DNA of 64,000 bases from Ectocarpus siliculosus. Lineage: Eukaryota; Sar; Phaeophyceae; Ectocarpales; Ectocarpaceae. Within the stretch, counting starts at the first letter, position 1, and each line of letters begins with the position of its first letter. The stretch lies in assembly GCA_000310025.1 (NCBI GenBank), contig FN649737.1, positions 121,409 to 185,408 of the forward strand. The letters are read 5' to 3'. Shown here piece after piece: positions 1 to 64,000 of the stretch. The position numbers and the translations under genes are program-made. The notes beneath the pieces were generated by a model that saw only the letters and a program-made list of their open reading frames with translations, searched no databases and was not told the DNA's origin.

Positions 1-450
1 TGGGAAGGGGGGAAAAAAAGGATTTCCCACTGGCCCTTTTTGGGTAATTTCCCCCGGTGAAGGTTTTTAGCCCCCCCGGCCACCCCTAAAAAAAATTGGG
101 GTAACCCCCTTCGGGGGCCAGATTTTCCCCCCCCTTCAAAAGGGGCCCTGGGGGGATTGGGGAAAATTTTGGGGGGGCCCCTAAAGGGAAAAGGGGGGGT
201 GGGGGGTTTTTTTTTTGGAAAAAAAAATTTTTTTTTGCAAATTCTTTTGGGCAAATTAAAAGGGGGGGGGCCCTCCGGGGGTTTTTTTAATTTTTCCCCG
301 TTTTTTAACCCTTTTAAATTCCTTCCCCCTTTTTGATTTTTTTCCCCCCCTTTTTTCCCCGGTTTCCAAAACCAGGTCCCCCCCCGCCGCAACCCCCCCC
401 TTTTCCCCAAGATAGGAGTTCCTTTTAAAGGCCCCCCCCCCCCCCCCCGC
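1..450. other. Low-complexity contig end
   Basis: The stretch is dominated by homopolymer runs of G, C, A and T (for example the C run at about 430-448) with no coherent reading frame. This pattern is typical of the unreliable end of a sequencing read or contig rather than of genomic content. Nothing here should be translated. Confidence 0.75.
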
Positions 451-1104
451 GCCTCCTGGACACACGAGCAGGAACTCCTTGCTCTGGAGATGGGAGGTCT
501 CGACATGGCCGCCCGCGACGAGGAAGACTTCGGCCCGGAGGACGACGAGTCCATGTCTCAGGGGCTCCGCATGGCGGCAGAATCCGCCCTGGCACACACC
601 TCCGGAGGGGGCGCGGGCCGCAGGATTCGAACCGCGTCCCCTGTCGGCGCGACCTCCTTGCGCTCCGGCGGCTCGGCGGCGGCGGCGGTTGCCGAGAGCC
701 GGGGGGGCGCCCCGCAGGCCACGGCCGTCCGTGAGGGCGAGGGGGTGGGCTTTTCGTCTGTGCCTGGCACGATCGAGGAGGAGGACGAGCTGGCGGCGTT
801 CAGAAGACTGGAGGCGGAGGCGGTGGCGGACTTCGGTACCGGTGCTGCCGGTTGGGGTGGGCAGCAGTCCGTGGGCGTTGGTCGCCAACCCGCCCCGGCA
901 GCAGCCGGCGGCGGCGGCGGGGGGGGGAGAGGGGGGGCTCCGCAGGATGATGGTGACTGGGGGGCGTTGTCGGCGAAGGCCGTCGGGCGGAAGACGGTGG
1001 CGGCGCTGAAGGAGTTCCTGGACGAGGAGGGTATGGACTACCCCAGCAAGATCAAGAAGGCGGAGCTGGTGGACATGGTCCTCAACATGCTCGCCAAGGG
1101 GTGA
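451..1104 (+). CDS. C-terminal part of a SAP-like domain protein
   Basis: One frame is open from the homopolymer zone at about 451 to a TGA ending at 1104. The first ATG in it is at 490, but the frame continues upstream of that, so the true start or exon boundary is unknown. The N-terminal part is acidic and then Gly/Ala-rich and probably disordered. The last ~45 residues (VAALKEFLDEEGMDYPSKIK, then AELVDMVLNML) have the helix-loop-helix pattern of a SAP DNA-binding motif placed at the extreme C-terminus. Ku70 carries a SAP domain in that position, so a Ku70 C-terminal exon is one possibility, but the preceding Ku core is not visible. The rest of the gene would lie left of the window. The SAP assignment rests on pattern recognition only. 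Confidence 0.45.
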   Translation, partial: ASWTHEQELLALEMGGLDMAARDEEDFGPEDDESMSQGLRMAAESALAHTSGGGAGRRIRTASPVGATSLRSGGSAAAAVAESRGGAPQATAVREGEGVGFSSVPGTIEEEDELAAFRRLEAEAVADFGTGAAGWGGQQSVGVGRQPAPAAAGGGGGGGRGGAPQDDGDWGALSAKAVGRKTVAALKEFLDEEGMDYPSKIKKAELVDMVLNMLAKG

Positions 1105-2396
1105 TGATGATGATTGCTCCATACAGTATACAAGTAGTATCTATCTCACTCCCTTGATTTTTTTTTTTTTACAGAAATCGGCGGTTTTCGAACAGCGCTC
1201 GCTGTCCACGGGCAGGGGGTCCCACAGAATCGAGACGGTTGGTTTCGGCGGGCTCTCTTTGGATCCGTCGGCTGGGCGATTCGATTTGTTGTTGGTGGAG
1301 TGGGAAAACTACTTAACTCTAACTTAACTTTTGGTGTGGGTTGTTGGTTACTCGAAGGCAAAGGGGGAAGCGGGTAGCAGCCTCTCGTAGTGTTTTCTTG
1401 CGTCCGGAGGAGCATGATTTTGTGGATGAGGGGTACTCTGACCGTGTGCTCCTGTCAGGCTCCGTCTCCGAATGAACTTCAGTTGAGCGCCGTGAGCCAG
1501 GCTTTTGAGGAGGTTAAGCGGCAAGAAGTGGCTCCGAGGCACGCGGGGTTTGGGCGATTGTTTCACGAGAACGAGAGATGGTGGTTGCCATATTTTTGCT
1601 TTTTCGCCATGACGTGGGTAAAGAAAAACTCACCGAGACCCTCTTGTTTCGTGTGGTTCACACGGATGTGGGTAGTTCCCGGGGTTGAACTATCGGCGTG
1701 GAATGGATCGATGCTTTTCGAGGCAGGACGTCTGTCAAGACCCTTTGCGTTTTCATTCCCTTCGTTTCGTCTCTCGCACGTGGGCATCTTCTCTTCTCTT
1801 GTCTTGTCTGGGTGGGTTGACGTGTACCGTTTGTTGCTGTTGCAACCTGTTTTGGTTCGATTTTGCTCCTTTTCTTTTGGTCAATGTTGTAGAAGCGTTC
1901 GAGGAACGTGGTGTCCTCGTCAGGGCGGGTTTTGTGTCCAATCAGCGCCTCCGGCGCCGGTATAAGCTGTTTCTTTTGGCCTCAAGGAAGGCTGTTGCGG
2001 GAGGTGATGTTGGCTGTGTTGTCCGTGTTGTCACGTTTTTTTTTGCCTTTCTGGCGTGTGCGACCCAGTCCAGCCAGGATGACGACACTAATGCCTGGCG
2101 TTGTCATGGGGGCAACGCAACCACGAGCACATACGAGGGGGGGGGGGTCACTCGTGAATAGAGAGAACAAAACACATGCTCATTAGGAAAACCAGGAAAT
2201 AAATCCCCCACCTCAGAAAACCAAGTTTTCGTTCTTCTCCCAACAGCAGTACAGCAGCAGGATGAATTCGCCGTGTTTGCTCTTTTTTTGTTGTTGGAAG
2301 TGTGCGTGCACGCTCGTTGCTGTTGTGATGGGAGACGGGGATTGGAGCAGAGGGGGGGAGAAGCAACCAACGTGCGTGGTAGATCGTCCGTAGTAT
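1105..2396. other. No gene recognised
   Basis: Downstream flank of the SAP-like gene. Several open frames exist on both strands but none shows a domain, a plausible splice structure or compositional bias. Nothing supportable is seen. Confidence 0.5.
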
Positions 2397-2613
2397 CGTA
2401 AGGATGCGGGTCTCCGCACAGGGGTGTCAGCGTTTTTCAAAGCTTCACCAATCGACAACTAGGAAGGCAACACTGCCGAAAAGGGCGGTTTTGGAATCAT
2501 CTCATCGAGGTCTTTCCTTAGACGTGTTGTTTGGCCTTCGCACCCTCCGAGTTGCGGAGTAAAAGAGCTTTGAAAAACGCGAACACCCCTGTGCGGAGAC
2601 CCGCATCCTTACG
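2397..2613. mobile_element. Foldback/MITE element, family 1 copy 1
   Basis: Inverted arms of about 50 bases begin at 2397 (CGTAAGGATGCGGGTCTCCG) and end at 2613 with the complement. They continue inward through CACAGGGGTGT and a TTTTTCAAAGCT stretch. The element is flanked on both sides by GTAT (2393-2396 and 2614-2617), consistent with a 4-base target duplication. The core contains GGGCGGTTTTGGAA. A diverged copy in the opposite orientation lies at 20477-20692. It has no coding capacity, so it would be non-autonomous. Confidence 0.7.
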
Positions 2614-4254
2614 GTATGCCAGCCCTGGGGTCTTGTGGACCAAGCAGTTTAGTAGTGCCATCCGCAATAATATAGTTGTTTTTTTTCAGCTGGTGGGCTT
2701 GATTTTGTCCAGGGGGGAGGGAGGTACCGCGTATGTATCTGTGTGTCGGCACTGGGGGGGGAGCTGTGTCGGACGATATGACGAAGATGTGACATGCATA
2801 TTTGTATTGATGGATTGGACCCCATGTTTTTTTTTTTTTTCACCATGCTTCTTTTGGTGCGACTGCGGCGGGCTGCGAGAGGGAAGAGGGTTGGGTATAT
2901 ATGTTTCACTATAATGAAGTCGAAAGCGACCGGTGTTTTCACTCTGTAGGAGAAACAGCAGTATCACAGCCCCAGGAGATGGGCGGTAACGGTGGTGGGT
3001 AATGACAGGGCGGGGCAGGGTCGGGGTGTTTTACGATTGATTGCGGTCTCGGTGCTAGCTGCTTCCGATGGTACTTCAATATTGCAAAAAAGTGTCTGCA
3101 GGGAAGAAAGCGCTTCGAAACGCCAGGCTTCATAAGAACGAGGTAGCCGAAGGATGACGCGTATGATCCGTGCAGCACCGTTTTTTCAAGCAACTACTTC
3201 TTCTTCGTGCACTTTTTGCGGAGAATAAAAGCACGCCCTCGTTCGTTCGTCACAAGGATAGAAACAATCCGCATAAGTTCGGGTTGTTTACTTACTGTTT
3301 GCCGCGCCCATGGCCATTTCTTGTCTCCAACTTTCTTTGCCCTTGCCTGTCGGTGGCCTTGACATTTCAATCATAACCTTACGCCCGAACGGTGGTCGCG
3401 AACGAACGTGTTTCTTTCGTAAAAGGTATGCTAAATATCATATTTCGTCGAAGGACGACCCTGTAAAGCTTGCCAGGGACAGCTACGTTTTTGAAAACCA
3501 CACATACATCTGTAGCTGTGAGTGAGTAAATAGTGCCCTTTGGCGACAGGCCGACCAAAAGCAAGAGTTGAGTGTGCAACTGTACATACAGTGCACACAA
3601 CTGTCTCTGGAGTGAAAGCAACAGAAATACATGTCATTCGCAGCTGTCATCCGCACGCAAGTGAGCACGAGATGCCTAACACAGGCAGAATATTGTAGCT
3701 CCAGTCTGCTGTACCTTTGGAATGTGATGTGTTTGGCGCACCAACCAGCCGGGTTAAGTCACAGGAGGAAGGTGAACACATTGGATGCGGATATGGATAG
3801 ATGGCCTTTTTCTCCACCTTTCTCTCCCGATGATGCCGTGATCTTCTGCTCGGAACGCAGCACTACCGACCAAAAACACCGACAAAATTATCGTGCAGAA
3901 TGGGTTTACGAACAGCAAAACACGCCTAAACTCCCATCTATCGGTGTGATTTTACGGTAGGTCTCGCAGCCATGTGCACCCCTCCCTTGGTACAATAGTT
4001 GGTTGGCTTTTGACCGCTCAACGAAGACGCCGGCGTCAGTTGGACCAGACGGGTTCGGATGTTTAAAAGGTGTACTGAGCAGAGATCGGAAAAGTTTTGT
4101 AATGCGTGCGACGACAATCAAGTAGTTAACAACAGCAGCAGTAACAAGGACACCAGCAACAACAACAGGAAGAACCCACACTACGACTGAAACCACACAC
4201 AAAAAATACGCACGTTTATCGCGACTCACTGTCCTCCGCACTTCGTCTCGACAT
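2614..4254. other. No gene recognised
   Basis: Both strands were read. Only short frames without domain signal or matching splice sites were found. The stretch ends where similarity between the two ZIP duplication units starts. Confidence 0.45.
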
Positions 4255-5302
4255 CCGTGCCAAACCCCCCGGTCCACCTTATCCCCCCAAGGCGCCGCAT
4301 GATCGGGAACATCCGCTACACCACCAAACGTCAAAAGAAGGGGATGGAGGGGGGGGGGGGGTACAAGTAGCAAAAACCGTCTGCAAACGGGGTGTCGCGA
4401 TTCCGCGCTAACCACTTGCCATGGTATGTAGACATATCGACAAACAACGAATAGTAGTAGTAGAAAGTGTGGCAACCTGTAGCCTGGAGGGTGGGTGGTG
4501 GCGCCCAAACTCAACAGGGTATGGCGCCAACTACGTAGCGACAAAATACTACACGGCCTGCACTCTCTAAGTGGACGGGCACCATGCAAACGAAAACCCA
4601 AGCACAAAAATTAATCAACATGTTGCTACGACAGTTCGCACGACCGCAAGCGTGGGTGTAAGTTGCGTGCTATCATCTGCTCCAGGCGCAATTCCTCCCA
4701 GGCTAAAACTCTGTCACAGGTGTATCTCAGTTGAGGTGTTGTTAAAACCACAAGAATACGACTGCGCCTCCCGCCCCTTAGGGTCGGCTAAGACGTTGAC
4801 AACAAGAAGACTAAGACCGCCGAAGGGGCGAGTACAAGGCAGACGTCACATTTTTAAATCTAGGTTCTCAAAGCAGCATTATCTAGGCGCACTGATGAGT
4901 CCTGACTTCCCATGCACAAGCCGCGTTCCCCAAACGGCATATAACCCCCCGCTTGAACCAAAATCACGCCTACCCTATCCGACTCCTGCCCGTTGTCCCC
5001 GCCGTCCGTTCCACGAATGTAACTGTAATACGTGTACATTCGCCAAAAAAACACCTTTACTGCTGTACGGAAATAAAGCGGTCTTCCCGTGAGCACATCT
5101 ACCTGGCCACTGAAAGGGTGGCACGCAGTTTTCTCATTGGTCGAAAAACCTCGAGGGGCAATCATTTTCAAAGACGGCGATGCGATAACCGCGTCCCACC
5201 CATCCTTTTCTCTAGGCAACCTCTTGTAGAGCTCGCTCACATCACCCCAACAGACTACAGACCACCGAAAAGAAACCGTACCGCAGACCGAACCAAACCG
5301 GA

Positions 5303-8300
5303 TCACCCCACGAGCCACCCCACCCCTGCCGAGACCACGAATCCCAGCACCAGGGACCCCATCTTGCTCCACCCGTTCTCCGTAGAAGCGAGCTCCGGCG
5401 GGAGAACCTCCATCAAGGAAACATACAGGAAAGTTCCCGCCGCCAGCGCTACGCACACGGCACCGCCCGAGTCATCCTCGCCGTCCTTTTCGATGAGGGC
5501 GCCCAGGAGGATGCCCAGGGGGGTCATGGCGGAGAAGGCGATGACGAACAGGGTGACCTGCTTTCCGTAGACGCCGCTCTGGAGCAGGGAGGCGCCTAGC
5601 GCGTACGCCGCGAGTCCCTGGTTCGAAGGAAGCGTGGTGTTGTGTTGGGTGTGGGTGGGTGGGGGGGTACAGTCCGTGGACCAGATCGTGCTGACCCTGT
5701 TTACGTTTGAGGTGTGCTCATGTAAACGCACGCCTTAGCGGTTAGACCATGGACCATGGGGGGGGGGGGGTACTCATGTAAACGCATGCCGTAGTCGTTA
5801 CACCATTAACTACGGATGCCTACAATGCCGGGATTGGGGGGGGTCACTTTGGTGGGAATTGTTGCTTCTGCTCGGCATTGGCCGTATCGACGTTCCGCTG
5901 CTGTTCCTCTCTCAAACGGTCACGTTCGAGGCGGTTCACTCGCTTTTCACGCCAACATCATCCCTACAGGATGACATGACGAGAGCATCATGCCTATAAC
6001 GCGGACATTATGCCTACATGACGCGGGCATCATGCCTACACATGACAAAGGGCACAATCCTTACGGCAAAGGTACCATGTCAATGACAAGGGCATAATCC
6101 TGCCGAAGGGTTGGAACAATTCATACTCCGTTCAAAATATTTTAAACAGTCAAGGTGGCCTTGGTGCCCCTGATGCGGGCATCGCCTCGATCGGCCCCCT
6201 TGTAGTTGTGAACTTCGTTCACCGTATCCTACACACAGAAACTCCCACCCTATCCCCTTCCGCGATAATCAACTCTTGTAGGCCACGATTTGCGCCGAAC
6301 CTCTTATCCTTTACCCACGCGTGCTAATATACGTTTCGGGAACCTCAAAGCTACAAATCCTTTTTCGCAATCGTACACAGTTGATATCTTGCTTTTCCTA
6401 TCGCTCTCTTAGCTCACCATGAGGCTCCTTCCTTCTGACTACAACTCGTAATGAAATGCCTTGCCAACAACTATTAGCCAAACAGTACAAAATATAAAAG
6501 CGCGCAACACACAGCGAGGCTACATCGAAAAGCAAGATTGGTTGGTACCTTCACGCAAAGCACACGCAAACAACATTTACGTTTAGACGCGAAAAAAACT
6601 ACCATGTGGTCCAATAATCCCACGCCAAGGCTTCCAACTCTTCGATTCCTGCCAACAAACAATATCGAAAATATGAGTATCCCATCAAACAAAGATTTCC
6701 CGTTGGAGAAAATACAACATCCGAAGGGATGTGTTGAACGCAGCCTTTGCAGTGAGTGAGAAAAAAACAGCTGGAACAAATACTGGGCTTGTTTTCTTGG
6801 CCCCTCTTTCTCGCTCCCAGCGTACCTTGTGGACTCCGATCGCGAAGAGCAAGTTGTAAGCCTTCGTGGTCTTAGCGCCGACTCCCAGCCCTTCCATCAC
6901 CGAGTGCACCGACAACGCCAACAGCAGAGCCAGGCGCACCCACACTCCGTCCCCCTCCCCCCCCAGCCCGTGCGCATGCGCGTGCCCCCCATGGTGATGA
7001 TGATCCGCGCAGTCCTCGTCTCCGTGTGAGTCAGTCGACGACGGCGACGAGATCAACCCCTGCTGTGGACACGCTCCGCCCCCGTTGCTTCCTGCCCCCC
7101 CACCCCCTTTACTACCACTGGCTCCCCCTGCCTCGCCGCCATTACCGTTACGGTCACCGTTGGTGCCCCCCCCTCGCACCACCGCCTCATGCGAATCGCC
7201 CATGGCGGAGGAACCCAGAAGAGCCTTCGGCGAAATAGCGGCCATCTCCTTACGCGAACAGCGGGGCGGAGTAGGGGACAGGGGGGGACACGGAGGAAGG
7301 AAGCGCAGGTGGGATACGAGGAGCTCAAGACGGATTAGGCGGAAGGAGGCGTGAATGGGATAGCAGGAGCTCAAGACGGATTAGGCGGAAGCACGAGTGA
7401 GATAGAGTTGCAAAGGGGGAGCTCAGGACGGTTGGGCTCTCGCCTACACAGGCTGAATGTTTCTTGAGAACAGCACTGCTCAAGTCTCTGGCGTCGTGGA
7501 ATGAAAACTTAGGCACGGTAGTGCGATAGATGAGCCCTAAAACAAAAAATTAACAGCAATGATCACCAAGTGAAATGGCGACACAAGATGCCAACACATC
7601 ACATACACCCCTAAAGACAGCGAGCGACAGATTTCACGTTCACCAACTTGCACGAACAACACTGATTATGATGCCCTCCGCGCGTTCGTTCCACTCACGA
7701 GCTCTGCCAGGTCTTCTGAGTCGGTGTTCCGATGGCTCCCGCCGTTTATTCCCCGTCTTTGGCCGAACCTGTTCAGGTCATCCACGCTTGGTGGCTCCTG
7801 CAGAAAAAAAAAACCGGAGGGACGGACGGACGGAACTAAAAAACGAGGTAAAAATGTACCATCGGGCCAGCAAGTCAGAGCGAGAGCGAGGGCAACATGC
7901 AAGGCTAGGGAGTTCGCAAACACGGTGTGGAACAAACACAAACATAACCCCCCCGGGACAGATTATCACAGCCAGCTCCGTCCTTGAAACTCCTACTTCT
8001 TCAAGAGGTCAAAGGCGGTGGAGACCACTTCATCCTCCAGCAACTCAAGGGCGGTAACAGCTCGACGACGCAGATATGCGCGTATTTTGATGTTGTTGTT
8101 GTTGTTGCTGCTGTTTTTTGTCGAGCTCGTCCCACACCAAAGCTCCACAAAATAGAGTGTAACAAACCCCATGTCGCATGCTAGGACGTTGGTGAACATG
8201 AACATTGCCTCGGCATTGAATTCTTTGCCTGCCGGAACATGGGTGTCGTCGCTTGAACCGCCGATTGATCGTGGGCAACGTCGTTAGAGTTACACTAGCA

Positions 8301-8880
8301 CATCCTACTGACTGCAACTTGGACATCTGCCTTGCTACTACTTCTCCTCACTATTAACCAGCGCTCAAACACACAATTTCAGCCGGGAATGTAAGAGATC
8401 CCATCCGTCATCATCATCACACAGCAAGAAGGGTTCGACTCCTAACCCTACCCACCCCTCCTGCCGTGCTTGTTTGCCTTCGATCGAACGGAATTGTACA
8501 AAATACGGTATGAACCGCGAGCGAACATGCGGAACGAACCCTGGGCGTGATGTCACGTAGCGAGCTTGCCCCTCGATAAGACTATTTGTCTCCTCACCGT
8601 GGGCACCAGGCTGTGGCCCCCCTTTCTCCCCTTCCTGCGTCTTGCGTGGGATATCGACACCGCTTGGTCTATGCAAAGAATCTAAGGCAGAAGAGAACAG
8701 GCAGGAGCAAAGGATGCACGCGCGCGCGCCGATAACAAAGGAAAGAGGTGTGGAATAGAAACATATGCTTGTGAACAATATTTCTGCCAAGTACACAACT
8801 ATTCAACGATTTATTCTCGGTGACGTCAGGGAAGACCGTTTCGAAAACGGATCGAGAAACCTGCAGTACCACCGCCGTCC

Positions 8881-8918
<38 letters not shown>

Positions 8919-11900
8919 AACAGCACGAAAGGTTGCCGGAAACTGCAACCGTCATTGATCGAGAGGTATGTATCGCTCGGTGCTTCGCCAGGGTACCAAG
9001 CCAGCCCAAAAATCCATCTTGGCAACAGGGGGAGTCGGGGGTGCCGTTGATTGAGTGCTTGGGAGGGGAATAAATCCATAACGGGGCGCCGCAAGCTGCT
9101 CGATTCACTCACTCACCAAAAGGAACCCGAAGGCGCAAAAGTAGCCGCCCCATGGAAACACGTCCCCCCAAGCGTCGTTCAGCGTCTCGCTGCTCTCGGG
9201 CAACATATGCACCTGCAGGCATGAATAAACACATGAAACAAATGATAAATAGTCGACGATCGACGGACCCATCGACAAAAAAAAAAACAGGCGGCTGGCT
9301 AGGTTGGGGAAACCAACGGGGGGAGGGGGGATAGACGCCCGGAGCGCAAATTTGAAAAGGTCGACGACAGCAGTCAAACACTTGTCTGTTGGAGTCTAAT
9401 TTTCACGAACCGCTTCGCCGAACACTGTGGTAGATCTTATGGTACAATCAGCGCCGGAAAATTCGAAAACCTGCTATCAGATGTATAGCTATGTGCAACC
9501 ACTGCCACTACATGGGGGTGAAATCCCTGAAGAACGATTGTGCGTATCAACGAGCGGAGGTGTTTCCCAGAATGTCCTGAACTTCGGTTTCAGAGGCTAC
9601 ACTGGCTTCCGAACTTTCAAAACCATCATTTTTTCGACTAGCCTCCTTTTTATGACGAGATTCGGCGCCGCATATTCACCACCGACACGCTCGATCGTCC
9701 ATTGACTGCTGCTGTGTGTGCATGTAGCCGGCAACACAAAAATGCGCGGGATAGATTTAACTCGGCGTCCGCCAATCAGCGGCCTCTAGTTTACTTGCCG
9801 TCACGTCTTTTTTCGAGTAGTTTTGGAGATTACGCCGCAAGAGGGACACCGATGTCAAACCGCCACCTCAACCTTGCACCCAGGGAGCTGCACCCGATGC
9901 ATATCTCACTGGAAGCTGTTTTTTCGCAACCGCAATGCCCTGCTGCAGCGCGAACTCATAGCCAAGAGCCAGGGAGGAGGATAACTACAGCAAAATATCA
10001 CGCACCAGCCCTGCGATCCGGGTGTGTTTACGCTTCGTCTCCACGTCCCCCATCCAAGCACCGGACTACAACCTCACGTAATGTGACGGTGCACTGGCAA
10101 TTCTGCAAATGTTCAACCGAGTTGGAGTGATTCCGCGGAACGTATGCATATATCTCGCAGACAGTGACGTATCGGGATCTAGACATGTGCCTGTGAGATC
10201 AGAGCCTGTGGGACACGCTGAACCCGCGTAGCAATAGTATGGCGCGCCACCCGCCGCCGCTCTTTATTCTTTCGTATGCATACAACGAATTCATCTCGAC
10301 TGCTGCTGTTTGTATCCTGGAACAGAGAAGAGCCCGGGATAACTGTAGCAATTGAGGAATAGAAAGTGTTACTTCGATGTAATATACCAACCACAAGTGA
10401 TCCCTTCGGAGTGGGCTGGCGCCTGAGGGCACAGCAGTGTCATGAAGGGGTGTTGCAACGTGAAATCTCGAACGGGTGGTCTTTCTGTGAGATTATGTGT
10501 ACTTTCTAAAAAGAGCAGGGAGCAGAGCAAACATTTCTTCAATTTTCACGCATGCTACATACCGCTGCCTCTACCTCTATGTAGCGTTATCGGCATCGTT
10601 CGTTCCCTCCCTATCCCTCCCTCTCCTCTCAGTCGAGTGTTCCGCTAAATGTAGTCTATCATAGTGTGAATGTTGTCCACGCCACACACACATGCATACA
10701 CGAGCAAGAAAATGAGCCAGTTGCAGAACCTTGGGACACCCATCTGTACAGGGTAGCTCGTAGCGTTGACGCGACGTGAGTCCTGTACAGCAGTGTACCA
10801 CAAACATGTCCTCGTCCTTTGTCGACGGAGACAGCGTGCGTCTCTGGGCAGCAAAATCTGTTACCATGTAGCTGCGGCTACAGCAGTATATGTATTTTTC
10901 TTGCTTGCGGCGTTCCCTCTGGTGCTCTGTCAGGTGTTATACTACCTTTCTTCCTCTTCGTCTGCAACTTGTCAATCGTTTCATGTCGACGCATCCGGTA
11001 TCCGACGGCGTCGACTCACAAACAGGAACAACAGCAGTTCAAACGTTCAAACACCCGCGTCGACGTGGAGGCACGGACGGTTTGTACAGCAGTCTTGGAT
11101 ATCGATATATCCTCCGCAATGGCGAAGGTAAATTTGCATGATGGTTCGCACAACGTGCTCAACCGACAAAGAGAGAAGTCGGGGGCACCCATAACATGGG
11201 TAAAACAAGGACGGCAAGGTCGAAAAGCGGGCATGCTTGGCCCTTGCATCCGAAACCCGCCGGTGCTCGCAACATGGCAGAAAATTGTGAAATTTCAAAG
11301 GGAGATGGTATAGGTAGTGTGCGATCTTGCCTTCCCCAAAAAGGAGGCAGCAGCAGCCGAAAAAATTCCGTAGCCCTGTCATAAAGATTTGAAGCACTGC
11401 TGAATGTAGTGCAACACGCCTACCTATTGCATGAGTATGTACCGCCATACGCACCGCATGACCCGCCACGGCATGATCTACCCTGTTGTCACACTCTACA
11501 TGCCGTAGTCTCTCCGCGACACCATGCTTCGCCCGCCGCCAGTGGAAGGGTTGCCGGTAATGTAGACTGGGCTATCATCACGACGCGATACCGCACGGCT
11601 GGCTTATGGACTTGCTGTTGCGTACCAAAACGACGAGACCGACCGATAGAGGAAGCTGTTTTCCCCCCTTGTTAGAATCCGTTGGATGAAGGCCACGAGT
11701 GGTCACTGCTGTCTGTCTTTGTGTCTCTCCGCCTCTCACCATCGCCGAAGCAAAGAAGACTCCGCCCGCTGCCATGTTGAGGCACGACACGACCTTCTTG
11801 CCGACATTTTGCAGACGCTGAGGCAGGAGACCTCCGACCAGCGCTATCGAGAAAAGGATCAGCGCAGCTGTGGCCTTGAACAAGTCGGCCGAAGGCTCTC

Positions 11901-11922
11901 CATTAGACTCTCCACTGTCCAT
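5303..11922 (-). CDS. ZIP-family metal transporter, copy A (5 exons)
   Basis: Probable zinc/iron (ZIP, SLC39-like) transporter of 365 residues. Exons on the minus strand: 11922-11740, 9212-9117, 8681-8598, 7245-6826, 5617-5303. All junctions are GT-AG and all introns are phase 0. The start is the ATG conserved in copy B, just before ESNGEPSAD. Eight membrane segments fit the family. TM2 ends in VHMLPE. A variable His-rich cytosolic loop (about residues 122-220) contains HHHHGGHAHAHG. TM4 carries HSVMEG (235-240). TM5 carries HK (260-261) spanning the exon 4/5 junction. TM7 carries MEVLPPE. In ZIP proteins the TM4/TM5 His and Glu residues form the metal path and the His-rich loop senses or binds metal. 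The substrate metal cannot be told from sequence. Only the loop is poorly conserved with copy B. Confidence 0.9.
5968..6112. repeat. Imperfect minisatellite in ZIP A intron 4
   Basis: Repeats of about 27 bases built on GACGCGGGCATCATGCCTAC occur in intron 4 of copy A. The corresponding place in copy B (near 14918-14950) has essentially one unit, so the array expanded after the duplication or contracted in B. Confidence 0.6.
8884..8912. repeat. (AG)n microsatellite in ZIP A intron 2
   Basis: A perfect AG dinucleotide run. On the transcribed minus strand it reads as (CT)n, followed about 20 bases later by an acceptor-like CTGCAG. The same run is kept at 18533-18561 in copy B, so it predates the duplication. 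Confidence 0.85.
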
Positions 11923-12107
11923 GGTTTCGGACCCGCTCTCTGTTCGTGTTGCTGCGCAACTGCAAATACACTCGACGCCGCACTGGGGGGGTTCTCCAAG
12001 CGAGAAAGGAGAAGCACGTTGATACACACAAAGATTCTGCGGACTCCCTTTCGGCCTTGTTGATTATTGTGCACTGACAGGTATTCTCGGTGTCCACAAG
12101 ACAGAAG

Positions 12108-12126
12108 CACGAGTGATTCTACGTTG
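12108..12126 (-). promoter_or_regulatory. Conserved upstream block of ZIP A
   Basis: The 19 bases CACGAGTGATTCTACGTTG lie about 190 bases upstream of the ZIP A start codon and are identical to 22001-22019 upstream of ZIP B, although surrounding sequence has diverged. This marks a candidate promoter element or 5' UTR motif. No function can be assigned from sequence. Confidence 0.35.
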
Positions 12127-12178
12127 GTTTCGCAAAAAAAAATCGTTTACGTGAAGAAAACCCTCAACAAACGGGATA

Positions 12179-13074
12179 CAGTCGAGGCCCCTCCTATAGT
12201 GCGGGTATGTATGGTATGTGCCAAGCGCTTTGACCCGCATTGCTTACAGCGGGGCACGATGATATGATTCACGCCTGATTAGTGCGGGAAGACGCACTAA
12301 TTATTAATTTATTCAGGGTTCTCCGTGCAGCCAATAGTAGTGCGGGAAGGCGCACTATCACGATACCATCATTGGTATAGAACACGTACGTACAGGATGA
12401 ATCGAAGGCCTTTGCAGGTGGCACAGGAGCAGCATGATGACGAGATGCCGTATGTGGTTTACCTGGCGATGTAAGCAGTGTACGCAACACCGAGGGGTAA
12501 AATATTCGACTCGTTTGGCGTCTGCAGGACAGTCTGCATTCGTTAGTGGATGGTAGGAGTAAGGAGAGAAAACAACAACAGCATGTATTTTGCCAACACT
12601 GCGTAGCGGTGATGCCACATCCAAGAACAGACCACTGGACATTTTAGATGTGGTCCATGACATGCTGCGGATTGTACGCTGGTAGCGAAGGTGTGTCGTT
12701 CCACTCTGTGTAATGACTCATTGTATACATTCATGAAACAAATGTTCACAGGAAAAATCCACCACTCACTGGTGCGAGGCAAAGATCATCTGCACAACGA
12801 CCAACCTTCAACCTTGCCAAAAAAACACGAATCACGCCCGTCCACACAACTTTCAACACGACCCAGAACTCCAGACTCCCACAGATACGACAAGGAACGG
12901 GGGAATACCCCAGAGACAAAGAGCACACCAACAAGGACCCAGCCTCTCAGCTTTCCCCACAACGTCTGTCTGCGGGGCTCGGTGGGTTGCACGCACAAAG
13001 AAACAAGTGTGCAGGAAGTGACTCGAAGAAAATACTGCATGTATGTACTGCTGCTGTAGCTCATCCCCACATTT
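12179..13074. other. Spacer between the two duplication units
   Basis: Unique sequence between unit A and unit B. No gene is recognised. It holds two near-identical small hairpins (see 12278-12357). Confidence 0.5.
12278..12357. repeat. Pair of small hairpins
   Basis: Two perfect stems with 6-base loops: 12278-12301 (ATTAGTGCG, loop GGAAGA, CGCACTAAT) and 12338-12357 (TAGTGCG, loop GGAAGG, CGCACTA). They sit in the same orientation, 60 bases apart, in the spacer between the ZIP copies. Confidence 0.6.
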
Positions 13075-13599
13075 GTGCCAAAAAACCCGGTCCACCCCCC
13101 GATGACGCCGCATGACGAGCATCGTCCGCTACACCACCAAACGTCTAAATGATGGGGGGGCTACAAGTAAGTAGCTCAAAATCGCCGAAACGAAAGAAAG
13201 AGTCCCGGGCTTCCGCGCTCACCACTGCCATGTACGTAGACATATCGACAAACAACGAATAGTAGAAAGCGTGGAAACCTGTAACCTGGAGGGTGGGTGG
13301 TGGCGCCCAAACTCAACAGGGTATGGCGTCAACTACGTAACGACTAAATACTGTACGGCCTGCACTCACTCTCAAGCGGACGAACACCTACATGAACGAA
13401 CCCTCAAGCACAAAATAGCTACTACACGTTGTCAGACACAACAGTTCGCATCCCTGACGGCAAGGGTGGGTGTTGGCCGCCTGCTATCGTCTGCTCCAGG
13501 CGCTGTCAGAGGTGTATCTCAGTTGAGGTGTTCTATAAACCACACGATTGAGACTGCGCTTCCCACCCCTTCGCGTCAGCTGAGACGTTGACAACAATA

Positions 13600-13775
13600 T
13601 ACGGCAGGCGGCGCTTTTTAAGTCTGAACCTCAAAAACCGCATCCAAGACGACATTCACAACCTCTCGAAAAAGGAGCAGCTACACGGCAGGCGTCGCTT
13701 GCATCGAAGACGACGTCCACAAATTCTCGAACAAGGAGCGAGTACAAGGCAGGCGTCGCTTTCCAAGTCTACAAC
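13600..13775. repeat. Triplicated block 3' of ZIP B
   Basis: Three imperfect copies of a ~70-base block containing GGCAGGCGTCGCTT lie downstream of ZIP B (near 13606, 13689 and 13755). The matching flank of ZIP A (near 4830-4870) has a single copy (AAGGCAGACGTCACATTTTT), showing a local tandem expansion in unit B. Confidence 0.6.
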
Positions 13776-14201
13776 CTAACAGCAGCATTATCTAGGCGAA
13801 GAATATCGTCCTGACGTCTCCTACACAAGCCGCGTTCCCCAAACGGCATAGACTATAATCCCCTGATTGAACCAAAATCGTGCCTATCCTATCCAACCCA
13901 CCACCACCCCGCCGTCCGAACCACGCGTTTGACTTAACTTATGTACACTGGCAAAAAAACACAATCACTGTTATACGGAAGAAAAGCGGTCTTCCCGTGA
14001 GCACGCAGTTTTCTCATTGGTAAAATAACAAAAAAAACTCGCGGGGCAATCTTTTTCAAAGATGGCCAACCAGAAAGCTGCGTCCCAATCATCTTCTCTG
14101 GTGAATCTCTCTTGAATGCTATATTAGAGCTCGCTCACTTCACCCCAACAGACCACAGACACGCCGAAAAAAAACCATACCGCAGACCGAACCAAACCGG
14201 A

Positions 14202-17200
14202 TCACCCCACGAGCCACCCCACCCCCGTCGCGACCAAGAATCCCAGCACCAGGGACCCCATCTTGCTCCAACCGTTCTCCGTAGAAGCGAGCTCCGGCGG
14301 GAGAACCTCCATCAAGGAAACATAGAGGAAAGTTCCCGCGGCCAGCGCTACGCACACGGCACCGCCCGAGTCGTTATCGGCGTCCTGTTGGATGATGGCT
14401 CCAATGAGGATACCCAGGGGGGTCATGGCGGAGAAGGCGAGGATGTACAGGGTGACCTGCTTTGCGTGGACGCCGCTCTGGAGTAGGGCGGCGCCTAGCG
14501 CGTACCCGGCGATCCCCTGGTTTGAAAGGAAGCATGATTTTGTGTTGGGTGGGTGGGTGGGTGGGTGGGGGGGTTAAGACTGTGCATCAAATCATCCTGA
14601 GCCTCGTTCTGTTTGGGGTGTGCTATGTATACGCAGGCCTTAGCGGTTAGACCACGGGCCATGGGTGGGTCGTGGGCGCACTCATGTATAATAGAAGCAT
14701 GCCAAACCACACAATATGTGCATGCAGTCGTTACACCATACACCTCGCATCCCTTCACTATTGTAAAAATGCCGGCATGGGGAGGGGGGAGTCACTTTGG
14801 TGATAATTGTTGCTCTGCTCGACATCGGCCGCACCGACGTTCCACTGCTATACCTCTCTCTCAAAAACGGTCATGTTCGAGGCGGTTGACTCGCTTTTCA
14901 CGCGGATACATCATCCCTGCAGAATGACAAGGGTATCCCTCCTAATCCGTGCCGAAGGGTTGGAACAATTATTACCCCGTTTCTCGGCGCGAGATCATTC
15001 GTACCGTTCAAAATCGAAAAGCAAAAATAATCAAGGTGGCCTTGGTGAGCCTGACGCGGGAATCGCCCTGATTCGGCCCTCTACAGTTGTGAACTTCGTT
15101 CTCCGTTTCCTACTCACAGAAACTCCCACCCTATGCCCCTCCTCTACGTTCAAACTTTTGTAGCCCACGATTTGTGTCCAACCTCTCATCCGTCACCCAC
15201 GCGTGCCAATGTGCGTTGCGGGAACCTTGAAGCTACAAATCAATTTCGCAAACATAAACCGTAGGTTGATATTTCGCTTCACCTATGGCCGTCTTAGCTC
15301 ACCTGAGGCAGGCATCTTCCTCCTGATCACATCTCGTTACATGCCTTGCCAAGAACTAAAAACCAACCAGAGTAAAACCAAAAAACGAGCGCCACACACA
15401 GAGAGCTCACATCGACATGCAAGACTGGTTGTTACCTTCACGCAAAACACGCAAACGATATTTACGTAGACGCGAAAAATAGTATCTACCATATGGTCTA
15501 ACATAACAACTCAAACAAGGCTTCTAATTCTTCGACTTAAGGGTTTAAACTCAACAACACCGCAGGGAGGTGCGAATCTCCAACGCTGTCTTCACAGGCG
15601 TTCCACTCAGGCAACGGCCACAGATATGGGGCGGTGTGTACGATCACCGGACAGGCTGTGATGTTCGGTGAAGAGGCACAATCTCTAGATGAGATGGGGA
15701 CAGAAGTGAGGAGTGCGAGGTGTGCGAGGGTACGCCCTCGCGCCCCTCTCGGACACAAGTCACGGTCAACGACCCGAGGAAGCCTCGTGGAAGACGGCTT
15801 TAGGTTCTTCGTAACGTTGCACGCTTTCTCGTGGCTCGGAGCGTTGGCGACATCGACATCGCTCCGAAGGACAATCTTGAGAAGAGAAAGTGGGGAACGT
15901 TCTCCACGGTCGAAGGATTTGTGGCGAAACACGTGGGTAGGTTGGCTTCGTAGAGTCGTGACCCACAGATTCCTTCAAAAAACACTTGTCAGAAAAAATA
16001 CGTCTATACATTCCATCAAAGAAAGACCACCCATTCGAGAAAATGCCACATTCGAAGGCCCGTGCTGAACGCGAAATTTGCGGTGAGTGAGAAAAAAATC
16101 AGCCAAGTACTGCTCGTTTCCTTTCGCTCTCAGCGTACCTTGTGAACTCCGATCGCGAAGAGCAAATCGTAAGCCTTCGTGGCCTCGGCGCCGACTCCCA
16201 GCCCTTCCATCACCGAGTGCACCGACAACGCCAACAGGAGAGCCAGGCGCACCCACACCCCGTCGCCTTCCTCCCCCAGCCCGTGCGCATGCGCCCCCCG
16301 AAGGTGATCCCCGTCACCGCTATGGTCATCATTCGTGTGCCCCCCTCGCACCACCGCCTCTTCCGAATCGCCCATGGCGGAGTAACCCAGAAGAGCCTTC
16401 GGTGAAATAGCGGCCATCTACTTGTGCAAAGAGCGGGGCGGAGTATGGAACAGGGGACAGGGCGGAAGGAAGCGCCGGCGGGATAGGAGGGGCTCAACAC
16501 GGATTAGGCGGAAGGAAGCGCGGAGTGGGATAGAGTGGAAAAGGAGGACCTCAAGACGGGCGGGCTCTTCTCCCCTACAAGGACTGAATGTTGGTTGAGA
16601 ACAGCACTGCTCAAGTCTCTCGCGTCGTGGATGTCAACTTAGGTACGGTAGTGCGCTTCCTACTTCTGATGACACCGGTAATGTGTTATTGTTACGGGCC
16701 GACACGAGCCCTAAAACAGAAAATTACTCTAATGATCATCAAGGGAAACTGCGACACAAGATTCCAACACACTACACACCCCTATACACCAAAGCCACAT
16801 CCGGTTGTAATTGTTTGAGAAGCCAAACAGTTGCAGACAGGGTGTGTTGTCTTGCGTTGGTAGTCAACAGCAACCGATAGCAGTAGTAAGGTGCGAGGGA
16901 ACAAAAACACCTACAACGTTGGTTGTGATGCAATCTCTTTCTTCAGCACAGACCAAAAATATCACAACGATCGAGGGCTTTTCATCCGTGCAAATTGACA
17001 AAAAGACAAGACCTACTTTTCGCTCAGCCCCGTGCGAACAAAGACGGCGACCGACAGATTCCATTTACACCAACTTGCACCAACAACACAGAATACGATG
17101 CCTTGTCCGGTATCTATTAGACATCCTCCCCGCGTTGGTTCAACTCACGACCTCTGCTAAGTCTTCTGAGTCGGTGTTCCGATGGCTCCCGCCGTTCACT

Positions 17201-18527
17201 CCCTGTCCTTGGCCGAAACTGTTTAGGCCCTCCGCGCTTGGTGGCTCCTGCAGAAACAAAAAAACAAAAAGGACGGAAAGAAAAAACACAAAAAATGAGG
17301 TGCAGAGGGGGTGCCTGTTTAGTGCCCATTGAATAGTGCCAATGCCCGGAATAGTGCCGATGCTCGGCGGGCACACACTGAATGAATTGCCAATTCATTT
17401 GTCAGTACTTTGAACAGTGCCGGTCCGGTTTAGCACCGGTGAATTTTCTGGGCACATGCCGGCACTACACAGGAACCCCCTCTGTGAAAATAGAGCATTG
17501 GGTCGGCAGGCCAGCGCGAGGGCGACATGGAAGGGTAGCGTCAAGCTGTGTATGTATGTAATGGCTGCAACAGCGGGTGCGAGGGACTGACTCGTCGCAA
17601 GCACGGTGTGGGAAAACTTGCATCATACAAAGCCCCCCCGCGACAGAACGACACAGCTAGCTCTCCCCTCAAAACTCCTGCTTCCTCGCAAGAAGTGAAA
17701 GGGAGTGGAGACCATGGCACCCTACAGCACCTCGACGGCGGCGACGGCCCGACATGACGTGAGCATGCGTCAAGCTTTCCCCCTCTCCCGTCCCACCCCA
17801 GCACCAAAGCTTCATTCATAATTCAGAGTGTACCAACACCAGTATCGCACACAAGGACGTTGGTGAACGCTAACATTGCCTCGGCATTCTTCGTTTGTCG
17901 CAACAGGGAATCGGACAACCTCCTTAGAGTTACACTATTTCAAGCATATCCTACTAATAATAGCTGCAACTTGGACATGTGCCGTGTTTCACTATTAACC
18001 ATCGCTCAAACACAGAATTTCAGCCGGGAATGTAAGAGATCCAATCCATCATCATGATCACACAGCAAGAAGGGTTCGACTCCTCCCCCTACCCACCCCT
18101 CCTGCCGTGCTTGCTTTCCTTCGATCGAACGGAGTTGTACAAAATACGGTATGAGCCGCGAGCGAACATGCGGAACGAACCCTGGGCGTGATGTCACGTA
18201 GCGAGCGTGCTCCTCGACAAGACTGTTGATCTCCTCACCGTGGGCACCAGGCTGTGGCCCCCCTTTCTCCCCTTCTTGCTTCTGGCGTGGGATATCGATA
18301 CCCCTTGGTCTATGAATAGAACCTAAGGCAGAAGAGAACAAGCAGGAGCACCGGACGCACCACGAGCGCGGGACGAAAACAAAGGAAATAGTTAGTTGTG
18401 GAATCGAACTATATATTTGTGGCAATACATGTGTGCAGTACATCAATATCCAACGATTTATGCTCCCCGACGTCAGGGAAGACCGTTTCTAAAACAGATC
18501 GAGAAACCTGCAGTACCACCGCCGTCC

Positions 18528-18565
<38 letters not shown>

Positions 18566-21559
18566 GCACATCAGGGGGCCGGCAACCGGAGCCGTCATTG
18601 ATTGAGAGGTATGTATCGCTGGGTGCATCGCCCGGGTACCAAGCCAACTCCAAAATCCATCTGGTCAACCGGGGGAGCCGGGGCTGCCGTTGATTCGATG
18701 CATAGAAGAGCAATCAATCCACAACGGGGCTCCGAAAGCTGCTCGACTCGATTCACTCATCTCACCAAGAGGAACCCGAAGGAGCATAAGAAGCCTGCCC
18801 ATGGAAACACGTCGCCCCAAGCGTCGTTCAGCGTCTCGCTGCTCTCAGGCAACATATGCACCTGCAGGCATGAACAAAAATACAATGAAATGAATGATAG
18901 TCGACGATCGACGGACCGATCGACAAAAAAAAACAAGGAGGGGGGGGGGGGGGGAGGATAGACGACCGTAGCGCAAATTTGAAAAAGTCGACGACAGCAG
19001 TCAAACGCTGTCTATTGGAGTCTAATTTTCATGAACAGCTTCGCCGAAAACTGCTGTAGATCCTATCAATAGTACACTCAGCGCCGGAAACTTCGAAAAC
19101 CTGCCATCAGATCTATAGCTATGTGCAACCACTGCCACTACATGGGGGTGAAATCCCTGAAGAACGATTGTGCGTCTCAACGAACGGCGTTTTTCCCAGA
19201 ATGTCCTGAACTTCGGTTTCAGAGGCTACACTGGCTTCCGAAATTTCGAAATATGCACGTCGTATCGATTTCTCGACCAGCCCCCCTTTTTGGTGCCCAT
19301 GGCGAGATTCGACGCCGCATGTTCACCACCGAGACGCTCGATCATCCATGGACTACTGTACTGCTGTGTGTACGTGTACCCAGCAACAGAAAAAAGCGGC
19401 GGGATACATACGGCCGGAAGATTAAACTCGGCGTCCGCCAATCAGCGGCCTCTATTTGACTTGGCGTCTTGTCTATTTTCGAGTAGCTTTGGTATTTACG
19501 CCGCAACTCGCAACGCAAAAGGGACACCGATGACAAACCGCAACCTCAACCTTGCACCTAGCTAGGGAGCTGGAGCNNNNNNNNNNNNNNNNNNNNNNNN
19601 NNNNNNNNNNNNNNNNNNNNNNNNNNNNNNNNNNNNNNCTCCCTAGGTTTTTTCGCAACCGCAATCCACCCCCGGAGCACGCAGCAGCGCAAACTCATAG
19701 CCAATATTCAGGGAGGAGGATGACTACATAAAATACCACGCACCAGCCCTGCGATCCGGGTGTGTGTACGTGTGCACCTCTGTCTCCACGTCCCCCCCTC
19801 GCACCAGACTATAACCTCACGTAATTAAGGAATAATAAAAACATACACAGAAAGACTACCCATTCGAGGTATACCCACAGTCCAACGGGATGTGGTGGAG
19901 TCGTTTCAGTGAGTGGAGGGAAACCGGCTGGGTACTGGACTTATTTCGAGTCTTTTAAAAGTCTATACACTGATGATTTATACCAGTGATGCCAGCTGGT
20001 GCTAAGTACAAAAACATCTGTATAGGTAACTTCCATTTTACAATACATCCCCTGTAGTTCTCTACTGGGTCAACGACAAAATATCGGGGAGAATCCCTCC
20101 GTTGTGTCGTGTATTGTAAAATGTAACCTTCACAGGGGGGGACACGGCGCAGTGTCTATTGACAGCTTGCTGGTTTATTGAACATATTAGGAATAATATT
20201 GCAAAAATCATGGAAGATGGAACGAAGTCTACAGCAGTACATCACTCGTTTTGCAAATCTACAGATTTTTGAATTTCACGGACAGCAGGTGTTTCCCGCC
20301 GTTTTTTGAATTTACAAACCGTATTTGATCCTTTGGGGTAACGTATCAGTGATGTTTACAGCAGTAGATGACGCAATGTGATGGTGCATCGGCAATTCTG
20401 CAACTGTTATCAAACGGTTGGAGTGATTCCACACAACGAATATGTGGCAGAAACAGCAGTGACGACGTGTCGGTACCGTAACGTTGCGAGTCAGCGCACA
20501 GGGGTGCGATCGATTTTCAAAGCGTGATTTCTCCACGACCAGGATGGTGCGAGCGCCCAACTGATGCTTCTCAGGAAAGCTCTCGATGAGATATTTCCAA
20601 AACCGCCCTTTTTGACAGTGGTAGCCTCCTGGTTGTGGAGAAAATGCGTTGAAAATCGTTCGCACACCTGTGCGCGGACTCGCATCCCTACGGTATTTGG
20701 AAATTAGCTTATATCCTTTCTGCAGGAGTATTATAATAGTACGAGTTTTGCCTGTGAGATCACAGCCAGTGGGACACGCTGAACCCGCGTACAAGCACGA
20801 CGCACCAGCACTATACCGGCACCCGGCAATATTCGACCGGCACGATGCATACGACAGCAGTAAACAGGGCCCGCAATGCATACTACAGCATTACAAACAT
20901 CAATACATTTCCTCGTCATTTGTCGTTGGAGATGCGTCCCCGGGCGGCAAGTCTACTGTGCTACTGCTGCTGCAGGGTATTTTCTTGCTGGCGGCGTCGG
21001 CTTTGCTGCTCTGTCTGGCGTTCCCTTTCCTCCTCTTCGTCCGCGGTGTTCGACGTGTCAACAATCGTGTCAACTTGTCGACGCATCCGGTATCCGACGG
21101 CGTCAACTCACAAACAGCAAACAGGACAATTGGAAGCTTACCGCTTTCCGACGGCGTCGACCCACAAGCAGCACAACTGGAAGGCTACTGTACAGCCGTA
21201 CTGCTACCGGTAGATTGGGATGATCACGAAGCAATTACGCACGGCTTGACTATCGACTATTGCTGTTGTGTACCAAAATAACGAGACCGACCGATAGAGG
21301 AAGCTGTTCGCCCCCCTTCCTACAGTCCGTTGGATGAGGGCCACTTGACTGCTGTCTGTCTGATTCTCACCATTGCCGTAGAGAAGAAGATTCCGCCCGC
21401 TGCCATGTTGAGGCACGACACCACCATCTCGCCGACATTTTGCAGACGCTGAGGCAGGAGACCTCCGAACAGCGCTATCGAGAAAAGGATCAGAGCAGCT
21501 GTGGCCTTGAACACGTCCGCCGAAGGCTCTCCATTAGACTCTACACTGCTGCTGTTCAT
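14202..21559 (-). CDS. ZIP-family metal transporter, copy B (5 exons)
   Basis: Paralog of the 5303-11922 gene, 320 residues. Exons on the minus strand: 21559-21371, 18861-18766, 18322-18239, 16417-16139, 14516-14202. Donors and acceptors are canonical and every intron is phase 0, as in copy A. Exons 2, 3 and 5 have exactly the same lengths as in A (96, 84, 315). Exon 1 is two codons longer, and exon 4 is 47 codons shorter because most of the His/Gly-rich loop is missing: GAHAHG remains where copy A has a four-His run. The metal-path residues HSVMEG (about 190-195), HK at the end of exon 4 and MEVLPPE are all kept and the frame is intact, so the gene looks functional. The shorter loop suggests altered metal sensing or regulation; that is inference. 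Confidence 0.9.
15537..16000. mobile_element. Insertion in ZIP B intron 4, absent from ZIP A
   Basis: Copies A and B align on both sides (A near 6645-6670). Copy B carries about 460 extra bases starting near TTAAGGGTTTAAACTCAACA. No recognisable transposase or clear terminal repeats were seen, so the class is unknown. Deletion from copy A is the alternative. Confidence 0.4.
17303..17484. mobile_element. MITE in ZIP B intron 3 with empty site in ZIP A
   Basis: A 182-base element with 24-base terminal inverted repeats. The left end begins CAGAGGGGGTGCCTGTTTAG and the right end is the near-complement, ending CCCCCTCTG. A TG flanks both sides (17301-17302 and 17485-17486). Copy A has the uninterrupted sequence GAGGTAAAAATG near 7845-7856. 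The interior repeats AGTGCC-type motifs and does not code. Confidence 0.75.
18533..18561. repeat. (AG)n microsatellite in ZIP B intron 2
   Basis: Counterpart of the run at 8884-8912 in copy A, at the same place in intron 2. Confidence 0.85.
19577..19638. other. Assembly gap (62 N) in ZIP B intron 1
   Basis: A run of N inside intron 1 of ZIP B. Flanks read GGGAGCTGGAGC and CTCCCTAGG. Copy A is continuous at the corresponding position (about 9880-9900), so little sequence is likely to be missing. Confidence 0.95.
19823..20370. mobile_element. ~545-base insertion with foldback in ZIP B intron 1
   Basis: Copy A reads CACGTAATGTGACGGTG without interruption near 10074. In copy B the two halves of this sequence are split by about 545 bases. 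The insert contains an inverted repeat with arms sharing CATTTTACAATACA (about 20030-20048 and 20113-20131). It has no coding frame of note. Confidence 0.6.
20477..20692. mobile_element. Foldback/MITE element, family 1 copy 2
   Basis: Same family as 2397-2613 but in reverse orientation: the inverted arms (GCGCACAGGGGTGCG, and CGCACACCTGTGCGCGGACT) and the core AAAACCGCCC and ATGAGAT motifs match. It is flanked by GTAC (20473-20476) and GTAT (20693-20696), an imperfect target duplication. It lies in ZIP B intron 1; ZIP A near 10165 lacks it. Confidence 0.65.
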
Positions 21560-22000
21560 GGTGGAAACTTGCGTTCTGCTGGTGTGTCTGTTTGGGCCGC
21601 AACCGCAAGTGCAGTTGTGCGGGGGGTTCTCCACACGAGAAAGGAGAACCATAGGTATACCCCCAAAAGATTCTGCGGACTCCCTCTCGGCCAGCGTCCA
21701 CATTGATTGTGTGTGGTGTGTTGTTTGTGTTACCCTTCTCTCACTGGCCAAGGTCGACCAGCCTGATTACGGATGGAGCCAGAAACTTCGTGAGAGCTTT
21801 GTTCACCTTGACTGCAAAGCCAGAGCGAAAATTTCAGGTAGGCAACAGCAGTAGTATAGAGATGTACATCATCATGACGTTGCGGCTACAGCAGTAGACA
21901 ACTGTAGCAGTAGACAACTGCTGTAGATGTTGGCAGGAACTCTGTCTGGACATCGTCGCCACAGTGTGCACGATCGCGCTCGTCGTATGCTCGGTGTACA

Positions 22001-22019
22001 CACGAGTGATTCTACGTTG
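22001..22019 (-). promoter_or_regulatory. Conserved upstream block of ZIP B
   Basis: Identical to 12108-12126 upstream of ZIP A. It lies about 440 bases upstream of the ZIP B start codon, farther than in A because of intervening divergence. Confidence 0.35.
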
Positions 22020-22072
22020 ATGTGTAGCATGAAAAAACGTATGCGTGAAGAAAAACCTCAACAAACGTGATA

Positions 22073-23629
22073 TTACACTACGGAGTAATTATTGCGCGAA
22101 ACCGCCCTGTGACTGCAGCAAAAAATGTCACTCACGCACTATTGTACACGTGAGTGTTAAATAGTGCTGTGAAGACTTCAACACGCCCCCTCGACTTTGG
22201 TTATATCTCAAACAGGTATTCTCTCTCTCATTGTATGACAGTGTGTATTTCCTAAAAAATGTCAGTCTCCTTGAGCCGGTTTTCCTCCGCACTGACTCAA
22301 GACTTGAACAACAGTTCGACACATCCCTTGCGTGAATCTTTACCTTGCGTCTTTCTCATACCTCCCTGTAAGGGACACGGAGGAGGATCGCTGTATGTGC
22401 ATCTATTCCCGCCACGAAATCATGCTCGACGCATAAAGTCGTGCGGACCGGATCTTTTTTCGCGGGGACGTGCTCCGCGAAGATACTGCAGAGCCTGGCG
22501 AACCGAAGTTGAAACCGGCTACAGCTGTTGTATGCATACAGATAGAGCCCGCACTAAAGAACTTCGAGTTTTGGCGGGGGCTGGGGTTCTTGCAATAGTT
22601 CTTCTTGCGGCCTACAAATGGCCACGGCATAGATTATAGTGTAGGGATTCTTAACCGGGCTCACAAAACGGTACTCAAGTCCTTATGTTCAACTTGATGT
22701 TGATGTTCATTTTGATGTTGAGCATGCCTCATGAACTCCTTCACTGCCAAGTTCTTAAGTAGCTGCCAAGTTCTTGACTGCCAAGTCCTTCACTGCCAAC
22801 TTCTTGAGTGCGGGAGCTCTCTGTAGAGCTGCCCTCCCTTTCGCTGGTTCCTACTAATAGATAATAGTACGAGAGAGCGGGCATAGAAAAGCCCATATTC
22901 TCGGTTGAAACATGTCTCATCCTTCCAACGACAGCTGCAGGTGAAGCTGATTGCATGCGCCCACAATCCTACTCATTCATGCTACTCGTTCCCGTGCGTA
23001 ATGTGTGTCACGGCTGTCCGTGTCATGCCGGGGAGGCTCGAAACCAACGTCTCAAAGGGGGATCTTTTGGTATCGGTTGCGGCGGGGTTGTGTTCAGGTG
23101 CTGTCGTTCCACCTTAGACGTGTCGTCGTTGTTCTGGGTAGAAGCAACGTCGTCTGTGCCTTCCATGCACATGTATCAATAATCACATGCAAACCGTTCA
23201 CAGGGACGAGTAAGGATGCCAGCCAGAGGCCGCACCTCTTCCACCAACCCTCTCCATAAATTCCTACCATTGCCTTTGCCACGATCGTAGGGCCGCTCTA
23301 TAGCTGTCCCGGTATGTCAGATACGCCCTACATTTGCAATCTATTTGCAACCTATCCATCCGTCGCAATTCCACCTGTTATTACGCGGCCGTGACCGGGA
23401 TTGATCAACTGCAGACTCCAGGCATAAGTGCTGTGGCCCAATTGCACCACAGTCAGTTGTTGACAGGCCCTTATTTACGCGGGGCATACCGCGATTCGTT
23501 GTACACGGCAGTTGTCTTGTTTCAACCAAAGATGCTACAATATCGCCTGTTGAAACCGAGGGTCGCCAGCCTATCGACGTTCCCATTGTTGTACCTGGCC
23601 GCTGCCCCCGACTCCCACCCGCATCCACC
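22073..23629. other. Intergenic, with a dispersed repeat
   Basis: No gene is recognised. About 22540-22840 carries a repeat-rich stretch: ATACAGATAGAGCCCGCACT followed by several TGCCAAGTTCTT units. Similar GCCCGCACT-containing stretches occur at about 30125, 43780 and, more weakly, 44690. The last few hundred bases are the presumed promoter/5' UTR of the F-box gene. Confidence 0.45.
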
Positions 23630-25199
23630 ATGCAGCAGCTTCGTTTCACCATGAACGAGTTTGATGCTATCGAGAGAGCGCTGCAGGTACCGGAGCTGCT
23701 CACGAGCGTACTCCGGTGCCTCGGACCACTTTCGTGGCTCCACTGCGCCTCCGTCTGCTCTGGTTGGTCCGATGCCATTCTCTACCGCAAGCCTACGACG
23801 GCAAGAGCATCAGCGGCGTTAGCTGTTGCGAGAGAGTCGACATCAGGAGGAGCATCAACAGCACCGGCAACAGTAGTGGTACCGGCACAGGCACAAGAAC
23901 TAGCGACAGCACCAACAGGAACGACGTCACCAGCATCGGAAACAACAGCAGCAGACACAACGGAAGCGTCAATGTCAGACGGAGGGGCGGAGGCAGTGAA
24001 CGGGAAAGAAAAGGCGGCGGCGGCGGCGGCGGCGACAGCGGTGGTCACGACCGATCTCTGGCGCGATTTTGCGGTGACGGTGATTCGGTACAACGAACCA
24101 GCTGCCGCTGATCGCGACACAGCGGGGGATGTCCCCAACTCTTCTTGCACCAACGATTCAAACAGTCCCACCTGCAGCTTCGGTCAAAACCACCGCTACC
24201 ACCACACCCTCACCCGCGGCAGACGGAGTAAGCCCTTGCGGGCTTTGCATCCGTCGTCGAGAGGCGGTGCGCACGGCCATTTCTTCAGACACGTTTGCCT
24301 TGAAGGAGACCCCACAGTGCTCGGACCGCCGCTGCGAGCGACGATCGCTGCCAGCAGTAGCGGGACCGGGCGGAGGGAGACGGCGATCGCGACCGTCAGC
24401 CTGACGGAAGTTTCGAAAGCGGCGGAGGCTAGATTTCGACGACCAAGGTGCTCGGGAGTGCACTTCATGATCGGTTTCTCTTTCCCGTTTTTCTCGTAAC
24501 TGTCGCCATTCGTCGTGGAGAGGGGGTCCCTTGGACTGAACAAACCAAGCTGTGGGAACTGCGCGGCGGGTGTGGTGACTGATTCGCTCACGATTGACGA
24601 AGAATTCCGGCGTTCACACGTAGCTTCATCGAAGGCCTTTGTTTGAATGATTCGTGCAATTACAGTCATCATGTTGATAAGAGGGACTAATTTTCATTTC
24701 GTAGACTGCTGTATTGGTGTACTCTTGTGATCGATAATGTTTTTTGCGGCAATGCTCACCATTCTTTGTTTTGAGTAGGAAGGTTATAGGTTTTCGGCTT
24801 GCATGGTACAGTTCTTTGAGGCAGCCGAAGCAGACTCTTTGCTGTTGTGTTCGCGACCCTTTACGAGAGTCTAGTGGTCAGAGGACCATGACTCCATAGG
24901 ATGGCGATAACGAATTCCGCCCCGCTTCCCACGATGCCATCGACGCGGAGAACTCTCACCGAAGTTGAACGATCTTTTATCCCGACGGTTGTCTTCGATG
25001 CGCAACCGCGGCAGGGCACTGATTAAATTTCTGTGGCTGTGGACCCGCTACAGCAACACCGACCAGCGGCCAACGACCTTTCCAACGATTGAGTTGACGC
25101 CGAGCAGTCTCCAGTTCACGTACAAACCACCGTGCGGCCGAAGGAGAGGCACCGGGGGCGGGAGCGCCGCGAAAACTGCAGGGGGGCCAGGGTCATCGC

Positions 25200-25245
<46 letters not shown>

Positions 25246-26187
25246 GAGGAAGGAAAATTCATGTGTGACAACGACGGTGTTGCTTAGCGAAGCTCTCGGT
25301 GTGTTCACGAAGCTCTTCGTGCTCTGCCGCCGCTGCCGACGCCCGTGCACCACGCTCTTCGCCAACCAAGACGACGCAAGCAACGTTGCACAAAATGGTA
25401 CTGGGGGAAAGGAGTCAGCAGGAAGAGCGGCGGCGGTGATACCCGAGGTCCGAGGAAGACGAGTGACGCTCTGGGTAGAGTGTCAAGAAGATTGGTGCGG
25501 CTGGAGGTCGGGAATGAGTGTAGCGGCCGGCGGCGGCGGCAGCACGGCCCCATCGCCTTGGCTGGCCAAGTTTGCGAGATATGTACAAAGCCGTGCGTGG
25601 AAGGTGCGGTATTGCATGCAAAGGGAATGCATGTGTTCGTGCGTGGTGCCACTACTGATCTCATGGCGTCTTGCCGTGGGCGCTGTATCTTCAGCAACAT
25701 TGTGCTTTGCGAGTGACAGGTTCGGGGGACCAAATCCAATCTGTGTCTGGCTGGTTTCCCCCAGATTTCGTGTCGGGGTGCGTTTTTCGTGTGACAGCTC
25801 TCCTTTCATTTTTCTTGTTTAACCTGGCACACATTAAGCCTCTCTTCCCTACCAATTCTGCGGTCCAGCGTCACACCAAACTACGGAGGTTGGGCATGAC
25901 CTTGATCCGTTCGCCCCTCTCCCCCACTGCATGGTATGAAAAATGCACCCGCCCATTCTCTTGTTTTCGCATTTTCTGGTGGTCAGGGGATCAATACCCT
26001 TCCCGAGGACCATGGGACGGAGTGGTTCAGCGACACGTCCCCAGCGGCGGTACAGCGCCGGCTGAATGAGGCAAGGGCGAACTCGGTCGGTCTGGATGCC
26101 TTGGCGAGACGAGAGAGCGATGGAGGAGACAACGACGGCCTTAGCGACGGTAGTGGCGCCAGCAGCAGCGACGAGGTTAACGAGTAG
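23630..26187 (+). CDS. F-box protein with Cys-rich downstream exons (model approximate)
   Basis: The ATG at 23630 sits in a good context (CCACCATGC). Residues about 15-50 (VPELLTSVLRCLGPLSWLHC, then ASVCSGWSDAIL) match an F-box, the Skp1-binding motif of SCF ubiquitin ligases. A long Ala/Ser/Thr-rich insert follows, then LWRDF, the usual end of an F-box. The first frame stays open to 24499. Likely later exons: about 24965-25395, including a poly-Ser run encoded by (AGC)n at 25201-25242 and the Cys cluster CRRCRRPC; about 25570-25710 with CEICTKPC and CRGRC; and a last acidic exon from 25987 (after a pyrimidine-rich AG) to the stop at 26187. The repeated CxxCxxxC clusters suggest metal binding. 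I could not make all phases agree, so the exon joins and even the single-gene interpretation are tentative. The F-box call itself is firmer. Confidence 0.55.
25201..25242. repeat. (AGC)n tract coding poly-Ser
   Basis: A triplet run inside the predicted second exon of the F-box gene, read as about 14 serines in the predicted frame. Confidence 0.8.
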
Positions 26188-27244
26188 TTGCTGTAGGACG
26201 TAGGATACCGATGCTACTTCAATGTTTTCGGGGGTACGCACATCATGCGTTGTTTTTTTTGTACGGAGACCACGTACATAGAGGAGCCCGTTTTAGAGCA
26301 CAGTTGACGGGGGAGTTGAAGAATCAGCGTTCTATACGTTTTCTGTTCAAACAGAGGGAGGGGAGAGTTTCTCAGTGTAGCACCTCGTTGGACTTGTGTC
26401 GGGTGTTGTTTTCTGGTGGCAATTTTCGGACATGTTCGCCACCAATAGAACATGCGTTATATCTGCACTCGCTACGTTTCGATGTTCTTGTTCGGCTCAA
26501 ATTGTTTTCTCAAGCGGCAGTGCATCCATTCTCATGCGCCTACTTCAGTCTGACGGGTAAGCCAGAGGCTAGTCAGTACGTTGTCGTGAATTTAGTTCGG
26601 CACCAAAAGTTGCTGAGACTGGCTCTAAATTCCCGTGGATGTGTCCACCAAGACCGAAGAGAACGCCCACCGAACCAATGTTGAAAGCCCTCAAACTCGA
26701 CCTGTCTCGGGTTTGAACATACGAAAGACGAGAGAATCGACAAGAAAAGACCGCATGCTCGCGTCGAACATGTCTCCCGTTGCCAACAGATAAACCTGCA
26801 AAAATGCAATGTATGCTACTCCGTTGCTTCTTCGGCATGTCATCTTGAGACGCAACAGAGGCCCCATACCAACGGTCCTAAGGGGAACCAACAAAATATA
26901 TACTGACCAAATACCAACTATTCCACGAACACACATGTTACAAGTGACGGCTTACGTTTCAGCGACTATCATCGGGAATATCGTACCCCGGAGCTGACAC
27001 ATGCTGTCTCGCCAAACAAACACCTGCCAAACCCATGCACACTCCCACAAATTTTCCACGCATACGCATCCTCCAAAGCCACAACTACCTTTGGGACAAC
27101 TCATCCGCATCAAATAGTTGGGTTGGACTTCCCATACCCCCATGCTTTTTGGGATTGAAAGGGTTGTGTATCCTCCATCGGTGGGATAGGTTGCCTCTCA
27201 TTGATGGGTGACCGACATATGTATATTCTGTCCTTGCCCGCATT
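26188..27244. other. Intergenic between convergent genes
   Basis: Lies between the F-box gene (+) and the kinase locus (-), both ending here. It presumably contains their 3' UTRs. No gene or clear repeat was recognised. Confidence 0.5.
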
Positions 27245-30200
27245 TCATTCCACCTTTGACTTCACAAGTTTTCCGAAGGGTTCGCTGTCATCTACCTTCA
27301 GGTTTGACACCTGACACGAGTCGATATCCAACAAGGGGCCGAACACCATGGCGTGTTTATGCTGCATGGGGCTGGAGCCCCACACTTGCACTATCCGGTG
27401 TCTAGCATTTTGAGGGCGTCGTTGCGATGTCCATGCCACTGTCACTGACTCCGTGCCAAGGAGAACCCGACAAACCTCGCTCTTCTTCGGACTCGTAGGA
27501 TCCCTACGAGGCACCTGCACCGAGTAAACCGTATCGTTACCAATGTCGACGGGTTGTCGGTGTCCCTCGAACTGGGCGTTCGCCGACGTTGCACCCGCTC
27601 CTAGGTTAATCTTGAAAAAGTCCCAAAAGCCCGTCTTCTTATTAACAGCACCCCAACAGTGAGCAAGAAGGTTCTCCTAGCCTTGATTCACGAAGTGGAA
27701 GTGCGACCGCCTGGGTTTCCCTTTTAGCTTTGGCAGTGGGACGATTTCCATGCAGCCGGGAGGAACACTGATGCCTTGCGAAAGGGCGAAATCACAAAAG
27801 TGAGGCACAGCTACCTCCAAAACAAACACCCCCCTCTCCGCTTGTTTGATAGTTCCGTCAATCGGGACCCACTCTGAAGTGGCGTCTCCTCGCGTCACCA
27901 CAGTAGACTTGGACGCAAGGTAAGCGTGGTTCGCAACGTCATCATCATCATCGTCATCACTGGCGCCATCGGAACCCGATTCCATGGAGGCCTCGTCTCC
28001 CAGGGGAAACTGTAGACGGAGATTGGGGTCGAAGCTTTTCCCAATCCGGGCGAGGCATCTCACAATGGGATGAAGAAGGCACTGCTTCCCGTCCACCACT
28101 TCAGCTGAGCTTGAGCACAGGCCAATCAGGGCAGGGACGTTTCTCCCCAGGTCGGGCACCTCGAGCTCAAAATCTAAATCATGATTGCAAAGAACATCCG
28201 GACCATCTCCAAAAGACCATGCCACCACTTCACCCTCGAAATCTGCGAAGTACACGAGAGCACCAAAGGTCAGTACAGCAGTAGTAGTGATCCGGAATAG
28301 TACCGGTATAATGCCGTTGAAATAGCCTGGCACGGATGGAATATTCAAAATTGTTTCATATTCTGATGCGGGTTTGTGGAACCCAGGATAGGTAAGTAAG
28401 TACTGCTGTGGTGGTAGCACGTGGGTGGTAGTGACGCACATACAACCGTAGAGATCCGAGACCCTACGAACGATGTTCTCGGGGTCTGAAGATGTTTTCG
28501 CGGGACGCTCTCCGCGGATGACGACGCGGAGGTAGATGTCCGTGGGTAGAGCTTGTTCCGCCCAAGGTATCTGTCTCGTGAGTATCTCCCAAACTACTAC
28601 CCCGAAGCTGTAGACGTCGCTCGCGTTGGAGACTGCCTTGGTCTTCAGCACCTTCTTGTGCACCGTGGGAGGCGTAGGAAAAGAGGGCAGGAACAGCAAA
28701 TCTTCCGCGGACGTCGCCAAAGAGTCGCAGGTAAAGGAAACTAGGCATAGATGCGAGTTGACACGCAACACGTTTATAGTACTTAGGCTAAAAGCTTTTT
28801 CCCACTTCTAATCTTCCAAAGGGCTTTCGCCACTGCACCAGATAATATCCTTACCAGATGCTGCCGGCCGCTACAAATTTCAATCCAAGCAACCATTACA
28901 GAAGGCGTCACGCACAGAGTTGGACTAAGGTTGGTTGTACAAAATTTCCAACAAGACGAAGACGCTCAACGCAGCAGTATATCGTTTCACGGAGATTTTC
29001 CACAACCCGCCTTGTTCACATTTCCTGTACAGACTTAAGGTGTGGAGGAGATTGTGCACTAAGAACAGCCCTTTTCGGGATTACATTGGCAAAGTCGACC
29101 CATCTTTCGCGTACTTCGCCCGCACCCCGGTGCCTCCACGCTTACTGCACCTAGAGACAACGGGAGCGCAAGACGAAGATCCATCAACTCACCTCTGGGG
29201 CAGTCCATGCGAAGCTGATGTGGGTACCGTGTCCCGTCTTCGTCGTGTACGTCGCCAGGCCTGTCGAGTTCTCGGTGTTCTGAGCCCATCTGGAAGTACC
29301 GAAGTCCCCAATCTGGCAGCAAAATTCAAGACAAGGCCAAATTATCGTTGTTTTTCACACTTTTGTTGTTCTTGGGCTTGCTGCGGCCACGCATGTCAAA
29401 CGTTTTGTTCATACACATATACTGTACCGGGTAGGAGGCAACTCCGTGCAGCCTGGCGCTCCAACCAGGGGTCGGAAAATCCGTGAAAAAAAAAAGACAA
29501 CCACGCGACGATAGACAAAACGGGAAAAGTCCACAACCTCTCGAAAACCAACCCACACTTTTGCAACGGAGCGAGATTCTCCACAAAAAACACCCCCCGG
29601 ACATGCCTTTGCCCTTCCACGCCCATCCAGGAGAATGTTGGCGGACTTGAGGTCGCGTGCACCGTCGCCTTGCAGTGCAAGAAGGCCATCCCCGCGCAGA
29701 TATCTCCGATGATCTGCCGACACTGCGCCTCGGGAAGTGGAGGCTCAGCGCGTTTCAACATGCTTCGGAGGTCGCCACCCGCGAGAAGCTCCATAACTAG
29801 AACCGGGCGGTTTAGCAGCGAGGTGATCGCCCCGTAGACGTTAACGGTGTGGGGACTCCTCAGACGAACCATGGCGTCCAGCTCGTGCAAGAACGCCTTG
29901 CGCTGTTTCTGCAGCTGAAGCGTGTGGGACTCGCCTTTGCTTGCCCCATTCAACAGGTCGTCCTCGCCAAGTCTGCCAAAGCCATGCGCAACGTGTTGTA
30001 CCTAAGGGTGTCGCCCGGCAGCAGGATTGACAAGGAAAATGGAGAGGCAGAGCGCGCAGCGGAAGGGCAGACACTCTTAAGGATAACTCGTGCGAATGGG
30101 TGTTGGCGGGGTGGTGCAATACAGTACGAGCCCGCACTCAACAACCTCTAATTTTGGCCCAGGCTGGGGTTCTCAGTACCGAGGGTTGTGCCACGAATTT

Positions 30201-32746
30201 CCACTACGTAGGTTTTTGTGTAGTGGTTTTCCACCAAACTCATAATTGGTGCTCAAGTACTTAGATAATTGTGAGTTTTCCGAGGCTGTATCTGCTTTCT
30301 TACTGCCAAGTTTTAAGTATGGGCGTTCACAACTTTCCTCGCTACGTCTGCGGAACGAACAGCTGCTGCAGCCGCCTCAGACCAACCTTCGCTGCAGCGT
30401 TGCGCCCGTTGTAGTCTGCGATGAACACCTCTCCGAATCCCCCTTTCCCGAGCACTTCATCCGTGATAAGCACGTGGTCCTCGGGGATTGCAAGCTGATC
30501 GAGCCTGCGCTGCCGCCTCGCGCTACGGGCTTCCGCCAGAGGCTCCGACATGGCCTCCTCCATAGACCCCTTGTAACAAACGGAAAACATCGAACCACGG
30601 AGAAGCATATCACGCTCGAGTGGATGAATCCTCCCCAACCGCTGAAAACGACTCGGCGCGAGCGAAACCCCAGAATTATCCCTGCATATGTTTACGACGC
30701 ATTCTTGTGCCGTTGGGGGCTAGAAAATGAGGAGAGCCCGCCTCCGCCCGTGGTGGGTGCATGCCCCAAGGCGAAATCCGTGGACAACCGGCAACAGCGT
30801 CGCACTCCCGCATCTGTGCAATAGGACTACATACTGCGAAAACGGTTCGTTTGTCTCCGTCTCCCGCGCTCACCTTGTGCCGGTGCGTCACCTCCTTGGC
30901 CTCGGAAACATCGTGCCCCACTTGCACCTGAAGGCCCAGCTGGACCAAGAAGCCAAGAGGCAAAAAGGACAAACGGCGGGCGGAAGTCGACAGCATCTTG
31001 GCGCCGTCTTTCGCGAAAAGGACATAGATTCGATTGTATATTAGGGAACGTGAAGACGAAGCGCTTGCCCTAGGCGGTGATGCAATTTCTGAACAAGATC
31101 GTCCTACAGAGTGCAATACACCAACATGAATTAGACTTCAAATGCGATACCAGGGAAGCACTTCGCACACTTGGAGTCGCAGTTCGAGCCGTCCCCATAC
31201 TATCATACTCAAAGTCGTCCAGTAGATGCTACCTGTTGTGGTCCTACAACGGGAGCAGAGATGGTCGAGATGATCCCAAGACTTTCCCCGTAAAAGGGTA
31301 AGGCACTGGTATTGACACCTGTAGCTGTAGACTGCTGTTTCGTTTCACAACCGTGACAGGACCCAACCCAGTCGAGTGCGCGGCAGAGGTGAACAAAGGC
31401 GTTATCGATCCTCAATGTGGTGATTTGTCCCTCGAAAAGTGAGGGAAGTCCTCCGCGCTATGTGAGGTCAACTCTCCCGAGTCGCACGACCCGAGATCGG
31501 CGCTAGTAAGAGAATTGCGAGCAATGACATTGTCTCATAACCAAGAGTGAGGTGGACCATGTTTCACCAAAAGAACAAGGTTCAGGAAACACACGACCTC
31601 ACGTGCAGGCGCAGGATGGCCCTATCCACCACAGCGTCCAGCTCGTCCTGGCGCCGCTTGAACAGGGTCGACATCAACACGTTGGACAGCCTGTTCTTGC
31701 TTTGATACGTCTTGATAAGCTCCACGAGATCGCAGACCGCGTCGTGTACGTCTTCCATCAGGGCTTGCGCAGCTTCCCCGTTCGTGTCGCCGCCCTGGAT
31801 TCCGTTTCGACGTATCGAGCGCGTAGGTTTGCACGGAGGTATCGGCATGCACGCCTTCTGAAACATGCACTCAGATTTTCGTGCCACAGTATCCATGGAT
31901 CCGTGGTCACAGGTGTAGGTTACTGCCCTGCCCACGGCTACGTATTGCTGGAGACGGGTTTGTGGCGTGTCAAGATCCGAAGAAAAACAAAAAAAAAAAC
32001 CGAAAGAGTACTAAGAACTGTGTGAAGACTGGCACATACTCACGTACAGCTTGCCACGTTCTCATCGCGCTGGTGCTGGCAAGCCTGTTTCGTGAGACTT
32101 TGTATTGCGCCCTTTTCGCAACGCAACGATCGTGAAACATAAACTGGCTCCATCGCCTTCACACTCGCACCAATCTGAAGACACGAAAAACACGAAACGC
32201 GACCAAGGGCATCTACCCGCTTGCCTTGCCGAGAACCTTCGCCGCCAGCTCAAGCATCATGACGATCGACCGGCACCGCTTTACCCCGGCGTCGCCCCGG
32301 ACCGCGTAGTCGCGACTATCCGAGACCAAGCGCACCAGAATCGACACCGCCGTGGCCGCCTCGCTGACCCCGGGGATCTGGCAATGCTGCGCCAGCTCCT
32401 GGGCCGCTGCCATGACCGCTTGGCCGTACCCGACGCCTCCGTCGGATGTCCTTCGGGCGCCAACCATCGAGGGGGCTCCGCCATCTCCCGGGACAGGGTC
32501 ATTCTCGGGAGGAATTGCCGTCCCGGCCAGGTCGTTCCGTTCTCCCGTCGACACGTTGGCGGTGGAGTTCGTAGCGTGCAGCGGTGACTGTTCCGTCGGC
32601 AAGCCGACTTCGGCACCCCCGCCGGCAGGCGCTCTATCGTTATCCTTGCCCGAGCGCGGCTCGGTTTTCGCGCGGCTGGACTGCACAACCGTGCCAACGG
32701 CAGCTGGAGCCGTCGAGGTCAAGACTTTGGGCTCTCGGGTCACCAT
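27245..32746 (-). pseudogene. TKL protein kinase with MLKL-like helical region and ZU5-like tail; two lesions
   Basis: Minus-strand exons with matching phases: about 32746-32225 and 31794-31603 (helical, ending FKRRQDELDAVVDRAILRLH); 30939-30874; 30569-30387 (glycine loop GKGGFGEV, Lys in AAAK); about 29962-29607 (MELLAGGDLRSML, catalytic loop DLKSANILL); 29312-29193 (DFG and APE motifs); 28651-28447 (SDVYSFGVVVWEIL); 28242 onward (ZU5-like: LHPIVRCLARIGKSFDP, EWVPIDG, VAVPHFCDFAL). The first two helical exons resemble the MLKL-type four-helix bundle. In the catalytic exon VH is followed by a 1-base loss at 29656/29657, breaking HRD; with that base restored the exon would be 357 bases, in phase. 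The tail hits TAG at 27677-27679, yet the same frame stays open to 27245. The kinase C-lobe stops before subdomain XI. It is either a recent pseudogene or carries sequencing errors. Confidence 0.7.
30110..30340. repeat. Dispersed repeat in the kinase intron
   Basis: Contains ATACAGTACGAGCCCGCACT, GGCTGGGGTTCT and TGCCAAGTTTTAAGT, the same sequence elements in the same order as at 22540-22760. It sits in the intron between the glycine-loop and catalytic-loop exons. Confidence 0.5.
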
Positions 32747-32939
32747 CGCGTGTTGAAATGGAGGGGGCAGAGAGACGTCGCGATGATGGTGCGTAGGTCG
32801 GTAACGTGACAGCTGGCGCCATCGACGTCGACCCGGGGCGTTTGCACTCGTCGACTTCGTCCTCTTGGGCTATCCTCGCGCGTTGGTCGGAGGTGGCAGA
32901 GAGGCGTCTCGCCGATTCGTAGAATGTACAGGCGGGGGC

Positions 32940-35109
32940 GGGGGGGCGGCGACGAGTTCTTCTCAGAAGGCGAGCCGCTGCCTCGGTTGCCGCCAGTTAC
33001 AACGATCGATGGAAGCGAACTAGCGCCCAGCCCTTGTCCGCGCTCACCGCCTTTCTCAAGGTTCTTCCCGGAGTCGGGATCACTGCTAGCGGGCAGTGGG
33101 ACGTCGTCCCTTTTCTTCGCGGATCGTCGGCGCCACATGAAGGCCCCCATCGCTGCTATCGCCACCGCCCCGGCCACAGTGCCGCCTACAACGCCCACCG
33201 GCACTGGTGGACCCTGGACAATCGGACATGGAAGTGAGGGACACACGAAACGCACGGCGGAAAAGGCAAAGCGAGGGAGGCTATTGTGTCGGGCTTTCGT
33301 TAACAGAAAGGCCAATGAGCGCCTGTGGCATGTTGTCCTTTGCATCTTGGGGTTCTTCCAGAAGAGAGGCCGCACGAAACCCACTCCTATCGGTGCTGCA
33401 AGTCGATTGGCATTTATGTGGATATGTAGGCGGAGATAAGACACTTTCGTTCGTGCGTTACCAATTTCGGCCGCTGGGGGCGATGTCAAGTGCAGTTCCA
33501 ATCTCAAAGTGTAGTTCTGTGCCACCGCAGTGGACGTTGTGTAGTTCTGCGTCACCGCAGTGGACGTTACAGTGACTGCGGTGCCAAGCGCTGCCTATTT
33601 CCCCGCTCCGCACGAAACGGGCAAAATCAAACTCTCTTACTCCCATCGGAAGAAGGGGACGGGGCAATAGTCCTCGTGGGAGAGGGCGTGCCTTCGGGCT
33701 CGGTAGACAACGCGGTAGGCTCCGGAGTGGTGGTGGCGAAAATAGGCGCCGGTGTAGAGGGAATGTCAAGGGCGGTAGACAATGCAGTTGGCTCCGCGGT
33801 GGTGTTCGAAATAGGCGCCGGCGTAGGGGGCATTAGGGGTCCGGGAGTGGGAGTGGGAGCAGGCTCCGGGGTGATGGAAACAGGCGCCGGCGTAGAGGGC
33901 GTGCCTTCGGTAGACAACGCAGTAGGCTCTGGGGTGGCGGTCAAGATTGTAGGTGCTGGCGTTGAGGTCGTGCCGACATCGGTAGATGACTGCAGGGTGG
34001 TGGAGGAAGACGCCGGCGTCTCGGAGGTTTCGGAGTCGCAGCCGCAGAGGCCTGTCGAAATGTAGTCGGTCGTGTCGAAGTCGCCAGCAGTAGTTTCTCT
34101 GCAATCCCATTGCCCGACCGCGGTGGGATGGATCGTCGACGCATCGTCCTCGAAGGCGTCCTTGCACAGAACGTCGATGCAATCTCCGGTCGCGTTCCAA
34201 TGACCCCATACTCAGATTCCCTGGACCCAAAAACAATTGGGGACGTCAGCGCCGGGATAGGTACACGGAGAGCTGTCACAAGGGCTAAACAACAATCATG
34301 ATGAGCGAGGTTCGTAAGAACAAGCGGTATCTACCACAAATGGCTTCCCAGAAACGACCCCCTCCCCCCAAAAAAGAACCTTGGCCAAAATCGAAACATC
34401 GCGAAATCACTCTTCGCATACGATTGATTGCAGTGGCATACAGCGTGCGGCATTCTGGGCACATCTCTCAGCAAAAGAACTATGTACACATCACCAATAC
34501 GCTGGAAAGCACTCCCCACTAGAAGACCAACCCATCCATGTGGTGCTTAAGCAAAACTCGTACGGATATGCCGACATGAGTGCGAAGTAAACCTGCGCAA
34601 CATGCTCTCAAAGGCTGTAAGCGAGCTATCGAGCCCCACGAACATCAGCGCGATCGCTTCTACCAAGCATAAAGTCGGTATGGTCCCATGTCCGCGTGCC
34701 AACGTTGCGTTGCGATGACTCGCAAAGGGCACAGGTAACTACAGTATTTCATCAACAATAGAGTGTCCAGCCTTACGTAGGAACCTGACCTATCCGGCAA
34801 GCAACATATCCAACGCCTACCACTCGCATCATGGTACAAGGAGCTAGTGCTCCCCCCGTAGGAGCTAGAGGTTCCGAAGACAGCGGCGCCATCCAATTCA
34901 TGGTAGAAAAACGCACTATCTTCGTAATAAATCGGGTCGTCGTTTGCAGCGATCAAGTATCTGTACCGGTAACTGGGTAGTACCCTGTAGCAGTTCAATA
35001 TCTCCAAGGGGTCGAGGGTATACGAATCGGTGTTGCCAGAGGCGTAGAAGGGTTCCTCGTCCGAACACGTCGTCATGCGGGAAAAGGGTGATAGCTTCGC
35101 GGTGGGCAC
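32940..35109 (-). CDS. Receptor-like ectodomain and transmembrane exons, probable 5' part of the kinase gene
   Basis: Exon a is about 35109-34785 (TTCSDEEPFYASGNTD, then RRWICCLPDRS), left edge uncertain. It joins in phase to exon b, 34210-33641 (VWGHWNATGDCIDVLCKDAF, then GLCGCDSE, followed by a Thr/Pro/Ser-rich stalk with repeated TPEPTALST units). A third exon from 33213 to about 32940 encodes a single membrane span (GVVGGTVAGAVAIAAMGAFM) followed by the stop-transfer WRRRSAKKR and a Ser/Pro-rich juxtamembrane part. Together this reads as a type I receptor. It lies directly upstream of the helical/kinase exons on the same strand, so I infer one receptor kinase. The exon b to membrane-exon phases do not join directly, so a further exon or a gene boundary is missing. 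No signal peptide was located. Confidence 0.5.
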
Positions 35110-38083
35110 GGCGCTTTATCCTCGTGGATGTTGGCTCTTTCCTTTCACCACCGCTTGGTTGCCGATGTCCACTTGACACAACCGAGGGTCGAAACGAGCA
35201 CGGGGGGGCAGGCAAAATCATGAGACAAGGGCGGAACAATGGAACATGTTTGAATTGCGATGTTCGGCATCGGAGCATGGACCGTATTCAAAGGCTGAAC
35301 AACTACAGATACTCTCAGGCTAATCTGGTCGAAACAATGCGGCTGCCTTCACCGCCCCCCCTTACCACCCCTCTGCCCCTAGGCAAACCCGGGGAGCAGG
35401 GTGAAAGGAAGGGTCAGCCTTCGGGGGCAAGGTAGAACCATCACACCACAATACAAGTGGTAAACAGATTGGTCTTGACTCAGCGGCAAAATGTACGTGG
35501 GGCATTTTACCCGATGCAGATGAACGCCTTCGATCGTGACGAACACCTTCAACTGTGAAGGGATATTTTTCAAATTGTCCTGCCTACCGCATGGCAGCCT
35601 ATCTGGTTGAAGAAACGGTTGGCGGAGGGAGGGGCGAACACTTAGGTTGAGCGTTTCTTCTTCTCGTGTCGGTGCCGATCCGGGCTACCGTCTTATCACG
35701 GTTCATGTTTGTTCGACCGAGTACAGGCAAATGAACGCTCGCTCGCTGTGTTTGTTAAACTCTCGCTTCCGGAGTGTTTTGTTTTGCTCATAAGGGTTGC
35801 ACGTGGTCGCCACAGAAGGGACGCGCCTAGTCTTCAAGTTGGCTGATGAGGGAACATGTACAACCTCCTGGCATCGGCCGCTGTTTGCGACCCATGGCAA
35901 AGCAAGCCTAATATTGTAGTCGCTAGATAGTATCAGCATCAACAAGAGCACACAAATGTAGACTATGGAGGTTGGGTGGAAACTTTTCTTCTATTTGAGT
36001 TCGGCATTGCTGTACAAGTGTCTCCCTTTGCACGTAAAGCGCAACAAGTGGGGGTGCACGCGGGCACGCTGTTGTTAATGTCCATCCAGGAAGATTGAGA
36101 CGCGATGAGTGGGGTGGTGGGTGTCGGATAATGTTGCTGTGAAAAACCGAGATATCCCTTCCTGTACTCTTTTCGTTCCCACCGCGTTGTAGGCGTGTTG
36201 GCCGGACATCAAAGATTGCACACCCACAGGGACACATCACACACACAGCAGCTCACGGAATATCGATTTTTCCACCATGTATGTCACGCCGCCATCTATG
36301 ACCCATGGGACAAACGGACAAACGCAGACGACGTTCCACGCCTCCACGCCACAATTGGGGCTATTCTTTCCACTGCGGAAGAACTTGTAAAAATGTATGG
36401 TGCGCCAGAGGCTTAGGCCGGGGTGTGCTCTCTCCGAGGGGAAGTGCTTATCACAAGACTTGGTCGAAAGCAATGGATGGGATCTTGGCTGGAGGTTGGG
36501 TTTTGTAGCCCAACCTTCGGCCGGGTGGTGGACGGGGGTGGTGCAAAGCGAAGGCGTAAATTACTCCGTAGCCCAGGAGGTGGCGGACGGACCGTTTGCT
36601 TCCGAAATACTGCAGCAGAAAAAGTACGAAATACGAAAAGTTGAGGTTGTTGCAAAGGTGGTCCAACCCGATGATACATTCATTCGGTTTACACCCCATA
36701 CCCCAAACCTAGCTCAAAGGACCAGCTTGTATGTGATGTCACTGCTGCACAGCAGTGGGTAGGTGCTGTAGGTTGACGTGCAAGGTACAGCAGAAGTGGG
36801 TAGGGTTGATCTGGTCGTGTGCTTATTCTCGCCACAAGAACATGCTGAGATAATTTTCTTTCCAACGGGAGACCAGCGTTAAAGGTTGAAGCTGCTGCCG
36901 TGCTCACCCACGTCTCTCTATCTTGCTGCCCATGGTCCAGCTCAATCTGTGTCACGATCTTTTTGTCTCTCTCGTCAAATCTTCGCTCCGGCTGTCTCCG
37001 TGTGCGTGTGCCACATACACATTTACATGTGCGGCAAGCGGCTGGATTGCCGACAGGCGTATATACGCCGAAGCTGGCGAGATTCTTGTACTCGCCAGTT
37101 CAACAATTATTGGGTTGTAGTTGGAGGTAGACACGAAACTTCAGGCACAGCGGGTTTCCAGCCCTAAGGCTACACCACGGCGCTAGGCCTCGCTAGGTCC
37201 AACCTACCAGTTCTGGCGTATACACGCGCTGGCTGGATTGCTGGACCCCAGATTCGGGGGCACACAATATAGTGGTACCCATGTCTTCCTTCTCTCAGTG
37301 TCATGATTTCCCGGTGCCGCTACACAGGACGTGTGCCTCCGCCGGCAGGACAGCACATGACATGTGTGAGAGGAGAGCACAGGCACAGAGCGCAGTGAGG
37401 GCTTCCATCAAAGAGTGTTGTAGAGATGACTTTCCATCAGGTTCTGTTCGCCTGCTTGCTGCTGTCAAGTGGTAGAGCACGGAGCTTCTGTGTGGGACCC
37501 ACAGGTGGGCAGCTGCTATCATATGCAGGGAACGCGAAGCGAGCGAAGAGATTTGTACCTCAGGCTGCACGTTGTACACAGCGCGAGCGTTAAGTGTGGC
37601 TATAGGAGCAGAAATTCTCGCTATGGAACCTCCCCGGGTGTCTTGTCTGGACGAAGACGTCCTTATGTGCAAGGAGGATGATTTTTCCAAAGGCAGAAAC
37701 CTTAGCTCTCTCCTCAACATTGCATTGCTGTCGGAGACCCTGAGTTGATGGTACAGCTGACCAGGAGCACAATCATTGCCTCAAGTGTTTCACCTCTTGG
37801 GTGTATGTAAGGTTGGACGCGTGCCCTAGTGGACAGTTCGCTGCTTATCATGGGCACGCTAGCTGCACATTCAAGGCGTACCCGTCGTCGCAGGAGCGCA
37901 AGGTCGAAACGGAGTATATGTAGACAATCATGCAAATCTGCTGTAGAATCCGGCACAGAAGTAATTTCGACCAATTTTTAGAAGTAGCTTCGTCGCATCA
38001 ACTTGATGCTGAATATATTCTGATGCTCAGAACATGTGGATTGATTTGTACATCCAGAGCAACCAGTAAACGTGCCGTATGAT
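35110..38083. other. Intergenic between divergent genes
   Basis: Lies between the receptor-kinase locus (-) and the CDP-diacylglycerol synthase gene (+). No coding signal is supported. It contains a near-perfect palindrome CACTGCTGCACAGCAGTG at about 36738-36756 and presumably both promoters. Confidence 0.5.
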
Positions 38084-41000
38084 ATGCACGTGCTCAACCG
38101 CGCCAACGCTGCTGCACCACCAGCAGCAGCATCAACTAGGACAGCGCGCGATGGGCGTACAAGAGGTCAAGAAGGATCCCGCAGACACGCCTCACCGCCG
38201 GCTTTCTTCGTCGGCGTCGGCGGCGTCGGCGGCGGCGGCAGCGGCGGCAGATTAGCGGCCAGCAGCCGATTATCGCAGCAGCGGCCGCGACGCTGTTCTT
38301 CGCCGAACGCCTCCTCCTGCTTTGTCGGGCCGGCCGTAACGACATCAAGGCCGCGGGCAACAGGCCGGCGGCAAGAGCGGTCAACGATGATGTCGTCGTC
38401 GACGGGAACGGTGCCAGACGACGCCGTCGGATCTGCAGGCGTGGAAGGGGAGGGCGAAGGCGTCGACGTTACCGTAGGGGAGGGGGAAGACGCTCCCGAG
38501 GTCTTGGCGGCCGTGGGTGACGCCGACGGCGGTGCCGACCCGGGGACTGTGGAGCGGCAGCCAATAGGGAACGCGGCCGGGGCCGCCCAGCCCGTCTTCG
38601 CCAGCGGGGGCGAGTTTGTGAGCAAGGAGCACCGGCGGGCCGGGCCGTTCAAGGCCGTGCTGCTGTACCTGGACTACGTGCGGTGGCTGTGGGACGTGAC
38701 GGACAAGGAGAGACTGGACCGGGAGCAGCCGCAAGGAGTGGTGTCCGAGAAAGTGAAGGTAAAGGGGGAGGGGCGTACTTTTCATGTTTTGCATGCCTTT
38801 GCGGTTGGACCGTTACCACGCGTCCAGGAGAGGACCGGGGGGCGTCAGGGAGCAGTGAGCGGTTGGGGAAGGAAAGTTTCGTGCTTCACACCCAAAGTGT
38901 CCTACCTTAGGCCTCGACAGGCGAACGTGCCGATTTACGATATTTGCGGAGTTTCTACAACGACGGCAGTGTTTCGGTCATTCGTGAAGGCATCCATCTG
39001 CGTTTAACGGTGATCACCTTCCACTTGATGCATGGTACGGTGGTATCATTTTGTCAAATTTGCAAATGTTGCCGAAATTCATTCTGTTGCTAATTGGCGT
39101 TCCTTTTTCCTCCGCTGACCCTGATATTGAAGTGCTGACACCGAGGATCCGATGCAACCATCCATCATTCCGTCCCACAGACGGTTATTTCCGGGATTGA
39201 GGAGCTTAGCCGGGACGCAGGGATTAGCCTCACGGAGAGCAGCATCAGGCCGCAGTTCGAGGCGCTCGTGTCTTCCTCGGATGCGCTTAAGAAGGAGCTG
39301 GCGAGCGCTAAGATCAACCCGGCGCAGGTATGTGCGTGTTCGTGTGTGTGTTCTTTCGTGTTTTGCGTCGACCGCGCTAACCGGCTGACAATACGCCAGT
39401 CGCAGTGCGGCTTGTAGCGGACAACGCTTCGAAAGGTCTTGATGTCATGTCAGGGTTTGGACCGTGTGAAGCCGGAGTCCCTTGTCTTTTCCTTTGTGAT
39501 TGTGTGCGTGCCAGGGCACACTTCGTAAGCGTGACTGTTCTACAGCACCAGACTATTCGTCGTCCTCGTCATCGTCGTCGTCCTCCTCCTTTTTTTCGCA
39601 GCTGTCCCTGTTATTGTTGCGTGGCCTCCTTCGCGTCAAAACACGTGGGCGGTGGCGAATGGCCTGGGCCGATAGGAGTCCGTGTCCTCTACTCCGTGCG
39701 AAAAAAAAGAATCCTCTAGCAAACGACTGGTTGATACTGTCGAAGCAAGGGCATGTCCCAGGGGTATATCCCCCCCCATCACCACAATGTAGGAAGAAAA
39801 CATTGACCATCGGTGTCGTGTGGAAAAATTCCTCTCGAGGAAGCGTTGTCAATGGTCTCACGACTACGGCAGGAAAACATGAGTACCCCCCCCCCCCCCC
39901 CNNNNNNNNNNNNNNNNNNNNNNNNNNNNNNNNNNNNNNNNNNNNNNNNNNNNNNNNNNNNNNNNNNNNNNNNNNNNNNNNNNNNNNNNNNNNNNNNNNN
40001 NAGTCCGCGACAGCATCGGGCGGCTCGGCGTCGAGCCCCGCCCCCCCCAAAGGAATCCTGTCGACTCTGACGAAGCGGGTGCGGACGGGAGTACTGATGG
40101 CGGCGGTGGCGACGGTGTGGATCTTCAGCGGGAACTGGGTGTTTTCCGTCGGCTTCGCGTTGCAGGCGCTGCTGGCACAGCTGGAGTACTACCGGATGGC
40201 CATGCAGAAGGGTGAGCTTATTGGCGGGGAGGGCGGCGGGAGCGGGGGACTTGACGCATGTTGGGGGTAGGGTGGCGCGAAGCCACCTTCAGAGACCACC
40301 ACGCCGATCTACCCATCTACGCTTGCAACATCATCCATCTGTATGCTTACCACATCCATCCAGAGAAAGTACACAGCCACCCAGTTCATCATGTACCCAG
40401 GCTTCTCCCTCAAGGGTTGATATTGTCCAGTAACGGTACGGCGGCCAAGACCGGCACTTTGCCTGTTTGAGTCGAGAAACCCTCGGGGGAAGTCAAGAAC
40501 TGGAATCGTGGAGTGCAGCCGCTCTCCCCCACGGTATCAAACGACACCGTCTTGCCGCGAGCTTGGTTGTCAACTTGTCTCGCCATATTTTGTTCCTTGT
40601 GTTACCATTCTCTCGTTCGGCATTTAATGCCAAAAACTTTGTATTTAGACGCCCCCCCCCCTGTTTTTGTGCTTCGTGCTTTTTCGCGTCCGCTGCTCAT
40701 GTCACGGCGGACTTGTTTTTTCCCTCGCAGGCGTGAAGCCGGCCCGGCGTATCAGTGCGGTGGCTACGGTATTGCTCTACTCCTTCGCCGTTGGATTCCC
40801 TTACCTGCACAACTACGTCATGGCCAACATCGGACTGTAAGTGCTCAGGTTGCGTGCAGCATGAGGGGCATTAGGATTTAACCTGCGTACGATGCCGGCA
40901 GAACCCGCCGAACATTTTTTTTTTCTCCTCTTTCGCATTTCGGTCCCTGCGTATTTGTTCCGGGTGTTTTGTCTTGCCCCCATGAGCCCATGGAGGTACA

Positions 41001-42345
41001 TGTACCTTGACTTTGGTTTGCCCGCTTTGGTGTTGCTGTGTCCGCTTGTTTTCGGGGACTTCTCGACCCTGGTTTTCTACGGAAAAATCTGTTTCATGGT
41101 CTCGAAATGTTTACCAGGTCTGCCCCCCTGCCCGTTTGACACCACCAGAGCAATGAAGTGGTGATGATGATGGTGATGCTGGTGATACCCCATAGGCAAC
41201 AGCTACATCATGCGTTTTCAACCCCTATCCCGCTCCCCGTTTGACACCACCGCCTCTTGGGTCAACAGCTACATCATGTGTTACTTCCTCCTTGTGAGAC
41301 GCACGCCCGCGACGATCGGAGACATCTCCACCACCTTCATGGGTGTCTTCTACGGCGCCTACCTCCCCAGCTTCTGGGTACGGCTCCGAGCTCTCGGCAC
41401 GGGTTTCCCCACTGTCTCGTGGGCGGGGGTGCGGGCGTACTTTCCGTGGTACCCGGCGTGGGCTCCGGTGCCGGTGCCTGACACGATTACCCAGGCACGT
41501 TGTTGTTGTTGTCATTTTTGTTGTTTTCGTGTTGTGGTTGAAATGTTGCTGTTGTTGGTAGTGGTAGCGGTAGCGGCGGTGGTTGTGATGTTGTTGTTGG
41601 TGCTGACACCCCCTGCGCTTTTTTTGTGACGTCATGTCACGTCACCCTATCCCCCTACTTTCTTACTGTAGTCTCTTTCGACACCATCATGGCCGAAGCT
41701 AACAATCGGCTGAACCATCGCGTGGTGGCACCTAATCACCCCCCGCCCCGCCCTACGCTCCGTCTCCTCGAGGATGCGTGGTCAATGGTCTAACCAAGCT
41801 TGCAAAATATAAGAGTACCCCAACCCGCGCGCCCCTCCTATTCACAGGGCGCCTTGATCACGTGGTGCACGTACAACACCATCGTGGCCGCGGACGTGGG
41901 CGCGTACTTCGTGGGCAAGTCCCTGGGCAAGACGAAGCTGTCGGCGGTGAGCCCGGCGGCGGGCTACGCCTCCCCCAACAAGACCATCGAGGGTCTCCTT
42001 GGTGGCCTAGCGGCCTCGTCGCTTGCTGCAACCATCGGCGCCCGCCTGCTAAGGTGGCCGGCGTGGTGGGCAACGGGGCCCGCCTACGGAGCGATGCTGT
42101 GCCTCGTAGGCCTTGTGGGGGATCTCACTGCGTCGGTTTTTAAGCGGGACGCCGGGTTCAAGGACTCGGGGAGCCTGCTGCCGGGACATGGGGGGTACCT
42201 CGACCGCGTGGACAGCTATATATTCACGGCGCCCCCGGCGTACATCTTCGTGAAGTTGATTCTTCCTCTAGCCGCGAAGCTCGTCGTAAGTGTAGTTGTA
42301 CCGTCTTTGGGTGTTGTGTCCGGGGGGGGGTGCGAGAGGTGTTAG
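38084..42345 (+). CDS. CDP-diacylglycerol synthase (phosphatidate cytidylyltransferase)
   Basis: Makes CDP-diacylglycerol from phosphatidate and CTP, the entry point for phosphatidylglycerol and phosphatidylinositol. Exons: 38084-38758; 39181-39327; one starting inside or left of the N gap and ending 40211; 40731-40836; 41269-41494; 41848 to stop at 42345. The phases agree at each junction that can be tested. The last exon carries the family signature: VAADVGAYFVGKSLG, SPNKTIEG, and SVFKRDAGFKDSGSLLPGHG followed by GYLDRVDS. Earlier exons supply hydrophobic helices (VLMAAVATVWIFSGNWVFSV, GDISTTFMGVFYGAYLPSFW). The long low-complexity N-terminal part could be an organelle-targeting presequence, but no signal peptide is visible and an upstream exon is possible. 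The intron after 41494 appears to use a GC donor. A strong GTAAGT at 42287 may mean one more exon instead of the 42345 stop. Confidence 0.85.
39902..40001. other. Assembly gap (100 N) in the CDP-DAG synthase gene
   Basis: A run of exactly 100 N directly after a poly-C run. It hides the start of the third exon, whose coding frame is already open at 40002. Confidence 0.95.
41119..41268 (+). repeat. Partial duplication of an exon 5' end and acceptor
   Basis: The intron before the 41269 exon contains an extra copy of its acceptor region: GGCAACAGCTACATCATG near 41193-41210 repeats GTCAACAGCTACATCATG at 41261-41278, and CCCGTTTGACACCACC occurs near 41130 and 41237. The downstream copy is the one that keeps phase with the previous exon. 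Confidence 0.7.
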
Positions 42346-44939
42346 ACGAATAACTTTTGTTCACCAACGCTGCAGCAGCAGCAGTTATTTTCTGCATTGC
42401 CGTGGGATCTGTTCGACCAGCCGTAGTCAACGTCTCGGTTTTTTCTCCCCGCTTTTATTGTAAATTGTTCTTCGAGATGTGGAATCGAGATGCTGAATTA
42501 GAGGGGTGTCGTAGTTCACGGAGACGCAGTCTGCTGCGTGCGTGGTTTTCCCTGTGTCAGCAGTCGACTTCGCGCTCAGTCTAGGCAGCCCAACAAGCGC
42601 GAAAGAAAGCAACTATATGCCAATACTGTGTTATTGTGATGACTTGTCGTCATAGACGGGACGGGACCACAAGAGCGCCCCCGATGTCTCAAACCAAACA
42701 ACTGCAGAACTACTGTCTGGTACTTGCTGCTTTTGATTGTCATGCGCTTCGAGTGCGTGGGAGAGGGACACGAGCCACTCGCTGGACGCTTGTTGTCAGG
42801 TGAAGAGTAACCTAACGCGCTCTTGTCCATGCACCTCGTTTCCCTCCTGTGCTGTCGCGCACCCCTCTCCCATCTATCGAAGGCGAGCCACGTATAACGG
42901 AGGAGATTGGGGGCAGCGGTGGCGGAGCTTTGTCACCGCCAGTACAGTCTCCCACTCTGACGCCGGTCCCAATCGATGTAGGCGAGCAGCAGCAATCAAT
43001 CAAAGGGGAGTGAACCACGGGGTATCACTAGACGGGAATCCCTGTAAATGTAGCTGGCATCTTGGTCTGGAAGGGATTTGTTGTGATGGTCGCGCTCGTT
43101 GCCGCCCGGCAACTGCTATGTGCGCGTTTTTCGAGAAAGGTTGTTTAATTGTGGCCAGACGTAGAGAAAGCCCGCGGGGTAAGGGCATCATACACGTTCG
43201 ACTTTGTGAGGGTGTTTATTTGTGCGAGCGAGATGGAGGGGTTTAAGGGGGCATCACTGTTTGCTTGTTGAGATGCAGCCGGGGCTTCCGGTGTTGCCAA
43301 GTTCTTTGTTACCCTGCCGGTTGCAGGGGAGCATGTAACGTCGTCGTGCGAGAAAATGGCGTTTTATTTAGGGGGTTGGGGGGCGACGTTACGGAAGATT
43401 AACTTGTAGTACCATACGTAAATGGGTGATAGTATTCTCGGCTTTCAAGAGGGGGCGCACCACTGGGAGGCCGTTGGTTTCCCTTCGGGAATGGGCCGCT
43501 ACTGCGGTGTGCTCGTTGGGCATCGATCAAACGAGCAAAGTTCCCCACCACGACAGCAGCAGTGTAGTTGACTTGGTCGGCTACGGCGGAGACGCGCAGG
43601 AGGCTCGCGATAGCACTGTTGTGGTATTTGGACCCTTTGACTAAGATGCCATCTGGGCGGGTATATATTTCAGGAAATATCCCGACCGCCTGCCCAGATT
43701 TCCAAGCCCGGTACAAGTAGAGCTTGGGTCTCTATCGACCTACAGTCACTTTTTCTGCCCCTGTCATTTTCATTCGCATACAGATAGCGCCCGCACTTGA
43801 GCAACGTGAAAACGGGTCGAGCCTCAATCCCTTATTTTGGGTCGAAGTACCGGCCCAAGTCGTCCACTTTCTTAAATGGCATTTCTTATTGCTTTGGACT
43901 GTCGAATCCTCCCGATTCTCTTATTCGTTACAAGTACTTCGTATTTTCTTGTATTTGTATTTTTATCTCTGAGGACAATCCACTTCATCTAGCCCTCAAG
44001 AGAGGCGGCGGAGAGTGCCATCGAACCCGTACAACAGCGGAGAGCATGTGATTGTCGGCGAGGTGTGGCAATGCTACAGTACAGCACAGTGAGCAGCAGG
44101 GGCGTGGCGGCGGGGCGGGTGGCGCGAAAATAACCACTCTGCCCCATTACAAAAAATAATGCACTTCTGTTCAGCTAGGGAGGGGGGTGGGAGCACCGAA
44201 CATTTCTGATGTCGTGGGGGTATCGCACCATCATGTGTTTTGTTGGGGCGTTTCTTACGTTGTGGCCTAGATTGAGCTATGTTTCTTAGCCCTTTTATCT
44301 TATTTTTCTTAAAAACTTGAACCTCTTTTTTCTCAACAAAATTGTGTGCCGTGTTGTTGAAAGCTTCAACCGCGGGCGGTAACATTAAGCCCACGAAACG
44401 ACCGCCGTATTTTTTCGATTCGCTGGCATCTATGACGTGCTCACACCTCGGGGAAGGAAGACGAGGATCGTCGTTCTGTCAGGCCTATGTAGGCGTTTTT
44501 TTTTTTGGGTGGTCGGTCAATCTCCGGACCGTTACATAGAGTATACAGAACACGCCACCACTTAAGAACTTAGCAGTTAAGAACTTGAGCCTCAAAAACT
44601 CCAAAATTTAAGAACATGGTCATAAGAACATAGGCTCATTTCTGACGAGAAAAAATAACTAGAACCCGCCTTTGTAGTGTAACGATGAGCATACAGATAA
44701 GAACGGAGCCCCCAAACACGGGCGGCTGCAAGATAAGAACGCAGGAAAGGTGGGGGGGTGACCCCAACAGCAATTAGTTTCAGATTCATTCGGGGGGAGG
44801 GGGGGGGGCGGGGACCTCGACAAATATTCTTGCACGCGTCCAGGGGGGGGTTGCCGAATTTTACACGGCGTTTCCTCCCTCTGGTGCTCGTGGTGTCGTG
44901 GTGCTGGGTGCATGGAGGTGCATGCAGGGGCACCATGTT
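42346..44939. other. Intergenic, repeat-bearing
   Basis: No gene is supported. A minus-strand open frame at 43399-43716 has no recognisable domain. 43720-43742 (AGAGCTTGGGTCTCTATCGACC) recurs at 47140-47161. About 43775-43800 (ATACAGATAGCGCCCGCACT) matches the dispersed repeat seen at 22545 and 30125. About 44560-44720 is rich in AAGAACTT-type units. Confidence 0.4.
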
Positions 44940-45741
44940 TTAACTCCTTGAGACATTTCAGGAGCTCGATCAACTTTCAAAGTTGAAAGGAAGAGGTGTC
45001 ATTCTTGATCGACATTACGAGGCGATCAAGCAACATGTCTTGCGGGCAACAGGCTCAGCAAATGACCCTGGGAGGCTATCGAGTTGGCACAGGGGCTGGA
45101 ACACGGGGGCGTCTTCAAGCATGAAGAGTGGACCAAAACGTCCTACCGCCCGAGCTTAATGCGCGGGAGGAGCCAGCTCCCGCGGGAGAGGATTCTTCTC
45201 ACGGACAACTTGCACGTACGTGCAGAAATATCTCACAGAGCACTGCAACACGCTCGCCTACTGCTTTTTTCCGGCCAACACCACGGACACATGCTGAAAG
45301 TTGAGGTTGGGAGGCAACTGGATGTTTGGCTCTCGGGCAGGCGGACAACATCGAAAAGTGGGAAAGCAACGGGTTGATGGCGTCTGACCGGCGCGTACTG
45401 ATCACGCAATGGGTTGGGGCAGCCACGGAAATTCTCGACAACCGCGAGGAGTACCGGTTTCGCCTTTTCGAGAAGTAAGTGTGGCATGGCGATGATTGTT
45501 GACGGTTCAGGCGATGTACCGAATCAACATGGAGGGTTTGGACAAAACGTATCCCTTTACGGACGCCTAGGACTCCAGCGATAACGAGGGACCTCTAGAG
45601 CCTGGGGAGGGTGCGCGGGGGCGGGGTGACCAGAGGGTTGAGGGCGAAAGAGACACCAGCAGGGAGGGCATGAGCAACGGCGGATCCAGCGACGAAGACG
45701 ATGAAGGCAAGTTGGATGTTCACCAGACTCCTTCGTACTTC

Positions 45742-45779
<38 letters not shown>

Positions 45780-46359
45780 GCTCCTGCTGTTTCTTCCACG
45801 GATAAAAATCAGTTTCTGACAATGATGATGTTGCTGGGATTTCCAACGCCGCTCTCTGCAGACACGGCCCGCGGCCAGAACGACGAGCTGAGTCTTCTGG
45901 ACGAAGTTTACACCATGGACCCGGCCGATGAGATTCACGGCATGGAGGTTCCGGACGGTTTTCGCCTTCAAGAGGCTACGCCCGCTGCTCTTGACAATTC
46001 GCTACTGCAGCGTGTAGTACTCGTTTCGCTGAGCACAGACTGGTTTGCCGGGCTGATCACTCGGCAATCTCAACAGCGTACCCGCCAACCTTTACGACTG
46101 CCACCGTGTGCTTTTCGAGCTAGACAAAAGTACACGCAACATGAAGCTGCGGTTGGAGAGGTACATTGGAGATCCGGATGCGGTTGTAGGGTCGTGGGTT
46201 TTGCTGGAGGGGAACACCGTAGACGAGGGGGGAGATCCCACCATGGCTGAGTCGGTAAAATCTCCGGCCATCATCGGCAGTGACAGTGCAACCACGACGG
46301 GAGGAGTTCGTAGAGCAGGGAGGACACGCACGCCCAACGTGGCCCCTGCAGCCTACTAA
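44940..46359 (+). pseudogene. Decayed DDE-type transposase
   Basis: Successive fragments of one protein appear in different frames of the plus strand. A segment near 45200-45290 ends in FPANTTD, the pogo/Tc1-like counterpart of the PPNTTS-type motif. After a 2-base shift comes MLKVEVGRQLDVWL (about 45290-45335). MASDRRVLITQWVGAATEIL runs from 45379 and EYRFRLFEK stops at a TAA near 45475. An acidic spacer (GGSSDEDDEG) lies at about 45668-45708. Then VPDGFRLQEATPAALDNSLL (about 45948) and NMKLRLERYIGDPDAVVGSW (about 46139) in a further frame. A (TTG)n run at 45740-45783 interrupts it. The order and spacing fit a DDE-1 superfamily transposase C-terminal half; frameshifts and stops show it is dead. 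The N-terminal catalytic part and terminal repeats were not found. Confidence 0.65.
45740..45783. repeat. (TTG)n microsatellite in the transposase remnant
   Basis: A trinucleotide run of about 14 units inside the decayed transposase. Confidence 0.85.
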
Positions 46360-49300
46360 GCGGATTAATGTTGCCCATGATTCCTCTTTCTACGGCGATG
46401 CCACGTCTATTTACCCTTCCACTAGTGTTTTACAGTGATCGCGCTTCAGCTCACTGGATCCAGAACTCCTCCTGCTGGTTCTGGTGTTAAACGCGCTACA
46501 CAAGAGTGTCTCGTTGAAATCCATCCAGAAAACCCTGTGTTTTCCGCATGGGGTAATCGGCTAAGGAATAAGAACAAGAACCCCATTTATCGTTGGTGGA
46601 TGCCAGCTCCGAGCAAGAACTCGGAAAACAGGAACACGTGCTCGGTTTGAGGGTACCAATAAGCGTCGAGCCTCACGCAAAATAAGCGGTTCTTAATTAA
46701 GTGGTGGCGCGTTGTATGCGGAGAAGTGTCTACCGGGCGGGGCCTCACTCGCACCGACTTATAGTATCATGAACTTTTGTTATTTTCTTGGCTCCCTTGG
46801 TGCTAATGCTTCTTTGCGCGGGAGGTCGCGAAGTGATGAGCCGGTCGAAAACGTGTGTTGAGCCGCTAATGGCTGTGTGGGGCTAGGTGTTTATTTTATT
46901 CACGTCGTCATCATGGTTCTTTGTGCGGGAAGCCGCGGCCATCTTGTCCGCCCTCGTGCCGCCGTAATTCTCTCACGCGTACACGTAAAATCTGTTTTTG
47001 TGGTGCGCCAAACTCCGTAAAAGGGGAAACAGCAGTTTGAACCATAAAATCCGGCGTGGAGACTACCGCACGCAACTGCTGTATGTAGTTCGGATATCTC
47101 CCGGAGAAGAAAGGCCCCTTTCTTTTCCCAAGCTCGGTAGAGCTTGGGTCTCTATCGACCATTTTTTTTTTTTTTTGTCTGTGTGCGTCATTTTTTTTCG
47201 CATACTCCTCCCCTCGACCGATCGGGTCTCAATAGCCGATCTCAGCCCACACTGCGAACCTCCGAGAACTACCACCAGTCAGTTCTGTGCAGCTGAGACG
47301 ATTTCAAGACCTCTCACTGCTGCTGTTGTTGTTGTTTGAGCAGCTATATCGCTTGCTGTGACGTGAGTTTCTTTTCGAACCGGAAGCGCAAATTTTTGAG
47401 GAACACACAAACAAGGACAGGAAGGATTGCCAACAGTGGAAGGACAACACCTCGGCAGGAAAACAGCGATAAGAAAAAGAATGTTCCAAACAAGCCCAAA
47501 AGATCTCCTTTCAGCAGCAGCAGGACAAAACAACATCCGTTACGCGGCTGGTGGTGTGTTCCCGAAGAAGAGGTGCACAAATTGACCCCCAGATACATGC
47601 GACGAAAGCTACAGTAAAACATAAACACAGCAAAGCTGTCGTGTAAGCGTTGATCCCCGCTTCATGTCCCTAGGTTTCGAAGGTCCTGTTGCCATCGTTA
47701 TATGTGATGGATTTCGGTGATTTGGGTGAGTGATTGGACGCCCATATATCTGGTGATATCTACCCCCCTATTTACGAAAGTAGGCGTTTTCGTGTATTGT
47801 AAGCTGGCGACCACATCTCTGGTGTGCCCGTTCACCGACCGCGGTAGTTTCAGTTGCCACCGAGAGAGTCCGGCTCCCGACTCGCGAGAGCGCCGTAGCG
47901 CAGGCTCAGTTGCCGCCTTCTTGAGAGAGTTCATCTCGCGTTCAGGACTTGCAAAGGAGTGGATGGGCCACGGGCGCTGTTCCTGGGAGGTTTGGCAACC
48001 GAGTTCTGCGTGAGTGGGTCCACAGCAAGGTGGGTGTGAGGGGTTTTGGATCGTGCACATTTTTGGCGGGAACTTGCGAACCTTGTCGTGTTCGCATCAT
48101 ACTGCTTGACTGCTGGGATCTGTCAGCAGCTAAGCCGGAAGGGAGTTGACAGGGTAGATGTATGAGGTTGCTGCGGCTCTGGATACTTAGCCGCCAGCCA
48201 GGAGGGCCATGGAGCAGAGGGTGGCGTCACAGATAGTTTTTGGGAGTTTTTTCCACCCAACAATATGCCGGCAGCTATTCCGCCGCTCGTTCCGACAATC
48301 TGTAGCCATTTCGCCGCCATGCGCCATGCACCTGGAGCAGTCTATCTGTCGCTGACGCCCCTCACCACTACCATGAAACAATCATCTACACATCGGTGTC
48401 GTCGCAAGCCCACCACACGCTGAAATATCTTCTAGAAAAGACTGTCGCGAAATCCAGCCGTGTGTGGTACAGTACCAACATTGTTCGTTCGCGTTTGTAA
48501 TGCGTACGTCGTGCGTACGGACTCTGTGCATTGCTGTGCACGGCACGCGAGCAGTGAGTATCTCCCGCCGACGCACCGCACCAACCTACTGATCGCGCGT
48601 AGATGCACAAGACCAACCCCATTTTATGATGAAGCCTTCGTCGCCCCACGCTACGACACTACACTACGGCAGTACGGTAGTACCATGTCCTAGGTTGCAG
48701 TCGCTCTCACAGCTGCTGCTGTGCTTGTTCTCTTCACCTCATCGATGATTGTCCTATAGTAACCTCGTACCAGGTACTGCTACAGTAGATCTAGGCACGA
48801 CCTCGCTTCTCCCCTGTGGTTTGTACATTTTAGACCACGTAGCTCCCAGAAAATGAGAATTTCTGTCGTCACAAGCTAAGAACCCAACGAGGCCTCTTAT
48901 TTGTGTGCATATGCGTGCACGAAAAAAATAGATACAATCTCACCTGCCAGAGCCCGCCGGGGATATTGCTGGCGTCGTCCGTAGGACGGCATTCGGGGGA
49001 CAGAGCAGATATTAGGATAGTGTCAGAGACGGGGCGTTCTCTGCTGCTTCAATCGCTCTGAAGCTGGACCACAAAACGTTTGAGTATTATGTTGCACCTG
49101 AGGTGCATGGTGGTACTGCTGTACATACATTTTCGTGCTGTTTTTTTTTTTTCCTTAAATACTACCATGGTACTTCTATATGGTAGGGCATATGGGTATG
49201 TACAGGCGCGCCACAAGAACCTCTTGTTTCGGCCGAAGTTCGTTTCTTTTTCGTCTACGAGGTAACTGCAACAGCGACAAGTCCGGTGTTTGTGCAATGT

Positions 49301-51959
49301 ATGGGCATCTCGACCGACCACCTGCTCAAGTCCTTAAAGGTCGTTCATTTTGAGATTGAAATTCTTACGGCTACCCCCGGTACCCCAAGTTTTAGAAATG
49401 TAAAAGGGATGGGAGTTGTTTCGAAAAAACAAAAATTGAATTTAGAGTTGGTGGTGAATGTGTTACATACACATCTTCACATGGAGGGGACGTGCAAACC
49501 AACGCGGGGAAAGCGTCTTAGAATGACGTTTCGGGCCGTAGGTCGAATCCAACCTGTGCCACATGTTGTTGGCCCGGGAAATCGCCAGCCAGCCTTTTTC
49601 CGCCTTCAAGCAAGGACGGCGGCGACACGCCGACGCACGTACATGACCCGGCAGTCGGTACAAGTACGGGCCGCTGCATGCATCTACACTCAGTATACAA
49701 CCAACGTATTGAGTCGTTTCTAGCCTCCTTCTGCTGCTGTCAAGGCAACATGAGGCAGCGTGCGACGCCACTCGCACGCCACGTCGGTAGACTCTGGTCA
49801 TTTCGATCAGTGTGGTTGCTGGGTGGTGAGCTGTAGCTGTCCGCAACTGGAGGGTATTTTTCTGCGTCTTTTCACCAATTTCTCTGCTGAGAGATGGTGT
49901 GAGTTTCACGCACTTCGATCTCGCGCTACAAAGCCTCTGTTAAGACAGCTAAAAGACGCTCATACGAAACGCTCATACATCTCTTGCCTTCGTTGTTGAG
50001 TGCGGTATGTGCGTAGACCTTCGTAGCTGAGTACAGTTCGTGCGTAGACCGTTTCCTCGGGGCTGGGAATCAGGGCGATGCTGGTGGGTTGAGCTTACGT
50101 GTCTTCGTTGTCTCTCCTGGATGGTATATATTTCTCATACGGTATCAAGCAAGTAGTGTTGCAGCTTGCTGACCACCATCGTGCGAATGATGACCGTAAA
50201 CACGTACTGGTACATCACAAGAGCAATACGATATCAATCCGTCTACACATGTTAACATGAATTAGTAAGGCATGTGATAAACATGTAAACGGGTGATACC
50301 GTGCACTTTAACAGGTCTTTATTAACTTTCGTCCACATGGGGAGTGTTAAGTAAACACCGGGTGGGTAGCAACGTTCGCGAAAACGTGCCACGGAGCAAC
50401 ATGTTGAAGTTGTCTCTTCTTCGTAGATTTGGCATAACCGCCACCTCTTCGAAACCTCTAGAGGGAAAACAGGCAAGTGTCCGATACTTCGATTCCTGTT
50501 TATGACCCCCATACCCCTAGCGCCGCAACCACCGGACAGTCACTGCCCATCTAGTACTTTGTGCAGATTCTGCGCGCAGACGCCAAAACACCTCTGCGAT
50601 GAAGCGTGCCACATTTTTTGTCGACAGGTTTGCTCACGCGCGTGCTTCGAAGTATGGTTTCTTGAAAAATGTGTACCTGGTTCGTTTGTGGCTCTCTTTG
50701 CTGGATATGGAGGATTGGGAGGGCAGCAGTCCGAACGAGCGCTGCCAAGGATTTTTTATCTAGGAGTTTGACTACGAAAAAAGGAAGTTGAACAGAAACA
50801 CGCCATTTCGGAGACCCGGGAATAGTACCGTCCGCCGGAGCCGGGCGTCTCCTTGACTCCCAAGTTCTTCAGTGTGGGGTGGCGCGTTCTGCATGCACAT
50901 TTGTTGTTTTTTTCGGAGAGATTTGTGGTAGCATTGTTGTGAAACCAGAGTACCTAGCTTCATGTAGCACACGACACAGCGGAGGGACATTCCCGATACA
51001 TTCGTCCCTGACTCAGCAGGGGTGCGCCGGGAATCCAGCTCGGAGAAGTCCTCAGATAGATTGGGGGGAAAGTCCTATCACCTTTGTTTATCGTACTTGC
51101 TCGGGGGTTAGGGTTCCAACTGGCTTCCTTGAGTCGTCAGTGAATGGATGGAAGCAGGTGCACACATATCCACTATCCAGCAGGACTTGTCTTCAGTCTT
51201 CACTTCACATGTTTCAAGGTACCCTCTCTGGGGACGGATGGTCGTTCTGAGATGTGACGTGTACTTTCCAGTAACCGCCGCAGGCACGTCTACAACATCT
51301 CCGGAGAAGAAGCTGCTATTTAGAACTCCAAGACTGAGCTCCCATCAAGGGTAGACAGGTGTGTGCCCGGATAGCCTTCTCGTTGGCCATCACCGTTTAT
51401 CTGTGAGGCCAAAATAGTTGTAGTAGGGCAGGGTAGGACCACGTATGTAGCATGGAGAAGGTATCCCTTGTCAAAGCTGTTTCACGCGAGAGGACCGCGG
51501 TAACAAATATTTTTTTGCCGAACTTTAACGAAACACAGCAGCGTTATTTTGGTTGGTGATGGTCCCTTCGCGAACGCTTTCGGTTTTCAGGTCGAGGAAT
51601 GGTGGTGGTGATCGCACCTGTCGGAGATCGTTGTTGGAGCAATTTTACAGGTGTTGTAAGCCCTGGTTTCTCCTCAGCGATGCACTACCGCCTCTGTTGT
51701 TCAGGCTGCCCGAACCAGATTCCTGGGCGGGTCAACAAGCATGTGCTCCGATAATCTATAGCAGGCTATGGTAGGTGCTAGCCCGTTGCACGTTATAGTG
51801 CTGCTTTCTCCGATGCAATTTCCACGCAGTCCTTGGGCAGCGGGCCAACAAGCAAGTTCGACATGCTAACCCGTTGAGCATCATGATGCCGGTTCCGTCA
51901 ATGCAGTTTCCGCGGGTTCGTTGGTCAGCGGGCTATTCTCTCGGTGGGCGGTCAGAGGC
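46360..51959. other. Gene-poor stretch
   Basis: About 5.6 kb with no supportable gene on either strand. 47360-47520 is a dispersed repeat also present at 59405-59570. 46560-46700 has AAGAAC/TTCTTAA-rich repeat sequence. A short Cys-rich open frame at 50502-50771 has no signal peptide or known domain and is not called as a gene. Confidence 0.4.
47360..47520 (+). repeat. Dispersed repeat, copy 1
   Basis: AAGCGCAAATT, GAGGAACACACAAACAAGGA, ATTGCCAACAGTGGAAGGA and GGAAAACAGCGATA occur in the same order and orientation at about 59435-59530 (for example ATTGCCAACAATGGAAGGAA). The sequences are clearly homologous but diverged. No coding function is apparent. Confidence 0.55.
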
Positions 51960-54900
51960 ATGGCGAGCCCGATGTCTCTTGCGAGTGGGTGGCTGACGTT
52001 CGTCGCTGCCTGGTGTGGCCTGGTCAGGGGAATAAGAGCGACCGCACCCGGCCTTTCCACAACGCTTGGAGAGGACCACCAGCCCCAACTTCCGTACTTT
52101 TTGGGAGGTCCGCCATCAGATCTACGGGTAGGTATAAAGTTGCGCGCAGGCAGAACTTTCTATTTTGTCGTGGGAATATTTCTCCCGCGGACCGGATCAC
52201 AACGGCAATATGTTGTTACGGAGACATTTTCCGATTTGGAATCTCGAATTTTCGCCTTTTACATTCAAACCCACATGAGGCTGTAGGAGGAGTTCTGCGC
52301 ACTTCGTTGGAAAAGCACACAGGCGCGCTTTGGCATTCAGTACTCGCCTCATAGACACCTGTTTGCAATCAAACCTTCGATACCGCACAGTCCATTGCTG
52401 TGAGTCTCTTCGGGCCGAGTTCGGGGAGCTGGGGTGCAGTGTGTGTTCATCATGCTTGGAAAATAGGAATTCCAATTTGGAAATGCTGGGACGATCATGC
52501 TTGGATTTCGTCATGAATTCCCAACTGGATTTGGTTGAAATTCCAAACTGGAAATGGTGAACTTTCTTTCATATCTGAGGCGTGCTCTGGCCACACTGCG
52601 CTCTAGCTGCCCAAACTTGGCTCCGAGAAGCTCAGAGTAGTGGAGTGTTCAGTCTTATCCGTTAGATGACGAACAGGGGTCTTGAGGCTAGGACCAAATG
52701 ACGATGTGCCTTGGTGCGCTCTGCTTGCTATCCAGTACGCAGACCTCCTGCATTTAGGGGGTGGTTGAGCATCTTGTGTCAATTCCCCCGGTTTCAAATC
52801 GGACAACAATTCCATAGCAACTGTCCTCGCCCCCCTCGACCAGCTGCAGCCGAGTAACCAGTGGGAACTCCGTGTGCATCCCCGACTGCGTTGCGAGCTA
52901 GGATTTCGGAAACGCACTTTGGATGCAACAACCCTTTGCCTAACCTCCCCATGTCAAATGAGATGCTAGGACATGTTTCAACTCTTCCGCTTTTCTCCCC
53001 TGGTCGAAAGCTTCCTTGCCATCATTCCATGTTATTCATCCATGTTCTGTTTTGGAGAAATTGCCGACCGTTCCGATAACCACGAAGAAATAACACGGAT
53101 CTCAACGAGTTTAGTCATCTCCAGCGACGTTCCGAAACAGCACCAAAGCATCGACAAAATACGAACCGAAGCATGCATTTGCCAATCCCCAGAGATCATC
53201 ATCCTCTCCTTCCTCCCACCGTCTAGGACCGCGCGTCAGGCCCAGGGTCTTCCCTGGCACCTCACAGGGCCCATGGCCCCGGATTGCACTCGGCGTCCAC
53301 CGGAACCCCGGCATCCTTCACAATCCGGCTCCGTGGCCGGGGCTGCGGGGGGGAGGGGGAACGCACGCACGCGAACCAGAACGCCTCGGCAGAGGACAGC
53401 CTCCCGCGGGCGATGGACGACAAGCACTTCGTGTACGTGTGGATCGCGAGCACGGACCACGTGCTTCACGCGGCGGTCGTTGACAACGGGGACGGAACGC
53501 TGACCGCCACCTATGAGAGCCCGTATCCCGGGGACTACCTCGTACACGTCCAGGACGTTTGCACAGATATGAGCGTCGTCGGAAGAGGGAAAAAACGCCC
53601 AGGGGAGAGGGCTAAGGCGATCGTGGATAGCCCGTTTAGGTTGACCATCTCTGGGGAGATAGCTGTCGACGTGGATGATCTTCCTCTGTGTGACGCCGAG
53701 CACCCTCAGGAAGATGAAGAAGACACCTTCTGGCGCACAGGATCGTGGATATCCTCAAAGTTTGCCAGCGCAAAACACGGCGTGTTACGGGACGGGTGGG
53801 TCTTCCAGCCCAAGACCTGCGTCCACGACACGTTCTCGTACGACGATCTCATGCTGTTGGCCACGGGTTCGAAAGAGCCGACTTGGCTTTTGATCCTGGG
53901 GACGTCCGTTCAGCGCGGGGTGTTCTTGACGCTCGTGGACATGGTCCTCGCCCAGGGACAAAAGAGCGACTTTGCCACCAGCGCTATCCAAAAGTGCTGG
54001 GGCTTCGCGGAGGTTCGCGTTGGGAACCTCCGCCTTACGTATCAAGTGAGTGGGGGTAGCTAACGGCAGGGTCAATCGAACTGTCACGTGGACGTTTCCT
54101 GATGTAATCGTGGTGCGTGTGAATGGCTGCATTCGTTCAGCGCGCCGTGTCCTCGGTCGAACTTGTTTTTCTGTTGGACCCTCTCGGGCAAATCACATAC
54201 TCCGACACGTCCCACCAACGTCATTGACCCGCCCGACCTTTTCCCCTCTGGTTGGACTCCCTCCGGCAGGACCTACGATTACACGAGGTCGGACTAGCTC
54301 AGGACGACTCCGCCGTTTGTCACGACGACAAGCTAGCTATAAACAACGTCGCCGTTTTCGTGGCCGCAGCAAGGCGCTTCCTGAGGAGAAGTGTTTTCGC
54401 GGCAGGCAAACAGTGGCCTTCGGTGATCATGGCCCCACCGTTCATGGAAGACAGCGACGAAGCTGCAAACCTCCCAATCACGGTACGGAATCCAACTATT
54501 GGTCAGCCCGCTCCACTGTAGGACAGGAGAAGGTTGAGGTTGCATCAACTCTCATCCTGGCTGCAACACGCTATTCCATGAACCTAGTGGCGTCCATGGT
54601 ACCCACCGTCGATTTCAATTACAGGTCATCATGGACGCGCTTCCTTCGGCTTGGAATGGCACGCTCCTCATGATGGAGCATATGGCCGGGTTGGTGAGTG
54701 AGATCGAGCACGAGCCGATTGCACGTGCGTTTGACGCAACCATCTGTAGGACGCCAATGCCCCTAAGCCAACACGTGCCACACTGCCGCAGTCGAGCTCA
54801 TCGTCGACCTGATCCAATATCAATGGAGGGGTGTCATGCTCATGGCTCTTTGTCGTTGGGTGTGTGTCTATTTTACGCGCAGGGATTCACGTACAACTAC

Positions 54901-57140
54901 GACAATCCCACCGCGGCAACCCTAGCCGAGGTGAACCCCACCTGGCACCTGAGCAAGTTCATCGGTGTCGACAACGGCCTCGGGCGGATTAAGAGATATC
55001 AGCAGCAGGATGCTCGTACAAAGTTCATGAGCACGTTCCCGGTGAGAAGGGTGTTCTATTCCGCAGTGTATTCACTTCTCCCGCCGTCGTGTGTGATTTT
55101 CTCTCGTGACACAATGGTGATAGGGTCCGCATAGTGGACGGCCAGTCGCCAGGAGGGGCCGAGCGCCCATCTCACCATGCGCCCTACAGTAGGGCCAAGA
55201 CAAATATCTGAAAGGCACTTCACCGAGACACCGTTACCATGCTGAATTCCGAAAGGGGACGAACTCATCAAGGACGGCTGTTGTTTGGGATACCCAAGGC
55301 TACTCAAGGAGTTTGAACGATTGAAGGGGTCGCGGTGCTAATGGCTGATACCGATATACTTCTTGCGAGTATTGGTCATGTTGCGTCAGGGATAATCGTA
55401 TTTATAAGAGGAGCGGGTGATTCAGAGAAACAAATATGTGTTGGAGAGCCTGGATCATTGAGATGTATTAGTAATTTATTCAATCGTTGCAAATAGATGT
55501 TGGTTGGCGACTCGCTGTCAGCTCGAACAGCTCGATGGACGATCAACCGAAACAAAACACCCAAAACTTCCGAGAAGATGAATCTGTCGCTTTTTGTAGC
55601 CGGGCATCAACAACAACAACAACAACAACAACAATGCGGGGAGCGAGTCTTAAACAAGCCCAGCCTGCGATGTATGCACACGCGCAGTGTCGCAAATTGA
55701 TAAGCGCACGCTCAAGCCTATCCCGAACCCACTAGATGGAAAAATCCAGAACAGTCAAGCAAACCGCCAGCAACGGATTTTCCTTGTGGGCGTGTCGTGC
55801 TGCAGATGTATCAGTCCAGGCTGTTCGAAAACGAGTTTTCGTCTCCTGGACGAGCGTGCTACGGATGTAGCTACCACTACCACTACGTGACGAAGGAAAC
55901 TGCACCAGAATCGTTCAACGGGTCCAGGATGATTCACTCCGCGGTTACCGAAATGCTGGCAAACGTGAGTTCCAACGAGGCTTAGTTTGGGCTGGTTTGG
56001 TCAAGCTTTGGGCTGGTTTGACGTTCTCCATGCTTCTCAATCCTAGCGCAAGCGCGCCGCTTTCCGTTGAACAAAAGTCACCGTACACCTTGTTGTTTTC
56101 AGGAAGACAATTGAGTACAGCAGAGGAAATCGTCGCCGACAGATGTTGTGAAAATGTGTCCCTTTTTTCAAGGTCATCTCCAAAACATTTTTTATTCACA
56201 GACACGTTCTTTGTGCGTGGATGGTGAAACGCGCGAGAGCACGCTGTTGGCTGGCGCAGGCAGTAGTTCCTTGCACCAATGTGTTTTTCCTCCCACCGAT
56301 GATTGCGTCCGGGCTTGGTTGGCAGATTGTGATATCGAAAGCTGTCGGGTCGAAAGCAGCTTTGTACGAAAAGGCGACCCCCTCGACAAACACACACCGT
56401 GGTGGGGGAAACGAAATATTTGAGGTGAGAGCCAGCGCTACAAGTTAGGTCCCACCCTTCAACAAATAATGCGGTCCAGAAAGTGTGGAGACTCGATATC
56501 ATCGATCCGGTGTTGGGGACCGTACCAAGACGTGCTCGTGTGCGGGGGGGGTAGTGGGGTTCTTTTTTCTTGCCACTACACAGCGCTAGTCGGCTTGGTT
56601 CCACAACACAACTTGTACGGCGGCTGCATCGACGGTGTGACGGCAGATGGCAATGCCTCAAGGCGGAGGGGCGGTTTGTTGCACATGCTCTCGCATTCCG
56701 AGTCAGAGATGCCCCAGTAGTATCGCCATATTTGGGAATATTTGTGGTAGCGTGATGCTGTGGTATCCTGATGCTGGGGGCATGTCGATGGTATACGGGC
56801 CTATGCTGTAGATATCTCAAGTGCAAGATAAAATTGGTACCAGGGTAGGGTGTTTTTGATACCCTAACGGCAGTAGGAAGAAGCAACGAACGGCGCTCCC
56901 CTCTCCTTGCATTCGATTACTGTTTGGCAGGTTTGCACAGACTGTCCCGCGAGCTTGATTCCGCATCACGTCAAGCCGGTCCCTGTGCCGGTGTGCAATG
57001 CCACCTCGGTTTTGGCTGGTGACGCGGCAGTGGGCGAAGCGTGGGGCGGCAGAGGATGCCCGCAGTGGTGCTCGAAAGAACCAGTGGATGGGGTGCTCAA
57101 CTTGAAAGACGTCCGCGTGTGCAGTAGGGCACGCAAGTGA
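51960..57140 (+). CDS. Secreted filamin-repeat plus PC-esterase/NXPE-like protein (7 exons)
   Basis: About 598 residues. Exons: 51960-52127, 53227-54045, 54270-54482, 54625-54693, 54883-55041, 55806-55964, 56931-57140. All have GT-AG junctions and all introns are phase 0. Exon 1 encodes a likely signal peptide (hydrophobic SGWLTFVAAWCGLV). Exon 2 starts with a filamin/ABP280-type repeat (GPGLHSASTGTPASFTI; DNGDGTLTATY; SPFRLTISG). It continues into WVFQPKTCVHDTFSYDDLML and LLILGTSVQRGVFLTLVDMV, resembling the GDS serine block of PC-esterase/NXPE and TBL-type acyl-ester enzymes, here GTS. Later exons carry GRACYGCSYHYHYVT and a Cys-rich tail with CPQWC. It probably acts at the cell surface or wall. 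The catalytic Asp/His pair could not be fixed with certainty, so enzymatic activity is unproven. An extra exon in the 1.1-kb first intron is possible. Confidence 0.75.
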
Positions 57141-58764
57141 CCATTTTCTTGGTCGACAGCGCTTTTTATTAAGACCCACGTACGACTTTGGCGTGGTGGA
57201 AAAGGAGGTGCCTCAGCAACGTGAGGTTGTTCCCGTACCTCTTACTTTGCACGTTCATAACGATCGATTAGGACTGCTGTGGGGGAGTGTATTTCCAGCG
57301 TTTTTTTTTTTCTGGTTGGGCGAGACGCGAGGAATTCCACTAGCTTTAATTAAGCCTAGACGATATATCTAGACTTGTACATACACACAATAGTTTGAGC
57401 TGGTGAGGGAAATACGTTGTTGGAACCAAGCACGCGGGCAGTAGGTGTTGTGTCGTTCTACCAAATACATCGTTACTGATGTGTGCATGTTTCCTTTATA
57501 GGCAGCACCCAGAGCCATGCATGGCTCTAGGCCTTTGGATGGGGCGTTCGGATTTTGGTTACCTTGCTTGTTGTATTGTGGGCGTGGTGATGGTCGGCTT
57601 TTGTGTGCAGTTCTGAGAAATGTTTTACAACAACTAACTGGGGTGAGTATTTGGCCCCCAACTCACTGGGATCCCGTGACCCATTCTCTTAGGTGGATGT
57701 CAAACCCCCTTGGGGCGGGATTGGCGAGAAGTGGCGGCAGGGGGTGGGCTATACATTGCAACGGAACTAACAGCAGTGCGATTCGATGATAGATATTCCT
57801 TGTATTTCCACACACGCACGCACATCGTGGAACCTTTCCGAGAAGGGCCAGATTGGTGTGAAGCATACAGGTATCACCGTTTTCGTGATCCCCCCACACA
57901 TCGACTTTGTAGGTACGTGTCGTGTGTGGATTGGAAGGCCGGCGGAGTTGCACCCCGGCCTGGTTTGTAGAGGACAAGGATAGAATCACACCCTTTTTCT
58001 ATTTTCTATCTTGATTGGTGATCGTTTGATTCTACCACGAAGTATATTATTTTATGTTGTTCGGCTTCGCGTGCCGAGCGGGAGTAATGACTTCATTCCT
58101 TGAGGACAAATTTCCATTGTTTTCTTTTTTGGATGTGTCACTGCTGGCTGGTTGGATCATCCTGTTTTGTTTCGGTTCGTCTGGGCTCAAAATCGCGTTT
58201 GTTTGCGATTATTTTTTATGGTGGCGATCTATTTTTTCGTTGATTTGTGCTCAACATCGCGCGTTTTTGCGATGATCTGTTTTGGTCCTTTTCTGGTTTT
58301 TGTTTGGTTTTGTACGCTATGGAAGTGTGTACCTTTTGCTGGTAATTGGTCTGTGACCACCGAAGTAAAGCGTCTGCGTCATTCAGTTGGACGATAGATA
58401 CTGAACAGATCCAGACCGGAATAATAACAGTATCAAGTGGAAAACGACAACAAATCTATTCATCATGTGGTTTGGAGGCCCACAAGCATGCCCGCGTGTT
58501 TGAAGCTGCGAGACTGGCGGGGTTAAGCAGGGAGAATTTCACAACGAACGACATCAGTTTAGGGGAATGACAAAGTATTCAGAAATAATCCATGTTAGCC
58601 AGACCCGGGTGAAAAGTGCTACAGGCACACATCCGTGCACGCATACACCCAGCTGTTGGTAGTCCTTATATATCGACGTTCGGAAGCTACAGTAGCAGTC
58701 TGTTTGAGGCGTCGGGATGGCTGTTTGGGTTGTTGGATACAAGATCCGATCTGGAGAGTATGTG

Positions 58765-58832
58765 TGTGGTGTGGGCGGCATACTGTTGGGGGGGCTCTCG
58801 TGTGTGGGCGGTATACTGTTGGGGGGGCCCCT
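58765..58832 (+). repeat. Two-copy tandem repeat
   Basis: GTGTGGGCGGCATACTGTTG plus a G run is followed by the nearly identical GTGTGGGCGGTATACTGTTG plus a G run, with a period of about 36 bases. Confidence 0.7.
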
Positions 58833-59404
58833 CGGGAGCCCGCGCATGTGTTCACTCCGCGTCTGTGTCTGTCTGTACTCCCTGTATTTGAACGTGTGCT
58901 GGAAATAGCACTGGTTGTGTGACAATCAAGATTTCATGTCATCTTCATCGGTCCCAGGGTAACATAGTCCCGAGACTCTATGCGTGGGAAGGCAAGGGGG
59001 CCACAAACACAGTCAGTGCAACGGTTCGCACTTCAATCATCATTCACGCATTGACCTAGTTGTTAGCGCCCTCGACCAACCCTAGACCTAGACCAAGGGT
59101 TCTCACGTGCGTTTCACTGAGCGGAGGCTAGGGTGACTACGGTCGGTGCGGTATTTGAGTGCTGTGCCCCCAAAGTGTCCATTTGGGCTGCTTCCAGTTC
59201 TAGGAGGGCCGTGGGAGGGTTAAGAAATCCCGGCTCAAAAAGGGATACAGCAGTAGGATCTCAGTCAAGAATCAATCATCATATCCTAAAACCCCCACTG
59301 ACGAAAAATACGAAAAGAGCCTCGGCCAAACTAAGAGGGCCTACAAAGTGATGATGCTGTATGTTGTAGGAGTTCCGGATCTACACATTCTTAAGTATCT
59401 CTCC

Positions 59405-59570
59405 CGGGGAACAAAACGCTTTTTCGAAGTAGAAAAAGCGCAAATTCTGAGTACGCCAACAGAAACAAGGAGGAGGTTATAATATTGCCAACAATGGAAG
59501 GAAAGCACCGTGGCAAGGAAACAACGAAATATCAAAAGAACGGCCCGAAAAAAACTTTCCTTCTCATCAT
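59405..59570 (+). repeat. Dispersed repeat, copy 2
   Basis: Partner of 47360-47520 in the same orientation: AAAAGCGCAAATTCTGAG, AACAGAAACAAGGAGG, ATTGCCAACAATGGAAGGAA. Confidence 0.55.
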
Positions 59571-60028
59571 CATCACCATCAGCAGGTCTCATAGCATTAT
59601 TCTGTCTCCATAACGAGCATAATTTAATTATTAATTTGGGTGAGGCCTCCTACGCCGGCTGGGGGTCCACGCCTGGTATGTCCTCCCCCGCGCGATCCGG
59701 CCACGGGTTGGGTGTCCTTCGCTCGGGGTGGCGCCTACTTCCGATAAACGGTCCAGGTACGGCAAAGACCTGCATGAACTTGACGGGCGTGGGCGGGATG
59801 GTCTCAAGAATTTCCCACCCGACTCTGCCCGCGAGGTTTCGGGACCGAAAGTCACTTAGTATCAGATATTTCGATACAATCTGCGGTTCCATGATTTGTT
59901 CCAAATCGGGAGGGATCCGTTCGATCGGAACGGATCTTAACCTGCTGGGATGAAGGGGGGAAATGTCTCGCCATTCGCGCTCCGCGGCCCGTTGCAACGC
60001 ATTTTCAGCATGCTCACACTGACAATAA

Positions 60029-60230
60029 TTTCCATCAGTGTTTTGTTTGAACCCTGATTTCCGAGATCCTAACGTCCCAAACAGGCTGGCTTGCCAACGT
60101 CGTTCTATAATACGTACGTACGGGCCCGCAGTTATACCAGACTATATATATTTCGACCTTGGCAAGCTAAATAGCCTGTTTGGGACGTTCGGATCTCAGA
60201 ATCAGGGCCCAAACCAAACACTGACGGAAA
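60029..60230. mobile_element. Foldback MITE with long inverted repeats
   Basis: A 202-base element. The left arm (60029 to about 60095) starts TTTCCATCAGTGTTTTGTTT and the right arm is its near-complement ending at 60230. The arms also share CGTCCCAAACAGGCT and CTTGCCA, so each arm is about 60-65 bases long around a short loop. ATAA flanks both ends (60025-60028 and 60231-60234), a probable 4-base target duplication. It does not code for a protein. Confidence 0.75.
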
Positions 60231-61676
60231 ATAAATGTTGTCAATGCGAGCATGATGAAATTGCTTTGTAACGAGCCGCGGAGCTCGAAGCGCGAGAGCT
60301 TTCGTGCATCCCAGCCCAAGCCGGGAAAAAAGGTTCGAAGTATCGGCCTGTTCCGACGCGATGCTGGGGCTCCAAACTTGATTTCCGGGCGACCGAATAT
60401 GCGTAGTCTCTCCCCCCTTTTCGACAAGAACCACCAGAACGAACGAGCACCAATTGACGATCTGCTGGCTTCCGAATAGGAGGAAAGATAGGGTACTCTT
60501 TGCCACAACGGTTGGTGGTTCTCGTATAACATCATATGCCCGTACCAAAGGCATTTAGTTGTGCCCGACATTCGCAGGCGATACCTCACTCCAACCGCGG
60601 GAGTTCTCGAGGTAAAAGGGGGAACACAAAAGTGGTAGGTTGTTTCTGTGCCACCCTAACGTTGCTTACCGCGGTGGGGAGGCCCAACCTTCTTCGTATC
60701 GTACAAAATACCGCCTAAGTTACATAGCAAAACTGCACCGAGCAGAGTGTGATTATGCGCAAGGTTCCCGGAGCGAAGCGGCTCGTGTTCAAAAGTCACG
60801 GGCCGGGTAGCGGAAAGTATTAATCCTACGGCAACGATTGATCTTTTAGCAGCAGTGGATTTGGTTTCAGAAGAAATGAGTATTGCTCCGTCCCAACATT
60901 GTTCCATACGAAGTACCCCCAACGCGAGGAAGCGCGCCTCATGATGAGTACGTCGAAACAGCTAATAGTGCGCTACGGCAACATAGACATTCATATACGC
61001 AAGACGTTCACGTTTACCGAATACTTTCATGTTTGCAAATGCATATCCAAGAAACATGTAAAAAACAGTGGGCAGACAATAAAAAGCGACGAAAAAATTG
61101 AAAAGCTGGCAGCTTTTCCCCCAGGGTAAAGTACCCGGCGGTCAGGATGTACCAACGTCCAACACAAAAAACACCAATTCTTGCCACCTCTGCACCCGCG
61201 AATCCAATCCTGGCAAGAAGGACACCCTCGCAAGCAGTGTCGACGCCATCTCTCGCAATCTCGGCCACCAGGGGTCCTTTCCTTAATCCTTTTGGAGTCT
61301 GGAACTACGAAAAAACAACACCAGCCGTAGACACGGTGACCAATGTATATTCAGCGGATCATTCCAACAGCGATAGACGTTTCCCTTCAAGCTCCCGGTT
61401 GCTTGCCAAGCAGGCACAAAAAGGCGGCCGTTGGGGTCTCGCATCGCCGGTACGATTCTGGTTTGACTGCAGACTGAAATACTCATACAACACCGAACAA
61501 CGAGGACGCAAAATGAAAAACTGGGTACGGCGCAGCTTGGTTGAGTGAACGAACAACTTGGGAAGAGTCACGACCCACCCGAACCACCGAAAGGTTAGAC
61601 CTGCTGGCAGCCCCAGACAATATCCTCAGGAAAACGCAATCCTTCCCGGCCGCCAACATGCAGCGAATAATCGGGA

Positions 61677-61860
61677 CGAGGCGTGACCTTGCAACAGAAC
61701 AGGCCGCCACCAACAACCTGAGAATGACCAGAACGAGCCGTGAAATTGCAACAGAACAGGCCGCCAACTAACAGCAGCGAGGAATCAGAAGGAGGCGTGA
61801 CTTTTGCAACCTCACAGGCCGCCGCCAACAAGCAGCACCGAGGAATCAGAAGGAGGCGTG
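61677..61860. repeat. Tandem array overlapping the synthetase stop codon
   Basis: About three units of 57-60 bases containing GGCGTGACC/GGCGTGACT, GCAACAGAACAGGCCGCC and GAGGAATCAGAAGGAGGCGT. The last of these motifs in the array is the real C-terminal end and stop of the synthetase gene read on the plus strand, so the array was seeded from the coding end. Confidence 0.7.
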
Positions 61861-63727
61861 GCCCGGGTACCGGGGGAAGGGGATGACGTCACGGATGTTC
61901 TCGATGCCCGTGGCGAACATGACCAGCCGCTCGAAACCGAGCCCGAAGCCCGCGTGCTGGATAGTGCCGTACCGCCTGAAGAATTAATTGACGCCAATAA
62001 CGACAAAACGAACGCACAAATTAATACCCGTGAATGGAAGAGAATTTATTACTCCGGGCAGTGGACGGCATTCGATTGCAAGGGTCGGGATGGGATTGTT
62101 GTGGTCCACCAAATATATCGCGTTGCTGGCGCCTGGCAACACGATCTACACATGCCGGGAGCGCCTCACGGACTCTATGTTTACTGCAACCCATGCTACA
62201 CCCGACAGTAGCATCATAATGGTCCAGGAGAACATCAACAACAGAAAAAATGTCCGAACAACATCTTGTGTATGGGCCTACTATTGACCAAAAAGCTCAC
62301 TTCTTCCGTTACTCCCGACAGCTGTTGACACCAAAGGACAACATCACAGGCTCCACTTCAACAGCCATAAAGATACTTGGGGGCAAAAAATCGACAAGCA
62401 AAAACCTCACGTGTTCTTCCCTTGGTCCCTCCCCAGCAAAACGGCAGAATAAAGGTCATCCATATTATAACACGCAATTGTCGCTCTTCTGTGCAGCATG
62501 CGAACACGTGTTCGCAACCTTGCTGTCATGAGCCACAAAGCATACATACACCCACACCGGACCTTGCTGTCATGAGCCACAAAGCATACATACACCCACA
62601 CCGGGTCATCTAAAAAACAGTCTTCGCGAGCATCTTGTCCCACAGCATACCTGAGGTCGAGGTACCACGAGATGGAGTCTTCTGGGAGGTTCATCTCCTT
62701 CGCACGCTTCGTCAGCTTGCCCAGGTCTTCTTCTCGCTGGGATCCGCCGATGATCTCACCTGGAGATGATTGGAGATACGAAAAGCAGCAAACGGCGTGT
62801 TGAGCGGCGCAGATTGGGGGGGTGGGGATCTGCAGTGAGTACGGGGGGGAAGTTGTTGCATGCTTTTGCCCATCGATCACTCGTTGCTGTGTGTACAGGC
62901 GACCGGTCGCTGCACTTCCCTCGGCAACTCTGTTCCAGATCTATCGAATGCTTCCTGAATGGCCTTACAAGTGCTCCGGCCACTGGTAGGCAATATCAAG
63001 CTTCCTGCTCAGTGACCTGAAGCACTCCCAAGAGTGCGCCTTGCCGTGGTGCACGGTCTCTTACGTAAACTTACGAAAATTCTTACGCAAAACTACGAAT
63101 AACGAAACACCATGTTCGTGCCTTGGGAACCTTTCGAGGTAGGATTCGAACCCCTCGGCCACCGAGACATCCGACAATCAGCATGATTTCCACAAAAAAC
63201 AGTCTCAAATTTCAACCTCTCGCGTGTTGGGCAGGATGAAACAGACAGGCTTCCGACTAAAAAAATATTTCGGTGTCTCACCGATTTTGATCACAAGGAT
63301 ATCCACATGCGACAATCAGCATGCTTTCCACAAGATTCATTCATAATAAATTTCAAGAAAACAAACGAGTGCCAGTCACGTGATGGGCAGAAACAAAGAC
63401 GGATGCAGACGTATGCTTCCAACCCACAAATTATTGCGAGATTCTCACCAATTTTGGGCACAAGGATGCCCACATGCGACAATCAGCATGCTTTCCACGA
63501 GGAGATTGTGCATCATAATTGCAAGGAAACAAAGGCGTGGCCTTCACGTGATGGGGCAGAAACAACAATCGTGCTTCCGACGCACAAACAATTGTTTCGA
63601 TATTCTCACCGATCTTGGGCACGAGGATGTCCATGGCAGCCACAGTCTTCCCGTCCGGGTTGAGCTTCATGTAGAAAGCCTTGATGTCCTTCGGGTAGTC
63701 GGTCACGATGCACGGTGCGTTGTACAC
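61846..63727 (-). CDS. Asparaginyl-tRNA synthetase, organellar/bacterial type, 3' exons
   Basis: Class II aminoacyl-tRNA synthetase charging tRNA-Asn; only the last three recognisable exons are in the window. On the minus strand: 63727-63610 ([34 protein letters not shown]); 62759-62651 ([20 protein letters not shown], ending WYLDLR); 61975-61846 ([41 protein letters not shown]). All splice phases join exactly (G|GT, then AG|G). GFGLGFERL is class II motif 3 with the ATP-binding Arg. The short C-terminal end (IPFPRxPGxxxF) is that of bacterial/organellar enzymes rather than the cytosolic eukaryotic form, so mitochondrial and/or plastid function is inferred. Upstream exons lie beyond the right edge. 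Confidence 0.92.
62521..62608 (+). repeat. Two-copy 44-base tandem repeat in a synthetase intron
   Basis: TGCTGTCATGAGCCACAAAG followed by CATACATACACCCACACCGG occurs twice in perfect tandem with a 44-base period, in the intron between the last two synthetase exons. Confidence 0.9.
63165..63640. repeat. Tandem array copying a synthetase exon end and splice donor
   Basis: Units of about 165 bases each carry GACAATCAGCATG(A/C)TTTCCAC and a diverged copy of the exon end with its donor. TCTCACC (the donor on the minus strand) recurs at 63276, 63443 and 63604; the last is the genuine exon boundary. A fourth, more degraded partial unit begins near 63165. Confidence 0.8.
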
Positions 63728-64000
63728 CTTCGGCCGAATACGTTCACACCACAATATCAGGACAACAAAATCGTACATAGAGTCAGATAACACACACATC
63801 AAAGTAGGACAACAACCATTGTAGGGTCAGATATAACACGGCTGGCAGAGTATATTCACCTGTTTCGACAGGCCTCGGTAGCATCCAAGTACCGAGGAGG
63901 TACATGAAGAGCTCAGCGGTGGCGACAGCGTTGGGTGAGGGCCAGTCCATAGTTCATAGCACGACAGCAACGATAGAGGGAGGCCCTCACATGCAACCCC
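63728..64000. other. Intron or flank of the synthetase gene
   Basis: No further synthetase exon could be recognised here. The sequence is presumably intron leading to exons beyond the window. A short open stretch on the minus strand has no recognised domain. Confidence 0.4.

Follow-up and report, generated by a model that had tools for sequence, protein, structure and literature searches.

A probably decayed member of a dispersed receptor-kinase family with an MLKL_N-like helical bundle in Ectocarpus siliculosus

The locus lies within a 64-kb stretch of Ectocarpus siliculosus DNA (contig FN649737.1), referred to here as the window. Reading from 35109 down to 27245 on the minus strand, one meets a pair of ectodomain-like exons, then a Thr/Pro stalk and a membrane span, and after these two helical exons and a set of TKL kinase exons; all features described below have this orientation. 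A preliminary description treated the whole region as a single gene. The pieces it named are mostly there and all point the same way, but they do not form one intact reading frame. The copy has five lesions (three in-frame stops, one frame break and one single-base loss), and its kinase C-lobe lacks the end. Ten other open reading frames of the window have no bearing on the receptor-kinase locus.

The predicted extracellular part begins with an ectodomain-like open frame at 34660-35115, with a plausible splice donor, picked out by eye, near 34790. This frame has no second genome match at E values up to 0.001, and it bears a weak likeness (E 0.10) to a stretch of the homologous locus L041. A Cys-rich segment followed by the Thr/Pro stalk occupies 33627-34211 and has eight further genome matches at E values of 1 or lower, including five at 1.3e-4 or less; the family kinase is absent at the three matching loci that were fetched. 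The Cys/Thr-rich ectodomain of the preliminary description is thus borne out as exons with Cys and Thr/Pro. The second ectodomain exon is interrupted by an in-frame TGA (34212-34214), where L041, the only one of three homologs to extend to the aligned position, has Trp. Pfam searches of the ectodomain pieces at E values up to 0.1 returned nothing besides DIPSY (E 0.05, or 0.0055 with a longer frame, under its cut-off both times), and no LRR match was found in the pieces tested. By eye, the ectodomains of L016 and L018 look like beta-propellers, for which Pfam gives no match.

The single membrane span expected from the earlier description was found at 33148-33204, followed by RRRSAKK. It was recognized by hydropathy and by alignment with related copies, and its mean Kyte-Doolittle value over 19 residues is 1.93, against 2.41-2.65 in eight copies. 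Beyond it the juxtamembrane linker changes frame within a C-rich tract (32933-32951), as judged from the long copies, and the second frame then meets a TAG stop (32870-32872). In all eight long copies the matching exon, from the span to the first helical exon, stays open over its whole length of 310-454 amino acids. The two halves of the helical bundle follow in exons at 32225-32431 and 31603-31791, both supported by genome matches, other copies and the Pfam MLKL_N profile.

Linker and kinase follow on five exons placed largely by comparison with other copies. A short linker exon (LGLQVQVGHDV..., 30874-30939) precedes one carrying a linker helix and the kinase from the glycine loop to the catalytic Lys (AAK; 30387-30569, also supported by genome matches). 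The next, from helix C to the catalytic loop (29607-30001; Pfam, genome matches and copies), is followed by a GC donor that is common to four of the eight long copies. It has lost one base in the catalytic loop (29656-29657), where the copies read HGDLKSAN. An exon with the DFG and APE motifs (29193-29312) and a C-lobe exon that ends early, after RGERPA (28499-28651), complete the series. Two of the window exons between 30569 and 28499 score above the cut-off for Pfam PK_Tyr_Ser-Thr, and the closest solved relative is CTR1 (E 5.6e-36), a TKL kinase. The earlier assignment to this class stands.

These pieces belong to a family that numbers roughly nineteen gene copies. Among 57 genome matches, 18 loci outside the window combine a helical-exon match with one to the kinase N-lobe in the same order, 14 of them matching both helical exons; the kinase N-lobe is matched alone at three further loci (on C476, C28 and C9). 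Paralogs with the same order, which the preliminary description had proposed to seek, are thus present at 18 other loci, and the eight long ones (L013-L020) are open in the key exons. All eight long copies have the membrane span, a linker of 161-258 residues, an in-frame catalytic loop and the end of the C-lobe. The exons upstream of the span differ among groups of copies. The HGD motif is found in 18 of 18 copies read, namely 17 of the 18 family loci (the count omits the copy at C15:1.60M) and the C28 locus, which has no helical match. HRD is read in L034, L035 and L040. The copies read retain the N-lobe Lys and the HGD Asp. DFG was seen in 14 of the 18, the search missing it in L024, L025, L028 and L033. 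The family kinase is non-RD, its catalytic Asp not being preceded by Arg. Over three exons, nine selected pairs among the other copies give dN/dS values of 0.07-0.80, with 21 of 27 values within 0.15-0.50.

Could the window copy be an intact gene that only appears broken through assembly errors in homopolymers or at single bases? One lesion does lie in a C-rich tract and another is the loss of a single base, the window contains 162 N, and compared with L013 and L014 the window copy has a dN/dS of 0.15-0.34. Nevertheless, this explanation is very improbable, even if assembly error might account for single-base lesions. The lesions from the linker to the C-lobe were judged against the eight long copies, which come from the same assembly and keep these exons open. 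In-frame stops make up three of the five lesions, and the loss of the C-lobe at a repeat is not explicable as a base error. As it stands the window copy cannot make a receptor protein. It looks like a pseudogene and is therefore not itself a receptor. Nor is it the only damaged copy, since damage is also seen in L028 and in the C15:1.601M copy.

The loss of the C-lobe coincides with a repeat. Kinase homology stops at 28498 and a dispersed repeat begins at the very next base (28425-28497), with 31 other matches, 28 of which start at that same base. A second dispersed repeat with eight other matches lies in the spacer (28283-28366). Beyond the spacer is a tail exon (27680-28243) with homologs elsewhere in the genome, a TAG stop (27677-27679) through which L021 and L022 read on, and the C-terminal part of the tail family past that stop (27245-27676), recognized from homologs. 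Both tail copies in L023 carry a stop of their own at another position. The tail family occurs at three other places in the genome (C477 and two on C15), apart from all kinase matches listed. An insertion of the tail that divided the kinase in two was considered and dropped, because the end of the C-lobe does not reappear later: a search of the window gave no significant match, the best being a 14-residue stretch at 58716 on the opposite strand (E 0.026).

Another idea is that the locus is a true chimeric receptor gene, in which the repeats are coding or spliced out and the tail serves, now or until recently, as the C-terminus. A single open frame does run from the C-lobe exon across the spacer and on into the tail (27680-28807), and when the spacer was shuffled only 195 of 5000 sequences stayed open. 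Even so, a chimera is improbable on the remaining evidence. The kinase C-lobe breaks off at the repeat boundary, the tail contains a stop and there are lesions upstream. The tail exon also retains the CAG at its start, as L021 and L022 do (it is absent in L023). Seven of the eight long kinase copies reach the end of their frame 13-24 residues past an RPTF-like motif, the eighth piece (L017) ending in the region of that motif, and a tail match is absent from all eight. On homology and position, the tail is a piece of a different gene family that stands beside the receptor and is joined to it across dispersed repeats.

The ZU5-like domain assigned to this tail was not confirmed either. Pfam ZU5 matched neither the window nor the tail homologs, and the tail profile gave no ZU5 match in the PDB. 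A genome search for ZU5 had zero matches, controls included, and is hence uninformative; a single-sequence AF2 model of the tail has a pLDDT of 35.6, too low for use. LRR-like letters can be seen by eye upstream of the tail homologs, where Pfam finds nothing. The view of the tail as part of the receptor fails as well, because its family lies away from every other kinase match, and the window's ZU5 combination should not be taken as a receptor design.

Taken together, the window locus is very probably (about 0.83) a decayed member of a dispersed receptor-kinase family that now has part of an unrelated gene family adjoining it across repeats, a reading that draws on the observed exon order, homology, lesions and junction repeat. 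The interesting object is the family rather than the window copy. Its members appear to have the layout of a receptor-like kinase, with an ectodomain, a single span and a cytosolic kinase. Open members would consist of a variable ectodomain, one span, a linker of 160-260 residues, an MLKL_N-like bundle and a non-RD TKL kinase with its catalytic residues. The combination of membrane receptor, MLKL-like bundle and TKL kinase is unusual. The notable receptor design first proposed for the window thus survives in the open copies, as a membrane receptor with an MLKL-like bundle and then a TKL kinase, but its ZU5 part is a neighboring piece.

How firm is the likeness of the bundle to MLKL? MLKL_N is its commonest Pfam match (nine of 15 members), with a best E of 8.1e-6, and is matched by three of four in another search. 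The bit scores listed for the family, which do not include that of the 8.1e-6 match, are all under the Pfam cut-off (best 24.1 against 27). PDB searches with the bundle profile, and likewise with one member, did not find MLKL, and hhalign against the genome's own MLKL_N proteins gave a probability of 2% (E 0.023), with two of 100 block shuffles equally good. What if the helical exons form no more than a common coiled or helical linker whose likeness to MLKL_N is one of composition alone? The subthreshold scores, the empty PDB searches and the weak hhalign result all fit this, as does the top shuffled sequence (n=1455), which at 11.2 bits exceeds the top member at 10.2. Against it, the alignment is in register with profile positions 26-135 of 142, the control matched three of five forward sequences and none of five reversed, and 8.4 bits was reached by five of 15 members compared with two of 1455 shuffled sequences. 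Moreover, MLKL_N scores above cut-off elsewhere in the genome, both ahead of a TKL kinase and ahead of NB-ARC-TPR; clear MLKL_N domains do precede TKL-type kinases here. A mere linker is unlikely, if a serious contender, and the bundle probably represents a remote MLKL N-terminal domain of the HeLo type. The earlier MLKL call stands as a remote profile match, and not as one confirmed by the cut-off or by structure. A scan of viral contigs with the bundle alignment gave 116 pattern matches and zero confirmed relatives.

How might open members work? A ligand would bring receptor chains together, and the kinases would then phosphorylate themselves or partners. The bundles, kept near the plasma membrane, could then assemble. 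Assembled bundles might recruit like bundles on the ectodomain-less kinases and NB-ARC-TPR proteins of the genome, or they might act directly on the membrane. It is possible, though on balance doubtful, that the genome wires one MLKL/HeLo-type bundle to surface receptor kinases, ectodomain-less TKL kinases and NB-ARC-TPR proteins. The receptor would then be a membrane-tethered, single-chain RIPK3-MLKL, the bundle a shared cell-death executioner or adaptor and the ectodomains exchangeable. Such wiring, if real, would exist in a lineage in which multicellularity arose independently. Should the bundle prove to be a genuine HeLo-type domain, one membrane-receptor chain would combine recognition, a kinase and a cell-death module. 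Named loci are now available for testing the function of the receptor family, for which an immune role may be supposed.

One close comparison is with MLKL, a soluble pseudokinase that lacks catalytic residues and an ectodomain. The receptor family shares its C-terminal kinase-like domain but differs in keeping the N-lobe Lys and HGD Asp, and in having a membrane span in all eight long copies. Plant MLKL-type proteins such as wheat Pm13 (PMC10951266) have an MLKL_N-type bundle and then a kinase domain. Compared with them, the Ectocarpus family spans the membrane and has an ectodomain, its bundle match is remote, and its kinase retains Lys, Asp and, where seen, DFG. A thin literature search turned up no account of MLKL-type proteins from brown algae; MLKL has been sought by homology in unicellular eukaryotes, and the passages concerned name no brown alga (PMC7539657). 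The LRR receptor kinases of Ectocarpus and oomycetes (PMC3268121) have the single span and cytosolic kinase in common with the family, which differs in its extra helical bundle, its non-RD kinase and the lack of LRR matches in the ectodomain pieces tested. EFR and other non-RD immune receptor kinases of plants (PMC8463890) also have no Arg in the HxD motif. The family differs from these in its HGD motif, in the bundle between span and kinase and in having a putative immune role at most. Finally, the NB-ARC-TPR candidate immune receptors of brown algae (PMC8307928, PMC10197012) are neither kinases nor membrane receptors, unlike the family. One such protein of the genome, L037, has MLKL_N above cut-off before NB-ARC and TPR, and L039 looks the same.

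A query made by joining the helical exons to the kinase N-lobe gave 57 matches across the genome (189 Mb, 492 contigs, the window being C12:121409-185408). Outside the window, helical exon and N-lobe match together at 18 loci, with both helical exons in 14 of these and no match to the first in the C7 and C11 copies. The N-lobe alone is matched at three more loci (C476, C28, C9), and a kinase query gave 29 matches. Eight of the 18 loci were taken as long pieces (L013-L020) and nine as shorter ones (L024-L032), together with the C28 locus (L033); the copy at C15:1.60M is a short locus known from the match tables. The exon joins mapped in the copies are phase 0 by eye. It is clear that the sequence of the family is under constraint. 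For nine copy pairs, chosen from 36 possible among nine copies, dN/dS by simple count is 0.07-0.80, with 21 of 27 values in 0.15-0.50.

The window copy was read by translating the minus strand (35330-33000, 33240-30330 and the kinase part) in three frames and searching exon by exon. This revealed an ectodomain-like open frame at 34660-35115 and a second one that combines a Cys-rich segment with a Thr/Pro stalk (33627-34211, together with the part before a stop). The membrane span is at 33148-33204, and the helical exons are at 32225-32431 and at 31603-31791. A short linker exon stands between the second of these and the kinase, whose exons run down to 28499; two kinase exons match Pfam PK_Tyr_Ser-Thr above the cut-off. 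The parts that the preliminary description had placed in one direction (ectodomain, span, helices and TKL kinase) were found, but their frame is interrupted by lesions.

The window copy is broken. A TGA (34214-34212) lies in the second ectodomain exon, where L041, the sole match reaching this codon among three homologs, has Trp. Between span and bundle the frame shifts near 32951-32933, within a C-rich tract, and a TAG (32872-32870) interrupts the second frame of this linker; all eight long copies have a single open exon here (310-454 aa). One base is missing from the catalytic loop at about 29656, where the eight long copies read HGDLKSAN in frame. Kinase homology ends at 28498, so that the end of the C-lobe, present in 8/8 long copies, is gone. 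A TAG at 27679-27677 interrupts the tail; the tail-family loci L021 and L022 are open there, and both tail copies in a third, L023, carry their own stop at another place in the exon. A GC donor behind the catalytic-loop exon was not counted as a lesion because it is common to four of the eight long copies (L013, L015, L017, L019). Compared with L013 and L014, the window copy has a dN/dS of 0.15-0.34, consistent with recent loss or with inherited constraint. Stops also occur in two exons of another family copy, L028 (C33:4.463M), and the kinase at C15:1.601M gives a split match containing a TGA. The family therefore holds decayed members besides the window copy.

Other frames of the window include an open one at 53227-54060 (plus strand) with a Filamin repeat above the Pfam cut-off. 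Matches below cut-off are to a ZIP transporter (6688-7380, minus), an F-box (23405-24496, plus) and HeH/LEM (337-1101, plus).

Are the helices related to MLKL, as first suggested? An alignment of 15 family members was used, four of them missing the first helical exon. Pfam MLKL_N is the commonest family match to these members (9/15, best E 8.1e-6); GIT1_C matched seven, best 0.014. The window bundle has no MLKL_N match in its shorter version, and longer versions match in three of four cases, the window among them at E 0.05. A further Pfam scan found MLKL_N in 3/5 forward and 0/5 reversed sequences, but the best score, 24.1 bits, is below the cut-off of 27. Nor did PDB searches return MLKL, either with the alignment profile (best match a mitochondrial ribosomal protein, E 0.03) or with a single member. 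Aligned by hhalign to the genome's MLKL_N proteins, the family gives a probability of 2% and an E of 0.023, a score equalled by 0/100 column shuffles and 2/100 block shuffles and not by the reversed alignment. A profile of those proteins gives the 15 members 1.6 to 10.2 bits; among 1455 shuffled controls the best reach 11.2 and then 8.9, and the best reversed control 5.2. We put the probability that the helical exons are a remote HeLo-type bundle at roughly 70-75%.

MLKL_N also occurs elsewhere in the genome. The Pfam model finds 10 matches with E no higher than 1, of which four are above cut-off; seven loci were taken (L034-L040). In L034 (C10) an MLKL_N exon (E 1.9e-9, above cut-off) is followed in the next open frame by a kinase (E 2.6e-36). 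By eye L035 (C29), with MLKL_N above cut-off, and L040 (C25), with a weak match and a stop, are similar. All three follow the plain MLKL order, in which the MLKL_N-type exon precedes a TKL-type kinase. By eye they lack an ectodomain, and by eye these kinases look soluble. They carry HRD, whereas HGD is found at all 18 loci read for the receptor family and C28. L037 has MLKL_N (2.5e-6, 27.5 bits, above cut-off) before NB-ARC (3.2e-15) and TPR. In L039 the MLKL_N match (0.001) is below cut-off, and NB-ARC letters can be read after it by eye. These neighbours (C21:3134500-3145800) appear to form a HeLo-type NLR-like arrangement, the NB-ARC of L039 being read by eye. L036 has MLKL_N above cut-off and no other Pfam family; L038 (C14:551800-555100) has it below cut-off. 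After its MLKL_N-like domain L038 has a long Gly/Ala-rich hydrophobic stretch, of membrane-active look by eye. With a profile of six of the loci, the seven top-ranking PDB matches are all MLKL structures (E 2.7e-8 to 2.2e-4), which is confirmation and not independent discovery because the Pfam MLKL model chose the loci.

Against solved structures, the joined kinase of L014 is closest to CTR1 (E 5.6e-36), which we take to be a TKL kinase; TYK2, ACK1 and like tyrosine kinases rank behind, from 4e-31. DFG is seen at 14/18 loci.

The ectodomains vary. Among the matches listed, one Cys-rich exon is common to L013, L015 and L020, and L016 and L018 have another exon set in common; none of these listed matches involves the window frames. 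A separate search of the eight long copies with the two window ectodomain frames gave no match; the Thr/Pro stalk alone resembles one of them (E 8e-5, without complexity filter). The second window segment has eight further genome matches, and no family kinase is seen in the three such loci read, so this ectodomain module is also used outside these kinases. In two of them, L041 and L043, a membrane span lies behind the match by eye.

The tail was described at first as a ZU5-like part of the receptor. Besides the window itself, a search with the tail found four stretches, which lie at three places (C477, C15:4.02M, C15:2.44M). Among the matches listed, kinase on C15 lies at 1.60M and 5.23M, with none on C477, so the tail family occurs apart from the kinase. 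In seven of the eight long copies the frame shuts 13-24 residues past an RPTF-like motif, where the L017 piece ends, and the eight pieces, which extend 0 to 2 kb past the kinase, have no tail match. One observation speaks for a joined kinase and tail in the window, an improbable reading: the spacer frame is open, as in only 195 of 5000 dinucleotide shuffles. The spacer (28250-28500) has at least 39 further genome matches. A dispersed repeat of about 73 bases (28425-28497) accounts for at least 31 other matches in query 4-82, of which at least 28 share a left end at query 4, or 28497, the next base after kinase homology; a second repeat (about 28366-28283) has at least eight matches from query 135 or 136. 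Kinase and tail therefore meet across dispersed repeats. CAG precedes the tail exon in the window, L021 and L022, though not in L023, a start that might suit an exon belonging to a separate gene. Judged from sequence, the tail is a separate family from the kinase. We take its letters, by eye, to resemble ZU5; this call finds no backing in a Pfam search of the window piece and homologs, nor in a four-sequence profile against the PDB (no match save a ribosomal protein, E 0.49), and a single-sequence structure model is unusable for fold. LRR-like letters lie upstream of the tail-family exon in L021 and L023, and the tail may for this reason belong to an LRR protein; Pfam gave no LRR confirmation for L023.

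The order of parts, the retained kinase Lys and Asp and the sequence constraint are features of the family itself. In a working receptor, ligand would drive clustering of the chains, clustering would lead to kinase activation, and the bundles would assemble near the membrane. According to two papers (PMC10197012, PMC10951266), the HeLo/MLKL bundles of animals, fungi and plants are cell-death domains. By analogy with those systems, a cell-death role might be carried over to the receptor family.
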